Shown here one piece after another: positions 1 through 64,000 of a stretch of 64,000 bases of DNA. The notes under the pieces were generated by a model. That model was not told the DNA's origin and made no database searches. It saw only the letters and a program-made list of their open reading frames with translations. Position numbers and translations under genes: made by a program. The stretch is from Pseudomonadota bacterium (GTDB taxonomy: Bacteria > Pseudomonadota > Gammaproteobacteria > Steroidobacterales > Steroidobacteraceae). Positions within the stretch are counted from its first letter, which is position 1, and each line of letters begins with the position of its first letter. Location: assembly GCA_003242685.1 (NCBI GenBank), contig QGVD01000011.1, positions 1 to 64,000 of the forward strand. The letters are read 5' to 3'.

Positions 1-57
1 GATCTCGAAGGCATCGTGGAGCGTGCGGGGCGCTGGCTGCGCGATATCATCCGCTGA
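1..57 (+). CDS. C-terminal end of a partial gene, probably penicillin-binding protein 1B
   Basis: Only the last 18 codons lie in the window. They read DLEGIVERAGRWLRDIIR and end in TGA at 55-57. The stop overlaps the ATG of the next gene (TGATG), so the two are translationally coupled. Too little is left to identify the protein alone. PBP1b is inferred because the next gene looks like LpoP, the PBP1b activator, which in Pseudomonas aeruginosa is encoded beside ponB. Confidence 0.4.
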   Translation, partial: DLEGIVERAGRWLRDIIR

Positions 58-593
58 TGCGACGCGTTCTGATCCTTCTTGCGAGCACCGCGGTGCTCGC
101 GGCCTGTCAGACACCCGGGCCGTACGAGCCCGGGCCTTCTCCGGCGCCTCGTGTGCCCGAGCCCGAACGGCGGCAGCCGGTGCCCCAACCTGAGCCGGAG
201 CCTCCTGCACCGACTCCGCCGCCACCTCCTGCGCGGCCGCCGGCGCCCCAGAAGCAGTATCGGCTGAGCGCGGCCACTGCGGCACTGGTGTCGCAGGCGC
301 GAACTCAGTCTTCCTCGGGAGATCACGCAGCGGCGGCCGCGACGGTGGAGCGCGCGCTGCGCATCGAGCCTTCGAATCCGCTGCTCTGGATCGAGCTCGG
401 GCGGATCCGTCAGGCCGAGGGCAACTACGCACAGGCCGATGCCATGGGACGCCGCGCGCTCTCGCTCGCATCGGGCGATCCGCAGACGCAGGCAGCCGCC
501 TGGAACCTGATCGCGGAGTCGCTGCGCGCGCGCCGGCGCAATCAGGAGGCTGCCGAAGCCGAGCAGCGGGCGAAGGATCTGCTGGGAGGCTGA
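57..593 (+). CDS. TPR lipoprotein, LpoP-like activator of PBP1b
   Basis: A 178-residue outer-membrane lipoprotein candidate. A short signal peptide ends in the lipobox LAAC with Cys17 as the lipidated residue. Residues 18-66 are extremely proline-rich and presumably a flexible spacer. Residues 70-175 form helical TPR-like repeats (alternating A/L-rich helices with a W-x-x-L-G pattern). Known family: LpoP of Pseudomonas has this lipobox, proline linker and TPR layout, is encoded next to ponB and stimulates the PBP1b glycosyltransferase/transpeptidase. Here the ATG overlaps the stop of the upstream gene, fitting that arrangement. The partner is seen only as a short tail, so the specific role is an inference. 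A generic TPR lipoprotein is the alternative. Confidence 0.6.
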   Translation: MRRVLILLASTAVLAACQTPGPYEPGPSPAPRVPEPERRQPVPQPEPEPPAPTPPPPPARPPAPQKQYRLSAATAALVSQARTQSSSGDHAAAAATVERALRIEPSNPLLWIELGRIRQAEGNYAQADAMGRRALSLASGDPQTQAAAWNLIAESLRARRRNQEAAEAEQRAKDLLGG

Positions 594-651
594 TTCTCGT
601 GGCGCGTCCGGATTTCCGGCGCGTCACACCGCGAAGCAGGCAGGCGAGCGT

Positions 652-689
652 GCACGAACGCGTCAGGCCGCCGGCGGGCTCGTTCGTGC
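652..689. terminator. inverted repeat between convergent lpoP-like gene and hisI
   Basis: Arms GCACGAACG (652-660) and CGTTCGTGC (681-689) are perfectly complementary, and the 20-base loop is itself GC-rich. It overlaps the hisI stop (663-665) and lies 59 bases past the lipoprotein stop. No T-tract follows on either strand, so it is only a candidate bidirectional terminator. Confidence 0.35.
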
Positions 690-1328
690 GGTGGACGTTC
701 GGCCGGCGTGTCTCGATTCGAGCTCGCGCACCACGCGCTCGAGCCCGATGCCGCGGCTGCGCAGGAGCAGCAGCAGGTGGAAGATCAGGTCCGCGGCTTC
801 GCCGACGAGCTTGTCGTCGGATTCGGCGACCGCGGCGAGCGCAACCTCGAGCCCTTCCTCACCGACCTTCTGCGCGATGCGCGTCGGACCGCGGGAGTAG
901 AGCCGTGCGGTGTAGCTGCCTTCGGGCCGGTCCGCGATGCGCTGCTCGATGACCCCCTCGAGCGCGTTCAGAAACGCGATGCGCTCGGCCGGGGTGAGCG
1001 GCTCGTCACCGAAGCACGTCGCCGTGCCGAGGTGACAGACGGGTCCGCGCGGACGGGCGATGACGAGCAGCGTATCGCGATCGCAGTCGGCGCGGATGCT
1101 TTCGAGGTCGAGCGTGTTTCCCGACGTTTCGCCCTTCTCCCACAGGCGGCCCTTGCTGCGGCTGTAGAACACGACCCGCTGCCGTTCGAGAGTCTCGCGG
1201 ACCGCTTCGCGGTTCATGTAGCCGAGCATGAGGACTGCACCCGTATCCGCATGCTGGACGATGGCAGGCACCAGCCCGCCGCCCTTGTCGAAGTCGAGTC
1301 CCTCGAGCTCGTTGAGTGTCACGTTCAT
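663..1328 (-). CDS. hisI: Bifunctional phosphoribosyl-AMP cyclohydrolase / phosphoribosyl-ATP pyrophosphatase HisIE
   Basis: Catalyses steps 2 and 3 of histidine synthesis in the cytoplasm: hydrolysis of PR-ATP to PR-AMP, then ring opening to ProFAR. Residues 1-115 are the HisI cyclohydrolase with metal-binding motifs D81-C82-D83-x-D85 and GPVCHLG...TCF (C98, H99, C105). Residues 120-205 are the HisE pyrophosphatase with its acidic helix motif ([10 protein letters not shown]...E-A-x-D). The last ~15 residues are an unconserved Ser/Thr/Arg/Pro tail. The length of 221 fits fused HisIE proteins. Last gene of the operon; its ATG overlaps the hisF stop by four bases (ATGA). Confidence 0.96.
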
Positions 1329-2092
1329 GGGCGTACCTCGATCCCGGCGGCACGCAGCTCGCGCTTGAGATCGCCGATGGCGATCGCGCCGGTGTGGAAC
1401 ACGCTGGCGGCGAGCGCGGCGTCGACGTCAGCGTCCCGGAACACGTCCCGGAAATGCTCGATCGCGCCGGCGCCGCCGGACGCCACCAGCGGCACGCTGC
1501 AGAGCGCGCGTACCTCGTGGAGCTGGGCGATGTCGTAGCCCTTGCGGACGCCGTCACTCGCCATGCAGTTGAGGACGATCTCGCCGGCGCCGCGCTCCTG
1601 CACTTCACGGACCCACTGGAGCGTGTCGCGGCCGCTGTCGCGCGAGCGGTTCGGATCGCCGGTGAACTGGTACACGCGATAGCCCTGCGGCGTCACCAGC
1701 GAGTCGATGCCGACGACCACGCACTGCGCGCCGAAGCGCGCCGCGAGCGCATCGATGAGATCCGGGTTCGCGAGGGCAGGGGAGTTGACGGAGACCTTCT
1801 CCGCGCCTGCGTTGAGGATCTCCTCCGCGTCCGCCACCGAGCGGATACCTCCGGCGACACAGAACGGAATGTCGAGCACCCGCGCGACGCGCCGCACCCA
1901 CTCGCGATCGACGGAGCGGCCTTCCGGGCTCGCCGTGATGTCGTAGAACACGAGCTCGTCCGCGCCCTCGTCACGATAGCGCGCCGCGAGCTCGAGTATG
2001 TCTCCCACGACGCGGTGGTCGCGGAAGCGGACGCCCTTTACGACCTGCCCGTCGCGGACGTCGAGACAGGGAATGATGCGTTTGGCAAGAAT
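1325..2092 (-). CDS. hisF: Imidazole glycerol phosphate synthase cyclase subunit HisF
   Basis: Makes imidazole glycerol phosphate and AICAR from PRFAR, using ammonia channelled from HisH. It is a (beta/alpha)8 barrel of 255 residues with catalytic Asp11 (IPCLDV) and Asp130 (VVVGID) where family members have them. The start is unusual. The frame aligns with the MLAKRIIP start of E. coli HisF only if the ATT codon at 2092-2090 is the initiator. No in-frame ATG, GTG, TTG or CTG lies just upstream, only about 40 arginine-rich codons without similarity. A GAGGAG ribosome binding site lies eight bases before the ATT. The gene begins inside the 3' end of hisA and overlaps it by 55 bases. A one-base sequence error is the alternative. 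Confidence 0.93.
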
Positions 2093-2814
2093 GGTCGCAA
2101 CTCCTCGGGAGTGATCCGCTCTTCGAGCAGCGCCTTGCCGCTCACCGTCGCGGCGACGCCGACCGCATCGAGCGCGGCGAGATCGACCGCGCTGCGCACG
2201 CCGCCCGACGCCTGCCAGGCGAGCTGCGGAAAGCGGCGCACGGCTTCGCGATAGAGCTCGACGTTGGGCCCGGTGAGGGCGCCGTCGCGAGCGATGTCCG
2301 TGCAGAGAACGTGGCGGAGCCCCAGTGCGAGGAAGGGCTCGAGCGCGCGCCACAGCGTGAGAGCGGTCTGCCGTGTCCAGCCGCGCGTGTGAACGATCGG
2401 CTCGCCTTCGGCGGAGAGGCGCACGTCGAACGCCAGACAGATGTGCTCGGGGCCGAAACGCTCGAGCCAGCCGGCGACTTCCTCCGGCCGCTCGATGGCC
2501 GCGCTGCCGACGACGACGCGGTCGACGCCATGGCGCAGCAGATCGTCGATGACTGCGGCGGAGCGCACGCCACCGCCCACCTGCATGCGTACCGCCTTCT
2601 GTGAGCTCAGCGCGACGATGACGGAGCGGTTTGCAAGCACGCCGTCCTTCGCGCCGTCGAGATCCACGACGTGAAGCCAGGTGGCGCCGAGCTCGCGATA
2701 GCGCAGCAGCAGCTCGTGAGGCTCGAGGTCGTAGCGCGTCTCCGCGCCGAAATCCCCCTGGAACAGTCGTACGCAGCGTCCGCCGCGCAGGTCTATCGCG
2801 GGAATGAGCAGCAT
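2038..2814 (-). CDS. hisA: ProFAR isomerase HisA
   Basis: 1-(5-phosphoribosyl)-5-[(5-phosphoribosylamino)methylideneamino]imidazole-4-carboxamide isomerase, the Amadori rearrangement step of histidine synthesis. It is a (beta/alpha)8 barrel of 258 residues. The first strand reads [11 protein letters not shown] with catalytic Asp8, and the second catalytic Asp is D130 (CLAFDVR). Phosphate-binding GG motifs occur in both half barrels (VGGGVRS and ASGGVRS). The ATG overlaps the hisH stop (ATGA) and the 3' end runs 55 bases into hisF. Confidence 0.97.
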
Positions 2815-3410
2815 CAGCCGAGCCTCAGGAAATTGGCGAGTATGCGCGCGCCGGTGCGGCCGGAGCGCTCCGGGTGGAACTGCGTGCCCCAGAAGTTCCC
2901 CCGACGCACGACGGCAGAGAGCTTCTCACCGTATTCGACGGCGGCGAGCGTCGCGTCGCAGACGGGCGCCGCATAGCCGTGGACGAAGTAGAAGTAGTCG
3001 CCTGGCTCGATGCCATCGAGGAGGGGATCCTCCTTGAGCAGCTCGAGCGAGTTCCACCCCATGTGCGGCACGGGAAGGCCCGGGCGTGCTTCGAGCCGGC
3101 GCACGGATTGCGGCAGCACACCGAGGCACGCGGTATCGCCTTCTTCCGAAGCGGCGAACAGAAGCTGCATGCCGAGGCAGATTCCGAGAACGGGCTGTGC
3201 GAGACGCGGCAGGAGCGTCGCGAGGCCGCTCGCCTGCAGACGGCGCATGGCATCACCCGCCGAGCCGACGCCGGGCAGGATAACGCGAGGCGCGCATTCG
3301 ATCTCGCGGACGTCGCTCGTGACGCGCGAGCGCGCGCCGAGGCGCTCGAGCGCGTACTGGAGCGAGGCGAGGTTTGCACCTCCGCTGTCGATGATTACGG
3401 TCTCGTCCAT
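2814..3410 (-). CDS. hisH: Imidazole glycerol phosphate synthase glutaminase subunit HisH
   Basis: Class I glutamine amidotransferase (198 residues) that supplies ammonia to HisF. The nucleophile elbow GICLGMQ places the catalytic Cys at 78. The His and Glu of the triad are H179 and E181 in FHPERSG. It forms a heterodimer with HisF, encoded two genes downstream. Only four bases separate its ATG from the hisB stop. Confidence 0.97.
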
Positions 3411-3414
3411 GGCC

Positions 3415-4488
3415 CTAGAGGACGCCCTTGGTGCTCGGCAGCTCGGTTCCTTCGCGGCGGATCGCCTGACGCAGCGCCCGTCCCGTCGCCTTGAAGCAGG
3501 CTTCGACCATGTGATGCGAGTTCTCGCCCGTGACGCTCACGTGCAGCGCCGCGCCGAGCGAGTCCGCGAGCGAGCGGAAGAAGTGGGGCACGAGCTCGGT
3601 GGGGAGTCCCCCGACCTGCTCGCGACCGAAACGGCCTTCGAATACTGCGTACGCCCGGCCCGACAGATCGAGCGCGACCTGAGCGCGGGCCTCGTCCATC
3701 GGCAGCAGGAAACCGTAGCGCGCGATGCCGGCCTTGTCGCCGAGCGCGCGGCGCAGAGCCTCGCCGAGGGCGAGCGCGCAGTCCTCCACGGTGTGGTGCT
3801 CGTCGACGTGCAGATCGCCCCGGCAGTCGAGCTGCAGGGAGAAACCGCCGTGCTTGGCGATCTGCTCGAGCATGTGGTCGAAGAAACCGATGCCCGTGCG
3901 GACGGCGATCGGACCCGGCGAGTCGAGGTCGACGGCCACGTCGATCTGCGTTTCCCGGGTGACACGCTGCACGTGGGCGCGGCGCGCGGTGAGCTCGCGC
4001 ACGATACCGCCCCACGTTTCCTCCGGCGTGCCGTCGCGGCGCACACGCAGTCCCCGCACGCCGAGATTGCGCGCGAACTCGAGGTCGGTGTCGCGATCGC
4101 CGATCACGGCGCTGCGGGCGAGATCGACGCCGCCTTCGCGCAGTAAATCGCGCACCAGCGCGGTACGCGGCTTGCGGCACTCGCAGCCGTCGGAAGGCAG
4201 ATGCGGGCAGATGAACACGGCCTCGAACTCGATGCCCTGCGATGCGAAGGCATCGAGAATGAACCGGTGTGCGGTCTCGAACGCGGCGCGCGGAAAGCGC
4301 TCGGTCCCGAGCCCGTCCTGGTTCGTCACCATGACGAGGCGGTAACCCGCACGCCGCAGCTCACCGAGAGCCGCGAAGACGCCGGGCATGAAGCGGATCT
4401 TCTCGAGCGCGTCCACCTGCTCGTCGGGCGGCTCCTCGACGAGCGTGCCGTCGCGATCGACGAAGAGAACTGCGCCACTCTTGCTCAT
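3415..4488 (-). CDS. hisB: Bifunctional histidinol-phosphatase / imidazoleglycerol-phosphate dehydratase HisB
   Basis: A 357-residue fusion catalysing two histidine pathway steps. The N-terminal half is a HAD phosphatase with DRDGTL (nucleophile D11, acid D13) and a zinc-binding cluster CPHLPSDGCECRK. The C-terminal half (from about 167) is IGP dehydratase with the metal-binding FFDHMLEQ and DEHHTVEDCA motifs. The ATG at 4488 fits the E. coli-type start and overlaps the hisC stop (ATGA). Fused HisB is typical of gamma-proteobacteria. Confidence 0.97.
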   Translation of the reverse strand: MSKSGAVLFVDRDGTLVEEPPDEQVDALEKIRFMPGVFAALGELRRAGYRLVMVTNQDGLGTERFPRAAFETAHRFILDAFASQGIEFEAVFICPHLPSDGCECRKPRTALVRDLLREGGVDLARSAVIGDRDTDLEFARNLGVRGLRVRRDGTPEETWGGIVRELTARRAHVQRVTRETQIDVAVDLDSPGPIAVRTGIGFFDHMLEQIAKHGGFSLQLDCRGDLHVDEHHTVEDCALALGEALRRALGDKAGIARYGFLLPMDEARAQVALDLSGRAYAVFEGRFGREQVGGLPTELVPHFFRSLADSLGAALHVSVTGENSHHMVEACFKATGRALRQAIRREGTELPSTKGVL

Positions 4489-5537
4489 CGCAGTGCTCCG
4501 ATGACGCGGTCGTTCTGCTCCGGCGTGCCGACGCTGATACGCACGGCGCGCTCGAGCCCCGGCCGGCGCACGTCGCGGATCAGGATCCCCGCATCGCGCA
4601 CGCGCTCGAGCATCCGGTCCGGCTCGTGCAGCTCGACGAGCAGGAAGTTCGCGGCGCTCGGCCAGACACGGATCACGCCGGGAAGCTCTGCGAGGCCGGC
4701 TGCGAGGCGTGCACGCTCCGCAATGATGGTCGCGACGCGGCGCTCGCTCACGGCGAGCTGAGCCGGCTCGAGGAGCCGGAGCACCGCTTCGATCGTGAGC
4801 TGCGTGATGGCGTAAGGCTGTATGACCTTGGAGAGCAGCGCGATCACGTCGGGATGCGCGATGAGCGTGCCGCAGCGCGCGCCCGCGAGCCCGTGAGCCT
4901 TCGACAGCGTGCGCAGCACCGCGATGTGCGGGAAGCGATCGATGTGACGCGCGAGGCTCGGCTTCTCGGCAAATTCGAGATAGGCCTCGTCGACGACGAG
5001 CAGCGCGCGTCCGGTGAGCGCCTCCGCGAGACGCAGCACGGCATCCTCGTCGAGCAGATTGCCGGTGGGGTTGTTCGGCGAGCACAGGAACACGAGCTTC
5101 ACGCGCGCGTCGCACCGCTCGAGCACCGCCCGTTCGTCGAGCGCGAAACCGCGGCCGGCATCGAGCGGTACCGTGACGAGGTCGGCGCCCTGGATGCGCG
5201 CGGCAACGGAGTACATGCCGAAGGTCGGCGGGCAGATCAGCACCGCATCCTGTCCGGCACGGCAGAACGCGCGCGTCAGCAGATCGATGTGCTCGTCGCT
5301 GCCCCGGCCGACGAGCACGCGCTCGACCGGTACTCCGTAGAGCGCCGCGAGCCGCTCGGCCAGCACGCGCGGAAAGGGTTCCGGGTAGCGGTTGAGCCCC
5401 GCGAGCGTGTCGTCACCGAGCGCACGCCAGGGCAGCTCGTTGGCGTGCATACGCTCGTAGATCGGCTCCCAGGTCGCGTGCTCGTAGGGCTTCAGCGCCA
5501 GGATGTCCGGTCGTGCGAGTCCGTTCAGCCAGCTCAT
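4485..5537 (-). CDS. hisC: Histidinol-phosphate aminotransferase HisC
   Basis: PLP-dependent fold-type I transaminase (350 residues) that converts imidazole acetol phosphate to histidinol phosphate with glutamate. Visible sites are SPNNPTG (N156), VVDEAY (D183, contacts the PLP ring nitrogen) and TLSKAHGLAG with Schiff-base Lys213. The start at 5537 gives the expected N-terminus and overlaps the hisD stop by four bases. Confidence 0.96.
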   Translation of the reverse strand: MSWLNGLARPDILALKPYEHATWEPIYERMHANELPWRALGDDTLAGLNRYPEPFPRVLAERLAALYGVPVERVLVGRGSDEHIDLLTRAFCRAGQDAVLICPPTFGMYSVAARIQGADLVTVPLDAGRGFALDERAVLERCDARVKLVFLCSPNNPTGNLLDEDAVLRLAEALTGRALLVVDEAYLEFAEKPSLARHIDRFPHIAVLRTLSKAHGLAGARCGTLIAHPDVIALLSKVIQPYAITQLTIEAVLRLLEPAQLAVSERRVATIIAERARLAAGLAELPGVIRVWPSAANFLLVELHEPDRMLERVRDAGILIRDVRRPGLERAVRISVGTPEQNDRVIGALR

Positions 5538-6889
5538 CGCGTCCCGTCCCCGGAGGAGACCTTCGCCGGCCTGGCGAGCGCATCGAGGCGGCAGGAGACT
5601 GCGCGCGCGTGCGCATCGAGCCCCTCGAGCTCCGCCAGCGTGACCGCGACGGGGCCGAGCGCGCGCAGGCCGTCCGGCGTGAGCTCCTGCACGGTGATGC
5701 GCTTGACGAAATCGTCGAGCGACAGACCGCTGTAGGCGCGCGCGTAGCCGTAGGTCGGCAGCACGTGGTTCGTGCCGGAACAGTAGTCGCCCATGGGCTC
5801 GGGCGTCCATTCGCCGAGGAAGATCGAGCCGGCGTGCTGGATACGCGGCAGCAGGGCGCGCGGGTCACGGGTGTGAACGATGAGATGCTCGGGCGCGTAC
5901 TCGTTCGAGACGTCGACGGCTGCGTCGAGATCCTTCACCACGATGCAGCGCGCGGCGCGCACGGACTCCTGCAGCACCGCGTTGCGCGAGAGCCGCGCCA
6001 TCTGCGCGTGCACCTGCTCGACGACGGCCTGCGCGAGAGTCCGCGACGACGTGACGAGCACGGCCTGTGCCTGAGTGTCGTGCTCCGCCTGGGCGAGCAG
6101 ATCGGCGGCGACGAAGGCGGGCCGCGCGTTCTCGTCCGCGATCACGAGCACTTCGGACGGACCTGCCGGCAGATCGCAGGCTGCGCCTGCGGGATCGGCA
6201 GCGACGAGCTGTTTCGCGGCCGTGACCCATGCGCTGCCGGGACCGAAGATCTTGTCGACCTTGGGCACCGTCTGTGTGCCGTAGGCCATCGCGGCGATCG
6301 CCTGCGCACCGCCGACGCAGAACACCGTGTCGATGCCGCAGAGCTCGGCGGCCACGAGCACTGCCGGATCGGGCTGGCCGTCGGGGCGCGGACCCGTGCA
6401 CAGCACGCGGCGCGGACATCCCGCGATGCGCGCGGGCACCGCGAGCATGATCACGGCGGAGGGCAGCGGCGCCTGTGAGGCGGGCACATACAGGCCCACG
6501 GCCTGGATGGGGCGCACGATGCGTTCGCACAGCACGCCGGGCATCGTCTCCACCATCAGCGGTCCGCCGAGCTGTGCCGTATGGAAGCGCTCGACGTTCG
6601 CGATCGCCTGCTCGATGGCCGCGATCTGATTCGCCTGGAGCGCCCTGCGCGCCGCCGCGAACTGCGCACGGGTCACTGCGAAGCTCTCCACGCGCACGCG
6701 GTCGAACTGCTCCGTGAAGCGGCGCAGCGCGTCGTCGCCCTCGCGCCTCACGGTCGCGATGATGTCGGCCACGCGTGCGACGATGTCGTCGCGCCGTGAC
6801 TGCACGGGACGCGCGAGCGCTGCCTGCCGGCCGGCGGCATCGAGCGCATCCCACTCGATGATCTGAAGGACGGCGGGGGCGGCGCTCAT
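5534..6889 (-). CDS. hisD: Histidinol dehydrogenase HisD
   Basis: Zinc- and NAD-dependent enzyme that oxidises histidinol to histidine in two steps. The 451-residue protein is slightly longer than the usual 430-440. Family motifs are present: the AGPSEVLV loop, the FGPGSAWV region and the Glu-His pair in EYAPEHL near the C-terminus that act as base and acid. The ATG at 6889 overlaps the hisG stop (ATGA). Confidence 0.97.
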   Translation of the reverse strand: MSAAPAVLQIIEWDALDAAGRQAALARPVQSRRDDIVARVADIIATVRREGDDALRRFTEQFDRVRVESFAVTRAQFAAARRALQANQIAAIEQAIANVERFHTAQLGGPLMVETMPGVLCERIVRPIQAVGLYVPASQAPLPSAVIMLAVPARIAGCPRRVLCTGPRPDGQPDPAVLVAAELCGIDTVFCVGGAQAIAAMAYGTQTVPKVDKIFGPGSAWVTAAKQLVAADPAGAACDLPAGPSEVLVIADENARPAFVAADLLAQAEHDTQAQAVLVTSSRTLAQAVVEQVHAQMARLSRNAVLQESVRAARCIVVKDLDAAVDVSNEYAPEHLIVHTRDPRALLPRIQHAGSIFLGEWTPEPMGDYCSGTNHVLPTYGYARAYSGLSLDDFVKRITVQELTPDGLRALGPVAVTLAELEGLDAHARAVSCRLDALARPAKVSSGDGTR

Positions 6890-7788
6890 GCGAGCATCTT
6901 CTCGACGGGCAGCACCAGCATCGCGCTCGCGCCGGCCTTCTTCAGACTCTCGAGCGTCTCCCAGAACACGTTCTCGCGGCATACCGCGTGCACGGCCACC
7001 TTGTCCGGGAAGCCCTCGAGCGGAATGATGGTGGGCGACTCGCTGCCCGGCAGGAGGCGCCGGATCTCGGGGAGCGCGGCACGCGGCGCGTGCAGCATGA
7101 TGTACTTGCTCTCGCGCACCTGCTGCACGCCTTCGATGCGCATCAGCAGCCGCTGGACCCACTCGTCCTTCTGCGGCGGAAGCTCGACCGGCGTGCGGAT
7201 GAGCACCGCGTGGCTCTCGAGAACGGTCTCGACCTCGCGCAGATGATTCGCCTGCAGCGTCGAGCCGGTGGAAACGAGATCGCAGATGAGATCGGCACGC
7301 CCGAGCCGCGGGGCGATCTCCACGGCGCCGGACAGCGTGACGATCTCGGCCTGCACGTCACGCTCGCGCAGAAACTTCTCGAGCAGATAAGGGTAGGTGG
7401 TCGCGATCCGCTTGCCGCGGAGCGATGAAGGTCCCTCGTAGCTCGTGCCTTCGGGCACGGCGAGCGAGAGCCGGCAGCGGCCGAAGTCGAGCGTGCGCAC
7501 GACCTCGAAGCGCGCGCGGTGCCCGCGCGCGGCGAGCTCGAGCCGCTTCTCCTCGATCACGTTCATGCCGACGAGCCCGAGATCGCACACGTCTTCCTGT
7601 ACGAGGTCGGGAATGTCGTCGTCGCGCACGAAGAGCACGTCGAGCGGCATGTTCTCGCCGTAGCCCATGAGCTGATCCTTGCCGCGCGAGAGCTTGAGGC
7701 CGCAGCGCGTGAGCAGGTCGAGCGAGGGATCGGTGAGACGGCCGGACTTCTGGACCGCGAGCTTCAGACGCAGGTCGCCTTCATCCAT
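6886..7788 (-). CDS. hisG: ATP phosphoribosyltransferase HisG (long form)
   Basis: First committed enzyme of histidine synthesis, joining ATP and PRPP. At 300 residues it is the long, single-subunit form with a C-terminal ACT-like regulatory domain (about 225-300), where histidine feedback normally acts. The N-terminal half has the VQKSGRL start and the LVSTGSTLQAN PRPP-binding loop. ATG at 7788 was chosen because it matches the E. coli length. It lies inside the last codons of the TrpR-like gene (8-base overlap). No HisZ is needed for this form. Confidence 0.96.
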   Translation of the reverse strand: MDEGDLRLKLAVQKSGRLTDPSLDLLTRCGLKLSRGKDQLMGYGENMPLDVLFVRDDDIPDLVQEDVCDLGLVGMNVIEEKRLELAARGHRARFEVVRTLDFGRCRLSLAVPEGTSYEGPSSLRGKRIATTYPYLLEKFLRERDVQAEIVTLSGAVEIAPRLGRADLICDLVSTGSTLQANHLREVETVLESHAVLIRTPVELPPQKDEWVQRLLMRIEGVQQVRESKYIMLHAPRAALPEIRRLLPGSESPTIIPLEGFPDKVAVHAVCRENVFWETLESLKKAGASAMLVLPVEKMLA

Positions 7789-8170
7789 GACGCGTGACCT
7801 CCGGGCGCGCAGCGGACTGTGCGGCGCGTACGCCGTTGCCGCGGCGGGCACCATTCGAGCGGCGTGCCGCCTCGAGGCGGCGGACCGCGAGCGCGTATCC
7901 GCCGTTGCCGTTGGCGAGGAAGCGCGCCACCCGTCCGATGGTGGTGACGCTCACGCCGGTCAGGCGGTGGATCTCGCGGTAGGAGAGGCCGCGGCGCAGC
8001 CATTCGACGACCGCCCAGCGGTCCGCCATCGCCTGCAGCTCGGCGGGCGTGCACAGGTCGCGGAAGAAGGCGCGGCACTCCTCGGGAGTGCGCAGCGAGG
8101 TGATCGCCGCGTAGAGATTGCGCTCGGCGAGCGCTTCCTGGCGCGGGCTGACGTTACGGTGCAGTTTCAT
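7781..8170 (-). CDS. TrpR/YerC-family transcriptional regulator heading the his operon
   Basis: A 129-residue DNA-binding protein of the YerC/YecD branch of the TrpR superfamily. Residues 10-60 match the TrpR helices. The helix-turn-helix is around LSYREIHRLTGVSVTTIGRV, followed by the family's characteristic GNGGY. The Arg/Ala-rich tail after residue 100 is variable. YerC-type proteins encoded before his genes have been proposed as histidine repressors (HisR) in comparative studies. Position as first gene of the operon, overlapping hisG, supports autoregulation plus control of his. The effector is inferred. The AT-rich tandem repeat just upstream is the obvious operator candidate. Confidence 0.88.
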   Translation of the reverse strand: MKLHRNVSPRQEALAERNLYAAITSLRTPEECRAFFRDLCTPAELQAMADRWAVVEWLRRGLSYREIHRLTGVSVTTIGRVARFLANGNGGYALAVRRLEAARRSNGARRGNGVRAAQSAARPEVTRHG

Positions 8171-8180
8171 GCCGTCTCGG

Positions 8181-8210
8181 GTGTATTAACGTATTAGCAC
8201 ATTAGCACAA
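8181..8210 (-). promoter_or_regulatory. AT-rich tandem repeat: candidate operator/promoter of the his operon
   Basis: Three consecutive 8-mers, ATTAACGT, ATTAGCAC and ATTAGCAC, fill 8185-8208, an AT-rich island in very GC-rich DNA. On the minus strand they also offer TTGTGC and TAATAC boxes 16 bases apart (8205-8210 and 8183-8188). A promoter there would start transcription almost at the ATG (8170). The position suits binding by the TrpR-like regulator encoded next to it. Confidence 0.5.
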
Positions 8211-8270
8211 CGGCGGTGTTCCGGCCAGCGCGACACGGCGCGGCGCCTGGAGAAGTGTGGACAGTATCGC

Positions 8271-8299
8271 TTGACTGCCTGTGGGGGCGGCCCTAGACT
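8271..8299 (+). promoter_or_regulatory. Sigma-70-type promoter for the metXB leader
   Basis: TTGACT (8271-8276), a 17-base spacer and TAGACT (8294-8299). The predicted start near 8306 falls immediately before the first stem of the SAM riboswitch, so promoter and aptamer positions support each other. Confidence 0.7.
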
Positions 8300-8307
8300 G
8301 CCGCGCA

Positions 8308-8416
8308 CTCATCGAGACCGGCTGAGGGAAAGGCCCTTCGACGCCGGGGCAACCGCCAGGCCTAACCAGTCTGGAAAGGTGCCAACTCCTGCGACCTTGC
8401 GAGGTCGACAGATGAG
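8308..8416 (+). ncRNA. SAM-I (S-box) riboswitch aptamer upstream of metX
   Basis: The conserved S-box blocks appear in order: P1 5' strand CTCATC (8308-8313) followed by GAGACCGG, the kink-turn segment GCTGAGGGA, GGGGCAACC (pseudoknot partner), a P3 stem CCAG/CTGG, AAGGTGCCAACTCCTGC, and P4 CGACCT-tgcg-AGGTCG (8392-8407). The P1 3' strand GATGAG (8411-8416) pairs exactly with the 5' strand. SAM-I aptamers bind S-adenosylmethionine and switch off methionine genes. Here the downstream genes metX and metB make methionine precursors, as expected. Confidence 0.93.
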
Positions 8417-8489
8417 CAGTCGCGTAGCCTGCGCTCCGCTCTCGAGCGGGGTAGCACGGATGGGCGCGACAGACCCGCGTGTTGTGCGG

Positions 8490-8532
8490 GTGCTCCGCAG
8501 GAGTGCCGGTGAGCCTTCGATCAGCGGAGCAC
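8490..8532 (+). promoter_or_regulatory. Expression-platform hairpin that masks the metX ribosome binding site
   Basis: GTGCTCCGC (8490-8498) is perfectly complementary to GCGGAGCAC (8524-8532). The 3' arm contains the GGAG (8526-8529) that serves as Shine-Dalgarno for the TTG start at 8537. A smaller hairpin ACCCGC/GCGGGT (8473-8491) abuts it and shares two bases. No T-run follows, so control by the riboswitch is probably at translation initiation. This is an inference from base pairing. Confidence 0.6.
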
Positions 8533-8536
8533 TCGA

Positions 8537-9583
8537 TTGAATCCAGTTTCGGACAAGCTCACGGCCGGCGCGACCGCCGGCGATGCGGTGTCTTCCGCGC
8601 GCGAATCGAGCGTGCGCGAGGGGATCCTCGAGGTTCCGGGCAGGGTGACCCTGCACCACGGTGGAACGCTCGAGGGCGTGCGCATCGCCTGGCGTCTCGT
8701 CGGCCCCTCCGGCGCGCCGGTCATCGCCGCGCTCGGCGGCATCTCGGCCAACCGCCGCGTGTGTCTCACCGAGGACCCGCGCGACAGCTGGTGGTCGGAG
8801 ATCGTGGGACCCGGACGCGCGCTCGACACCGCGCGCTATCGGATCCTGAGCATCGATTACCTGGGAGGCAGCGGCGAGAGCACGGGACCCGTTGCGGGCC
8901 AGACTTTCCCGAGCCTCTCGAGCTACGACCAGGCCGACGCGCTGCTGCGCGTCCTGAATCATCTCGGCCTCAAGTCGCTGCGCGCGTTCGCGGGCGGCTC
9001 GTACGGCGGAATGGTCGGGCTCGCCTTCGCCGAGCGTTATCCCGAGCGGCTGTCGCACCTCATCGTGATCGGCGCGGCCGACAGGGCTCACCCGATGGCG
9101 ACCGCGTGGCGCAGCGTGCAGCGGAACATCGTCCGCTATGCCATCGAAAGGGGACAGCCTGCCGAAGGACTGAAGCTCGCGCGCGCGCTCGCCATGGCGA
9201 CCTACCGCAGCAGCGAGGAGTTCGCCGCGCGCTTCTCCGGAGCACCGACGCGCGCGGGAGACCGCTTCGTGTTCCCGGTCGAGGAATACCTCTTCGCGCG
9301 CGGCGCCGACTACGCGACGCGCTACCGGCCGGAGTCCTTCCTGTGCCTGTCGGAGTCGATCGACCTGCACCGCGTCGACGCCACGCGGATCTTCGTGCCT
9401 ACCACGGCCGTCGCCGTGCGTGAGGACCAGCTCGTGCCGCTCGCGGACATCCGCGCAATGGTCGCGCGCCTTCCCTCGGGTCGCCTGCACGAGATCTCCT
9501 CCGTCTTCGGACACGACGCCTTCCTGAAGGAGCCCGAGCAGTTGCGAGCCATCTTCTCGAGCGCGCTGGGAGAGACGCCATGA
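8537..9583 (+). CDS. metX: Homoserine O-acyltransferase MetX (acetyl- or succinyltransferase)
   Basis: Alpha/beta-hydrolase enzyme (348 residues) that activates homoserine for methionine synthesis. The nucleophile elbow is AGGSYGGMVG with Ser155. The Asp and His of the triad are in REDQLVP and FGHDAF near the C-terminus. It starts with TTG at 8537, seven bases after GGAG. The first ~25 residues are unconserved. In many gamma-proteobacteria MetX proteins use succinyl-CoA (MetXS). With metB following, succinylhomoserine is likely, but the acyl donor cannot be read from sequence alone. Controlled by the SAM riboswitch. Stop overlaps metB (ATGA). Confidence 0.93.
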   Translation: MNPVSDKLTAGATAGDAVSSARESSVREGILEVPGRVTLHHGGTLEGVRIAWRLVGPSGAPVIAALGGISANRRVCLTEDPRDSWWSEIVGPGRALDTARYRILSIDYLGGSGESTGPVAGQTFPSLSSYDQADALLRVLNHLGLKSLRAFAGGSYGGMVGLAFAERYPERLSHLIVIGAADRAHPMATAWRSVQRNIVRYAIERGQPAEGLKLARALAMATYRSSEEFAARFSGAPTRAGDRFVFPVEEYLFARGADYATRYRPESFLCLSESIDLHRVDATRIFVPTTAVAVREDQLVPLADIRAMVARLPSGRLHEISSVFGHDAFLKEPEQLRAIFSSALGETP

Positions 9584-10746
9584 GCGATGCTCCCGATCCC
9601 GTCACGCAGGCCGTGCGCGCCGGCCTGGAAACGTGCGACGTCACCGGTGCGGTCGTTCCGCCGATCCACCTGACCTCCACGTTCGCGTTCCGCGCCTTCG
9701 GCGAGAAGCGCGGCTACGACTACACGCGCTCGGGTAATCCGACGCGCGACCTGCTCGCTCAGGCGCTGGCGGACCTCGAAGGAGGAGCAGGTGCCGTCGT
9801 CACCAGCTCCGGCATGTCGGCGGTCACACTGGTGGGTCACCTGCTGACTGCCGGCGCGCGCATCGTCGCACCGCACGACTGCTACGGCGGCTCGTACCGC
9901 CTGTTCGATGCCTGGCGGAGGCGAGGGGAGCTGGAAGTCGAGTTCGTCGACTTCGGCGATCCGGCGGCGCTGAGCGCGGCGCTCCAAAAGCCCGCGGCCA
10001 TGCTGTGGATCGAGACGCCGAGCAATCCGCTCCTGCGCGTCACCGACATCGCCGCCTGCGCAGAGCTCGGCCGCCGCGCCGGCGCGCTCGTCGTGGTGGA
10101 CAACACCTTCCTCTCGCCCGGCTGGCAGCGGCCGCTGGCGCTCGGCGCGGACATCGTCGTGCACTCGACGACGAAGTACCTCAACGGACACAGCGACGTC
10201 GTCGGCGGCGCGGTGATCGCGCGCGAGAAGTCCCACTACGAGCAGCTCGTGTGGTGGGCCAACTGTCTCGGCGTGACCGGCGCGCCGTTCGACAGCTTCC
10301 TCACGCTGCGCGGACTGCGCACTCTCCATGCCCGTCTCGAATGCCACGGCCGCAATGCTCAGGCGATCGCGGAGTACCTCGCCGGGCAGCCGGGTGTCGC
10401 ACGCGTCTACTACCCCGGGCTGCCGACGCATCCGGGGCACGAGATCGCACGGCGTCAGCAGACCGGTTTCGGCGGCATCGTCACGTTCGAGCTGCGCGGC
10501 GGGCTCGAGGCGGTCCGCGCCTTCGTGAAAGGGCTGCGGTACTTCTCGCTCGCCGAGTCGCTGGGTGGCGTGGAGAGTCTCATCGCGCATCCTGCCACGA
10601 TGACGCACGCCGCGATGGACCCCGAAGCACGGCGCAGGGCAGGGCTGGTCGACGGACTGCTGCGGCTGTCCGTGGGCATCGAGGCGCTGGACGATCTGCG
10701 CAACGATCTGGCCGCAGGACTCGAGCGGGCCCGGGCGGTTGCCTGA
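9580..10746 (+). CDS. metB: Cystathionine gamma-synthase MetB
   Basis: PLP enzyme (388 residues) that condenses O-succinyl- (or acetyl-) homoserine with cysteine to form cystathionine. Motifs are YTRSGNPTRD near residue 50, TSSGMSA at 76-81 and HSTTKYLNGHSD with PLP Lys199. The GVTGAPFDSFLTLRGLRTL segment resembles E. coli MetB more than the sulfhydrylases MetY/MetZ, though direct sulfhydrylation is a possible side role. Co-transcribed with metX through a four-base overlap, so under the same riboswitch. Confidence 0.92.
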   Translation: MSDAPDPVTQAVRAGLETCDVTGAVVPPIHLTSTFAFRAFGEKRGYDYTRSGNPTRDLLAQALADLEGGAGAVVTSSGMSAVTLVGHLLTAGARIVAPHDCYGGSYRLFDAWRRRGELEVEFVDFGDPAALSAALQKPAAMLWIETPSNPLLRVTDIAACAELGRRAGALVVVDNTFLSPGWQRPLALGADIVVHSTTKYLNGHSDVVGGAVIAREKSHYEQLVWWANCLGVTGAPFDSFLTLRGLRTLHARLECHGRNAQAIAEYLAGQPGVARVYYPGLPTHPGHEIARRQQTGFGGIVTFELRGGLEAVRAFVKGLRYFSLAESLGGVESLIAHPATMTHAAMDPEARRRAGLVDGLLRLSVGIEALDDLRNDLAAGLERARAVA

Positions 10747-10747
10747 T

Positions 10748-10788
10748 CACGACTCACGCCGGCTGCCTCGCAGCCGGCGTGAGTCGTG
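10748..10788. terminator. Long perfect hairpin between convergent metB and leuB
   Basis: A 19-base stem (10748-10766 with 10770-10788) with a three-base loop CTC, starting two bases after the metB stop and ending 23 bases before the leuB stop. It has no T-tract, but stability and convergent position make a bidirectional terminator very likely. Confidence 0.75.
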
Positions 10789-10810
10789 CACGTGAACGCG
10801 CCGGTTCTCT

Positions 10811-11878
10811 TCAGAGCTTCTCGATCTCGGCGAGCACGGCGTCACCGGCTTCGCGCGTCGTGAACGCGCGTGCGTCTGGCGCGGCGATGTCGCGCGTGCG
10901 TGCTCCGGCGTCGATGGCTCGCGCGACCGCGGTCTCCAGGCCAGCCGCTTCGTCCACGAGCTCCAGCGAATGCCGCAGCAGGAGCGCCACGCTCAGGATG
11001 GTGCCGTAGGGATTCGCGATGCCCTGGCCGGCGATGTCGGGCGCGGAACCGTGGATGGGCTCGTAGAGTCCCCGCCGGCCATCGCCGAGCGAGGCGGAAG
11101 GCAGCAGGCCCAGTGAGCCGGCGAGCATCGCCGCCTCGTCCGTGAGAATGTCGCCGAACATGTTCTCCGTGAGGAGTACGTCGAAGTCGCGCGGGCGGCG
11201 GATGAGGTGCATCGCCGTGGAGTCGACCAGCGCGTGCTCGATCGTGACGTCCGGGAACTCACTGCGCACGACGCGCTCGGCCACCTCGCGCCACAGGCGC
11301 GAGGTCTCGAGGACGTTCGACTTGTCGATCGACGTGATCTTCCGGCGCCGTGCGCGCGCGAGGCGACCGGCAACCCGCGTGATGCGTTCGATCTCCGCCA
11401 CGGAATACGTGCAGACGTCCGTGGCACGCTCGGCGTCGCGCGTTTTCTCGCCGAAGTAGATGCCGCCCGTCAGCTCGCGCACGAAGACGAGATCGACTCC
11501 CGTGACGACCTCCGGCTTGAGGGTGGTGGCGTCCACCAGCGCCGGATGAACGGCCACGGGACGCAGATTCGCGTACACGCCGAGCTCGCGGCGCAGCCGC
11601 AGGAGCCCTGCCTCCGGCCGCACCTTCGCGTCAGGCGCGGACCAGCGCGGACCGCCGATCGCGCCGAGCAGGACCGCATCGGCGGTGAGGCACGCACGCA
11701 GCGTTTCCTCGGGCAGAGGATCGCCGAAGCGATCGATCGCGACGCCGCCGAAGGGGAGCTCGAGAAGCTCAAAGTCGTGGCGGAACTTCTCCGCGATCGC
11801 CTGCAGGCAGCGCACGCCCTCGGCGACTACTTCAGGACCGACGCCGTCGCCTCCCAGCACCGCGATACGCGCCTTCAT
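10811..11878 (-). CDS. leuB: 3-isopropylmalate dehydrogenase LeuB
   Basis: NAD-dependent oxidative decarboxylation of 3-isopropylmalate to 2-oxoisocaproate (355 residues). Family motifs are the [11 protein letters not shown] start, [17 protein letters not shown] substrate loop, DKSNVLETS, and [13 protein letters not shown] near the C-terminus, which binds NAD. Last gene of the ilv-leu operon. ATG overlaps the leuD stop (ATGA). Confidence 0.97.
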
Positions 11879-12456
11879 GCCGCGCTCCGCCGCCTCTCGT
11901 AGGCCTCGATCTCGGTCTTCCTGCCGAGGAGGAAACCGAGCTCGTCGATGCCGTTCAACAGGCAGTAGCGTGCGAACGCCTCGATGGGGAAGCGGACCTC
12001 GGTGCCGTTCGGCAGCGCGAGCGTCGTGCGCTCGAGATCGATGGTGAGCTCGACGCCGGGATTGGCGAGGAGCCAGGCGCTCGTCGCCTCGTCGACGGTC
12101 ACCGGCAGGAGCCCGTTCTTGAGCGCGTTGTTGCGGAAGATGTCCGCGAATTCCGTGCTGATGACCGCGCGCAGACCGTAGTCGACCAGCGCCCAGGGCG
12201 CATGCTCGCGCGAGGAGCCGCAGCCGAAGTTACGGCCCGCGACGAGGATCGCGCAGCCCTGCGCTTCGGGACGGTTCAGCACGAAATCCGGGTTCGGCTG
12301 ACCCTGCGCGTCGTAGCGCCAGTCGGCGAAGAGCTGCCTGCCTAGGCCTTCCTTCGTCGTGGTGCGCAGGAAGCGGGCAGGGATGATCTGGTCAGTGTCG
12401 ATGTTGTCGACGGGAAGGACGACGGTGCGCGAACGGATGATTCGGATCGGTTCCAT
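11875..12456 (-). CDS. leuD: 3-isopropylmalate dehydratase small subunit LeuD
   Basis: Small subunit (193 residues) of isopropylmalate isomerase, pairing with LeuC. The swivelling domain has the conserved [14 protein letters not shown] near the N-terminus and [15 protein letters not shown], which contacts substrate. It follows leuC after a 21-base gap. Confidence 0.97.
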
Positions 12457-12477
12457 GGCGTTGAGACTTCCCGGGCT

Positions 12478-13890
12478 TTACGCGTCGAGCAGCTCGCGGG
12501 GATCAGTGATGCGGCCGCGTACGGCCGAGGCCGCCGCGGTGAGGGGACTCGCGAGGAGCGTCCGTGCGCCGGCCCCCTGGCGGCCCTCGAAGTTGCGGTT
12601 GCTCGTGCTGAGCGAGTAGCGGCCGCGCTCCACCGTATCGCCGTTCATGCCGATGCACATGGAGCAGCCCGATTCGCGCCACTCCGCGCCTGCCTCGATG
12701 AAGATGCGGTGCAGACCCTCGGCTTCCGCCTGCCGCTTCACCTGCTGCGAGCCCGGCACCACGAGCATCTGCACGCCGCGAGCGATGCGCCGCCCGCGCA
12801 GCACCTGAGCGGCCGCGCGCAGGTCGGAAAGGCGCGCGTTCGTGCAGCTTCCGACGAAGACGACGTCGATCGGACGGTCCTTGATGGGCGCACCCGGCTC
12901 GAAGCCCATGTACTCGAGCGCCTTGGCGAACATCGGATCGTCGCGCCGGTCCGGGATGGAGCCGGTGATCGGCACGACCATGCCAGGATTGGTGCCGTAC
13001 GTGATCATCGGCTCGAGCGTCGCGGCGTCGATGTCGACCTCGCGGTCGAAGCGCGCGCCCGGATCCGAGGGAAGCTGCTTCCAGCGCTCCAGCGCCGCTT
13101 CCCAGGCCCCGCCCTTCGGCGCGCGAGGCGTCGCGGCCAGATAGGCGAACGTCGTCTCGTCCGGCGCGATCATGCCGGCACGCGCGCCTGCTTCGATCGA
13201 CATGTTGCAGATCGTCATGCGCCCGTCCATGTCGAGCGCACGCACGGCTTCGCCGCGGTACTCGATGACGTGTCCCGTGCCGCCCGCGACGCCGATCTTC
13301 CCGATGATCGCGAGGATGAGGTCCTTTGCCGTGACGCCCGGGCGGAGCCGGTTCGCGACGTTCACGGCCAGCGTGCGCGGCTTGCGCTGCAGGAGGCATT
13401 GAGTCGCGAAGACGTGCCCGACCTCGGTCGTGCCGATGCCGAAGGCGAGGGCGCCGAACGCGCCGTGCGTGCTCGTGTGACTGTCGCCGCACACGATGGT
13501 CTTGCCCGGCTGCGTGAGGCCGAGCTCCGGGCCGATGATGTGCACGATTCCGCGCTGGTCGTGCCGGAGGTCGAGGAGCTCGATGCCGAACTCGCGGCAG
13601 TTCTTCTCGAGCTCGCGGATCTGCTTCGCCGCCGACTCGAGCGCGATGGGCGCGCCGCCGAAGATCTGCTCGGTACGCGTCGGCGTCGAGTGATCCATCG
13701 TGGCGAAGGTGAGATCGGGGCGGCGGACCGGCAGGCCGCGCTCCCTGAGCAGAGAGAACGCCTGCGGCGAAGTGACCTCGTGGATGAGGTGCAGGTCGAT
13801 GTAGAGCACCGCCGGCGTATCGGGGGTCTCGGGAACGACCTCGTGGGCCTCCCAGACCTTCTCGAACATCGTCTTCGGTTGTGCAGTCAA
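12478..13890 (-). CDS. leuC: 3-isopropylmalate dehydratase large subunit LeuC
   Basis: Aconitase-family [4Fe-4S] enzyme subunit that isomerises 2- to 3-isopropylmalate. The 470-residue product has [20 protein letters not shown] and iron-sulfur cysteines in VGSCTNAR and CSMCIGMN. I chose TTG at 13890. It has GAGGA five bases before it, and the sequence L-T-A-Q aligns with the M-T-A-K start of homologs. An ATG at 13869 (MFEKVWEAH) is the alternative. Confidence 0.95.
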
Positions 13891-13979
13891 GCGAGTCCTC
13901 GATCGATCAGAGCCATCGGCGTCCCGCTGGTCGGGACGCAGCACAAGAGTTCGAAGCTGCCTTTCCGGGCCGGAGGGTT

Positions 13980-14939
13980 CTAGCCTGCGCTGGCGGCTCG
14001 CGGTGCCGACATGTCGACGTAGTCGAGCCAGCCCCACTCGTCGGGCGTCTTTCCGGTGAAGAGTCCGAAGAACGCGGCCTGGAGGCTCTCGGTGACCGGC
14101 CCGCGACGGCCGTTCCCGACCGGAATGCCGTCGACGGAGCGGATCGGAGTGATCTCCGCCGCCGTCCCCGTGAAGAAGGCCTCGTCGGCGAGGTAGAGAA
14201 GCTCGCGCGGAATGGCGCACTCGCGCACCTCGAGCCCCCGCTCGCGAGCGAGCCGGATGACGGTGTCGCGGGTGATACCGCCGAGCACGGAATGCGCGAG
14301 CGCAGGCGTGAGCAGCACGCCGTCCTTCACGAGGAAGATGTTCTCGCCGGAGCCTTCGCTCAGCGTGCCGTCGGGCGCGAGCCCGATGCCCTCCGTGAAA
14401 CCGAGCCGCCGTGCCTCGTGCGCGATGAGCTGGCTCGAGAGGTAGTTGCCGCCGGCCTTCGCGAGGGCCGGCAGCGTGTTCGGCGCGACCCGGTTCCAGG
14501 AAGAGACGCACACGTCGACGCCGGCTTCCTCGCTCTCGTGGCCGAGGTACTTGCCCCATTCCCACGCGGCGATCGCCACCTCGGTGGGCGGCTCGTTCTT
14601 CGGCGCCACGCCGATCTCACCGTAGCCGCGGAAGGCGATGGGCCGGATGTAGGCGCCACGGTTCAGCTTGTTCGCCGCGATCACCTCCCGGCATGCGTCG
14701 TTGATCTGCTCCTGCGTGAACGGAATGGTGATCCTGTAGATCTTCGCGGAGTCGAACATGCGGCGCGTGTGGTCGCGCAGGCGGAAGATCGCGACACCGC
14801 GCGGCGTCTCGTAGGCGCGCAGACCCTCGAATACCGAGGAGCCGTAGTGCAGGGCGTGCGAGAGCACGTGCACCGTAGCCTTCTCCCAGGGCACGAGCTT
14901 GCCGTTGAACCAGATGTAGGGTGTCGCCGGAATGGGCAT
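13980..14939 (-). CDS. ilvE: Branched-chain amino acid aminotransferase IlvE
   Basis: Fold-type IV PLP transaminase (319 residues) for the last step of valine, isoleucine and leucine synthesis. PLP Lys161 lies in [13 protein letters not shown], matching Lys160 of E. coli Ilv[15 protein letters not shown] and the [10 protein letters not shown] phosphate-binding segment are present. It sits between leuA and leuC, so the leu enzymes and the final transaminase are made together. Confidence 0.95.
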
Positions 14940-14957
14940 AGGGAGTTCCTCGCAGTT

Positions 14958-16541
14958 TCAGACGGCCGCCTGCGCCGCGCGCTCGGCACCGCTGCGCTCG
15001 TCGCGCCCGCGCGAGCCGGCCTGGTTCGCGAGCTCGATGCGGTTGATGACGTCGAGGAATGCGCGGGTGCTCGATTCCACGATGTTCGTGCTGACGCTCG
15101 AGCCGTGGTACGTGCGCTGATTGTACTCCACGTATACCGTGGCCTCGCCCTGGGCATCCTCGCCCTCCGTGACGCCGCGCACCTCGAACTTGCGCAGCAC
15201 CACGTCGATGCCGGTCGCCGCCTCGATGGCCTTGAATGCCGCGTCCACGGGCCCGTCGCCCTGCGCGGTGCGCTCGACGCTGCGCCCGTCCACGTGCTGC
15301 AGCCGGACGTAGGCCTCCGCCGGCGACCGGCTGTCCGTCACGGTGCGGAGCTCCGCGAGGGTCCACGGGCCGTCCGCGCCGTTCTCGACGCGCAGCACCA
15401 GCGCCTCGATGTCGCCGTCGAAGAGCTCCTTCTTCTTGTCCGCGAGCGCCTTGAACTCCTCGAACACGCGGTTGAACTCCGCATCGTCGAGCTCGAAGCC
15501 GAGCTCCTTGATCCGCTGACGGAGCGCGTGGCGACCGCTGTGCTTGCCCAGGATGAGGTGACTGCGGGTCAGACCCACGTCCTCGGGACGCATGATCTCG
15601 TACGTCGAGTGATGCCTGAGCATGCCGTGCTGATGGATGCCGGACTCGTGGGCGAAAGCGTTCTCGCCGACGATCGCCTTGTTGCGCGGGATCGGCATGC
15701 CCGTGATGCTCGATACCAGGCGCGAGGTCGGGTACAGGCGCGTCGTCTGGATGTTCGTGCGCACGTTGAAGAACGCCTCGCGGGTCTTGAGGGCCATCAC
15801 GACCTCCTCGAGCGAGCAGTTGCCCGCGCGCTCGCCGATGCCGTTGATCGTGCACTCGATCTGCCGGGCGCCCGCGACGACGGCCGTCAGGCTGTTCGCG
15901 ACCGCCATGCCGAGATCGTCGTGACAGTGCACCGAGAGGGTCACGCCCTCGATGCCGCGCACGTTCTTGCGCAGGTAGCGGAAGACCTCCGCGAACTCGT
16001 CGGGCACCGTGTAGCCGACGGTGTCCGGAATGTTGACGGTGGTCGCGCCCGCCTCGATGACGGCCTCCACCACCTGCGCGAGGAACTCGAGCTCGGTGCG
16101 CGAGGCGTCCTCGGGCGAGAATTCGACGTCGTCGCAGAACTCGCGCGCGATGCGTACGCCTTCGACCGCGCGGCGGACGATCTCTTCCTGCGCCATGTTG
16201 AGCTTGTACTGCCGGTGGATGGCGCTCGTGGCGAGGAAGACGTGGATGCGACGGCGCGGCGCGTCCGCCAGCGCCTTCGCGGCGAGCTCGATGTCCGAGC
16301 GGTTGCAGCGGGCGAGGCCGCAGATGATCGGGCCGTGCACCTCGCGCGCCACGGCGTTGACCGCTTCCCAGTCACCGCGCGAAGCCGCCGGGAATCCGGC
16401 CTCGATGACGTCGACGCCAAGCTCGGCGAGCGCCCGCGCCACCCGGAGCTTCTCCGGCTGAGTCATGCTGCAGCCCGGCGACTGTTCGCCGTCGCGCAGG
16501 GTCGTATCGAAGATCAGCACACGGTCGGGGTTCGGAGCCAT
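14958..16541 (-). CDS. leuA: 2-isopropylmalate synthase LeuA
   Basis: Condenses acetyl-CoA with 2-oxoisovalerate, the first committed step to leucine. The 527-residue protein has an HMGL-like TIM barrel at the N-terminus with FDTTLRDGEQSPG, the metal-binding HCHDDLG, and GIGERAGNCSLEEV. The C-terminal ~140 residues are the LeuA dimer domain that normally carries leucine feedback inhibition. A variable tail follows IELANQ. It lies 12 bases after the threonine dehydratase stop. Confidence 0.96.
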   Translation of the reverse strand: MAPNPDRVLIFDTTLRDGEQSPGCSMTQPEKLRVARALAELGVDVIEAGFPAASRGDWEAVNAVAREVHGPIICGLARCNRSDIELAAKALADAPRRRIHVFLATSAIHRQYKLNMAQEEIVRRAVEGVRIAREFCDDVEFSPEDASRTELEFLAQVVEAVIEAGATTVNIPDTVGYTVPDEFAEVFRYLRKNVRGIEGVTLSVHCHDDLGMAVANSLTAVVAGARQIECTINGIGERAGNCSLEEVVMALKTREAFFNVRTNIQTTRLYPTSRLVSSITGMPIPRNKAIVGENAFAHESGIHQHGMLRHHSTYEIMRPEDVGLTRSHLILGKHSGRHALRQRIKELGFELDDAEFNRVFEEFKALADKKKELFDGDIEALVLRVENGADGPWTLAELRTVTDSRSPAEAYVRLQHVDGRSVERTAQGDGPVDAAFKAIEAATGIDVVLRKFEVRGVTEGEDAQGEATVYVEYNQRTYHGSSVSTNIVESSTRAFLDVINRIELANQAGSRGRDERSGAERAAQAAV

Positions 16542-16553
16542 GGTCGTTCCTCG

Positions 16554-17642
16554 TCAGGATCGGATGCCGTATTCCATGTCGGCGAGCGCTTCGGTGAGCT
16601 GCGCGCCGCGCGGCTGCTCGGCGATGAGCTCGCCGTGCAGGATCTTGAGAAGCAGGTTCGACGTGATGTTGCCACCGGAGAGCACGACGCCGACGCGCTG
16701 CCCCTTGATGCGCCGGTGGAGCCGCATCGCGCCTGCGAGCGCGGCGGCGCCTGCGCCTTCGGCGAGCTGGTGCAGCGTCTCCGCCAGGCATCGGATCGCT
16801 CCCACGAGCTCCGCCTCGGAGACTTCCACCATGTCGTCGAGCACGTCGCGCAGGATCGCCACGGTCTCGGGCGAGGGCACGCGGGCGGCGAGGCCGTCGG
16901 CGATCGTCTCGCCGACCGGATACTCGCGCATCTCACCGGTGCGCCAGGCGCGCGCCAGAGCCGGCGCAGCGGCGCTCTGCACGCCGACGATGCGGGTGTG
17001 GGGCGACAGCGCCTTGAAGACGAGCCCCATTCCTGCGGCCAGGCTTCCTCCGCCGACGGGCACGAACACGGTGTCGAGCGGCTGGATGGCCTGGTCGAGC
17101 ATCTCGAGCGCCACGGTCGCGTAGCCCGCGATGAGCTTCGGCTCGCGCGACGGGTGGACCGCCATTGCGCCCGTGCGGTTGGCGTGCTCCACCGCCGCGT
17201 CCCATGCCGAGTCGAAGTCGTGACCGGCGACACGGACCTCGGCACCGAGCGCCGCGATGGCCGCGTTCTTGTCGGGGTTGTTGCCCGTCGGAACGAAGAC
17301 CGTGCACGCCACGCCGTGACGCCGGGCGGCGTACGCCAGCGACTGCCCGTGATTGCCGCGCGTCGCGGTGACGAGCCCGCGCGCCTTCTGCTCGGCGGAC
17401 AGGGATGCCAGGAAATTGAGACCGCCGCGCAGCTTGAACGAGCCGAGCGGCACGGCGTTCTCGAGCTTCACGTGCACCTCGGCGCCGACGCGGCGCGAGA
17501 GCAGGGGATGGGCCACGAGCGGCGTCGGAGTGAGCTCGCGTGCGAGCAGGCGGCGCGCCGCGACGATGTCGTCGAAGTGCACCTCGCCGAAGCGGCGGTC
17601 CGTCATCGGCGTCGAGTGGTAGATCTGCAGCTCAATCGGCAT
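16554..17642 (-). CDS. Threonine dehydratase (short, no ACT domain)
   Basis: PLP fold-type II enzyme (362 residues) that deaminates threonine to 2-oxobutyrate, the entry to isoleucine. PLP Lys70 is in LGSFKLRGG, and the glycine loop is PVGGGSLAAG. It ends without the C-terminal ACT regulatory domains of E. coli IlvA, so it resembles the short TdcB-type enzyme. Isoleucine feedback through ACT domains is therefore not expected. GAAGGAG six bases before ATG 17642 decides the start. The position between ilvC and leuA points to a biosynthetic role. Confidence 0.9.
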   Translation of the reverse strand: MPIELQIYHSTPMTDRRFGEVHFDDIVAARRLLARELTPTPLVAHPLLSRRVGAEVHVKLENAVPLGSFKLRGGLNFLASLSAEQKARGLVTATRGNHGQSLAYAARRHGVACTVFVPTGNNPDKNAAIAALGAEVRVAGHDFDSAWDAAVEHANRTGAMAVHPSREPKLIAGYATVALEMLDQAIQPLDTVFVPVGGGSLAAGMGLVFKALSPHTRIVGVQSAAAPALARAWRTGEMREYPVGETIADGLAARVPSPETVAILRDVLDDMVEVSEAELVGAIRCLAETLHQLAEGAGAAALAGAMRLHRRIKGQRVGVVLSGGNITSNLLLKILHGELIAEQPRGAQLTEALADMEYGIRS

Positions 17643-17677
17643 GGCTCGCTCCTTCGCGGCCCGTGGCCGCGCGTGCC

Positions 17678-18673
17678 TCAGGCGCGCTTGTCCTCCAGCC
17701 ACGGCATGCGGGCACGCAGCGCGGCGCCCACCTTCTCGATCGGATGCTTGAGGTCCTTCTCGAGGAGCTTGCGGTAGTTCTTGCGTCCCGTCCGGTTCTC
17801 CTCGATCCACTGCCGGGCGAACTTGCCGTCCTGGATCTCCTTGAGGATGCGCCGCATCTCCTTCTTGGTGCGCTCGTTCACCACGCGCGGGCCGCGCGTG
17901 AGATCGCCGTACTTGGCGGTCTCGCTGATGAACTCGTGCATCTTGCGCAGGCCCCCTTCGTGCAGCAGGTCGACGATGAGCTTGAGCTCGTGGAGGCACT
18001 CGTAGTAGGCGACCTCGGGCTGATAGCCGGCCTCGACGAGCGTCTCGAAGCCCTTCACGACGAGCTCGGTGGCGCCCCCGCACAGCACGGCCTGCTCGCC
18101 GAAGAGGTCGGTCTCCGTCTCCTCGGCGAACGTGGTTTCGAGCACGCCTCCGCGCGTGCCGCCGATGCCGTCCGCGTAGGCGAGCGCCTTCGCTTTCGCC
18201 TTGCGGGTCGCGTTCTGCGCGACGGCGAGGAGGCACGGCACGCCCCGGCCCTGCTGGTACTGACGGCGCACGAGATCACCGGGACCCTTCGGTGCGATCA
18301 GCACCACGTCGAGGTCCTTGCGCGGCTTGATCTGCTTGAAGTGGATGTTGAATCCGTGTGCGAAGAGGAGGGTGGCGCCCTTCTTGATGTTCTTCTCGAT
18401 CGACTCGTAGAGCTCCTTCTGGGCGAGGTCGGGCACCAGCATCGCGATCAGATCGGCGCCGGCCACCGCCTCGGCCGGCTCGGCGACCGCGAGCCCGTCG
18501 CGCTTCGCCTTCTTCCAGCCGGTGCCGCCCTTGCGCACACCCACCACGACGTCGAAGCCGCTGTCCTTCAGGTTGAGCGCGTGCGCGCGCCCCTGGCTGC
18601 CGTAGCCGAGCACCGCGATCCGGGCCCCCCGCAGGGCTTTCTTGTCGACGTCTTTCCGCGAATACAAACGCAT
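17678..18673 (-). CDS. ilvC: Ketol-acid reductoisomerase IlvC (class I)
   Basis: NADPH-dependent isomeroreductase (331 residues) that converts acetolactate or acetohydroxybutyrate to the dihydroxy acids. The Rossmann domain has [15 protein letters not shown], and the knotted domain has ETDLFGEQ and [15 protein letters not shown] with the metal-binding acids. First structural gene after the attenuator. Normally acetolactate synthase genes follow ilvC in related operons; here a threonine dehydratase follows directly. Confidence 0.97.
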
Positions 18674-18723
18674 CGTCTACTCCCCGTGTTGCAAATCCTC
18701 GCCCCCCGAAACGTGAGGCACAT

Positions 18724-18763
18724 AAAAAACCCCGCAGCGGCTGCGTTGCCGGTGCGGGGTTTT
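18724..18763 (-). terminator. Intrinsic terminator of the ilvC leader (attenuator)
   Basis: On the minus strand AAAACCCCGCA pairs with TGCGGGGTTTT around a 16-base loop, ending in six T (18729-18724). It lies 51 bases before the ilvC ATG, after the leader peptide gene. Segment 18748-18758 of its 5' arm and loop is exactly complementary to the upstream leader segment 18811-18821, so an antiterminator hairpin can replace it. Confidence 0.9.
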
Positions 18764-18792
18764 CGGTGTCTTCGCTCGCTCGGGCCCGTCGA

Positions 18793-18921
18793 TCAGGCGC
18801 GCGCGCGCGTCCCGCACCGGCCGCTCCTAAGGAGCAGCAGCCCGAGGGGAAGTACGAGCAGTCCGAGCGACGCAGCATGTGCTGCATCGGTCGCTACGGT
18901 CTGGACTGCGTCGTAGTTCAC
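18793..18921 (-). CDS. Leucine-rich leader peptide of the ilv-leu operon
   Basis: A 42-codon reading frame from GTG 18921 to TGA 18793. Residues 19-31 read LGLLVLPLGLLLL: nine leucine and one valine codon in thirteen. The leucine codons CTGCTGCTCC form the 5' arm of a hairpin with GGAGCGGC just downstream. A ribosome stalled there would free 18811-18821 to pair with the terminator arm. This is the classic architecture of amino-acid attenuation. The GTG start has no clear ribosome binding site, so the exact N-terminus is uncertain. The peptide itself needs no other function. Confidence 0.8.
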   Translation of the reverse strand: MNYDAVQTVATDAAHAASLGLLVLPLGLLLLRSGRCGTRARA

Positions 18922-18952
18922 CGGTAGTGCGGGTAAGGTTTCGGTCTGCCGG

Positions 18953-18982
18953 ATGTCATCACAACCATCGCGAGTTTGTCAA
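18953..18982 (-). promoter_or_regulatory. Candidate promoter of the ilv-leu operon
   Basis: A consensus -35 box TTGACA on the minus strand (18982-18977), followed 18 bases later by the weaker TGACAT (18958-18953). Transcription from there would start about 25 bases before the leader peptide GTG. Confidence 0.5.
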
Positions 18983-19033
18983 CGAAGTGTCGCGGCCCGC
19001 GCCAATCCGCGCGCGAAATCCGTTAAGCTTTCC

Positions 19034-20458
19034 ATGCCTTCCCCGTCGAGCGTCCATCGCGTGTTTCCTGAAACCGCCCTGACTCGCGAGGCGGCAGACA
19101 GCCTGCCTCTCTGGCTCGTGACCGAGGCCGAACTGGCCTCGTGGCTCGCCGCGCAGCCGCCGGCGACCGCGGCATGGGTGCGCGCCAACGGCTTTCAGGC
19201 GGAGCGGCATCGCGTGCTCGTGCTCCCGGACGCGAACGGAGAGATCGCCGGTGCCGTTGCGGGGCTCGGTGCGCTGCGTCAGCTGGATGACCTGCGGCTC
19301 TGGCACGGGGCGGGGCTCGTCGATCGGCTCCCGCCGCGGCGGTTCCGTCTGGAAACCGCCCTGCCGCCGACCGCGGCGACACACCTCGTGCTCGGATGGC
19401 TGACCGGTACGTACCGCTACAACCGGTTCCGTTCGAACCAGCCGACGCCGCGCGCGACGCTCGTGGTGCCGGGGGCCGCGGACCTCGCGTTCGCCGAGGC
19501 TGCGGCCGCGGCCACTGCTTTCGCGCGCGACCTCATCAATACTCCGGCGAATGAGCTCGGTCCCGCCGACCTCGCCGATGTGGCGCGCGACCTCGCAGTG
19601 CGCGCCGGGGCGCGGTGCAGGGTCATTGCAGGGGACGAGCTGGCGAAGCAGGGCTTTGCGCTCATCCACGCCGTGGGCGCCGGCAGTCCTCGTGCACCCT
19701 GTCTCATCGACCTGCGCTGGGGTGAGGACGATGCACCGAAAGTGAGCATCGTCGGCAAGGGCGTGTGCTTCGACAGCGGCGGGCTCGACATCAAGCCTGC
19801 GACCGCGATGCTCCTCATGAAGAAGGACATGGGCGGCGCAGCGTGTGCGCTCGCGCTCGCGCAGCTCCTGATGCATCTCGAGACGCGCGTGCGGCTCCGG
19901 CTCCTCATTCCGGCGGTCGAGAACAGCGTGGACGGGCTGTCCTACCGGCCCGGGGACGTGCTGCGTTCGCGCAAGGGGCTCACGGTGGAGATCGGCAACA
20001 CCGACGCCGAAGGCCGCCTGGTGCTCGCCGACGCGCTCGCGGAAGCCGATGCGGAGAAGCCGGATCTGCTCGTCGATCTCGCGACACTCACCGGCGCCGC
20101 GCGCACCGCGCTCGGGCCCGAGCTGCCCGCCGCGTACTCGACGGACGAAGCACTGCTTGCGCAGCTGCGCGCCATCGGCGACGACGAGGCCGACCCCGTA
20201 TGGCCGATGCCCCTCTGGACCGCCTACGACGACGAGCTCTCGAGCCGCGTGGCGGACGTCTGCAACGTCTCCGCATCGCCGTTCGCCGGCTCGATCATCG
20301 GCGCGCTGTTCCTCAAGCGCTTCGTGACCGAAACGCCCAGATGGCTCCATCTCGACATCTACGCCTGGAACGCGAAGGAGCGGCCGGGCCGTCCCGTCGG
20401 TGCCGAGGCCCAGTGCGTCCGTAGCCTCTACAGGCTCATCCGCGCGCGCTGCGAATGA
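19034..20458 (+). CDS. Leucyl aminopeptidase family protein (peptidase M17)
   Basis: Cytoplasmic di-metal aminopeptidase of 474 residues. The C-terminal catalytic domain carries the M17 signature NTDAEGRLVLADAL. Metal-binding residues are in VGKGVCFDSGGLDIKP and KKDMGG. The N-terminal ~150 residues are the variable domain. ATG 19034 was chosen; a longer form from 18953 would run into the ilv promoter region. First gene of an operon divergent from ilvC, coupled by ATGA to a transporter, which suggests amino acid recycling. Confidence 0.9.
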   Translation: MPSPSSVHRVFPETALTREAADSLPLWLVTEAELASWLAAQPPATAAWVRANGFQAERHRVLVLPDANGEIAGAVAGLGALRQLDDLRLWHGAGLVDRLPPRRFRLETALPPTAATHLVLGWLTGTYRYNRFRSNQPTPRATLVVPGAADLAFAEAAAAATAFARDLINTPANELGPADLADVARDLAVRAGARCRVIAGDELAKQGFALIHAVGAGSPRAPCLIDLRWGEDDAPKVSIVGKGVCFDSGGLDIKPATAMLLMKKDMGGAACALALAQLLMHLETRVRLRLLIPAVENSVDGLSYRPGDVLRSRKGLTVEIGNTDAEGRLVLADALAEADAEKPDLLVDLATLTGAARTALGPELPAAYSTDEALLAQLRAIGDDEADPVWPMPLWTAYDDELSSRVADVCNVSASPFAGSIIGALFLKRFVTETPRWLHLDIYAWNAKERPGRPVGAEAQCVRSLYRLIRARCE

Positions 20459-21333
20459 TCGCGATCGCGCCGCGGGACCTCGCGCTCCTCGTCGGTATCA
20501 CGCTCATCTGGGGCGCCAACCTCGTCGTGAGCAAGTACGGGGTCAGCGAGATTCCGCCCGTTCTGTTCGCCTTTCTGCGCTTTGCGATTCTCGGCGTGAT
20601 CCTCGTGCCGTTCATGCGCGTGCACCCGGGGCAGATGAGCGCGCTCGTCGTGGCGGCGCTGCTCTCGGGCGGCCTGCACTTCGCGCTCTGCTTCGTGGGG
20701 CTCGCGCTCGCGGAAAGCGTGTCGGCGGTCGCCATCGCCACTCAGCTCGGTGTGCCGTTCACGACGCTGCTGTCGGTCGCGCTGCTCGGGGAGGTGGTGC
20801 GGTGGCGCCGCTGGACCGGAATCCTCCTCGCGTTCGCCGGCGTGTTCATCATGGGCTTCGATCCGCGCATCGCCGCGCGCTGGCACGCGCTCGCGCTGGT
20901 GATCGCCTCGGCCTTCGTCGGCTCGCTGGGACTCATCGCGGTGAAGAAGCTGCAGGGTTTCCGGCCGCTCGAGCTCCAGGCGTGGTTCGCCTGGATCAGC
21001 GTGCCGGTGCTGCTCCTCGTGTCGCTCGCGATCGAGCGGCCGGCGCTCGAGGATCTCGCCCACGTTTCGGCGGGCGCGTGGGGCGCGCTGCTCTTCACCG
21101 CGCTCGGTGCGAGCCTCCTCGCGCACACGGGCTTCTTCCACCTCGTGCAGCGCTATCCGGTCACCAGCGTCGCGCCGGTCACCGTGCTCGCGCCGCTCTT
21201 CTCCGTCGTCTTCAGCGTCCTGTTTCTCGGTGACCGGCTCACGCCCCGCCTGGTGATCGGCGGCGCGTGCACGCTGCTCGGCGTGCTCATCATCACGCTG
21301 CGCGAGCGGCGCATCGTGGACGTGAGCAGCTGA
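20455..21333 (+). CDS. EamA-family (DMT superfamily) transporter
   Basis: Inner-membrane protein of 292 residues with ten predicted hydrophobic segments in two EamA repeats (LIWGANLVVSKYG near the start of repeat 1; a second repeat from about residue 150). Family members export amino acids or metabolites. Overlap with the aminopeptidase gene (ATGA) and the downstream ilvD suggest an amino-acid substrate, but that is inference. Confidence 0.85.
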   Translation: MIAIAPRDLALLVGITLIWGANLVVSKYGVSEIPPVLFAFLRFAILGVILVPFMRVHPGQMSALVVAALLSGGLHFALCFVGLALAESVSAVAIATQLGVPFTTLLSVALLGEVVRWRRWTGILLAFAGVFIMGFDPRIAARWHALALVIASAFVGSLGLIAVKKLQGFRPLELQAWFAWISVPVLLLVSLAIERPALEDLAHVSAGAWGALLFTALGASLLAHTGFFHLVQRYPVTSVAPVTVLAPLFSVVFSVLFLGDRLTPRLVIGGACTLLGVLIITLRERRIVDVSS

Positions 21334-21349
21334 GGGAGGGAACACGCGG

Positions 21350-22630
21350 ATGGCCGAAGCCGTTCGACCGAGCCTGCTCGCCGAGGCGATCTTCCGCCGC
21401 GAGGTGGTGCCCTGGGCGCTCCTCGGGCTGGCGCTCGGACTCGTCGAGGGGCCGACCGCGGCGGTTCTCGTCAAGGGACATTTCGCGGAGGCTGCATCGC
21501 CGCTCACCGTGAACCTCGCCGTCGCCCTGGTGAGCGGCGCACCGGCGCTTTCCAATCTCGTGAGCTTCGTGTGGGCGAACGTCGCTCACGGGCGGGCGCG
21601 CGTGCGGCTCATGGTCGCACTCCAGGCCGTGTTCGCGCTCCTCGTGGCGCTCGTGAGCCTCGCCCCGCGCGAGGCCGGTGGACTCGCCATCACCGTCGCC
21701 GCGATCGTCGCCTCGCGCATCCTGTGGTCGGGCATTCTCACCGTGCGCGCCGCCATCTGGACGGCGAACTACCCGCGCAACGTTCTGGCGCGCATCACCG
21801 GGCGCATCGTCATCGTGAGCTCGCTCGCCGTTGCAGCCTCGGCGGGACTCATCGGCTGGGCGCTCGAAGCGCATGCGGTGGATCCGCGCTGGCTCTACGG
21901 GGGCGGGGCGCTCGCAGGTCTCACCGCCGCGTGGCTCTACCGGCAGATGCGGGTGCGGCGCGAGTTCCAGCTCCTGTCGGCCGAGATCGCTGCCGGACAG
22001 CGAGGCGAAGCCTTCAGCCTGAGGATGTTCCGCGAGATCCTGCGCGAGGACCCGGCGTTCCGCGAATACATGTTCTGGATGGGGCTCTTCGGCGGGGGAA
22101 ACCTCGCGCTCACGGCTCAGCTCGTCGTCATCTTCTCGGAGCAGCTGAAGCTCCCGAGCGGCACGCAGATCGCGCTGCTCTCCGTGGTGCCCCTGGTGGC
22201 GCTGCCGATCTTCATGCCCTGGTGGGCGCGGCTCTTCGACGGCTCGCACATCGTCGTCTATCGCAGCCGGCAGGGCTGGGCGCTCGTGATCGCCGCCTCC
22301 GTCACCTGCGTGGCGACGGTCCTCGGCTCGGTTCCGCTGCTCTGGATCGGTGCGATTCTGATCGGAGCGTCCTACGCAGGTGCTAATCTTGGCTGGAATC
22401 TCGGCCACAATGATTTCGCTCCGGTCGGGCGGGCGCAGCACTACATGGGCGTGCACGTGACACTGACCGGAGTCCGGGGTGCGGTCGCTCCACCGCTCGG
22501 CGTCCTGTGTTATCAGGCGCTCGAGGCCCTGCATCGCGGGGCCGGGCGCGGCGCGCTGCTGCTGCCGCTCGCGATGATCACGACGGGGGCATACGGTTTT
22601 TCTCGAATGAGAAAGGCAGTGAAGAAATGA
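21350..22630 (+). CDS. Major facilitator superfamily transporter
   Basis: Inner-membrane protein of 426 residues with about eleven to twelve hydrophobic segments and a central hydrophilic loop around residues 200-240. It lacks a strong family-specific motif. I could not assign a substrate. It lies 16 bases after the EamA gene and overlaps ilvD (ATGA), so it is transcribed with both. Confidence 0.8.
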
Positions 22631-24318
22631 AGTCGAAGAAGACGGAGAACGATCCGCGGCGCTACTCGCGCCTGGTGGTGGACGGCGTGAAGCAGACGCC
22701 GTCCCGCGCGATGCTGCGGGCGGTGGGGTTCGAGGATGCGGACTTCGGCAAGCCGCAGATCGGCGTGGCCTCCACCTGGGCCAACGTCACCCCCTGCAAC
22801 ATGCACATCGGCTCGCTCGCGCAGGCCGCAATCGAAGGCGTGGACGCGGCAGGCGGGAAGGGGGTGCTCTTCAACACCATCACCGTCTCCGACGGCATTT
22901 CGATGGGCTCGCCGGGCATGCGCTACTCGCTCGTCTCGCGCGAGGTGATCGCCGACTCGATCGAGACGGTGGTCGGGGCGCAGGGCTTCGACGGCTTCGT
23001 GGCGATCGGTGGCTGCGACAAGAACATTCCGGGCTGCGCCATGGCGATCGCGCGCCTGAACCGGCCTGCGGTCTTCGTCTACGGCGGCACGATCCGGCCG
23101 GGCGCGCAGCGCCGCGACATCGTCGCCGTCTTCGAGGCGGTGGGCGCCTTCGCGGCGGGGAAGATCTCCGAGTCGGAGCTGCGCGACGTCGAGCGCACGG
23201 CCATTCCCGGTCCGGGAAGCTGCGGAGGCATGTATACCGCCAACACGATGGCGTCGGCGATCGAGGCGCTCGGCCTCTCGCTGCCGAACAGCTCCGCGCA
23301 GGAGGCCGTGAGCGACTCGAAGCGCGAGGACTGCCGGCGGGCCGGAGAGGCCGTCGTGCGGCTGGTCGAGCAGGGGATCCGGCCGCGGGACATCCTCACG
23401 CGCAAGGCCTTCGAGAACGCGATCACCGTCGTCATCGCGCTCGGCGGCTCGACGAACGCGGTCCTGCACCTCCTCGCGATCGCACACGAGGCAGGCGTGA
23501 AGCTCAAGCTCGACGACTTCACCCGCATCGGCCGCAGAGTTCCGGTGCTCGCGGACCTGAAGCCGAGCGGCCGCTACCTGATGTCCGAGCTCATCGCGAT
23601 CGGCGGCATCCAGCCGCTCATGCGCATGCTCCTCGACGCAGGGCTGCTGCATGGAGACTGCCTGACCGTGACCGGCAGGACCCTCGCCGAGAACCTGGCT
23701 CAGGTGGGAACGTACATTGCTGGGCAGGACATCGTCCGACCGCTGTCCAACCCGCTCAAGAAGGACAGCCACCTCGTCGTGCTCTACGGCAACGTGGCGC
23801 CTGAAGGGGCGGTGGCGAAGATCACCGGCAAGGAAGGCCTCGCGTTCGAAGGGCGGGCGCGTGTGTTCGACGGCGAAGAGCGCGCCACGCAGGCCATTCT
23901 CGACGGAGTGGTACGTCCGGGGGACGTCGTGGTGATCCGGTACGAAGGACCGAAGGGCGGTCCCGGCATGCGCGAGATGCTGAGCCCCACCGGCGCGATC
24001 ATGGGCCGCGGCCTCGGCGACAAGGTGGCGCTCATCACCGACGGCCGATTCTCGGGCGGCAGCCACGGTTTCGTGGTCGGACACATCTCTCCTGAAGCCG
24101 CAGTCGGCGGCCCCATCGCTCTGCTTCGCAACGGTGATCCCATCGTCATCGACGCGGTCCGGCGCGAGATCCACACGACGGTGAGCGCGTCGGAGCTGCG
24201 TCGTCGCCGCGCGGCGTGGAAGCCGCGCAAGCCTTACGCCACGTCGGGGGTGCTCGCGAAATACGCGCGACTCGTCGGCAGCGCTTCCGAAGGCGCCGTC
24301 ACGAGCCGAGGCGAATGA
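22627..24318 (+). CDS. ilvD: Dihydroxy-acid dehydratase IlvD
   Basis: Fe-S dehydratase (563 residues) forming the 2-oxo acids of valine and isoleucine synthesis. Conserved segments are [20 protein letters not shown] and [14 protein letters not shown] with the cluster cysteines, and [19 protein letters not shown] near the C-terminus. ATG 22627 overlaps the MFS stop. It completes the pathway of the divergent ilvC-leu operon but is on its own transcript. Confidence 0.96.
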
Positions 24319-24653
24319 AAGCACGCGTTCGATAGCTTGACCGGAGTTGTCAGTGCGAAATGCAGCGGTTAGAGTTCGGCATCCATCGACGCGGGCGGTG
24401 TGCTCTGTTGGTGCTTCGCAAACGCGCGTCGCGACGGTCGAAGCAGACAGGGAGAAGAAGAACCGGTGCACCGGCCATCCCATGGGGACGAGCGGTGCGT
24501 TGCAGACGATGATGAGAATTGAATCGGCGTTGCGCTAACGGCGCCGGTAAGGCTAGGTCCGGATCTGGGCTTGCGGACGTACTGAAAGCCAGCTAACTTG
24601 CGCCGCTCCTGCGCGGATCCGGTTGTCCGGACAGGTTAATTTGCTACGACACA
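24319..24653. other. 335-base intergenic region between ilvD and tonB
   Basis: No convincing gene. A possible promoter for tonB is TTGCGG (24571-24576), 17 bases, TAACTT (24594-24599). A TTGACC at 24337 lacks a good partner. TCCGG-ttgt-CCGGA near 24620-24635 is a small hairpin. GATGATGAGAATTGAATC near 24510 resembles half of a Fur box only loosely. The tonB ATG has no obvious ribosome binding site. Confidence 0.4.
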
Positions 24654-25292
24654 ATGGCCGCCTACGTACAAGACACTTCGTTCCTTTCTCGCCGCGCACT
24701 CGTCTTCGTCTCCATCGTTGCACTGCACGTGTTCGTCGCCTGGGCGCTCTCTTCGGGCCTCGCCCGGCAGGTCATCGAGGTGATCGCGCCGCCGATCGAG
24801 ACGGAGATCGTTGAGGAGATCGAGCAGCGCGAAGAGCCGCCACCTCCGCCGCCGCCCGAGTTCGAGCGTCCGCCGGTCGAGGTGCCTCCTCCGGAGGTGG
24901 CTATCGATATTCCCATCGAGACGCGCACCACCGCGATCACGAACGTGACGGACAAGCCCGTCCAGCGGCCGCCGGAGCCGCCGCCGCCTCCGCCCAAGCC
25001 CGTCCAGCGCGTCGCGCCGAAGCTCGACGTTCGCCGCTCCCCGAGCACCGACGAGTACTATCCGCCGACCTCGCGCCGTATGGGCGAGCAGGGGGTGACG
25101 ACCATCCGCGCGTGCGTCAGCGCGGACGGACGGACCACCTCCGCCGAGGTCGAGAAGTCGTCCGGCTCGTCGCGCCTCGACGAGGCGGCGCTCAAGTGGG
25201 CGCAGCGCGCCCGCTGGACCCCGGGCACCGAGGACGGCAAGGCTGTCCCGATGTGCTCTCAGTTCAACGTACGCTTCCAGCTCGTCGACTGA
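24654..25292 (+). CDS. tonB: TonB energy-transducing protein
   Basis: Inner-membrane anchored periplasmic protein (212 residues) that passes proton-motive energy to outer-membrane receptors. One transmembrane helix at about 14-36 (LVFVSIVALHVFVAWAL) is followed by a proline- and glutamate-rich spanning region (about 55-125) with PPPPPPPEFERPPVEVPPPE. The C-terminal TonB domain runs from about 130 (PTSRRMGEQGVTTIRACVSADGR... WTPGTEDG). exbB and two exbD genes follow. Confidence 0.93.
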   Translation: MAAYVQDTSFLSRRALVFVSIVALHVFVAWALSSGLARQVIEVIAPPIETEIVEEIEQREEPPPPPPPEFERPPVEVPPPEVAIDIPIETRTTAITNVTDKPVQRPPEPPPPPPKPVQRVAPKLDVRRSPSTDEYYPPTSRRMGEQGVTTIRACVSADGRTTSAEVEKSSGSSRLDEAALKWAQRARWTPGTEDGKAVPMCSQFNVRFQLVD

Positions 25293-25330
25293 AGCGGAAC
25301 ACCCGGGAACGCATCATTCATTAATTTATT

Positions 25331-25350
25331 GGGGTGAACCACCGCACCCC
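25331..25350 (+). other. Hairpin after an AT-rich patch between tonB and exbB
   Basis: GGGGTG (25331-25336) and CACCCC (25345-25350) form a stem, directly after the AT-rich stretch 25313-25330. It may be a processing site or mark a second promoter for exbB. Function unknown. Confidence 0.3.
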
Positions 25351-25371
25351 GTGTGATACGACGAGGAAATC

Positions 25372-26130
25372 ATGGAAAACCAAGCCCACGTTGCAGTCGA
25401 GAATCCGTACGGCCTGGCGGCACTCTGGAACCAGGGCGACATCGTCGCCCGTGGCACGCTGATCCTGCTGCTGCTGATGTCCTTCTTCTCCTGGTACATC
25501 ATGCTCACGAAGCTCTGGGATCAGCGTAAGCTTCGTCAGTCCGCGAAGATCGTCGAGAAGCAGTTCTGGTCGGCACCCTCGCTCAAGGAAGGCATCGAGC
25601 GCCTGAAGAAGGGTGACGAGTTCCGCCGCATCGCCGAGGACGGCCTGCGCGCTGCATCCCATCACGACGGGCGTCTTACCGACCGCATCGACCTGCACGA
25701 GTGGATCACCATGTCGCTGCAGCGCTCGGTCGAGGGCGTGACGAACAAGCTGCAGGGCGGTCTCGCGTTCCTCGCGACGGTCGGCTCCACGGCGCCGTTC
25801 GTCGGTCTGTTCGGTACGGTGTGGGGCATTCTGAACGCGCTGATCGCGATCGGCGTCGCCGGACAGGCGAGCATCGACCGCGTGGCGGGCCCCGTCGGTG
25901 AGGCGCTCATCATGACGGCCATCGGTCTCGCGGTCGCGGTGCCCGCGGTGCTGGGCTACAACTGGCTGCTCCGCCGCAACAAGGTGCTCGGCGACGCGGT
26001 GCGCAACTTCGCGGCCGACCTGCATGCGTATCTCGTGAGCGGTGCGCGCGTGCCCACGGGTGACGAGGCTCAGGCGACGGCCGGAGGCGCGCGTCCGGCG
26101 ACGGCACCCGCTGCGGCGGTCCGCAAGTAA
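25372..26130 (+). CDS. exbB: ExbB-type proton channel protein (MotA/TolQ/ExbB family)
   Basis: Inner-membrane subunit (252 residues) of the TonB energising complex. Hydrophobic segments lie near residues 25-50, 130-155 and 172-195. The family core is STAPFVGLFGTVWGIL and the third segment has the polar TAIGLAVAVPAV. A GAGGAAA ribosome binding site precedes the ATG. The Ala/Pro-rich tail (about 230-252) is variable. Confidence 0.93.
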   Translation: MENQAHVAVENPYGLAALWNQGDIVARGTLILLLLMSFFSWYIMLTKLWDQRKLRQSAKIVEKQFWSAPSLKEGIERLKKGDEFRRIAEDGLRAASHHDGRLTDRIDLHEWITMSLQRSVEGVTNKLQGGLAFLATVGSTAPFVGLFGTVWGILNALIAIGVAGQASIDRVAGPVGEALIMTAIGLAVAVPAVLGYNWLLRRNKVLGDAVRNFAADLHAYLVSGARVPTGDEAQATAGGARPATAPAAAVRK

Positions 26131-26169
26131 CAGCAATCACAGCGCTCAGGCACGACGAGGATCAGCGCC

Positions 26170-26610
26170 ATGGCAATGAGTGTGGGACCAGCAGATGGCG
26201 GCGGCGACGACACGCCGATGTCGGACATCAACACGACGCCGCTCGTGGACATCATGCTGGTGCTGCTGATCATCTTCCTGATCACGATCCCGGTGATCAT
26301 CCGTACCGTGCCCGTCGAGCTCCCGAAGGCCGTCAACATCCCGACGCAGACCAAGCCCGAGAACATCACGGTCGCGGTCGACAAGAATGGGAACATCTAC
26401 TGGAACGACCGGCAGATCGATCGGGAAGGGTTGCTCGAGCGGATCAAGCAGGCCGCCGTTCAGCAACCTCAGCCCGAGGTTCACATCCGCGCGGACAAGG
26501 AAGCGCGCTACGAAGCGGTGGGGCGCGTGATCTACACGATCCAGCGCGGGGGCATCGTGAAGGTGGGCTTCATCACGGAGCCCGACCGCGGCATCCGGGG
26601 AACGCGCTGA
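26170..26610 (+). CDS. exbD: ExbD/TolR biopolymer transport protein (first copy)
   Basis: Single-pass inner-membrane protein (146 residues) working with ExbB and TonB. The transmembrane helix (about 26-45) begins with the functionally essential Asp in TPLVDIMLVLLIIF, and the rest is a periplasmic ExbD domain. The N-terminus carries SDINTTPL typical of ExbD. Confidence 0.93.
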   Translation: MAMSVGPADGGGDDTPMSDINTTPLVDIMLVLLIIFLITIPVIIRTVPVELPKAVNIPTQTKPENITVAVDKNGNIYWNDRQIDREGLLERIKQAAVQQPQPEVHIRADKEARYEAVGRVIYTIQRGGIVKVGFITEPDRGIRGTR

Positions 26611-26635
26611 GCGCGGAGCTTCGAGGAGTCAGCCC

Positions 26636-27067
26636 ATGGCAATGAATGTGAAGGACACGAGCGGCATCGACGCCCCGCCGATGTGCGACATCAACACGAC
26701 GCCGCTCATCGACGTGATGCTCGTGTTGCTCATCATGCTGATCTTCACGCTCCCGATCATGACGCATGCGGTGAAGCTGGACATGCCGCAGGCGACCAAC
26801 GCGCCGCCGCCGTCCGTTCCGCCCGAGGTCATCGATCTGGAGATCGACTTCGACGGGACGGTGGTCTGGAACGGCACGGTGGTGCCGAGCCTTCAGACGC
26901 TCGAGGCGTACTTCCGGACGGAGGCGTCGAAGGATCCTCAGCCGGAGATCCATCTGCGCCCCGACCGTCGCGCGAAGTATGACGCCGTGGCGAAGGTGCT
27001 TGCTGCGGCGCAGCGCAACCACATGCGCAAGATCGGCTTCGTCAACGTCGCAGAGTTCCGCGAGTGA
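26636..27067 (+). CDS. exbD: ExbD/TolR biopolymer transport protein (second copy)
   Basis: Second ExbD (143 residues), 25 bases after the first. It has CDINTTPLIDVMLVLLIM with the conserved Asp, then a periplasmic domain. Sequence outside the membrane helix differs clearly from the first copy, so the copies are old paralogs. Two exbD genes after tonB-exbB is the arrangement of Xanthomonas, where the second copy is needed only for some substrates. Confidence 0.92.
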   Translation: MAMNVKDTSGIDAPPMCDINTTPLIDVMLVLLIMLIFTLPIMTHAVKLDMPQATNAPPPSVPPEVIDLEIDFDGTVVWNGTVVPSLQTLEAYFRTEASKDPQPEIHLRPDRRAKYDAVAKVLAAAQRNHMRKIGFVNVAEFRE

Positions 27068-27176
27068 CCGTAAGCTGAGGCTGGACCGCGCCGGTTCAGT
27101 CTGCGTTCAGATGCACGGCGACAGAGTGATCCCGAGCGGACCCGCCCGGCGGCAGGCCGCAGTGGAGATGACAGTG

Positions 27177-28445
27177 ATGCGAGAGAAGTCCATGAAGAAG
27201 ACCGGCACGACGGTGATTGCAGCGCTCATGCTGGGTCTCACGGCCGTCGCGACGACCTTCGTGCCTGGCACGGCGGCCGTCGCCCAGGAGAAGAAGGACG
27301 CTCCGAAGGTCAGCGCCAAGGTGGGTAAGCCGCTGCAGGCGGCGCAGAAAGCGATCAACGAGAAGAAGTGGGACGAGGCCCTCAAGAACCTGCGCGAAGT
27401 GCAGGCGATGACGGGCAAGTCGCCGTATGAAGAGTACGTGATGAACGAGCTGCTCGGCGTCACGCTCGTCCGCACGAAGGACTACAAGGGTGCCGTTGAG
27501 GCTCTCGAGGCGTCGTACCGGTCCGAGTACTTCGACAAGAGCCAGACGACGACGCGCCTCAACGCCCTTGCGCAGATCTATTACCAGCTCAAGAACTACG
27601 ACAAGGCGATCGATTACGGCAACCAGCTCATCAAGAGCGGCGCCGCCGACGACGACATGTATACCCTCGTCGGTCAGGCCTACTACATCAAGGGCGACTA
27701 CAAGGGTTCGCTGCAGCTGTTCGACAACTACGTGAACGGCCAGATCAGGCGGGGGCAGAAGCCGAAGGAGCAGTCCCTGCAGATGATCATGAGCTCCTGC
27801 GTCAAGCTCGAGGACGACGATTGCACGACGCGGGCGCTCGAGCGGCTCGTCGCCTACTACCCGAAGCCCGAGTACTGGCAGAACCTCATCCACACGATGT
27901 TCCAGGCCCGGGACAACAACGATCGCAACCTGCTGCACGTCTATCGTCTTGCGTCCCAGGTCGACGCCCTGCGCCGCCCGGAGGACTACACCGAGATGGC
28001 GCAGCTGGCGATCGAGCAGGGCTCGCCGGGTGAGGCGCAGCGCATCCTTGAGAAAGGCTTCGCGAAGAACGTCTTCGTCGAGCAGCGCGACAAGGACCGC
28101 AACCAGCGTCTGCTGGAGGCCGCCAAGCGTGCCGCTCAGGCCGACCTCGCGACGCTCGACAAGACCGCGGAGGAGGCAGCTGCCTCCAAGACGGGCGACA
28201 AGGACATCGGCGTCGGTCTCGCGTATCTGAGCTATCAGCAGTACGACAAGGCGATCGAGGCCTTCAACCGCGGGCTCGCAAAGGGCGGCGTGCGCAACGA
28301 GGCCGAGGCGCGCCTCCTGCTCGGAATCGCGCAGCTCGAGGCGGGCAAGAAGGAAGATGCAATGAAGACCTTCGAGTCCGTCAAGGGCGATCCGAAGCTC
28401 GAGCGGCTGGCGAGCCTCTGGGGGCTGCACGCACGTCAGGCGTGA
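27177..28445 (+). CDS. Periplasmic TPR protein linked to the TonB system
   Basis: A 422-residue secreted protein. A signal peptide runs to about residue 40 ([20 protein letters not shown] then a cleavage region near AVAQEK). The mature part is TPR repeats, clearest at about 45-160 ([35 protein letters not shown]) and 345-410 ([18 protein letters not shown]). TPR proteins encoded with tonB-exbBD are known in several proteobacteria and assist TonB-dependent uptake. GGAG nine bases upstream favours ATG 27177; ATG 27192 is also possible. A terminator follows. Confidence 0.85.
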
Positions 28446-28476
28446 AAGAGAAGCTCCCGGTTCGAAAGAACCTGCG

Positions 28477-28508
28477 GAAGGGCCGGAAGAGCGATCTTCC
28501 GGCCCTTC
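28477..28508 (+). terminator. Terminator of the tonB operon
   Basis: GAAGGGCCGGAAGA (28477-28490) and TCTTCCGGCCCTTC (28495-28508) form a 14-base perfect stem closed by a GCGA tetraloop, 32 bases after the TPR stop. There is no T-run. It precedes the panD ribosome binding site by 12 bases. Confidence 0.75.
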
Positions 28509-28534
28509 ATCGTCATGCAAGGAGGAATACCGGC

Positions 28535-28999
28535 GTGGATGACGAGGCCGGTGACGTGTCGCACATCGAGATGCCGGCAGGCACCATCGAGGTCGTGCGC
28601 GCCAAGCTCCACGACATCCGCGTGACCGGGGCCGATCTCAACTATCACGGCTCCGTCACGCTCGACCCCGAGCACTGCGAGGAGGTCGGAATCCTCCCGC
28701 TCGAGTTCGTGGAAGTCTGGAACAAGGCTTCCGGAGCGCGTCTCTCCACCTACGTCATCTGGGGCGAGCGGGGCTCGCGCTGCTGCATCCTCAACGGCGC
28801 GGCGGCACGCACGTGCCAGGTCGGCGATCCGGTCATCATCGTCGCGCGCCTCACCATCTCACCGTCGGCGCTCGTCCAGCTCCGCCCGCGCGTCGCCGTC
28901 TTCGACGCGGAGAACCGCATCATCGACCGCCTGGAGTATCGCGTCCATGCCGACGACAACGGGGCGCTGCGCTTCGAGACGGTCCGCATGCGCGGCTGA
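28535..28999 (+). CDS. panD: Aspartate 1-decarboxylase PanD
   Basis: Pyruvoyl enzyme making beta-alanine for pantothenate and CoA. The proenzyme self-cleaves at the Gly-Ser bond; here it is NYHGSVTLD with Ser40 as the future pyruvoyl group. Other matches are [14 protein letters not shown], the [12 protein letters not shown] active-site arginine segment and NGAAAR. The GTG at 28535 is chosen because GGAGGA (28521-28526) lies eight bases before it. The resulting 154 residues exceed the usual ~126, mostly at the two ends. An inner ATG at 28571 is the alternative. panB and panC are not nearby. Confidence 0.88.
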
Positions 29000-29162
29000 G
29001 TAGGTCCCGTTCAGGGTCGCGGCGATCCTCCGCAGGCGACCGGAAGCCCGTTTGCAGCATAATTGCGGCGGCATGCCGCGCCGTCCGCCGACCGTGTTTC
29101 TTCCGGATCGGCGCCCACGGTGCGGAGGACGAGGAATCCAGACGCTTCCCAGGAGACCTACC

Positions 29163-29645
29163 ATGGCGATCAAAGCAGGCGAGCGCATGCCCGCAGGCAC
29201 GTTCAAGACGATGACCGCGGACGGTCCGAAGAACGTCACGACGGACGAGCTGTTCAAGAACAAGAAAGTGGTGCTGTTCTCGGTGCCGGGGGCCTTCACG
29301 CCGACCTGCGACGCCAAGCATCTGCCCGGCTTCATCCAGCTCGCCGATCAGATCAAGGCCAAGGGCGTCGATACGATCGCCTGCATGGCCGTGAACGACG
29401 TGTTCGTGATGAGCGCCTGGGGCAGGTCGGCAGGTGCCGGCGACAAGGTGCTCATGCTCGCCGACGGCAACGGCGACTACGCGAAGGCGCTCGGACTCGA
29501 GATGGATGCGCGCGGCTTCGGAATGGGCATGCGCAGCCAGCGTTTTGCGATCGTCATCGAGGACGGCGTGGCGAAGCACGTCTTCGTCGAGGAGCCGGGA
29601 CAGTTCAAGGTGTCTTCCGCCGAGCACGTGCTCGCCAATCTCTAG
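29163..29645 (+). CDS. Peroxiredoxin (Prx5 type)
   Basis: Thiol peroxidase of 160 residues. The peroxidatic Cys49 lies in PGAFTPTCDAKHLPGF, the Prx5 (AhpE-distinct) signature, and the Arg of the active site is in GMRSQRFAIV. It reduces hydrogen and alkyl peroxides, usually with glutathione/glutaredoxin or thioredoxin. AGGAGA precedes the ATG. A weak CATAAT box near 29058 may be its promoter. The next gene starts 12 bases downstream. Confidence 0.93.
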   Translation: MAIKAGERMPAGTFKTMTADGPKNVTTDELFKNKKVVLFSVPGAFTPTCDAKHLPGFIQLADQIKAKGVDTIACMAVNDVFVMSAWGRSAGAGDKVLMLADGNGDYAKALGLEMDARGFGMGMRSQRFAIVIEDGVAKHVFVEEPGQFKVSSAEHVLANL

Positions 29646-29656
29646 GCCGACAGCGC

Positions 29657-30733
29657 ATGGCAGCCGAAGCGCTGCACATCCGTTCCGCGGTAGACCGCAA
29701 TCAGCGCATCCTCCTCGCGCGGCGGCCTTCGGGGCTGCCCGCGCCGGAGGATTTCGCGACGGATACGACGGCGATCCCGACGCCGGGCCCCGGGCAGTTC
29801 CTGGCGCGGACGATCTACCTGTCGCTGGATCCGTACTACTGCGATCTCATGCAGGATCCGGCGGGCTCGCTGCTTCCCGGCGACCTGATGCCGGGCGAGA
29901 CGGTTTCGCAGATCCTCGAGTCGCGGCATCCGGACTACCGTCCCGGCGAGTACGTGCTCACGCGCAACGGATGGCAGCAGTACGCGCTGTCGAGCGGGCA
30001 GGGCGTGCGGCGACTCGATCCGGCGGTGGCTCCGATCTCCACCGCGCTCGGAGTGCTCGGGATTCCCGGCCTCGCGGGCTATGCCGGCATCGTCTACATC
30101 GGCACGCCGAGACCCGGCGAGACCGTCGTCGTCTCCGCTGCAACGGGCCCCGTCGGCTGCACCGCAGGACAGGTTGCGCGGCTCGTAGGCGCGCGGCCGG
30201 TCGGTATCGCGGGTACCGACGAGAAGTGCGCTTATGCCGTCGAGGAGCTCGGCTACGCGGACTGCATCAACTACAAGCGCCCGGATTTCGCTGCGGAGCT
30301 GCGGAGGGCCTGCCCGGACGGCATCGACGTCTATTTCGACAACGTCGGTGGCGAGATCCTCGCGACCGTTCTCGCCTGTCTCGCGCCGAAGGCGCGGATC
30401 GTCCTCTGCGGCACGATGGATTCGTATCGGAGCGTTTCACCGCTGCCGGGTCCGACGCTGCGGCCATTGATCAGCGCGCGTGCCACCATGACGGGGCTCG
30501 TGGTGGACGACTACCTCGACCGATTGCCCGTCCTCGTGAGAGTCGTCGGTGCGTGGATCCAGTCGGGTCAGTTCCGCTATCGCGAAGACGTGACGGACGG
30601 GCTCGAGAATGCGCCTGCGGCGTTCTGCCGGCTGATGCGCGGTGAGAACTTCGGCAAGGCGCTGGTGCGCGTGGGTCCCGAGCACCTCGGCACGCCCGCG
30701 ACTGCATCGCGAACGGGGCAGGGCGGCCGCTGA
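29657..30733 (+). CDS. NADP-dependent oxidoreductase, zinc-free MDR family
   Basis: Medium-chain dehydrogenase/reductase of 358 residues of the CurA / leukotriene B4 dehydrogenase / YfmJ type. The substrate domain has YLSLDPYYCDLM. The Rossmann loop is SAATGPVGCTAGQVARLVGA, followed by DVYFDNVGGEIL, which is diagnostic of this branch. There are no zinc-binding residues. Such enzymes reduce alpha,beta-unsaturated carbonyls. It is probably co-transcribed with the peroxiredoxin, which would suit detoxification of oxidation products (inference). Confidence 0.88.
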   Translation: MAAEALHIRSAVDRNQRILLARRPSGLPAPEDFATDTTAIPTPGPGQFLARTIYLSLDPYYCDLMQDPAGSLLPGDLMPGETVSQILESRHPDYRPGEYVLTRNGWQQYALSSGQGVRRLDPAVAPISTALGVLGIPGLAGYAGIVYIGTPRPGETVVVSAATGPVGCTAGQVARLVGARPVGIAGTDEKCAYAVEELGYADCINYKRPDFAAELRRACPDGIDVYFDNVGGEILATVLACLAPKARIVLCGTMDSYRSVSPLPGPTLRPLISARATMTGLVVDDYLDRLPVLVRVVGAWIQSGQFRYREDVTDGLENAPAAFCRLMRGENFGKALVRVGPEHLGTPATASRTGQGGR

Positions 30734-30747
30734 AGGATTTTCAGCGG
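30727..30747. terminator. Hairpin spanning two convergent stop codons
   Basis: CCGCTGAA (30727-30734) and TTCAGCGG (30740-30747) form an eight-base stem. The left arm contains the stop of the oxidoreductase (TGA 30731-30733) and the right arm the stop of etfA (30741-30743). A compact shared bidirectional terminator is likely. Confidence 0.5.
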
Positions 30748-31694
30748 TTCTCGTCGAGCAGCGCTTCGAGCTCCGGCAGGATCTGGAACAGATCGCCCAC
30801 GAGCCCGTAGTCGGCCACCTCGAAGATCGGCGCGTCCGGGTCCTTGTTGATCGCCACGATCGTGCGCGCGTCCTTGATGCCCGTCAGGTGCTGAATCGCC
30901 CCCGAGATGCCGATGGCGATGTAGAGCTCGGGCGCGATGATCTTGCCCGTCTGCCCCACCTGCAGGTCATTGGGCGCATAGCCCGCATCGACCGCCGCAC
31001 GCGAGGCGCCGACCGCTGCGCCGATCTTGTCGGCGAGCCGGTAGAGCATCTTGAAGTTCTCGGCCGAGCCGAACGCCCGCCCGCCCGAGACCACCCGCCG
31101 CGCGGACTGAAGATCAGGTCGATCGGAAGCTGCCGCCGAGAGTGATACGAAGCGCGTGTGGGTCGGAAGCTCCACGGTCACCGGAACCGACTCGATGGTG
31201 GCGCTGCCGCCTTCCGCTGCGGCATCGAAGGAGGCCGTGCGCACCGTGCCGACCACCGGCCCCGTGCCCTCGACCTCCACGGTGAGGATCGCATTGCCCG
31301 CGTATACCGGGCGGCGGAAGCGCCGCTCGCCCTCGACGGCCATGATGTCGGAGACCTGCGCACAGTCGAGAAGCGCGGCGATGCGCGGCATCAGGTCCTT
31401 GCCGAACGTGGTCGAGGGCCCGAGCAGGTGCGTGTACTGCCCGGCAAGGGCGACGAGCTGCGGTGCGAGCACCGCAGCCCGCGGGTGGGCGTTCTCCGGG
31501 TGCTCGAGCACGAGGACGCGAGAGACCCCTTCGAGATGCGCTGCAGCCTGCGCGAGCTCCCCCGCCGAGGCGGCGCACACCGCGATATCGATCTGCGCGC
31601 CCGGGATCCCGCGGGCGCAGGTGACGCACCGGGCGGTGCTGGGATTGAGCCGGGCACCGTCGTGCTCGGCGACGATCAGGACCTTGCTGCTCAC
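30741..31694 (-). CDS. etfA: Electron transfer flavoprotein alpha subunit EtfA
   Basis: FAD-binding subunit (317 residues) that carries electrons from acyl-CoA dehydrogenases to ETF-ubiquinone oxidoreductase. The C-terminal FAD domain has RRVVSGGRAFGSAENF, VGASRAAVDAGYAPNDLQVGQTG and GISGAIQHL, followed by AINKDPDAPIF. ATG overlaps the etfB stop (ATGA). Functionally it links to the FadJ-type enzyme at 60464-62536. Confidence 0.96.
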   Translation of the reverse strand: MSSKVLIVAEHDGARLNPSTARCVTCARGIPGAQIDIAVCAASAGELAQAAAHLEGVSRVLVLEHPENAHPRAAVLAPQLVALAGQYTHLLGPSTTFGKDLMPRIAALLDCAQVSDIMAVEGERRFRRPVYAGNAILTVEVEGTGPVVGTVRTASFDAAAEGGSATIESVPVTVELPTHTRFVSLSAAASDRPDLQSARRVVSGGRAFGSAENFKMLYRLADKIGAAVGASRAAVDAGYAPNDLQVGQTGKIIAPELYIAIGISGAIQHLTGIKDARTIVAINKDPDAPIFEVADYGLVGDLFQILPELEALLDENR

Positions 31695-32440
31695 AGGAGC
31701 CCCTTCTGCTTCAGTGCCTCTACAAGCTCACGCGCATCCTTCACCCGCACGCCCTTCTGCCGCTGCGGCGGCGGATCGGTCCGCAGGGTCTTCACCCGCA
31801 CCCGGGGCTCGACCCCCAGGCTCTCGAGCGGGAGCGTCTCGAGGGGCTTCTTCTTCGCCTTCATGATCTCGGGCAGCTTCACGTAGCGCGGCTCGTTGAG
31901 CCTGAGATCCGTGGTGAAGACCGCCGGCAGATCGACCTCGAGCACCTCGAGCCCGGCGTCGACCTCGCGCGTGACCTGCGCGGTGGAATCAGAAAGCTCG
32001 ATCTTCGAGGCGAAGGTGGCCTGCGGGCGGCCCCAGAGTGCCGCGAGCATCTGACCGGTCTGGTTGTTGTCGTCGTCGATCGCCTGCTTGCCGAGGATGA
32101 CCGCGAAGGGCTGCTCGCGCTCGATGAGCTTCAGGAACACGCGGGCTGCGGTGAGCGGCTCGATGAGGGCATCCGACTGCACGTGCAGTGCGCGGTCGGC
32201 ACCCATCGCAAGCGCGGTACGGAGCTGCTGGGCGCAGTCCGCCGGGCCGATCGTGGCTACTACCACCTCTTCGGCCTGCCCGCGCTCGCGGATGCGCAGC
32301 GCCTCCTCGAGCGCGATCTCGTCGAACGGGTTGATGCTCATCTTCACCCCGTCCGTGATCACGCCCGAGCCGTCGGGCTTGACCCGGATGCGCACGTTGA
32401 AATCGACCACGCGTTTGATGCCGACGAGAATGCGCTTCAT
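31691..32440 (-). CDS. etfB: Electron transfer flavoprotein beta subunit EtfB
   Basis: AMP-binding partner of EtfA (249 residues). Conserved segments are ILVGIKRVVDFNVRIRV, SINPFDEIALEEALR and the recognition/AMP loop LGKQAIDDDNNQTGQMLAALW. First gene of the etfBA operon, divergent from the peptide ABC transporter. Confidence 0.96.
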   Translation of the reverse strand: MKRILVGIKRVVDFNVRIRVKPDGSGVITDGVKMSINPFDEIALEEALRIRERGQAEEVVVATIGPADCAQQLRTALAMGADRALHVQSDALIEPLTAARVFLKLIEREQPFAVILGKQAIDDDNNQTGQMLAALWGRPQATFASKIELSDSTAQVTREVDAGLEVLEVDLPAVFTTDLRLNEPRYVKLPEIMKAKKKPLETLPLESLGVEPRVRVKTLRTDPPPQRQKGVRVKDARELVEALKQKGLL

Positions 32441-32552
32441 CCTCTGCTCCGTGGACGCGGCATGCCGGTGCTCGCTCGAGAGACGCCGGACCGCGTCGGT
32501 TTGGCGAGGCGCGCAGTATAGCCAGCCGCGTTGCGGGCCGCACGGCGATGCG

Positions 32553-32582
32553 TTGACTTGACGAAAGCGCGCTTCCTAGACT
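32553..32582 (+). promoter_or_regulatory. Candidate promoter for the peptide-type ABC operon
   Basis: TTGACT (32553-32558), an 18-base spacer and TAGACT (32577-32582), the same hexamers as before metX. The permease ATG lies about 100 bases downstream. Confidence 0.5.
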
Positions 32583-32686
32583 TCGGCTCGTTACGTCGCA
32601 CAGGCCGCTTCACCGAGGCATGCACTTCGTCGCCCGCCCGAATGGCGCGTGCCCGCGCAGCGCGGCACTGCGCGGATAATCGCGCG

Positions 32687-33610
32687 ATGTTCCGCTACGC
32701 GGTACGCCGCTGCGTCGGAATGCTTCCGACGCTCTTCGTCATTGTCACGCTCGCGTTCTTCGTCATCCGCCTCGCGCCCGGCGGCCCCTTCGACGAAGAG
32801 CAGACACTGCCGCCGGAAGTGAAGGCGAACCTCGAGGCCGCATACGGTCTCGATCGGCCGCTCCACGAACAGTATCTGCGTTACGTGGCAGGGCTCCTGC
32901 GCGGCGATTTCGGTCCATCGTTCAGGATGCGCGACGTCGGCGTCTCGGAGCTCATCGCGCGCGGCCTGCCGGTGAGTCTCACGCTCGGCGTTTCGGCGCT
33001 GCTTCTCGCGCTCCTCGTCGGGATACCGCTCGGCGTGCTCGCGGCGCTGCGCGAACGCTCGATCACGGATCACGGCGTCACGCTGCTCAGCTCGCTCGCG
33101 ATCGCGCTGCCTGCGTTCGTCAGCGGTCCGCTGCTCGCGCTCGTGTTCGGCCTGTATCTCGACGTGCTGCCGGTCGCGGGATGGGAGAGCGGGCAGCCGC
33201 GCTATCTCGTGCTGCCCGTGGTGACGCTGGCGCTGCCGATGATCGCCTACGTCGCGCGGCTCACGCGCGGGAGTCTCATCGAGGTGATGCGCGCGAGCTT
33301 CGTGCGCACGGCGCGCGCGAAGGGTATTCCGGAATCGCAGGTGATCCGCCGGCATGCACTGCGTCCCGCGCTGCTGCCCGTCGTCAGTTATCTCGGGCCG
33401 GCAGCGGCGTTCGCCGTGACGGGATCGCTCGTCGTCGAGACGGTCTTCGGTCTGCCGGGCACCGGCCGCTATCTGGTCCAGGGCGCCATCAATCGCGACT
33501 ACACGCTCGTGATGGGCATGATCGTCGTGTACGGCTCGCTCACGCTTCTCTGCAACCTGCTCGCCGATCTGATCTACGGCTGGCTCGATCCGCGGGTGCG
33601 CTATGAGTGA
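32687..33610 (+). CDS. Peptide-type ABC transporter permease (OppB/DppB family)
   Basis: Inner-membrane permease (307 residues) with six hydrophobic segments. The N-terminal anchor is FRYAVRRCVGMLPTLFVIV and the EAA loop around RTARAKGIPESQVIRRHALR contacts the ATPases. Short upstream extension to 32531 has no similarity, so ATG 32687 was used. Overlaps the next permease by eight bases. Confidence 0.92.
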   Translation: MFRYAVRRCVGMLPTLFVIVTLAFFVIRLAPGGPFDEEQTLPPEVKANLEAAYGLDRPLHEQYLRYVAGLLRGDFGPSFRMRDVGVSELIARGLPVSLTLGVSALLLALLVGIPLGVLAALRERSITDHGVTLLSSLAIALPAFVSGPLLALVFGLYLDVLPVAGWESGQPRYLVLPVVTLALPMIAYVARLTRGSLIEVMRASFVRTARAKGIPESQVIRRHALRPALLPVVSYLGPAAAFAVTGSLVVETVFGLPGTGRYLVQGAINRDYTLVMGMIVVYGSLTLLCNLLADLIYGWLDPRVRYE

Positions 33611-34475
33611 AGTCGCGACGCCGATCGAGAGCGGGCTCTGGACCGATGTCTGGCAGCGCCTCAGGCGCAGGCGCTCGGTGCACGCGGCGGCGGGCGTTCT
33701 TGCGCTTCTCGTGTTCCTCGCGTGGATCGGCCCGGCGCTGAGCCCTCATGCGTACGATGCGCTCGACTGGGAGCGCATGGGCGCTCCGCCGCAGCTCGAA
33801 GCGGCGCACTGGCTGGGCACGGACCGGCTCGGCCGCGATCTCTTCGTGCGCACCCTGCATGCGCTGCGTCTGTCGCTCCTCATCGGGCTGCTCGCCGCGC
33901 TCGTGAGCGTGCTCATCGGCATCACCTGGGGAGCCGTAGCGGGCTATTTCGGCGGCCGGGTCGACGCCGTGATGATGCGCACGGTGGACGTGCTCTATTC
34001 GCTGCCCTACGTGTTCATCGTCATCGTCCTCGCCTCGCTCTTCGAGCGCGGGAGCCTGGCCGCGCTGTTCCTGGCGATCGGTGCGGTCGGATGGCTCACG
34101 ATGGCGCGGATCGTCAGGGGGCAGACGCTCGCGCTTCGCCGGCGCGAGTTCATCGAGGCGGCGATCGCGTGCGGCGCGGGGAGCGGTTCCATTCTCGTGC
34201 GTCACGTGGTGCCGAACGTGATCGGCCCTGTGGTCGTTTACGCGACGCTCACCGTGCCGCAGATGATCCTGTTCGAGAGTTTCCTGAGCTTTCTCGGGCT
34301 CGGCGTGCAGGAGCCGCTCGCGAGTCTGGGCAGTCTCATCAACGACGGGGCGCGCGAGATGGAAAGTGCGCCGTGGCTGCTCGTCTTCCCGGCAGGCGTG
34401 CTCATGCTGCTGCTCGTGAGCTTCAGCGTCCTCGGCGACGGGTTACGCGATGCACTCGATCCCCGTGCAGAGTGA
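33603..34475 (+). CDS. Peptide-type ABC transporter permease (OppC/DppC family)
   Basis: Second permease (290 residues), with HWLGTDRLGRDLFVRTLHALR typical of the OppC N-terminus and an EAA loop EFIEAAIACGAGSGSILVRHVVPN. It heterodimerises with the preceding permease to form the channel. Confidence 0.92.
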   Translation: MSEVATPIESGLWTDVWQRLRRRRSVHAAAGVLALLVFLAWIGPALSPHAYDALDWERMGAPPQLEAAHWLGTDRLGRDLFVRTLHALRLSLLIGLLAALVSVLIGITWGAVAGYFGGRVDAVMMRTVDVLYSLPYVFIVIVLASLFERGSLAALFLAIGAVGWLTMARIVRGQTLALRRREFIEAAIACGAGSGSILVRHVVPNVIGPVVVYATLTVPQMILFESFLSFLGLGVQEPLASLGSLINDGAREMESAPWLLVFPAGVLMLLLVSFSVLGDGLRDALDPRAE

Positions 34476-34524
34476 GGCGCTTTCCGTGGAGCAGGGCGCG
34501 GCTCGAAGCACTTCAGGCGATTCC

Positions 34525-35504
<980 letters not shown>

Positions 35505-35508
<4 letters not shown>

Positions 35509-36485
35509 CGAATGCGCTGCTCCGTGTCGTGGGACTGCGCGTGCGCTTCGCGGCGGGCCGCGGTGCCAGCGTCCACGCGCTCGACGGTGTCGATCTCGAG
35601 CTCCGCGAAGGGGAGGCGCTCGGTGTGGTCGGCGAGTCGGGCTGCGGCAAGTCGACGCTCGTTCGCGCGATCCTGCAGCTCGTGCGTCCCACATCGGGTA
35701 CCGTGGTGTGGCTGGGGCGCGCGCTCGACGAAATGCCCGCACGCGAGCTGCGCTCGGCGCGGCGCGACCTGCAGATCGTTTTCCAGGATCCGCTCGCGAG
35801 CCTCGATCCGCGCATGACGGTCGGCGAGATCGTCGCGGAGCCGCTGCGGATTCATCGCCCCGATCTGAACGCGGAAGCCCGCCGCCGGGAAGTGCACCAG
35901 ATGCTCGCGCGAGTGGGGCTGCCGCCCGACGCGGCGGCCCGCTATCCGCACCAGTTCAGCGGCGGGCAGTGCCAGCGCATCGGGATCGCGCGCGCGATGA
36001 TCCTGCGGCCGAAGCTCCTCGTGTGCGACGAGCCGGTGAGCGCCCTCGACGTCTCCGTGCAGGCCCAGATCATCGAGCTGCTGCACGACCTCAAGCGCGA
36101 ATGCGGCACCGCGCTGCTCTTCGTCAGCCACAACCTCGCGGTCGTGCGGCGCCTCTGCGAGCGGCTTCTGGTGCTCTATCTCGGACGGATGATGGAGCTG
36201 GGACCGACCGACGCGATCTATGCCGATCCGCGTCATCCCTATACGCGTGCGCTCCTCGAGGCGATCCCGGTTCCCGACCCTGACGTGCAGCCGGCGCGGC
36301 TCAGCCATGTGCTGCCCGGGGAGCCGCCGTCGCCGCTCTCGCCTCCGAGCGGCTGCGTCTTCCGCACCCGGTGCCCGCATGCCGTGGAGGTCTGCGCCCG
36401 GCAGGTTCCCTCCTGGGAAACCGATTCGGCCGGGCGAGGAATCGCCTGCGTGCGCTGGCGGGAAATCGGACCGGAATCGGCGTAG
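35505..36485 (+). CDS. Peptide-type ABC transporter ATPase (OppF/DppF family)
   Basis: Second ATPase (326 residues), starting with GTG that overlaps the previous stop (GTGA). Walker A GESGCGKST, signature FSGGQCQRIGIARA, Walker B LLVCDEPVSALD and H-loop FVSHNLAVV are intact, with the C-terminal cysteine tail (GCVFRTRCPHAVEVC). No substrate-binding protein is encoded in this cluster, so the substrate remains open. Confidence 0.92.
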
Positions 36486-36533
36486 AAGCGGCAGTTCCGT
36501 GCACCGCGGGCGCCGAACGGCTATGCTCCGGTC

Positions 36534-37808
36534 ATGAACACCGAGAACCCGATAAAGCCCAGCGACAGCCTCCGCCACGTCCGCTACGAGATCCGCGGGC
36601 GGCTCGCGCGCCGCGCGCACGAGCTGCAGCGTCTCGGCTACGAGATCATCTCGCTCAACATCGGCAATCCGGGCGCCTTCGGGTTCCGCACGCCGGAGAC
36701 CATGCGGCTCGCCATGATCGAGAACATGCCGGCGAGCGAGGGCTATTGCCATCAGAAGGGCATCTTCCCCGCACGAGAAGCCATCGCCATGCAGCAGCAG
36801 GAGCGCGGCGTGCAGGGCGTGACGGCCGAGGAGGTGTTCATCGGCAACGGCGTGAGCGAGCTCATCGATCTCTGCCTGCGCGCGCTCCTCAACGACGGGG
36901 ACGAAGTGCTCGTTCCGAGCCCCGACTACCCGCTGTGGACCGCGGCGGTCACTCTCAACCGCGGCAAGGCCGTGCACTATCCCTGCCGTCCGGAGAACGG
37001 CTTCGTGCCGGATCCGCAGGAGGTGGAACGGCTGGTCACTCCGCGGACGCGCGCGATCGTCGTCATCAACCCGAACAATCCCACCGGCGCGGTATATCCG
37101 CGTCACGTGCTCGAAGGGCTGGCGCGCATCGCCGAGCGGCGCGGTCTCGTGGTGTTCAGCGACGAGATCTACGACCAGATCGTGTATGACGGCGCGCAGT
37201 TCGTCCCGATGGCGACCCTCGTGCGGGACACGCTCTGCGCCACGATGTCGGGGCTCTCCAAGGTGTACCGTGCCTGCGGCTATCGCGTGGGCTGGGTCGC
37301 CTTCTCGGGCAAGGTGCGGGCCGCGTCGGACTATCTCGCGGGCCTCGAGCTCCTGAGCTCCCTGCGCCTCTGCAGCAACGTGCCGGCGCAGTGGGCCGTG
37401 CAGACGGCGCTCGGCGGCTATCAGAGCATCCGTGATCTCACCGCGCCGGGCGGCAGGCTCTACGAGTCGCGGCAGGCGATCATCAATGCCGTGCAGTCGA
37501 GCCGCTTCCTGCGCCTGACGCCGCCTGCGGGTGCCATGTACGCCTTCATCGGCGTCGACACGACGGAGCTGCCGGATTTCGACGACCACCAGTTCGCGCT
37601 CGATCTCCTCGAGCAGAAGCACGTGCTCGTCGCGCCGGGAGTGAGCTTCAACGTCCCGTACCGGACCCATTTCCGCGTGACGAATCTTCCGGATTCGGCC
37701 ATGCTTCGCGACGTCTTCGGCCGCATCGAGGAGCTGCTTGCGGCCTACGCCAGCGCACCGCGCGCCGTTTCCGGGAAGGTCGTCGAGGCCGCGCAGCGCT
37801 TCAAGTAG
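36534..37808 (+). CDS. alaA: AlaA-like glutamate-pyruvate aminotransferase
   Basis: Fold-type I PLP transaminase (424 residues). It matches E. coli AlaA in ISLNIGNPGAFGFRTPE, the INPNNPTGAVYP motif, FSDEIYDQIVYDG, and the PLP lysine segment GLSKVYRACGYRVGW. AlaA makes alanine from pyruvate with glutamate. A TGGC-type extended -10 (GGCTATGCT, TATGCT at 36522-36527) lies only seven bases before the ATG and there is no ribosome binding site, so the transcript may be leaderless. Confidence 0.9.
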   Translation: MNTENPIKPSDSLRHVRYEIRGRLARRAHELQRLGYEIISLNIGNPGAFGFRTPETMRLAMIENMPASEGYCHQKGIFPAREAIAMQQQERGVQGVTAEEVFIGNGVSELIDLCLRALLNDGDEVLVPSPDYPLWTAAVTLNRGKAVHYPCRPENGFVPDPQEVERLVTPRTRAIVVINPNNPTGAVYPRHVLEGLARIAERRGLVVFSDEIYDQIVYDGAQFVPMATLVRDTLCATMSGLSKVYRACGYRVGWVAFSGKVRAASDYLAGLELLSSLRLCSNVPAQWAVQTALGGYQSIRDLTAPGGRLYESRQAIINAVQSSRFLRLTPPAGAMYAFIGVDTTELPDFDDHQFALDLLEQKHVLVAPGVSFNVPYRTHFRVTNLPDSAMLRDVFGRIEELLAAYASAPRAVSGKVVEAAQRFK

Positions 37809-37838
37809 CGTCTCAAGTCAGGCTCCTAAAGTCCTGAT

Positions 37839-40511
37839 TTGATTGATCTTGATAAGCTTCTAGCGGAAGACCTCGAAGCAGGAGCGACCCTCGTCGTCCC
37901 GTCGCGCCAGCGCGCCACGGTGCTCCGGCTCGCCCACGCGCGGCTGCAGCTCGAGCAGGGGCGGGAGCTCTGGCGAACGCCGGACGTCCTTGCCTTCGGC
38001 ACGTGGCTCGAGCGGGAAGTCGCCCGCGCGGCAGAGGCGGGAACGCCGGTTCCGCGGATCCTGCGGTCGGCGGAGGAGTGGCTGCTGTGGCGTGAAGCCG
38101 CCGCAGATGCCACGGAAGGCACGGACGTCCTGCTCACCGACTCGCTCACCGAGTCACTCCAGCGCGCCGCCTACCGCCTCTACGAATGGCGCATACCCCG
38201 CGAGGCACTGCGGCGGTCCGCTACACCCGAGAGCGAGCTGCTGGCGCGCGCGCTCGAGCGCTTCGACGAGCGCTGTGCGCAGCGGCGTGCCGCCGGCGGC
38301 CATCGCGCCGCGGAGCTGCTGCAGGGATGGTGCCCGCAGCGTCCGCTCACCTTCGCGGGCTTCACCGAGCGATCCGCGGCGCGCCGCGCGCTGCTCGACC
38401 GCTGGGAAGCGCAGGGCGTCCCCGTGCGGGAGCACGTTCCGGTGCTGCGTCCCGGACGTGCATTCCTGGCTTCGTCCGCGGATGCGGACGAGGAGATCGC
38501 GCTCGCGGCGGCCTGGTGCCGCGCGCGTCTCGAAGCCGACCCACGGCAGCGCCTGCTCGTGATCGTGCCCGATCTCGATCAGCGTCGGGCTTCGGTTGCC
38601 CGCGTCTTCGAGCACGCGCTCGCGCCTCAAGGAGTGCTCGGCACGGCTCCGGGCGATTCCGGCGCCTGCTTCGCCATCGAAGGCGGCGAGCCGCTCTCGC
38701 GGGCGCCTCTCGTCCGACATGCGCTTCTGAGCCTCAGGCTCCTCGCACAGGGGCTCGACTTCCCGGCCTTCGGTGGATGGTTGCGCAGCTCCTTCTGGTC
38801 TGCGCCCGATCCGGCGGCGCGCGCGCGGCTCGAGATCTGGCTGCGCACGTGCACGGGTCCGGATGCCACGGTCGGGAGGCTCCGAACCGTTCTCACGGCC
38901 GCGCCTTCGAGCGTGCAGGCACCGGCACGGATCGTTCTCGACGCGCTCCTCGAGGCCGAGCGGCGGCTCGAACCGGATCGTGCGGCGAGCCCGGCACGCT
39001 GGGCGCAGCGCTTCGATGCGGCGCTGGCAGCGCTCGGGTGGCCGGGCGCGCGCCCGCTCACGAGCGGCGAGCAGCAGACGCGCGTGCGATTCCTCGAGTG
39101 CCTGGACGAGTTCGCCGAGCTGGGTCCGACGCTCGGCGAGCTCTCGCTGCGCGAGGCGGTGACTGCCCTCGAGGAGCTCGCAGCCCGCATCGATTTCGAA
39201 CCGGCGACGGGCGATCCGGCCGTGACGCTGACCGCGTCGCTCACCGATCCTGTCGTGCGCTACGACGGACTGTGGGTGACGGGCCTGCACGCGGAGAGCT
39301 GGCCGCCGCCGGTGCACTTCGACCCGTTCATCCCGCTCGAGGCGCAGCGCCGCGCGGGCATTCCCCACACGAGCCCGGCGGGCGTGCTGCGCCATGCGCG
39401 GGCCCTGCTCACGCTGTGGCACGGGGCGGCGGGCGAGGTCGTTCTCAGCTACCCGCGCCACGGCGTCGAAGGAGAGCACCTCGCGAGTCCGCTCCTCGCC
39501 GAGGTGCCGGGCATCGAGCCGTTCCCCACCGAGAGCGTGAGCGCCGTGCCGCTCGCGCGCGCGGCGCGCCGCGAGGTGGCGCTCGAGGTGCGCGAGGATG
39601 CGGCGGGCGAGCCCCTGCCTCGCGGCATCACGCTGCCGGCAGGATCGCGCAGCATCGAGTATCAGAGCCGCTGCGCCTTCCGGGCATATGCGGAGCTGCG
39701 GCTCGGTTGCACACCGGTCGAAGTGCCGCGCCCGGGGCTCGATGCGCGCGACCGGGGCCGGCTGCTGCACAGGACGCTCGAGCTCGTCTGGAAGCGGCTG
39801 AACGATTCCGGACGTCTGCGCGCGGTAATCGAGAGCGGAGAGCTGAGCCGGCTCATCGAGGAGTGCACGCATCGCGCGCTGCTCGACTGCTTCGGCGAGG
39901 AGCGCCTGCGCGAGCAGCGCCGTGCGTTGCTGCGCGAGCAGCGCCGCGCGGCGCAGGTCGTCCGCGAGCTGTGCGAGGCGGAGCTCGGGCGCGATCCCTT
40001 CACCGTCCGGCACGTCGAGCATCGCTGCACGCTCGAGATCGCGGGAGCTCGGCTCACGCTCTGCATCGATCGCATCGACGAGCTCGCCGACGGCACGCGC
40101 GTGATCTTCGACTACAAGACCGGCAGGCCGCAGCCGCAGGACTGGCTGGGTGAGCGCATCACGCATCCGCAGCTCCTGGTGTATCTCGCCGCCGTGCCCG
40201 AGCGCGTCTCGGCGCTCGCGACCATTCATCTCGTGCCTTCGCGCGTGGGCTACCGCGGCATCGCCGACGCGAAGGACAGGCTGCCGCAGGTCGATGCGCT
40301 GACCCGCACGCAGGAGAGCGCCGCGGATGCGGCGTGGGAGGCGCAGACCGCGCGCTGGCGTGAGTACGTCGAGCGTCTCGCGGAAGACTTCGTGAGCGGC
40401 CGCGCGGCGCTCGATCCCGTGCAGTACGCCTGCCGCACGTGCCATCTGCATGCCTTCTGCCGCATCGGGCAGCCCGATGCGCTGGCGCAGGATGCGAACG
40501 GCGATGAGTGA
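37839..40511 (+). CDS. AddB-like PD-(D/E)XK nuclease with predicted Fe-S cluster
   Basis: An 890-residue protein resembling the family called 'probable DNA repair protein' and the nuclease subunit AddB. The N-terminal two thirds have a helicase-like fold without Walker A. The nuclease core near residue 757 reads VIFDYKTG. A cysteine at about 612 (YQSRCAFRAY) and a C-terminal C865-x2-C868-x5-C874 reproduce the Fe-S pattern of AddB. It probably acts with the next gene in processing double-strand breaks. Start is TTG at 37839, with a weak ribosome binding site, and the first codons are unusually AT-rich. The stop overlaps the helicase start. Confidence 0.82.
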   Translation: MIDLDKLLAEDLEAGATLVVPSRQRATVLRLAHARLQLEQGRELWRTPDVLAFGTWLEREVARAAEAGTPVPRILRSAEEWLLWREAAADATEGTDVLLTDSLTESLQRAAYRLYEWRIPREALRRSATPESELLARALERFDERCAQRRAAGGHRAAELLQGWCPQRPLTFAGFTERSAARRALLDRWEAQGVPVREHVPVLRPGRAFLASSADADEEIALAAAWCRARLEADPRQRLLVIVPDLDQRRASVARVFEHALAPQGVLGTAPGDSGACFAIEGGEPLSRAPLVRHALLSLRLLAQGLDFPAFGGWLRSSFWSAPDPAARARLEIWLRTCTGPDATVGRLRTVLTAAPSSVQAPARIVLDALLEAERRLEPDRAASPARWAQRFDAALAALGWPGARPLTSGEQQTRVRFLECLDEFAELGPTLGELSLREAVTALEELAARIDFEPATGDPAVTLTASLTDPVVRYDGLWVTGLHAESWPPPVHFDPFIPLEAQRRAGIPHTSPAGVLRHARALLTLWHGAAGEVVLSYPRHGVEGEHLASPLLAEVPGIEPFPTESVSAVPLARAARREVALEVREDAAGEPLPRGITLPAGSRSIEYQSRCAFRAYAELRLGCTPVEVPRPGLDARDRGRLLHRTLELVWKRLNDSGRLRAVIESGELSRLIEECTHRALLDCFGEERLREQRRALLREQRRAAQVVRELCEAELGRDPFTVRHVEHRCTLEIAGARLTLCIDRIDELADGTRVIFDYKTGRPQPQDWLGERITHPQLLVYLAAVPERVSALATIHLVPSRVGYRGIADAKDRLPQVDALTRTQESAADAAWEAQTARWREYVERLAEDFVSGRAALDPVQYACRTCHLHAFCRIGQPDALAQDANGDE

Positions 40512-43500
40512 TCGCGCGCTGCTCGAACGGCTCGACGCGGAAGCGCGCGAGCGGGCGCTCGATCCGCGTGCATCGATCCTGCTGCAGGCGCCTGCGGGCT
40601 CCGGGAAGACCACCGTCCTCACGCAGCGCATCCTGCGCCTGCTCGCGGAGGTCGACGAGCCCGAGGAGATCATCGCCATCACGTTCACGCGCAAGGCGGC
40701 CGGCGAGATGCGCGAGCGCGTGTTCCGCGCGCTGCGCGGTGAGATCGACGATTCGACGCCGCAGGGACGGCGTGTGCTCGAGCTCGCGCGCGCCGTGCAG
40801 GAGCGTTCGCGCGAGCGTGGATGGTCTCTCGAGGCGAGCCCCGGGCGGTTGCGCATCCAGACCATCGACGCGTTGAACCGTTTTCTCGCGCGTCACCTGC
40901 CGATCGCGGCGCGCGCCATCGGCGACCTCGACGTCGCCGAGCGGCCCGAGGCGCTCTATCGGCTCGCCGCGCGGCGCACGCTCCTCGATGCCGAGAGTGA
41001 CGAGCGGCTGCAGGCGGACGCGGAGCTGCTCTTCGAGCGGCTCGACAACGACTTCGGGCGCTTCGAGCGTCTGCTCACCGCGATGCTGGCCGCGCGGGCA
41101 CACTGGCTGCCGCGGCTGCTCGAAGCCGACGAGCCTGCACTCTGCGCTCGCGTGGAGGCGAGTCTCGAGTCGATCGTCGGCGAGCGGCTGTCGCTCGCGC
41201 AGCGCGTCTTTCCGCACGCGCTGCTCGCCGAAGGTGCGGATCTCGCTGCACAGGCCGCCGCGCGCCGCATCGCCGACGGCGACACGAGCGAGGGTGCATG
41301 GCGCGTGTGGCTCGAATCGCCCCGGCCGCCCCAGGCGTTCTCACTGCGCCACTGGCAGGCGCTCGCCGCGCTCGCGCTCACGCAGGACGGCAACTGGCGC
41401 TCGACGCTCACGAAGCGCGAGGGTTTCGCTGCGAGCGACAAGGCGCTCAAGAGCCGCGCGCAGCGGTGGCTGGCGGATCTCGCCCTCGTGCCGGGCGCAC
41501 GCGAGCTCCTCGTCGAGCTCGGCTCGCTGCCGGAGCCGCGCCTCTCGCCGCAGGACGCCGCAGCGCTCGAAGCGCTCGCACGCCTTCTCAAGCTCGCGGC
41601 GGGCGAGCTCGAGCTCGTGTTCCAGGAAACGCGCCGTGTCGACTACACGTACATCGCGGCTGCCGCGAGGCGGGCGCTCACCGAAGAGGGCGCGCCGACC
41701 GATCTGGGACTGCGACTCGGTGCACGCATACGTCACATCCTCGTCGACGAGTTCCAGGACACGTCGATCGAACAGTGCGCCCTGCTGCAGGCGCTGACGG
41801 CCGGCTGGGAGGAGGGCGACGGCCGGACCCTGTTCCTCGTCGGCGATCCCATGCAGTCGATCTATCAGTTCCGGGAAGCGGAGGTCGGGCTGTTCCTCCG
41901 CACCCGCGAAAGCGGTCTCGGGAACGTGCGACTGCAGCCCCTCACGCTCACGCGCAACTTCCGCTCACTGCCCGAGCTCGTCGAGTGGACCAACAGAGCT
42001 TTTCCGCGCGTGTTTCCCGCGCTCGACGATCCGCGTGCGAGCGCGGTGCGCTTTCTGCCGAGCGTGGCGAGCAGAACCGGTCCGGCGCCGGGACAGGTCC
42101 GGCTGCATCGCACGCCGCCAGGTGACGCGGCCGCCGAGGCACGGCACATCGTGGAGCTCATCCGGGACATGCGCTCGCGCGAGCCCTCCGCGAGCATCGC
42201 GGTGCTCGTCACCGCGCGGGCACACGCTGCGCCGATCGCGGCGGCGCTTCAGGACGCCGGCGTGCCCGTGGCCGGTGTCGATCTCGTACCGCTTGCCGAA
42301 GTGCCCGTCGTGCGCGATCTGACGGCGCTCGCCCGCGCGCTCGATCATCTCGGCGATCGCACCGCGTGGCTTGCCGTGCTGCGCGCACCGTGGTGCGGGC
42401 TCACGCTGCGCGAGCTCACACGGCTACTCGAGTCCGCGCCGCATGCGACGGTCTGGGAGGTGATGAACGATCCGGCGGCAGTCGAACGGCTGGCCGAGGA
42501 CGCACGCAAACGGTTGCTGACCGCGCGGGACGTGCTGGCACGCGCACTCGCCGCACGCGACCGGCAGGACTTCGCGAGCTGGGTGGAGACCACGTGGCTG
42601 CGGCTCGGCGGACCGAGCGCATGTGACGGCGCTGACGATCTCGAGCACGCTCAGGCGTTCTTCACGGCGCTCATGCAGTGGACGGCCGGACCCGACTGGG
42701 ACGGTCCGCTCGGACTCACGGAACGACTCTCGGAGCTCTTCGCGAATCAGACGGCGGTACCCGCCGACGCCGTGCAGATCATGACGATCCACCGTGCGAA
42801 AGGGCTCGAGTTCGACAAGGTGATCGTGCCGGGCCTCGGCCGTCGGACGCGCTCGGATCCGGAGCCGCTGCTGCGCTGGCTCGAGCTGCCGCGCGACCCG
42901 GATGGAAGCGATCTCCTCATGGCGCCTCTTCCCGGAAGCACGCGGCGCGGCCGCGAGCCGCTCAACGAGTATCTGAAGTCGCTGCAGGCGCGCCGTTCAG
43001 CCCACGAGCGAGCGCGACTTCTCTACGTTGCGGCGACTCGTGCCCGCAGCGAGCTGCACCTCATCGGTGAGCTGCCCGAAGCCTCCGATCCTGATCGCCC
43101 GGTTGCGCCGGCGAGCGGAACGCTGCTCGCGACGCTGTGGCCTGCCATCGCGGCCGAGTTTCCGCCGGAGCCGATCGCCGCGTCGACTGCCGCGATGCGC
43201 GAGGGTACGCAGCCCGCGCTCATCCGCCGTCTGCCTTCCGACTGGGTGCCGCCCGAAGTGCCGGCGGGTCCCACGCCGCAGAACGTGGCGATCGCGAGCT
43301 ACGAGCCGCGGCACGTGCGCGATTTCCCCTGGGCGAGCGAAGTCGCGCGCTGCGTGGGAACCGTGGTGCACGAGCAGCTCAGGCGCTGGTCCCGACAGGG
43401 AACGTTGCCGTCGCATCAGCAGATCGCCGCGACTCGCCGCGCGCTGGAGGAACGCCTCGGGCGCCTCGGGCTCACGGGTGCGGAATGGCACGAGGCACTC

Positions 43501-43854
43501 GAGAAGGCACTTGCCGCGCTGTCGGCCTGTGCGGCCGATGCGCGCAGCCGCTGGATCTTCTCGAACGCGCATGCCGAGATCGCCTGTCCGCTCGAGCTCA
43601 CCGGCGTTTACGAGGGGCGGCTGGTGAGCGTGCTCGCGGATCGCTCCTTCGTCGACGAGCAGGGCACACGCTGGGTGATCGACTTCAAGGTGGTCGCACC
43701 GGAAGGCGGTGACATCCAGACGTTCGTCGCGAGCGAGCTCGAGCGCTATCGGGCGGAGCTCGAACGATGCGTCACGCTCGCGCGCCGGCTCGGACCGCAA
43801 CCCGTGCGTGGCGCGCTGTATTTCCCGCTGCTCTGTGTCTTCCGCGAGCTCTGA
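40504..43854 (+). CDS. UvrD-type helicase/exonuclease, AddA-like
   Basis: Superfamily 1 DNA helicase of 1116 residues. Walker A is A29-T36 (APAGSGKT), then ITFTRKAAGEM (motif Ia), ILVDEFQDTS (Walker B), LVGDPMQSIYQFREAE (motif III), MTIHRAKGLEFD (motif V) and LLYVAATRARSELHL (motif VI). The C-terminal domain ends in a PD-(D/E)XK core with WVIDFKVV. With its 8-base overlap with the AddB-like gene, it suggests an AddAB-type break-resection machine. UvrD/RecB relatives are the alternative name. Confidence 0.87.
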   Translation: MSDRALLERLDAEARERALDPRASILLQAPAGSGKTTVLTQRILRLLAEVDEPEEIIAITFTRKAAGEMRERVFRALRGEIDDSTPQGRRVLELARAVQERSRERGWSLEASPGRLRIQTIDALNRFLARHLPIAARAIGDLDVAERPEALYRLAARRTLLDAESDERLQADAELLFERLDNDFGRFERLLTAMLAARAHWLPRLLEADEPALCARVEASLESIVGERLSLAQRVFPHALLAEGADLAAQAAARRIADGDTSEGAWRVWLESPRPPQAFSLRHWQALAALALTQDGNWRSTLTKREGFAASDKALKSRAQRWLADLALVPGARELLVELGSLPEPRLSPQDAAALEALARLLKLAAGELELVFQETRRVDYTYIAAAARRALTEEGAPTDLGLRLGARIRHILVDEFQDTSIEQCALLQALTAGWEEGDGRTLFLVGDPMQSIYQFREAEVGLFLRTRESGLGNVRLQPLTLTRNFRSLPELVEWTNRAFPRVFPALDDPRASAVRFLPSVASRTGPAPGQVRLHRTPPGDAAAEARHIVELIRDMRSREPSASIAVLVTARAHAAPIAAALQDAGVPVAGVDLVPLAEVPVVRDLTALARALDHLGDRTAWLAVLRAPWCGLTLRELTRLLESAPHATVWEVMNDPAAVERLAEDARKRLLTARDVLARALAARDRQDFASWVETTWLRLGGPSACDGADDLEHAQAFFTALMQWTAGPDWDGPLGLTERLSELFANQTAVPADAVQIMTIHRAKGLEFDKVIVPGLGRRTRSDPEPLLRWLELPRDPDGSDLLMAPLPGSTRRGREPLNEYLKSLQARRSAHERARLLYVAATRARSELHLIGELPEASDPDRPVAPASGTLLATLWPAIAAEFPPEPIAASTAAMREGTQPALIRRLPSDWVPPEVPAGPTPQNVAIASYEPRHVRDFPWASEVARCVGTVVHEQLRRWSRQGTLPSHQQIAATRRALEERLGRLGLTGAEWHEALEKALAALSACAADARSRWIFSNAHAEIACPLELTGVYEGRLVSVLADRSFVDEQGTRWVIDFKVVAPEGGDIQTFVASELERYRAELERCVTLARRLGPQPVRGALYFPLLCVFREL

Positions 43855-43895
43855 AGAGCGCCGGGCTCTGAAGGCCACTCGGCCTGAGGGTCGCT

Positions 43896-44651
43896 TCAGA
43901 AGGAGCCGGAAAACGAGAAGGGCCGGCGTCCCTGCGCATCCGGCGTGCCGAGGAACTGCAGCCTCTGAGCGAGCTCCGGCGGCGCGTCAGCGCGTGCGGC
44001 GATGAGCCCCTCGATGACGTAGCCGGGCTCAGGCTCGCGGACGAACTTCACCGTTCCCTGGAACGCGAAGGGACCGCCGGTGTCACGCAGCTCGCCTGTC
44101 GGGTCACCCGGTGCGGCGACTTCCGGAAAGACGATCAGATAGCTCCCCAGGCGATTGCCCGACTGCTGAACGTCGCGCAGCTCGATCCGCCCCGCGACGT
44201 CGGTAATTGCGCCGTCGTCCACCTCGAGCCTCTGGAGGTCCGCCTGCACGACACCCTGCAGCGCGGCAGGCACGAGCGGCAGGAGCTGCGGATCGAGACG
44301 CAGACTCGCCGTGAGGTTGCGCGCCGTGATGGATCCACCCGCGCTCACCTCGACATCGGCGCTCACGCGTCCTGCCGGAGGTTGCAGCGTGACGCCGGCG
44401 GCGAGCGTGCCGGTGAAGAGTCGCAGAGGCTTCAGGCGCCAGCTGAGCGCGCCGAGTGATGTGGGATTCGGGCGCGAGGCGTCGTTCAGCGCGAAGCTCG
44501 TGCAGGCACCTCGCCAGACGGTACCCGCGGCGCCGTGACAGGCGAGGCTTCCGGGCAGGAGGGCTGCAGCCCACGACGCGGGAAAGCGGACGATCAGGAC
44601 GATGAGGAACGCGACGGCAACGACCGCCCCGACCCTTAACCACCGCCTCAT
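43896..44651 (-). CDS. gspN: Type II secretion system protein N
   Basis: Inner-membrane anchored component (251 residues) of the type II secretion apparatus. One N-terminal membrane helix (about 6-32) is followed by a periplasmic beta-rich region with the family's SLACHGAAGTVWRGAC and LGALSWRLKPL segments. GspN is the least conserved and often optional part. Last gene of the operon, convergent with the helicase gene. Confidence 0.85.
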   Translation of the reverse strand: MRRWLRVGAVVAVAFLIVLIVRFPASWAAALLPGSLACHGAAGTVWRGACTSFALNDASRPNPTSLGALSWRLKPLRLFTGTLAAGVTLQPPAGRVSADVEVSAGGSITARNLTASLRLDPQLLPLVPAALQGVVQADLQRLEVDDGAITDVAGRIELRDVQQSGNRLGSYLIVFPEVAAPGDPTGELRDTGGPFAFQGTVKFVREPEPGYVIEGLIAARADAPPELAQRLQFLGTPDAQGRRPFSFSGSF

Positions 44652-44669
44652 TCGATGCGGCCTTCCGGA

Positions 44670-45152
44670 TCAGCGTGCACGCAGCACGATGCCGGCATTG
44701 ACCCTGCCGGGTTCTCCCGCCGCATCCACGGTCGCGGATTCGACGCCGATGCCGTGCCGTTCCGCAAGGCGCGCGAGCCAGCCGACGAGGGTGTCGAACG
44801 GCGCCTTCTCGAGCCGCACCGACAGGAGACCCGTTCCCACCGGCTCGCTGCGCGTGAGTGAGCTTCCGAGTCCCGACTCGCGGGCCGCACGGTCGACGAT
44901 GACGATGAGCGACTCCTGCGACGTCGGGCGTTGCGGCGCAGAGCCCATCGCCGCGAGCTGAGGACCGACGCCACGGATCCACGCGAGGTCGGTCTGCTTG
45001 CGCGCGATGCGCGCTTCCGCCTGCGCGACGCTGCGATTGAGCGGCAGGATGACGGCGACGAGAAGGATCAGCACGGCAGCCACTGCGCCGAACAGCACGA
45101 TGCGCTGCTCGCGCTGCGACAGTCCGTAGAACCACGTCTGCAGCGCGTTCAT
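44670..45152 (-). CDS. gspM: Type II secretion system protein M
   Basis: Bitopic inner-membrane protein (160 residues) that partners GspL in the assembly platform. It has WFYGLSQREQRIVLFGA before a membrane helix at about 20-38, then a coiled coil and a ferredoxin-like periplasmic domain. ATG 45152 overlaps the gspL stop by one base; a GTG three bases earlier is an alternative. Confidence 0.88.
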   Translation of the reverse strand: MNALQTWFYGLSQREQRIVLFGAVAAVLILLVAVILPLNRSVAQAEARIARKQTDLAWIRGVGPQLAAMGSAPQRPTSQESLIVIVDRAARESGLGSSLTRSEPVGTGLLSVRLEKAPFDTLVGWLARLAERHGIGVESATVDAAGEPGRVNAGIVLRAR

Positions 45153-46402
45153 CACGCACCTCCGCCCTGGATGCGCACGCGGCCTTCGTATCCGCCGTCG
45201 ACGACGGTGCCGGACGTGAGATCGGCCTGCCAGCCGTTCGTGCGAAGCTGCTGACTGATGCGTTCGAGCGCATCCGCGTCCGGCGCGGTGATGCGCGCCT
45301 CGAGCGTCCCCTCGCGATAGCTCAGCGCCTTGACCACCGAGCCCGGTACGCCCTGGCGCGCCTGCGCGAGCGCGCCGAGCACCGCCAGCAGTCCCCGCGC
45401 ATGTTCGCTCTCGCGCGCTGCGAGGAGCTGCTGCTCCATGCGGCGCCGGATGTCGGGCGTCACCGGTTCACCGGGCATGACGGCGGCGATGGCCTCTGTG
45501 AGCGAAGCGTCGAGCTGCCGTTCCGTACGCTTCAGTATCGCGAGCTCCGCCGCCTTGCCCGCGAGATGGAGTCCGATCAGGCAGACGAGCAGCACGGCAG
45601 CCGTGCGCCACGCGCGCCAGCCCATGGCGTACGCGGTCTTCGGCGCATAGGCGCCCTGCAGAAGATTGATGGGATTCGCGTGCGGAAGCTGCTGCGCGTA
45701 GAGCGCGAGCGGTCCGCTCGTGAGGAGCTGCACCTTGATGCCGTCGAAGCGCTCACGCAGCGCTTCGACTTCGCGCGAGTGCCGCTGCCATTCGGCGGGA
45801 CCGACGTAGAGCACGAGAGGGCGTTTCGGGGACTGCTCCGCGTCGCCGCCGCCCGCGCACGCGAGCTCGAATGCGGTTTCGAGCGCATCTGCCGGCAGCG
45901 TGACCGGCATGCCGCCGACGGGACGCACGATGATTGCGTCCTCGTCGATCACCGCCACGGCCTGCGCGGGATTTGCGGGAACGAGCTCGCTGTCGGCATA
46001 CATCGCTTCGGGCGAAAGGCCCGCATTGCGCAGCTCGCTCAGCCATTCCTCGAGCAGCTCCCGCGAGACGACCGCCACGGGTATGCGGCTGCTCGCCGGG
46101 GAACGACGTCCGACCGCGAAGTGCAGGTTCTCGATGTCGTCCGCCACGTGCTCCTCGAGCGCGTAGGGCACCACCTGCAGGAGCTTCGCCCCGGAAGCCT
46201 TGGCGGGCAGCTCGGCGTCGGTCAGCAGTACGTCGGTGCCCGGCACGATCGCGCAGATCCGGCGTCCCGGGGCGAGCGAAGCCGCCTGCACCAGCGCACC
46301 CGCCTGGGGCGGAGCGACCACTCGTCCGGCGCCGTCGGCAACCATCCAGGTCGCCGCCTGGTCCGCGCTGCGGGGGAGTCTCAACAGGAGCCACTCTGCC
46401 AT
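45152..46402 (-). CDS. gspL: Type II secretion system protein L
   Basis: Inner-membrane assembly-platform protein of 416 residues. The cytoplasmic actin-like domain (1-250) recruits the GspE ATPase; it includes LLQVVPYALEEHVADDIENLHFA, a hallmark of GspL. One membrane helix lies at about 262-282, followed by a periplasmic ferredoxin-like domain. The 3' end overlaps gspM. Confidence 0.9.
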   Translation of the reverse strand: MAEWLLLRLPRSADQAATWMVADGAGRVVAPPQAGALVQAASLAPGRRICAIVPGTDVLLTDAELPAKASGAKLLQVVPYALEEHVADDIENLHFAVGRRSPASSRIPVAVVSRELLEEWLSELRNAGLSPEAMYADSELVPANPAQAVAVIDEDAIIVRPVGGMPVTLPADALETAFELACAGGGDAEQSPKRPLVLYVGPAEWQRHSREVEALRERFDGIKVQLLTSGPLALYAQQLPHANPINLLQGAYAPKTAYAMGWRAWRTAAVLLVCLIGLHLAGKAAELAILKRTERQLDASLTEAIAAVMPGEPVTPDIRRRMEQQLLAARESEHARGLLAVLGALAQARQGVPGSVVKALSYREGTLEARITAPDADALERISQQLRTNGWQADLTSGTVVDGGYEGRVRIQGGGA

Positions 46403-46417
46403 GCAGGTCGGGGACTT

Positions 46418-47401
46418 TCAGTCTGGGGAATAACTGCGCTGGATGACGCGCGTGCCGTTCTGCTCGTGCAGCAGGAGACTGTACAAGGCGATCTGAGTAG
46501 TGCCAATAGTGACGACGCTGGTCAGCCGGTAGTACTTCGAATCTTCGCCGACACGCTGAGCGATCGCCTGGCGGAGCTGCTCGTCGCGCTCTTCGGACTC
46601 CAGCACCTGCCTGAAGTCATCGGCCGTCGGCCAGCAGCCGTCTTCCTCGCGCTGACGGGAGAGGTTCTCGGGGTCCCGGCTGAACTCCTCGTAGGCCGGC
46701 CCGATCATCGCGTCGAGGAGCGCGGCCGAAGCCGTGCAGACGTTGATCGTCGCGTCGCGCGGCAGTGCCGTCACGTACGGCGCGAGCCTCAGATAACGCT
46801 CGCGCCCGAACTCCGGCAGGGCGAGGAGCTCGGACGGGCTCGTGATGAGCGTGTTCGGGGTGCGATAGGGCGGATCGAATGCCGTGTACGTGCCGTCTTC
46901 GGCGCCGTCGAAGTCTTCCGTGGCGATGTTGGCATCGATCCAGTCGGCGATGAGCTCGGCCCACTTCTCCTCGAGCCCGAGCTTCGCGAGCAGGCGCTCG
47001 AAGATCTCCATGGCGACCGGGTCGCGCTGCCCCTGTGCATCCACGAGGCTGTTGAGATTGAAACGCCCCTGCAGGTCGGTCAGGCCGGCTTCGAGCACCA
47101 CGCCGGGGATGATCTCGACCGGACCGACCGGCTGCGCCCATGGCTCCTGCAGATGATCGCGCGCGACACCGCCCCGGGCGTCGCTGCGGGCATCCTCGCG
47201 CAGCACGTAGGCGGCGAGCGCTTCGGCGCCCTGCGCGACGAGCAGCGCCTGCTCGAAGGCGAAGGTGGCCGTCGCGCGCCGCGCCATCATGCCGCTGTGG
47301 AAGGCGATCGCCGTCGCGAGCATCGTGCCGAGCGCGACGAGCAGCACGGCGGCGAGCATCGCGACACCGCGTTGGCGGCAGCGGATGACGCGCGGGCTCA
47401 C
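46418..47401 (-). CDS. gspK: Type II secretion minor pseudopilin K
   Basis: Tip pseudopilin (327 residues). It starts with GTG overlapping the gspJ stop (GTGA). The prepilin peptidase site is RQRG before VAMLAAVLLVALG, so as in other GspK the usual Glu at +5 is absent. The large alpha domain has LTDLQGRFNLNSLVD and the acidic calcium-site region DWIDANIATEDFDGAED. It caps the pseudopilus with GspI and GspJ. Confidence 0.93.
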   Translation of the reverse strand: MSPRVIRCRQRGVAMLAAVLLVALGTMLATAIAFHSGMMARRATATFAFEQALLVAQGAEALAAYVLREDARSDARGGVARDHLQEPWAQPVGPVEIIPGVVLEAGLTDLQGRFNLNSLVDAQGQRDPVAMEIFERLLAKLGLEEKWAELIADWIDANIATEDFDGAEDGTYTAFDPPYRTPNTLITSPSELLALPEFGRERYLRLAPYVTALPRDATINVCTASAALLDAMIGPAYEEFSRDPENLSRQREEDGCWPTADDFRQVLESEERDEQLRQAIAQRVGEDSKYYRLTSVVTIGTTQIALYSLLLHEQNGTRVIQRSYSPD

Positions 47402-48033
47402 GACGCCACCTCGATGATGCGCACGATCGTGCCCCAGTCCTCGAGCTCGAGCACGATCTCCACGGCGATCGGCCGCATGCGCAGCCGCGGGTCGAGACCG
47501 ATCGGACCGGCGCCCCGGGGTATGTTCGACTGCGGCGGCCACTGGTCGCGCCACTGCCGCGTCGGATCCATGTAACGGAAGCGCACGCTGCGCACACCGT
47601 CGAGCAGATCGCGCCGCACGGGCGTGTTGGCGAGCGTCGGATCGAGCACGCGCCAGTGCAGGCGACGCAGCGTGCCGTCCTCGAGCACGTAGGCGACACG
47701 CTGCAGGGCGGGGCGCTGGATGCCGGCGGGGTTCGCCCAGCCGGCGCGCGTGAACGCGACGAGTGGCTGGCTTTCCGCCGATCCGATGAGCGCCGGCTGC
47801 ATGCCGTCTCCGACGGGCTCGCGCACCGGGCGCGGCGCAACCTGCGAGAAGTCCTGCGCGAGAATGCGCATCGCGTTCTGCACGGCAGAGAGGCGATCCT
47901 GTCGGGCGCGCAGACCTTCTCTCTCGTTGAGTCCCTGATTGATCGCCGCGTAACCCATCGCGAAGATGATCGCGGTGATGAACATCGCGACGAGCAGCTC
48001 GACGAGCGTGAAGCCGCGGGCGCGCATGCTCAC
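47398..48033 (-). CDS. gspJ: Type II secretion minor pseudopilin J
   Basis: Minor pseudopilin (211 residues) with leader MSMRARG cleaved before FTLVELLVAMFITA, including Glu5 of the mature form. DRLSAVQNAMRILAQDFSQ and the C-terminal beta domain match GspJ. GTG start at 48033 overlaps gspI (GTGA); ATG 48027 is possible. Confidence 0.93.
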   Translation of the reverse strand: MSMRARGFTLVELLVAMFITAIIFAMGYAAINQGLNEREGLRARQDRLSAVQNAMRILAQDFSQVAPRPVREPVGDGMQPALIGSAESQPLVAFTRAGWANPAGIQRPALQRVAYVLEDGTLRRLHWRVLDPTLANTPVRRDLLDGVRSVRFRYMDPTRQWRDQWPPQSNIPRGAGPIGLDPRLRMRPIAVEIVLELEDWGTIVRIIEVAS

Positions 48034-48620
48034 TCCACCGGAGGCGTACCGGACGGCGGAATGACGGGTTCGCCTTCCGGCGTGCCGGGCTGTCCGCGTC
48101 TGCGTGTGCGCTGTTGACGACCCGGTGTGGAAGAGTCATCGCCGGGGCCGACGCCCGCGCCCGTCTCCTGCGGCCCCGTGCGCATCCATTCGTCGCCGAT
48201 TCCGGTCGGCGGTGTGATCGCATCGCCGATCACGCCGCTCAACTGGGCGAGCCAGCCGCCGCGCGCGTTCGCCGGCGTATCGGCGGGACGCACGCGCACG
48301 TCGATGCGCAGAATGCCCTCGACTTCCGACTCGAGCACTTCCTGCTCCCAGCTCCAGCGGCGGCCGGCGAGCTCGCTCTCACCGGTCGACTTGCCGACTT
48401 CGGGACGCTGACGCTGCAGACGGACCTCGGCGATGCGGTTGAGCCCGACCCATTCCGCGAACTGCTTGTCACGCAGATACGCCGTACCGTCGGCCGCCGA
48501 GCTCATCGCGGCGAGCAGCGCGGACATGCCGACGGCGACGATCACGAGCGCGACGAGCACTTCGACCAGGGTGAAACCGTGCGCGTCACGCCGTTCGATC
48601 CTGTGTGTGCGCTCGCGCAT
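48030..48620 (-). CDS. gspI: Type II secretion minor pseudopilin I
   Basis: Minor pseudopilin (196 residues). The leader ends at DAHG before FTLVEVLVALVIVAVGMSAL. The core fits GspI, but a Pro/Gly/Thr/Arg-rich C-terminal tail of about 65 residues (from roughly 130) is longer than usual and probably disordered. Confidence 0.9.
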   Translation of the reverse strand: MRERTHRIERRDAHGFTLVEVLVALVIVAVGMSALLAAMSSAADGTAYLRDKQFAEWVGLNRIAEVRLQRQRPEVGKSTGESELAGRRWSWEQEVLESEVEGILRIDVRVRPADTPANARGGWLAQLSGVIGDAITPPTGIGDEWMRTGPQETGAGVGPGDDSSTPGRQQRTRRRGQPGTPEGEPVIPPSGTPPVE

Positions 48621-48638
48621 GGGGTCACAGCAGGGCGA

Positions 48639-49193
48639 TCAGCGCCTGCGCTCCTCTTCGTCCTGACGCGCGATGCGACCCTGCTCGTCGGCGGCGAGCG
48701 TGACGTGCGGGCCTTCGCTCTCGCGCTGCAGAGTGAGCTCGAACGGTGTGAGATCGCCGTTCGAGAAGATCATGATGTGAGGTGTCAGGTCCTTCTCGTC
48801 ACGCGGCCGGTTCAGAACGACGGGACGCCCCTCGACGATCAGCCGGATCGAAAGCCCTTCGGGGAGCCTGCGCTCGCGCAGGATGTCGTCGTCGGCGACT
48901 TCGACCCAGAGCTCCCGGCGGGGATCGAACGTGACGAAGCGGTACGAGTTCTCTCTGCACAGGAGCCCGTACTCGCGGGTCTGCAGCTCCGCCTGCTCGC
49001 GCACGTAGTTCATGAGCTGCTCGAGGCGCCGGCTCTCCGTCTCGAGCTGCTGGTCCTCGCCCCGCGCCCCGAAGGTGATGAGCGCAGTCGCCGAGACGAG
49101 CGCGATGATCACGACGATGACCAGCAGCTCGACCAGCGTGAAGCCGCGCGGCGTGCGGGGCAGGGGAACTGCGCGAGCGTGCACCATGGCCAT
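48639..49193 (-). CDS. gspH: Type II secretion minor pseudopilin H
   Basis: Minor pseudopilin (184 residues). The peptidase site is TPRG before FTLVELLVIVVIIALVS. The following LETESRRLEQLMNYVREQAELQTREYGL is typical of GspH. The end is Glu/Arg-rich and acidic-basic mixed, of unknown role. Confidence 0.9.
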   Translation of the reverse strand: MAMVHARAVPLPRTPRGFTLVELLVIVVIIALVSATALITFGARGEDQQLETESRRLEQLMNYVREQAELQTREYGLLCRENSYRFVTFDPRRELWVEVADDDILRERRLPEGLSIRLIVEGRPVVLNRPRDEKDLTPHIMIFSNGDLTPFELTLQRESEGPHVTLAADEQGRIARQDEEERRR

Positions 49194-49225
49194 CGGTATG
49201 GTGCGCCGCGCCGCACGGCGTGGCG

Positions 49226-49705
49226 CTACTCGTCCAGATTCCAGTTGCCGATGTCCGCGTCGACGCCCTCACCGCCGGGCTGGCCGTCGGCGCCGAACGA
49301 GAACAGGTCGTACTCGCGACCACGCGTTCCCGGATACACGTACTGGTAGTCGTTGCCCCACGGATCCTTGTTGAGGCGCTGCAGATAGCCGCCGGGTCGC
49401 CAGTTGCGGATCGTGGGATCGGCCGGCTGCTGCACGAGCGCCCGCAGTCCCTGCTCGGTGGTCGGGTACTTGAAGTTGTCGAGCTTGAACATCGTGAGCG
49501 CGGTCTCGAAGGCCTGGATGTCCTGCTTGGCCTTGGAGATGCGCGCGTCATCCACGCGGCCCACCACCTGCGGCACGATGACCGCCGCGAGCAGGCCGAT
49601 GATGACCACGACGACCATGATCTCGATGAGTGTGAAGCCCCGCTGGCGCGCGCGGCGCCCGGTGAGGCCTCTGCTAAGCTCGCGAAGGGATGGAGGGTGC
49701 TTCAT
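49226..49705 (-). CDS. gspG: Type II secretion major pseudopilin G
   Basis: Main subunit of the pseudopilus (159 residues). A long basic leader (MKHPPSLRELSRG...RQRG) precedes FTLIEIMVVVVIIGLLAAV. The mature part has the GspG blocks YPTTEQGLRALV, GGYLQRLNKDPWGNDYQYVYPG and the calcium-binding loop DLFSFGADGQPGGEG. ATG 49705 is chosen over 49750 because a strong -10 box lies at 49746-49751. First gene of the gspGHIJKLMN operon. Confidence 0.94.
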   Translation of the reverse strand: MKHPPSLRELSRGLTGRRARQRGFTLIEIMVVVVIIGLLAAVIVPQVVGRVDDARISKAKQDIQAFETALTMFKLDNFKYPTTEQGLRALVQQPADPTIRNWRPGGYLQRLNKDPWGNDYQYVYPGTRGREYDLFSFGADGQPGGEGVDADIGNWNLDE

Positions 49706-49745
49706 AGCCTCGTTGCGCCACTTCAGGGCGTGCGAAACGGCCGGG

Positions 49746-49751
49746 ATCATA
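49746..49751 (-). promoter_or_regulatory. Extended -10 promoter of the gsp operon
   Basis: On the minus strand TTGC-TATGAT provides an extended -10 (TGn-TATGAT). A start near 49739 would give a leader of about 34 bases before gspG. No good -35 is visible, which an extended -10 can tolerate. Confidence 0.55.
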
Positions 49752-49755
49752 GCAA

Positions 49756-50373
49756 ATGAACGTCCGGATTCCTGCGAGCGGTTTCAAAAGGCTGCTCGAG
49801 TCGCTCAATTGCGACGGCGCGCGCGGCGCATGGCTTCTCGCCCTTTGCGCGCTGCTCTTGCTGCCCGAACTCGCAGGCGACGCGGGCCGTGAGCTGCTGC
49901 GCTACGAGCGCGAAGCCCTCAGGGGCGGCGAGTGGTGGCGTTTCCTCACGGCTCACTTCGTTCACCTCGACGCTGAGCATGCGGCGCTCAATGCGCTCGG
50001 TCTCGTGCTCCTCTGGGCATTGTTCGCGCGCGACTTCAGCCCCTTTCGCTGGCTCGCCATCGCCGCTGCGGCGGTGGTGGCGATCGGCGCGGGACTGTGG
50101 CTGCGATCTACGACCGTCGAATGGTACGTGGGTTCCTCGGGCGTGCTGCACGGGATCCTCGCAGCGGGAACAGTGGCTCACGTGCGCCGCAGGGAACTGG
50201 ATGGGTGGCTCCTGGCGGCGATCCTCGTGGCGAAGCTCGCCTGGGAGCAGTGGGCGGGGGCTGTGACGTTGCTCGACAGCGAGACGCCGGTCGTCGTCGA
50301 TGCACATCTCTACGGAGCGCTCGGCGGGCTCGCCGCGGCGCTGTGCCTGAACTCCCGAAGTGAGCCGCTATAA
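49756..50373 (+). CDS. Rhombosortase (rhomboid-family intramembrane serine protease)
   Basis: Inner-membrane protease of 205 residues with about six hydrophobic segments. The catalytic Ser128 is in the rhomboid GxSG motif GSSGVLHG and the catalytic His184 in VDAHLYGALGG. HFVHLDAEHAALN (H75, N79) fits the oxyanion region. The compact size and LHG/HLYGA motifs match rhombosortase rather than general GlpG. Rhombosortases cleave GlyGly-CTERM tails of proteins exported by type II secretion. Divergence from gspG supports this reading. No GlyGly-CTERM substrate is encoded in the window. Confidence 0.85.
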   Translation: MNVRIPASGFKRLLESLNCDGARGAWLLALCALLLLPELAGDAGRELLRYEREALRGGEWWRFLTAHFVHLDAEHAALNALGLVLLWALFARDFSPFRWLAIAAAAVVAIGAGLWLRSTTVEWYVGSSGVLHGILAAGTVAHVRRRELDGWLLAAILVAKLAWEQWAGAVTLLDSETPVVVDAHLYGALGGLAAALCLNSRSEPL

Positions 50374-50374
50374 T
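50369..50374 (+). promoter_or_regulatory. Perfect -10 box (TATAAT) before fabD
   Basis: TATAAT overlaps the stop codon of the rhombosortase gene, 46 bases before the fabD ATG. The matching -35 is weak (CTGAAC with a 16-base spacer). Confidence 0.5.
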
Positions 50375-50420
50375 CCGCCGCTTCTTCGGTCCGCACCACC
50401 TTGGTGCCCCAGGATTCGTG

Positions 50421-51377
50421 ATGTCGTTTGCTTTCGTGTTTCCCGGGCAGGGCTCGCAGTCCGTCGGCATGCTCGCGTCCCTCGCGGCGGAAGCGCCCGC
50501 CGTGCGCGCGACCTTCGACGAGGCTTCGAAGGTGCTCGGCTATGACATGTGGAAGCTGACTCAGGAAGGCCCTGCCGAGCAGCTCGACTCCACTGAGTAC
50601 ACGCAGCCGGTGATGCTGGCCGCGGGTGTCGCCACCTGGCGCGTGTGGCGCGAGGAGGGCGGGCCCGATCCTGCCGTGGTGGCGGGGCACAGCCTCGGCG
50701 AGTTCACGGCACTGGTGTGCGCCGGCGTGCTGCAGTTCGGTGCCGCGCTCGAGCTCGTGCGTTTCCGCGGACGGGTGATGCAGGAGGCGGTGCCTCAGGG
50801 TACCGGCGCGATGGCGGCGATCCTCGGTCTCGAGGATGCCGACATCGAAGCGGCCTGTCGCGAAGCGGCGCAGGGTCAGGTCGTCGAAGCCGTGAACTTC
50901 AACTCGCCCGGACAGACCGTCATCGCCGGTCACGCGGAAGCGGTTCAGCGCGCGATCGAGGCGGCGAAGGCCCGCGGCGCGAAGCGCGCAGTGCCGCTGC
51001 CGGTGAGCGTGCCGTCGCACAGCAGCCTGATGGAGGCTGCGGCCGAGCGTTTCGCCGCCCGGCTTGCCGAGGTCGAGCTGAGCGCGCCGACGATCCGCTA
51101 CGTGAGCGCGGTCGATGCGCGCGCCTATCGGGATCCGGCGGAGATCCGCGCGCTGTTGTCGCGGCAGCTCGCGCGTCCCGTGCGCTGGTCCGATACCGTT
51201 CGCGCGCTTCTCGCTGAGGGCGTGAGCGCGCTGATCGAATGCGGTCCCGGCAAGGTGCTCACGGGTCTCAACCGGCGCATCGAACGGCGCGCCGACCTCC
51301 ACTGCCTCGCGCTCGAGGACCGCGCTTCCATTCAATCGGCCGTTCGGACCGTCAGGGGAGAATCGCATGCTGGATAA
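50421..51377 (+). CDS. fabD: Malonyl-CoA:ACP transacylase FabD
   Basis: Transfers malonyl from CoA to acyl carrier protein for fatty acid synthesis (318 residues). FVFPGQGSQ starts the fold. Ser91 in AGHSLGEFTAL is the acyl-enzyme nucleophile, and the catalytic His is in VPSHSSLM. ATG 50421 follows AGGA; a GTG three bases earlier is in frame. Overlaps fabG by 11 bases. Confidence 0.96.
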   Translation: MSFAFVFPGQGSQSVGMLASLAAEAPAVRATFDEASKVLGYDMWKLTQEGPAEQLDSTEYTQPVMLAAGVATWRVWREEGGPDPAVVAGHSLGEFTALVCAGVLQFGAALELVRFRGRVMQEAVPQGTGAMAAILGLEDADIEAACREAAQGQVVEAVNFNSPGQTVIAGHAEAVQRAIEAAKARGAKRAVPLPVSVPSHSSLMEAAAERFAARLAEVELSAPTIRYVSAVDARAYRDPAEIRALLSRQLARPVRWSDTVRALLAEGVSALIECGPGKVLTGLNRRIERRADLHCLALEDRASIQSAVRTVRGESHAG

Positions 51378-52107
51378 GGACGTAGCCCTCGTCACGGGTG
51401 CCTCGCGCGGCATCGGCAGGGCGATCGCGCTCGCGCTGGCGGGTGCGGGTGCACGGGTGGTCGGCACCTCGACGACGGCCGAAGGTGCGGCCGCGTTCAC
51501 GTCGCTGCTGGCGTCGCATGGATACAACGGACGCGGCGCGGTGCTGGACGTCAGCAGCGCGGAGTCCATCGATGCGCTGCTCGCGGACATGGAAGGGGCG
51601 GAGGGCCTGCCGACGATCCTGGTCAACAACGCCGCGATCACGCGCGACATGCTGCTGCTGCGCATGAAAGCGGAGGACTGGGATCAGGTCATCAACACCA
51701 ACCTGACGTCCGTGTTCCGCCTGTCCAAGGCCTGTCTCAAGCGCATGATGAAGGAGCGCCGCGGCCGGATCGTGAACATCACCTCCATCGTGGGCGTGAC
51801 GGGAAACCCCGGACAGACCAACTACTCGGCCGCGAAAGCGGGGGTCATCGGTTTCACCAAGTCGCTCGCGAAGGAAGTCGCCTCGCGCGGCATCACGGTG
51901 AACGCCGTCGCGCCGGGCTTCATCGACACCGACATGACCCGCGCGCTCAGCGAGGAGCAGCGTGCCGCGCTGCAGGCTCAGATCCCCATGCAGCGTCTGG
52001 GCACTCCGGAGGACGTCGCGGCCGCCGTGCTGTTCCTGGTTTCACCCCAGGCCGGCTACATCACCGGCGAGACGCTGCACGTCAACGGCGGGATGTACAT
52101 GCCCTGA
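51367..52107 (+). CDS. fabG: 3-oxoacyl-ACP reductase FabG
   Basis: NADPH-dependent short-chain dehydrogenase (246 residues), first reduction of fatty acid elongation. Cofactor loop TGASRGIG, NNAAITRD, and the catalytic Ser140, Tyr153 and Lys157 (NITS...TNYSAAK) correspond to E. coli FabG positions shifted by two. The C-terminus HVNGGMYM is typical. Confidence 0.96.
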   Translation: MLDKDVALVTGASRGIGRAIALALAGAGARVVGTSTTAEGAAAFTSLLASHGYNGRGAVLDVSSAESIDALLADMEGAEGLPTILVNNAAITRDMLLLRMKAEDWDQVINTNLTSVFRLSKACLKRMMKERRGRIVNITSIVGVTGNPGQTNYSAAKAGVIGFTKSLAKEVASRGITVNAVAPGFIDTDMTRALSEEQRAALQAQIPMQRLGTPEDVAAAVLFLVSPQAGYITGETLHVNGGMYMP

Positions 52108-52121
52108 CACGGCTACGTTGG

Positions 52122-52142
52122 GCCGGCGCCACAGGCGCCGGC
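52122..52142 (+). terminator. Hairpin after fabG
   Basis: GCCGGCGCC (52122-52130), loop ACA, GGCGCCGGC (52134-52142): a nine-base perfect stem 14 bases after the fabG stop and before the acpP promoter. No T-run. Confidence 0.5.
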
Positions 52143-52217
52143 ACGGCGGCGCCCGCAATGCAGCGCAGATGTCGAGTTTCACGAGAAAAAACAATCACTC
52201 GCACCGTTCGCGAGTGG

Positions 52218-52243
52218 CACCCCCGGGGGTGTTCCCCTACAAT
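52218..52243 (+). promoter_or_regulatory. acpP promoter with a 14-base palindrome in its spacer
   Basis: A -10 box TACAAT (52238-52243) lies 63 bases before acpP. CACCCCCGGGGGTG (52218-52231) is a perfect palindrome between the -10 and the presumed -35 region (TGGCAC, 52215-52220), a position suited to a repressor. A further inverted repeat CACTCGC/GCGAGTG lies just upstream. Confidence 0.5.
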
Positions 52244-52305
52244 ACCGCGCCCGTGCCACCGGCGGGGTGCGCACGCACGCGTCAACGTCAAAAGGACAGA
52301 ATCTG

Positions 52306-52548
52306 ATGAGCACTGTTGAACAGCAGGTGAAAGCCATCGTTGCGGAGCAGCTGGGCGTCAAGCAGGAACAGGTCACGAACGACGCCTCCTTCGTCGACGA
52401 TCTGGGAGCGGACTCGCTGGACACGGTCGAACTGGTGATGGCTCTCGAAGAAGAGTTCGAGATCGAGATTCCGGACGAGGACGCCGAGAAGATCACCACG
52501 GTGCAACAGGCCATCGAGTACATCAACGAGCGCCGCAAGCAGGCCTGA
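52306..52548 (+). CDS. acpP: Acyl carrier protein AcpP
   Basis: Very acidic 80-residue carrier of fatty acyl intermediates. Ser37 in [20 protein letters not shown] is the phosphopantetheine attachment site. ATG 52306 is chosen because the E. coli-like start [17 protein letters not shown] follows; AAAGGA lies upstream. Its own promoter and a downstream hairpin suggest higher expression than the flanking fab genes. Confidence 0.98.
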
Positions 52549-52559
52549 TTCCCCACCAC

Positions 52560-52592
52560 TGCCGGCGAGCTCCCGGACGGGAGCTGCCGGCA
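52560..52592 (+). terminator. Hairpin between acpP and fabF
   Basis: TGCCGGC-g-AGCTCCC (52560-52574) pairs with GGGAGCT-GCCGGCA (52579-52592), with one bulged G and loop GGAC. It likely causes partial termination or protects the acpP message, giving more acpP than fabF. Confidence 0.6.
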
Positions 52593-52638
52593 CGATCCTC
52601 CCTCGTCAGCCGAATCCGCAGAAACGCACAGGTCAGGT

Positions 52639-53886
52639 GTGAGCAAACGTCGTGTCGTCGTCACGGGCCTGGGGATCGTCTCCCCGGTCGGCAGTACCGT
52701 CCCTTCGGCCTGGAAGGCCATTCTCGAGGGAGTGAGCGGGATCGGCCCGATCACGCGCTTCGATGTCTCGGCCTTCCCCGTGCGCATCGGCGGTCAGGTG
52801 CGCGACTTCGACGTGAGCCAGTACATCCCGCCGAAGGATGCGCGGCGCATGGACGAATTCATGCACTACGGCGTCGCGGCCGGAATCCAGGCCGTGAACG
52901 ACGCAGGCATCGATTTCGAGCGGACCAACCGCGACCGCTGCGGCGTGATCTGCGGCGCGGGCATCGGAGGGCTGGCGACCATCGAGGCCGAGTACGGGAA
53001 CTATCTCGAGACGCGCAATCCGCGTCGCATCTCCCCGTTCTTCGTCCCGGCCTCGATCATCAACATGATCGCGGGGCACCTGTCGATCAGGTTCGGTCTG
53101 CGCGGACCCAATCTCGGTGTCGTGACGGCCTGCACCACGTCCACGCACGCGGTCGGACTCGCACTGCGCTGCATCCAGTACGGTGATGCTGACGTCATGA
53201 TCGCCGGCGGCGGCGAGATGGCGACCACCGTGTGCGGCCTCGGCAGCTTCAGCCAGGCCAAGGCACTCTCGACGCGCAACGATGCGCCGACGGAAGCGAG
53301 CCGTCCGTGGGACAAGGACCGCGACGGCTTCGTGCTGAGCGACGGCGGCGGCGCCATGGTGCTCGAGGAGCTCGAGCACGCGAAGCGGCGAGGCGCGAAC
53401 ATCTACGCCGAGCTCGTCGGCTTCGGCATGAGCGGCGACGCGCACCACATCACCGCGCCGCCGGAAGACGGCGACGGCGCGCGCCTCGCCATGGCGAACG
53501 CGCTGGCCGATGCGCGGCTCGCACCCGAGGACGTGCAGTACATCAACGCGCACGCGACGTCGACTCCGCTCGGCGACAAGGCCGAGACGGTGGCCATCAA
53601 GCGCGCCTTCGGCGATCACGCGAAGAAGCTCGCGGTGAGCTCCACCAAGTCGATGACGGGTCACCTGCTCGGTGCGGCCGGCGTCGTCGAGGCCATCTTC
53701 AGCGTGCTCGCGATCCGCGACCAGGTCGCGCCGCCGACGATCAACCTCCATACACCGGATCCGGAGTGCGACCTCGACTACGTGCCGAACACGGCACGGG
53801 AGATGAAGATCGACGTCGCACTGTCGAACTCGTTCGGCTTCGGAGGCACGAACGGTACGGTGATCTTCCGGCGCTTCACCGGCTGA
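52639..53886 (+). CDS. fabF: 3-oxoacyl-ACP synthase II FabF
   Basis: Elongating condensing enzyme (415 residues) of fatty acid synthesis. The catalytic triad Cys165 (VTACTTSTH), His305 (NAHATSTPLGD) and His342 (SMTGHLLGAAG) is intact. Residue after Cys165 is Thr-Thr-Ser rather than the more common SAT. Starts with GTG at 52639, preceded by an AGG-containing site. Confidence 0.96.
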   Translation: MSKRRVVVTGLGIVSPVGSTVPSAWKAILEGVSGIGPITRFDVSAFPVRIGGQVRDFDVSQYIPPKDARRMDEFMHYGVAAGIQAVNDAGIDFERTNRDRCGVICGAGIGGLATIEAEYGNYLETRNPRRISPFFVPASIINMIAGHLSIRFGLRGPNLGVVTACTTSTHAVGLALRCIQYGDADVMIAGGGEMATTVCGLGSFSQAKALSTRNDAPTEASRPWDKDRDGFVLSDGGGAMVLEELEHAKRRGANIYAELVGFGMSGDAHHITAPPEDGDGARLAMANALADARLAPEDVQYINAHATSTPLGDKAETVAIKRAFGDHAKKLAVSSTKSMTGHLLGAAGVVEAIFSVLAIRDQVAPPTINLHTPDPECDLDYVPNTAREMKIDVALSNSFGFGGTNGTVIFRRFTG

Positions 53887-53915
53887 GGCGGCCGGTACGC
53901 CGAAAGGGGCGTTAC

Positions 53916-55301
53916 ATGGGCGCCCGCTCCCCGATCATCCGCGAGCTCGACGTGCCGGCAGCGGTGCTGCGGCACCTCGCCGCCGCGCGCCCGGACCGCT
54001 ATCCCGTTCTGCTCGACAGCGCCGCGGCCGGACCCCTCGGGCGCTTCTCCGTTCTGCATGCACAGCCGCGCGCGGCACTGTGGGTCGATGGCGCGGGCCG
54101 TCCCGGGATGCAGGGCGTCTCGCTGCCGCACGGCGACTTTCTTTCCATGCTCGAGCACTGGTGGCGCGCCGAGCGCGAGACTGAGCCTCAGGCCGCCGTT
54201 CCGTTCACGGGCGGGTGGGCGATCTTCCTCGGCTACGAGCTCGCGGAGGAAATCGAGCCTCGGCTCCGCCTGCCGCCTTCGTCGCTTCCGTGGCGTGCCC
54301 TCGCGCTGCGAACGCCGTGCGCGCTCGTGCACGACCGCAGCTCGGATCTCGTGTTCGCCGTGGGGGAGAGCGGTGCGGGAGCGGAGCTCGATCAGGTCTG
54401 CGCCGATGCGCTGAAAGCGGCCGACGCCGCACCGCCCGAGGAAAGTTCCTTCGAAGGCGTGATCGAAGAGGAAGCGCCGGACGCCTTCCTGTGGCGGGTG
54501 CGGCGCGCGAAGGAGTACATCCGCGCCGGCGACATCTATCAGGCGAATCTCTCGCGCCCCTGGCGCATGAGGCTCGCGGGAGCGCCTGACATCGGACAGC
54601 TCTACAGGCGCCTGTGCGCGGCGAACCCCGCGCCGTTCGCGGCGCTCGCGCAATGGAACGGTGTCGCGATCCTGAGCTCATCTCCCGAGCGTCTCGTGCA
54701 GGTGACCGGCGACGACGTGCAGACACGCCCCATCGCGGGCACGCGGCCGCGGAGCCGCAGCCCCGAGGACGACGCCCGGCTGATGGCGGAGCTCGTGGCG
54801 CATCCCAAGGAGCGCGCCGAGCACATCATGCTCATCGATCTCGAGCGCAACGATCTCGGACGCATCTGCGAGGCCGGCACGGTGCGCGTCGACGAACTGA
54901 TGTGCATCGAGTCGTACGCGCACGTGCATCACATCGTCTCGAACGTGCGGGGTCGGCTGCGCGCCGACGTGACGCCGCTCGGCGCAGTGCGCGCGGTGTT
55001 CCCCGGCGGCACGATCACCGGCTGCCCGAAGTTCCGCTGCATGCAGATCATCGCGGAGCTCGAGGGAGAAGGGCGGGGCGCCTACACGGGCTCTCTCGGC
55101 TACCTCACGCGCGGCGGCTCGCTCGACCTCAACATCCTCATCCGTACGATGACGGTGATGGAGCAACGGCTCGAGCTTCGCGCCGGCGCGGGCATCGTCG
55201 CGGACTCCATTCCCGAGCGTGAGCTCGAAGAGACGCGCGCCAAGGCACGCGGGCTGCTCGCGAGTCTCGAGCCGGTGTCGCGTGCCGCGACTGCAGTGTA
55301 G
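53916..55301 (+). CDS. pabB: Aminodeoxychorismate synthase component I PabB
   Basis: Chorismate-using enzyme (461 residues) that makes 4-amino-4-deoxychorismate for folate, with ammonia from PabA (not in the window). The C-terminal chorismate-binding domain has AGDIYQANLSRP, SSSPERLVQ, PIAGTRPRSRSPEDD, EHIMLIDLERNDLGR and FPGGTITGCPK. KEYIRAGDIYQ and the order with pabC favour PabB over TrpE. AAAGGGG precedes ATG 53916. Confidence 0.93.
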   Translation: MGARSPIIRELDVPAAVLRHLAAARPDRYPVLLDSAAAGPLGRFSVLHAQPRAALWVDGAGRPGMQGVSLPHGDFLSMLEHWWRAERETEPQAAVPFTGGWAIFLGYELAEEIEPRLRLPPSSLPWRALALRTPCALVHDRSSDLVFAVGESGAGAELDQVCADALKAADAAPPEESSFEGVIEEEAPDAFLWRVRRAKEYIRAGDIYQANLSRPWRMRLAGAPDIGQLYRRLCAANPAPFAALAQWNGVAILSSSPERLVQVTGDDVQTRPIAGTRPRSRSPEDDARLMAELVAHPKERAEHIMLIDLERNDLGRICEAGTVRVDELMCIESYAHVHHIVSNVRGRLRADVTPLGAVRAVFPGGTITGCPKFRCMQIIAELEGEGRGAYTGSLGYLTRGGSLDLNILIRTMTVMEQRLELRAGAGIVADSIPERELEETRAKARGLLASLEPVSRAATAV

Positions 55302-55312
55302 GAGGCATTCCC

Positions 55313-56185
55313 ATGAGCCGCAGTGCCGGATCGCCCGACCTCGTGCTCGTCGACGGCGAGCCGGCAACGCATGTGTCCGTGCTCGATCGCGGGCTGCATT
55401 ACGGCGATGGTGTATTCGAAACCATCTCGTGCCCGGGCGGCAGACCGCGGCTCCTGCAGCAGCACCTCGAACGCCTCGTGCACGGTTGCGAGCGACTGGC
55501 GATTCCCATCGGCGATCTGCAGACGATCCATGACGAGATCACGCGCGCCGCGGCAGGCACGACGTGCATACTGAAGCTGATCGTGACGCGCGGCGATGCA
55601 GTGGCGCGCGGCTACACGCCCACGGGCAGTGAGCGCACCCGACGGATTCTCATGAGGTTCGATTGGCCCGCGGAGCGGGCGGAGTGGTCGCGCGACGGCG
55701 TCGTCGTGGCGATCGCACGGCACCGGATCGGGGAGAATCCTGCGCTCGCCGGTCTCAAGCACCTCAACCGCCTCGAGCAGGTGCTCGCGCGTGCGGAGCT
55801 TCGCGACCCCGAGGTGTCCGAGGCGCTGGTCTTCAGTAGCTCGGGACTGCTCGTTTCGGGCACCATGGGCAACGTGTTCATCGTCAGCCAGAACGTCCTC
55901 CGGACGCCCCGCGTCGATCGCTGTGGGGTGGCGGGCGTGACGCGCCGCGTCGTGCTGGAGGAAGCGGCAGCCGCGGGCATCGAATGCGAGGAGTGCGAGC
56001 TCGGTGCCGCCGATCTCGAGTCGGCCGACGAGGTCTTTCTCACCAACGCGCGGATCGGCATCTGGCCGGTGCGGCGTCTCGCCGATCGCACGCTCGTCCC
56101 CGGGCCGGTGACGCGCCTCCTGCAGCAGCGCCTCGAGGCACGATTCGCGTCGGATGCGGCGCCGGAAGGAGCGAGCCGTGAGTAG
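55313..56185 (+). CDS. pabC: 4-amino-4-deoxychorismate lyase PabC
   Basis: Fold-type IV PLP lyase (290 residues) that releases pyruvate to give p-aminobenzoate. LDRGLHYGDGVFET and PLP Lys149 in GLKHLNRLEQV fit PabC. The 3' end overlaps mltG. With pabB it forms the folate arm inserted in this fab-to-pilZ cluster, as in many gamma-proteobacteria. Confidence 0.93.
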   Translation: MSRSAGSPDLVLVDGEPATHVSVLDRGLHYGDGVFETISCPGGRPRLLQQHLERLVHGCERLAIPIGDLQTIHDEITRAAAGTTCILKLIVTRGDAVARGYTPTGSERTRRILMRFDWPAERAEWSRDGVVVAIARHRIGENPALAGLKHLNRLEQVLARAELRDPEVSEALVFSSSGLLVSGTMGNVFIVSQNVLRTPRVDRCGVAGVTRRVVLEEAAAAGIECEECELGAADLESADEVFLTNARIGIWPVRRLADRTLVPGPVTRLLQQRLEARFASDAAPEGASRE

Positions 56186-57281
56186 GCGCGCGTGGGGCGG
56201 AGTGCTGCTCTCGCTCGTGCTGCTGCTCGCGGGCGCGATGGTGGCAGCGTTCCTCGCGTATCGCTGGATCGAGCGCGAGCATTCTGCGCCGGGGCCCTCC
56301 GAAAGCCCGATCCGCTTCCAGGTCGCGCCGGGCGCCAGCGCACGGAGTGTACTGACGCGCCTCGAATCGATGGGCGCGCTGCCGAGTGCGCGCCGCACCG
56401 AGCTGTACCTGCGCCTGACGGGCAGGCGGCTCAACGTGAAGGTCGGCGAGTACGAGATTCCTGCGCGTGCGAGCCCGGCAGACATCGTGGAGCGGCTCGA
56501 GCAGGGGCGGGTGGTGCTCGAGTCACTCACGATCGTGGAAGGCTCGCGCTTCGCCGATCTGCGCGCGGCGCTCGAGCGACATCCGGGCGTGAAGGTGACG
56601 CTGCGCAGCAAGAGCGACGAGGAAATCATGGCCCTCCTGGGTCATCCGGGCGAGCATCCGGAAGGACGCTTCTTCCCGGACACCTATCATTTCGCCGCAG
56701 GCACGACGGATCTCCAGCTTCTGCGACACGCGTTCGAGAGGATGCAGAGGATTCTCGCAGAGGCATGGGAACAGCGGCGTGAGAACCTGCCCCTCGAGAC
56801 GCCCTACGAGGCGCTGATCCTCGCCTCGATCGTGGAGAAAGAGACGGCGCTCGAATCGGAACGGCCCCGCATCGCAGGCGTGTTCATCAATCGTCTGCGG
56901 CGCGGCATGCGTCTGCAGTCGGATCCGACGGTGATCTACGGCATCGGCCCCGCATTCGACGGCGACATCCGCAGCCGGGATCTCGTCACGGACACGCCGT
57001 ACAACACCTACACACGGGCAGGACTGCCTCCGACACCGATTGCGCTGCCGGGACGCGAAGCGCTCTATGCCGTCGTGCAGCCCGCGGAGACCGAAGAGCT
57101 GTACTTCGTGGCGACGGGTCTCGGCGACGGCTCGCATCACTTCTCGCGCACGCTCGAGGAGCACAATCAGGCCGTGAAGCGCTATCTCGCGCGGCTGAAG
57201 CAGCGCCCGAGGTCGTCGACCGGCGCCGGCGCTCCGCAGCCGAAGGCGCAGGAGTCCGCCACGCCCGCGGAGGCACGATGA
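56178..57281 (+). CDS. mltG: Endolytic murein transglycosylase MltG
   Basis: Membrane-anchored lytic transglycosylase (367 residues) thought to end nascent glycan strands. One N-terminal helix (about 8-28), a LysM-like region, then the YceG catalytic domain with EGRFFPDTYHF, the catalytic Glu in ILASIVEKET, and LQSDPTVIYG. The GTG at 56178 has GGAAGGAG upstream, deciding the start over ATG 56154. A Pro/Ala-rich tail follows residue 335. Confidence 0.93.
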   Translation: MSRRAWGGVLLSLVLLLAGAMVAAFLAYRWIEREHSAPGPSESPIRFQVAPGASARSVLTRLESMGALPSARRTELYLRLTGRRLNVKVGEYEIPARASPADIVERLEQGRVVLESLTIVEGSRFADLRAALERHPGVKVTLRSKSDEEIMALLGHPGEHPEGRFFPDTYHFAAGTTDLQLLRHAFERMQRILAEAWEQRRENLPLETPYEALILASIVEKETALESERPRIAGVFINRLRRGMRLQSDPTVIYGIGPAFDGDIRSRDLVTDTPYNTYTRAGLPPTPIALPGREALYAVVQPAETEELYFVATGLGDGSHHFSRTLEEHNQAVKRYLARLKQRPRSSTGAGAPQPKAQESATPAEAR

Positions 57282-57916
57282 GCCGCGGCCGCTTCATCAC
57301 GCTCGAGGGCATCGAGGGCGCGGGCAAGACGACGGCTGCGAAGATCCTGCACGACCGACTCGACGCGCGCGGCATACCGGTGCGCCTCACTCGCGAGCCC
57401 GGCGGCACACCGCTCGCCGAACGCGTGCGGGATATCGTGCTGACCGCCGGCGGTGAAACGATTCCGCCGGTGGCCGAGACGCTCCTCATGTTCGCGGCGC
57501 GCGGCATTCATCTCGCAAATCTCGTGCGTCCTGCGCTCGAGCGCGGAACATGGATCGTATGCGACCGCTTCACGGACGCGACGCGCGCCTATCAGGGCGG
57601 CGGGCGCGGCTTCGATCGCGAGCTGATCGAGCGGCTCGCTGCCGCGACACATGGCGATCTCGCTCCCGACCGCACGCTGCTGCTCGACGTGCCCGTTTCC
57701 GTCGGCCTCGCACGTGCGAAACAGCGCGCGGGCACCACGGATCGCTTCGAGCGCGAGCGCGAGGCCTTCTTCGAGCGTGTACGCGCGGCGTATCTCGAGC
57801 TCGCGCGCGCCGAGCCGCAGCGCTTCCGGGTGATCGACGCCTCGCGGCCGCTCGCCGAGGTCGAAGAGCAGATCGCGGCTGCCGTGGAGGACCTGCTGAC
57901 GGAGGCGACGCGCTGA
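57278..57916 (+). CDS. tmk: Thymidylate kinase Tmk
   Basis: Phosphorylates dTMP to dTDP (212 residues). P-loop LEGIEGAGKTT (G11-T19), TREPGGTPLAE, and DRFTDATRAYQGGGRG are diagnostic; the LID region follows at about 145. Starts in an ATGA overlap with mltG. Confidence 0.96.
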   Translation: MSRGRFITLEGIEGAGKTTAAKILHDRLDARGIPVRLTREPGGTPLAERVRDIVLTAGGETIPPVAETLLMFAARGIHLANLVRPALERGTWIVCDRFTDATRAYQGGGRGFDRELIERLAAATHGDLAPDRTLLLDVPVSVGLARAKQRAGTTDRFEREREAFFERVRAAYLELARAEPQRFRVIDASRPLAEVEEQIAAAVEDLLTEATR

Positions 57917-58881
57917 TGGCGGAAGACGCGCACGTCACGGTCCCGTGGCTCGAAGGGCCGCTGGCATCCGTCGCCGCGGCTCACCGGGCGGGGCGTCTGC
58001 CGCATGCGCTCCTGATCCACGACTCTCCAGGTGCCGGCGGAGACGTGCTTGCGCAGCGGATCGCGCAGGTCGTGCTCTGTGAACGTGTGCAGAGCACGCC
58101 CTGCGGGCAATGCACGGCATGCCACCGCGTCGCGAGCGGCCAGCACCCCGACCTCGTTCACGTGCACCCGACCGAGGACTCGCGTCAGATCCGCATCGAG
58201 CAGGTGCGCGAGCTCGCGCACGAGATCGGCCTCACGAGCCATCAGGGCGGGTACAAGGTCGGCATCCTCGCACCGGCCGATGCGCTCAATCGCCACGCTG
58301 CGAACGCGCTGCTCAAGACCCTCGAGGAGCCCGCACCGCGTACGCTGCTCGTGCTGGTCGCCACCCAGCCGTCGCGGCTGCCGGCCACCATCATCAGCCG
58401 CTGTCAGCGGATCCGTATCCGGCCGCCGTCGCGAGCCGAGAGCATCGACTGGCTGCGGCGGACCCGGGGCAGCGGAGACTGGGAGAGGGTGCTCGACGTG
58501 CTCGGGGAAGCGCCGCTCCTGGCCGCACGCCTCGACCCGGCTGCAGTCGCCCGGATCGACGACGACACGCGCCGGACGCTCGGTGAGCTGTCCAACCGGG
58601 CCGCAGACCCGGCCAGCCTCGCCGAGCGCTGGAGTCGGTCCGACCTCGAGCTGCGCCTGACGTGCCTTGAGAACTGGATCACGGAGCGCATCCGCAGGGC
58701 CGCCGGGGTGGACGCGGATTCTGTGAAGCCGCACGCGGGGACGCACTTGCCTCGCGCGCGTCCGGAATCGAATATACGGAAGCTCTTTGAGCTGCTGGAC
58801 AGCGTGCGCGAGCTCAGGATGCTGCTCGATACCCCGCTCAACCGCGCACTGGCGCTCGAGAACATTCTGCGGCGCATCTGA
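57916..58881 (+). CDS. holB: DNA polymerase III delta-prime subunit HolB
   Basis: Clamp-loader subunit (321 residues). The AAA+ fold has a degenerate P-loop (HDSPGAGGDVLA), the four-cysteine zinc module C...CGQCTACH, VGILAPADALNRHAANALLKTLEEP, and an SRC motif (IISRCQRIRI). ATG overlaps the tmk stop (TGATG). Confidence 0.95.
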   Translation: MAEDAHVTVPWLEGPLASVAAAHRAGRLPHALLIHDSPGAGGDVLAQRIAQVVLCERVQSTPCGQCTACHRVASGQHPDLVHVHPTEDSRQIRIEQVRELAHEIGLTSHQGGYKVGILAPADALNRHAANALLKTLEEPAPRTLLVLVATQPSRLPATIISRCQRIRIRPPSRAESIDWLRRTRGSGDWERVLDVLGEAPLLAARLDPAAVARIDDDTRRTLGELSNRAADPASLAERWSRSDLELRLTCLENWITERIRRAAGVDADSVKPHAGTHLPRARPESNIRKLFELLDSVRELRMLLDTPLNRALALENILRRI

Positions 58882-58916
58882 AGCCGCCGCCACGAAGCCG
58901 CAAAGAGGGATTCGCC

Positions 58917-59267
58917 TTGCGTACGGGAGCCAACAAGCCGGGCCTGCTCACCCTGACCATCAAGGACAAGAGCGCGCTGTACCTGGCCTACATGCCCTTC
59001 GTGCGTAACGGGGGCCTCTTCATTCCCACCAACAGCAACTACCGCCTCGGCGACGAGGTGTTCATGCTCCTCAACCTCATGGGCGAGGACGAAAAGCTCC
59101 CCGTCGCAGGCCGCGTGATCTGGGTGACGCCGAAGGGCGCGCAGGGCAAGCGCACCGCGGGCATCGGCGTGCAGTTCAGCGAACAGGACCGCGGCCAGAC
59201 ACAGAAGAAGATCGAGAACTATCTCGCCGGCGCGCTCGCCGGCGACAAGGCCACTCACACGATGTAG
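58917..59267 (+). CDS. pilZ: Type IV pilus protein PilZ
   Basis: PilZ-domain protein (116 residues) needed for type IV pilus assembly in relatives. It closely follows the Pseudomonas PilZ pattern: LTLTIKDKSALYLAYMPF, NGGLFIPT, LGDEVFMLLNLM, PVAGRVIWVTPKGAQG and GIGVQF. The N-terminal RxxxR and the D/NxSxxG residues that bind cyclic di-GMP are absent, as in other orthologs of this subtype. TTG start at 58917. Position after holB is conserved. Confidence 0.93.
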   Translation: MRTGANKPGLLTLTIKDKSALYLAYMPFVRNGGLFIPTNSNYRLGDEVFMLLNLMGEDEKLPVAGRVIWVTPKGAQGKRTAGIGVQFSEQDRGQTQKKIENYLAGALAGDKATHTM

Positions 59268-59273
59268 CGGTCG

Positions 59274-59292
59274 CGGCGCGCCGCACGCGCCG
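59274..59292. terminator. Hairpin between convergent pilZ and the cNMP/rhodanese gene
   Basis: CGGCGCG (59274-59280) and CGCGCCG (59286-59292) with a five-base loop, seven bases after the pilZ stop and just before the opposing stop. No T-run. Confidence 0.4.
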
Positions 59293-59304
59293 AGTGAATC
59301 GTTC

Positions 59305-60372
59305 TCAGGCCGTGCGCCTGAGCGGAAGGTTCGCGCCGTTCGAGATACCGCCCTTCAGCACGTACGCATCGAAGCCGCGTTCCGCCAGGATGTACGCGGC
59401 CACCGAGCTTCTCCGGCCGGTGTCGCAGTACACGACGTACGGCACGTTGCGGTCGAGCGTCGAGAGCTTCAGGCGAATGAAGTAGAGCGGCAGGTTGATC
59501 GAGCCCTCGATGCTGAGGTTCTGATGCTCGCTCGGCAGGCGCACGTCGAGCCACTTTCCGCCGCGCGAGATGATGTCGTTCGCCTGCTCGGTGCTCACCC
59601 ACTGCAGGAGCGGCTCGTTCATGAGCTGGCGGAAATCCTGCTTGTTGAGCCGCATCAGCACGCCGTCGGTGAGCATGGTGACCGTGGCGTTGCGCTTGCC
59701 TTCGGCGATGAGTGCCTCTTCTCCGAAGGTGTCACCGACGCCGAGCTCGGCGAGCTTGATGCCTTCCTGATTGAGCGGCGATTCGCGCGTGACGACGCAG
59801 CGCCCGCTCACGACGACGTAGAAGTAGTCGCCTTCGTCGCCCTGCTTGATGATGACGTCGCCCGCGCGGACCGGGACGCGCTGCATGCGCATGAAGATGG
59901 CCTGGATGTTCGCCGGCGGAATGCGGTGAAACGCTTTCGTCTGCAGCAGCGTGGTCATCCAGTCGTCGCCGCCGCCTGCCTCGGCCTGCAGCTCCGTCAC
60001 CTCGTAGGTTCCGGTCTGGTCCCACGTGATCATCACGTCGAGCAGATCGCTGTCGATGGCGAGATAGGAGATCTCGTCCATCGCGCGCGCGGAGACGCGA
60101 CGCGGCAGGTTGGGGGAGAGGGGACTGCGCGCCTCGGGCGTGCCGCCGCGGACGATGCCCACCGTGCGGTCGCCTTCCCGGAGCTCCACCATGCCGGAGA
60201 CGAGCCAGATGGTGCGCTTGTCGGTGTCGCCTTCCTTGAACAGCAGCCGGCCCGCGGGCATGGTCCGCACGCTCACCTTCTTGGCGAGCGCGGCGAGATT
60301 CTCGCGTTTCAGCCCGTCGAGAGGTGCGAAATTCTTCAGGAGCTGAACGCTGGCTTCGCGTTCCTCAGGCAT
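59305..60372 (-). CDS. Cyclic nucleotide-binding domain / rhodanese fusion protein
   Basis: A 355-residue soluble protein with three parts. Residues about 8-120 look like a degenerate cNMP-binding domain lacking the phosphate cassette. Residues about 140-250 form a second one with an intact-looking cassette FGEEALIAEGKRNATV. Residues about 258-350 are a rhodanese domain with KWLDVRLPSEHQ and active-site loop CDTGRRS (Cys316). There is no helix-turn-helix, so it is not a CRP-type regulator. It may couple a nucleotide signal to sulfur transfer; function unproven. ATG 60372 is used; TTG 60381 is possible. A CTCGGCG/CGCCGAG inverted repeat sits at 60391-60408 upstream. Confidence 0.85.
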   Translation of the reverse strand: MPEEREASVQLLKNFAPLDGLKRENLAALAKKVSVRTMPAGRLLFKEGDTDKRTIWLVSGMVELREGDRTVGIVRGGTPEARSPLSPNLPRRVSARAMDEISYLAIDSDLLDVMITWDQTGTYEVTELQAEAGGGDDWMTTLLQTKAFHRIPPANIQAIFMRMQRVPVRAGDVIIKQGDEGDYFYVVVSGRCVVTRESPLNQEGIKLAELGVGDTFGEEALIAEGKRNATVTMLTDGVLMRLNKQDFRQLMNEPLLQWVSTEQANDIISRGGKWLDVRLPSEHQNLSIEGSINLPLYFIRLKLSTLDRNVPYVVYCDTGRRSSVAAYILAERGFDAYVLKGGISNGANLPLRRTA

Positions 60373-60463
60373 CTGGTGCAAAACCGCTTGCTCGGCGTGA
60401 CCGCCGAGTTGGAATTCGCACCGATGTTAACATAGCGAGGCCGTGTCACTTCTGGAACGCCGT

Positions 60464-62536
<2,073 letters not shown>

Positions 62537-62587
62537 GGGATGCTCCCTCCCCGGATCATCGCGGATCCGGACAACTGCGCGGCCGGC

Positions 62588-63352
62588 TCAGGCGGCGGGC
62601 CGGCGCACTACGGCATCGGGATTGACCGTGAAATCGCACACCAGCGGCCGGTGGTCCGAGAAGCGCACGTCCGGCACGCGGAAATCCTGCACCTCGATGC
62701 CTTCGCTGACGAGCACGAAGTCGAGCTCGATGCGCGGCGTGCGCGACGGGAACGACGGCAGTCCCGCCGAGTTCGCGTTACGCAACCCGGCCGCGCGCAT
62801 GAACAGGTAGATCTCGTGATTGCCCCAGAAGGTGTTGAAGTCCCCGGCCACGATCACGGGTTTCGGCGACTGCACGATGAGATCGTGCAGCGAGCGGAGC
62901 TGGTACTGGCGCTGGCGGAACTTGAGCGACAGATGCACGAGGAACACGCACACGTCGTCGAGCTCGAGCTCGATGATCAGGCGCTTGATGCCCGTGTCGA
63001 AGTAGTGGAAGCGCTCGCCCTTCACGTGCGGGGCGGAGAGGAACGCGTTGCCCTGCTTGCGGACGATGGGCAGGAACTGGTTCAGCGAGCCCGTGCCGTA
63101 CTTGCACTGAAAGATCGAGTAGTGGCCGAGGTGACGCGCGATGTACTCGGCCTGGTTCACCATGCCCGTACGGATCGAGCCCGTGTCGACCTCGATGAGC
63201 CCCACGATGTCGGGCTTCTCCGATCGGATGAACTCCGTGATGCCCTTCAGCACGCGCGGGTTGCTGCGCAGGTAGCCCGCGCCGGGCAGCGGCAGATGAA
63301 AGGCCGGTCCCGTGCCGGTGGCGTAGCGGATGTTGTAGACGAGAAGTCGCAA
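62588..63352 (-). CDS. Endonuclease/exonuclease/phosphatase family protein
   Basis: EEP-fold metal hydrolase of 254 residues. Motifs are LLVYNIRYATG, IVGLIEVDTGS with the metal-binding Glu, VAGDFNTFWG (D-x-N) and FSDHRPLVCDF (catalytic Asp-His). Substrate cannot be told from sequence; the fold covers DNases, phosphodiesterases and lipid phosphatases. No signal peptide. TTG at 63352 is chosen because AAAGGA lies nine bases upstream and the fold starts there. Confidence 0.82.
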   Translation of the reverse strand: MRLLVYNIRYATGTGPAFHLPLPGAGYLRSNPRVLKGITEFIRSEKPDIVGLIEVDTGSIRTGMVNQAEYIARHLGHYSIFQCKYGTGSLNQFLPIVRKQGNAFLSAPHVKGERFHYFDTGIKRLIIELELDDVCVFLVHLSLKFRQRQYQLRSLHDLIVQSPKPVIVAGDFNTFWGNHEIYLFMRAAGLRNANSAGLPSFPSRTPRIELDFVLVSEGIEVQDFRVPDVRFSDHRPLVCDFTVNPDAVVRRPAA

Positions 63353-63522
63353 TCCGAGCCGTCCTTTCAATGACGTACGGCATTCTATCGGTGCATCGCC
63401 GCACGCGGGAGGGCCGGGAAGGCGCCGCATCCGGACTTACCCTGACGCGGGTTCCCAGCGCAGAGCGCTTGTGCGAGACTGCCTGCGGCCGGCCGCGGGT
63501 CGGGACACTGCAGCGAACGCAC

Positions 63523-63975
63523 ATGTCGCAGACCAATCCCATTCGACTCTTCGTCACGCACGCCTGGGAGACGTCGGACGATTATCTGCGCGTGTTCGAG
63601 TACCTCGAGAGCGCGCGCAACTTCTTCTACCGGAATTTCAGCACGCCGGAGCACCGGCCCGTGGGCGACAACGAGGCGCTCAAGGAAGACCTCCGGCGCC
63701 AGATCGCTCCGGTCGAAGCCGTCATCGGGCTCTCGAGTCTCTTCGACACACACCGGGATCTGGTGACCTTCCAGCTCCTCTACGCGCAGGCGAACCAGAA
63801 GCCCGTCATCCTGCTCAAGCGCTTCGGAGATCAGCGCCCCGTGCCCAAGGCACTCGCCGATCTCGCCAACGAGATCGTCGACTGGGACGAGCGCGCGCTG
63901 GTGGACGCAATCCGCCGCCAGGCGCGTCACGAGGACACGACGCGCTGGGACGTGATCGAGTTCAAGCTCGACTGA
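63523..63975 (+). CDS. Small TIR-like domain protein
   Basis: A 150-residue cytoplasmic protein resembling the MTH538/ThsB-type TIR-like family. The first strand and turn are RLFVTHAWETSDDYLRVFEYL. A central strand reads EAVIGLSSLFD and the following strand KPVILLKRFG. In the helix where enzymatic TIR domains carry the catalytic Glu (…YEL…A), this protein has FQLLYA with Gln84. No partner ThsA-like gene is present in the window. It is divergent from the EEP gene, 170 bases apart. Family assignment is by eye and moderate. Confidence 0.6.
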   Translation: MSQTNPIRLFVTHAWETSDDYLRVFEYLESARNFFYRNFSTPEHRPVGDNEALKEDLRRQIAPVEAVIGLSSLFDTHRDLVTFQLLYAQANQKPVILLKRFGDQRPVPKALADLANEIVDWDERALVDAIRRQARHEDTTRWDVIEFKLD

Positions 63976-63982
63976 GAGAGAC

Positions 63983-64000
63983 TCAGGCGTCGACGGCGTG
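63983..64000 (-). CDS. Possible C-terminal end of a gene entering from the right
   Basis: On the minus strand the last 18 bases read H-A-V-D-A and a TGA stop (63985-63983), seven bases after the TIR-like stop. Spacing suits a convergent gene, but five codons prove nothing. Confidence 0.2.
   Translation of the reverse strand, partial: HAVDA

Follow-up and report, generated by a model that had tools for sequence, protein, structure and literature searches.

A putative leucine attenuator upstream of an ilvC-leu operon in a Steroidobacteraceae bacterium and its relatives

Results

The window, i.e. the whole stretch of 64,000 nucleotides that was analysed, contains seven genes for branched-chain amino acid synthesis that are read from the minus strand. 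The first gene of this operon is ilvC, which encodes ketol-acid reductoisomerase (17678-18673; NF004017, 524.7 bits, above the cut-off) and whose ATG is preceded by GGGGAG. It is followed by a threonine dehydratase-like gene of the ilvA/tdcB type (16554-17570, start uncertain; NF004771 above the cut-off, and PF00291), by leuA, which encodes a 2-isopropylmalate synthase of the TIGR00973 type (14958-16541), and by a class IV aminotransferase gene (13980-14939; PF01063), possibly the branched-chain one. The genes leuC (12478-13881, start approximate), leuD (11875-12456) and leuB (10811-11878) were all assigned by profile match. Judging from their order and common strand, the seven genes from ilvC to leuB would form one transcript. 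The ilvB gene of the same genome is located on another contig and ilvD is located in the window on the opposite strand; no clear leader was found before either gene, where the best short upstream frames have 5 Leu/Ile/Val codons, out of 13 in one case and out of 12 in the other.

Upstream of ilvC, a -35-like hexamer TTGACA (18977-18982, minus strand) is separated by 18 nt from a -10-like hexamer TGACAT (18953-18958, minus strand) with TGTGA just before it, and transcription would start near 18946. This promoter layout is conserved in relatives. Under a loose all-parts rule it was found in 37 of 38 genomes (a set that includes the genome of the window), compared to 0.15 expected from mononucleotide shuffles. 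A sigma-70 scan did not report the TTGACA/TGACAT pair because the second hexamer has no A at position 2. In two relatives (G062 and G076; loci L114 and L121), the leader ATG upstream of ilvC is located at about the expected transcription start, and these leaders may be leaderless mRNAs. A divergent M17 leucyl aminopeptidase-like gene (18953-20458, plus strand) starts over or beside the leader promoter, and a relative of this gene occupies the same place in G003.

The leader peptide frame (18793-18921, minus strand; VNYDAVQTVATDAAHAASLGLLVLPLGLLLLRSGRCGTRARA) has a GTG start, 42 codons and a TGA stop. Its presumed regulatory codons, 19 to 31 (18829-18867; LGLLVLPLGLLLL), include nine Leu in thirteen, two of which are the rare CTT that accounts for 2.6% of the 391 Leu codons in ten genes of the window. 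This was the only 13-codon stretch with at least nine Leu in any of the six frames of the 64-kb window, and the next independent stretch had 8 Leu. The frame lacks Ile codons; of its Val codons, one falls within the Leu run and two come earlier. The peptide is hydrophobic. The GTG is the only in-frame start and shows no Shine-Dalgarno match (+1.9 kcal/mol, compared to -7.6 at the ilvC start). Among 51 genomes, the best in-frame leader start had a median of -3.0 kcal/mol vs -6.9 at ilvC, and -5 kcal/mol was reached by 14 of the leaders vs 50 of the ilvC starts, although some of these best leader starts fall upstream of the promoter. As read from the sequence, initiation at the GTG is without help from any Shine-Dalgarno match, and we infer that the leader is translated.

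A hairpin, GCTGCTCC-TTA-GGAGCGGC (18820-18838, minus strand; segments 1 and 2), lies over the last Leu codons, with its arms at 18838-18831 and 18827-18820 and a TTA loop. It overlaps by only about 2 nt with the antiterminator 5' strand GCCGGTGCGGG (18821-18811), which also codes for Arg-Cys-Gly of the leader peptide and ends 15 nt before the stop codon. Over 11 nt, GCCGGTGCGGG is the exact reverse complement of CCCGCACCGGC (18758-18748), the antiterminator 3' strand, which lies within the terminator 5' arm and the adjoining side of its loop. An exact complement of 11 nt between this arm and the 70 nt upstream was found in 0 of 2000 dinucleotide shuffles. The intrinsic terminator (18724-18759, minus strand) has the arms CCCCGCA (18759-18753) and TGCGGGG (18736-18730), followed by six T (18729-18724). 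The parts listed in the original prediction, namely a 42-codon leader with nine Leu in thirteen and no Ile codon, a hairpin that involves the Leu codons, an 11-base segment complementary to the terminator 5' arm and loop, and an intrinsic terminator with six T, are thus all present at this locus. Folding of the minus strand, which had been proposed as a check, gave -107.9 kcal/mol for the leader (z -6.0), and 0 of 200 shuffles were as low. In the genome of the window, scanning with model R1 gave 86 bits at the leader site, 37.6 bits for the mirror match and 18.1 bits for the next match; a second copy in this genome was rejected, as R1 was strong at the leader site only.

Folding was also used to predict the state of the RNA with ribosomes at different positions. 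Before the terminator 3' arm has been made, stalling at each of the nine Leu codons gave a predicted mean pair probability of 0.946-0.998 for the antiterminator, and for a ribosome at the stop codon, with an assumed footprint, the predicted probability of the terminator was 0.997. The full-length equilibrium fold was the terminator in every state; therefore, antitermination would have to be kinetic. Folding further predicts that the Leu-codon hairpin and the antiterminator can coexist, and the two abut in many relatives. In part of the relatives the hairpin arms are varied yet complementary (GCTGCTCC/GGAGCGGC, TGCTTCT/AGAAGCA and CTGTTG/CAACAG). Over 38 genomes the local hairpin was only a little more stable than its shuffles, with a median z of -0.83 (below -1 in 16 and above +1 in 6); the support from the arms is weak in the set as a whole, and these modelled values do not clearly support a conserved protector or competitor. 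Because of the overlap of about 2 nt and the predicted coexistence, pausing or stacking is a more likely role than protection: the Leu-codon hairpin may be a pause hairpin and, unlike that of the trp paradigm, may leave the terminator unprotected.

The ilvC gene was matched in 140 of 148 related genomes, and the titles of the nearest named ilvC loci include Steroidobacter, Steroidobacteraceae and unclassified Gammaproteobacteria. Upstream regions were used for 89 of the 140, 75 from the same family (own genome included) and 14 from the same order; 30 were given as loci and 59 were fetched, at 500 nt each (454 in one). Nine of the 84 same-family matches (G007, G008, G012, G021, G026, G030, G047, G053 and G061) were excluded because they were partial, showed less similarity or lay close to the end of a contig; of the 56 same-order matches, 42 were also excluded. 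A strict and conservative rule, which required the codon run, a helix of no fewer than 7 pairs and set bounds for three spacings, found all parts in 33 of the 75 same-family genomes. Several of the others had a clear Leu run with another helix or spacing, and others had no run or no terminator. The median spacings in the strict-rule genomes, whose ranges are confined by the bounds of the rule itself, were 10 nt from the last Leu codon to the antiterminator, 9 nt from the antiterminator to the stop codon and 31 nt from the stop codon to the terminator. With assumed footprint sizes, a stalled ribosome would leave the antiterminator strand free at these spacings and a ribosome at the stop codon would cover it. 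In one genus group (g16; loci L138, L139, L149 and L150), the terminator arm is CCCCGCAACGGC and the gap between the leader stop and the terminator is longer, at 56-66 nt.

A terminator pattern was present in 62 of the 89 genomes and absent from 27. In the 62, which were not selected for pairing, the longest exact complement of the arm had a median of 7.5 nt compared to 4.8 in shuffles, and it beat dinucleotide shuffles of the upstream 72 nt at p 0.05 in 36 genomes and at p 0.01 in 25. Forty of the 62 were then chosen for short segments and a helix of 7 pairs or more (two were kept by hand), and 39 were aligned. Standard pairs filled 82% of the cells of the antiterminator helix in these 39 rows, compared to 34-49% with slid partners, a share that is partly by construction because the rows were chosen for the helix. 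Each of the inner seven pairs is formed in 38 or 39 of the 39 rows, and the outer ones are formed less often. Compensatory changes were seen in 4 cells of 3 pairs, for example in G050, where the arm is CCCCGCAGCGGC and the other strand is CTGCGGG in place of GTGCGGG. The covariation score was reached in 0 of 500 column shuffles; a control slid by +3 had many fewer paired cells but 5 compensatory ones, in 4 pairs, and the compensatory evidence for the antiterminator is modest. No covariation was found in the terminator stem, whose seven inner pairs are identical in all 39 rows, largely by construction since the rows were picked by the stem pattern.

The core GGTGCGGG is kept although its reading frame differs: many relatives read it as Arg-Cys-Gly, and others as Gly-Ala-Gly. 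Among the latter are G311, G159 and G419, each with ilvC and an ilvB-like gene at the locus. Where the core is read as Gly-Ala-Gly, the conserved thing, to judge from these sequences, is the RNA and not the peptide. When 369 genomes of the class were scanned with R1, 51 had matches. Among 11 R1 loci that were inspected, five (L288, L289, L292, L295 and L296) combined the core with a leader rich in branched-chain codons ahead of ilvC or leuA, and others had no clear leader.

The leader frame itself was then compared among relatives. The N-terminal part of the peptide varies widely. Leaders were chosen for the core and an open frame only, and 38 of these 48 had at least 5 Leu in the 15 codons that precede the core. 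In 33 similar pairs of these 48 leaders, 60 of 118 single-difference codons in the leader frame were synonymous compared to 37.0 expected, while the other two frames gave 27 of 125 (30.3 expected) and 28 of 124 (34.9 expected); the pairs share sequences and are not independent, so that this result is strong but carries no formal probability. The same test on leaders picked for at least 5 Leu gave 60 of 116 synonymous vs 37.2 expected. Furthermore, in 16 of the 34 genomes with the element, the rare CTT made up 28 of 135 leader Leu codons vs 9 of 543 Leu codons in ilvC (Fisher 5e-14). By the pattern of these substitutions, the leader frame in relatives is under coding selection over the 15 codons before the core.

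For 85 of the 89 genomes, the gene content of the operon could be determined. At least 5 Leu in 13 codons were found in an upstream frame of 54 of the 67 operons with leuA vs 2 of the 18 without it (Fisher 9e-8), leaving 13 leuA-bearing operons with no such run. Operons with ilvB had 5-7 Ile/Val in 13 codons in 5 of 5 leaders, and of the 62 with leuA and without ilvB, 4 reached 5 Ile/Val in 13 and none reached 6. On the ilvC tree there were 7 changes in leuA and 10 changes in leader state; the leader agreed with leuA in 3-4 of 5 supported independent pairs and disagreed in about 0 (p 0.25). The association of leuA with the Leu run is suggestive; when shared descent is taken into account, it points in the right direction but is not significant, in an underpowered test. 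In genus group g15, leuA and the Leu run are both present in G014, G033 and G078; G050 has no operonic leuA and has lost the Leu codons while the antiterminator/terminator pair is kept, and G089 has leuA and no leader. As the Leu run is mostly gone without leuA and Ile/Val codons are added with ilvB, these results support leucine as the signal at the ilvC leader. Five genomes of one genus group (G027, G043, G059, G003 and G084; loci L021, L127, L023, L026 and L132) keep the terminator and have no Leu run. Since G003 and G059 still have an operonic leuA, decay of the leader can precede the loss of leuA.

None of the 18 genomes without an operonic leuA had a leuA of the TIGR00973 type above the cut-off, and all 18 had a second type (NF002991) elsewhere. 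In 13 of them, the most Leu-rich short frame upstream of the second-type gene ends in LLLRR, LLLRP or LHLRR; a fourteenth such leader (G006) was seen in the alignment, and G050, G108, G121 and G081 had none. This different, conserved Leu leader lies about 110-230 nt upstream of the second-type leuA in L268, L271-L274, L266, L267 and other loci, and in many loci it is followed by CGCTAGGCGC and GGTCGGCGC...ACAAGACCGG. Of 13 aligned loci, 12 have a TAGATT-like -10 box 6-8 nt upstream of its ATG, and at this spacing the leader may be leaderless. No Rfam match was found for it in 10 loci. It resembles the actinobacterial LEU element, but this assignment was rejected because the regions upstream of two actinobacterial leuA genes did not contain the motif.

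Discussion

From its sequence and that of its relatives, we are confident that the element is a ribosome-mediated leucine attenuator before the ilvC-ilvA-leuA-aminotransferase-leuC-leuD-leuB operon. The leader and its competing folds very probably turn on the branched-chain amino acid genes when leucine is short. The sensor input would be charged leucyl-tRNA, which would set the expression of all seven genes. When leucine is ample, the ribosome would pass the Leu codons to the stop and cover part of the antiterminator strand, and the terminator would form. When leucine is short, the ribosome would stall on the Leu run and leave GCCGGTGCGGG free to pair with the terminator 5' arm as soon as the arm is made, so that RNA polymerase could read on. 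In the original prediction, conservation in relatives was to be checked and leucine, perhaps with valine, was named as the likely signal of the whole operon. Relatives do keep the Leu frame, the antiterminator/terminator pair, their order and their spacing, and leucine is supported as the signal in that the Leu run tracks leuA and Ile/Val codons track ilvB. Its reading as a leucine attenuator stands for anatomy, conservation and pairing, with two amendments: the hairpin is less likely to be a trp-type protector, given the overlap of about 2 nt, and the leader start has no Shine-Dalgarno match.

We then considered how such a switch would behave when its leader is not translated. In a variant that is a real possibility, though not the reading we favour, the switch would be on by default: untranslated RNA would be read through, and termination would occur only when a ribosome reaches the stop codon. 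The Leu-codon hairpin and the antiterminator hardly overlap in the window and abut in many relatives, and in untranslated RNA of the genome of the window, before the 3' arm, the antiterminator had a predicted probability of 0.998 with the hairpin also formed (0.705). Over the 38 genomes, the untranslated antiterminator probability had a median of 0.90 and was at least 0.9 in 19; however, it was 0.5 or less in 10. In addition, the antiterminator strand of untranslated RNA was mostly paired before the terminator arm, chiefly with upstream RNA (median accessibility 0.135 in the 38 genomes), and slow refolding could still lead to termination. If the default-on variant is true, expression should rise when the leader is no longer translated, contrary to the trp/leu paradigm. 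The identity of the signal was weighed in the same way. The operon holds ilvC and an ilvA-like gene and the leader has no Ile codon, which is a point against the leucine attenuator. Joint sensing of leucine and valine would fit the Val codons inside and before the run, as well as several relatives that mix Val or Ile among the Leu codons, with ilvB operons as the consistent case; it is nevertheless unlikely, as the run in the window has 9 Leu vs 1 Val and leuA operons without ilvB rarely carry many Ile/Val codons.

Two readings would do without an attenuator. A functional small hydrophobic protein encoded by the Leu-rich frame, next to an ordinary, fixed terminator, would account for the coding selection and the hydrophobic peptide, but we consider it very improbable: the N-terminal part is widely variable, Arg-Cys-Gly becomes Gly-Ala-Gly while the RNA is unchanged, and the pairing with the terminator goes beyond shuffles in 36 of 62 genomes. 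G+C-rich DNA yields many open frames and 13 of the 67 leuA operons have no run of 5 Leu, and yet a Leu-rich frame that precedes a terminator by chance is barely credible here, because the Leu run is unique in the window, because the 11-nt complement was never reached in shuffles and because relatives show both coding selection and pairing. Returning to the leucine attenuator, a broader scheme can be drawn from the relatives that is rather doubtful as a whole: a conserved RNA switch core, on by default because its codon hairpin leaves the terminator unprotected, whose sensing codons are rewritten with the operon (Leu with leuA; Ile/Val/Leu with ilvB) and decay where an unlinked leuA of the second type, mostly with its own Leu leader, has taken over. 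The relatives form a natural series in which the sensor codons and the operon content vary and the RNA core is nearly constant. This series makes it directly testable that the sensed amino acid follows the controlled genes, and it offers a clean test of the need for a protector hairpin.

The element is a switch of the classic kind and has every structural feature of the leu, ilv and trp attenuators that was tested, the protector hairpin aside. The leu operon attenuator of Escherichia coli and Salmonella (leuL, RF00512) has consecutive Leu codons including rare ones, an antiterminator and a terminator, and controls the leu genes. The ilvC leader is like leuL in all of these points and differs in that it heads an ilvC operon, uses CTT and not CTA as the rare codon, has no Shine-Dalgarno match and scores below the RF00512 threshold. 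A survey by Vitreschak et al. in 2004 (FEMS Microbiol Lett 234:357) reportedly, by its title, predicts attenuators in proteobacterial amino acid operons, and such an ilvC device may be listed there, e.g. in xanthomonads. Among the papers listed, which did not include this survey itself, none was recognised as describing the ilvC leader; therefore, we do not claim that the leader is unpublished. The survey is cited in the excerpts of PMC2965389, PMC5794164 and PMC1262725. For the Salmonella leu attenuator, rare Leu codons (CUA) are discussed as sensitive control codons in an excerpt of PMC1183508. The ilvBNC attenuator of Corynebacterium glutamicum has branched-chain leader codons, a terminator and antiterminator, and a third, anti-antiterminator hairpin, and its start codon is one nucleotide from the transcription start; a change of this codon lowers expression by 80% (excerpt of PMC11857589). 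This start is akin to those of the ilvC leaders here without a Shine-Dalgarno match, and the difference is that the ilvC leader has no clear anti-antiterminator competitor. In Staphylococcus aureus, a leucine-rich attenuator before ilvD of the ilv-leu operon has an Ile/Leu leader peptide and a terminator; the proposed antiterminator pairs with the poly-U tail and there is a putative ribosome binding site, both unlike the ilvC leader (excerpt of PMC5794164).

In Rfam searches at gathering and at E 10, the element matched neither a riboswitch nor a T-box, nor any accepted leader family, and the RF00512 Leu_leader model scored 14.8 bits on the leader compared to its gathering score of 50. The loci of 6 relatives had no gathering matches. 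The element would thus represent a leucine attenuator for an environmental group of Gammaproteobacteria where Rfam gives no match. In the whole window, Rfam gave a single match at the gathering score, a SAM riboswitch (RF00162, 83.4 bits; 8306-8418, plus strand), which lies about 1.2 kb before a gene for a PLP enzyme of Cys/Met metabolism (9580-10746).
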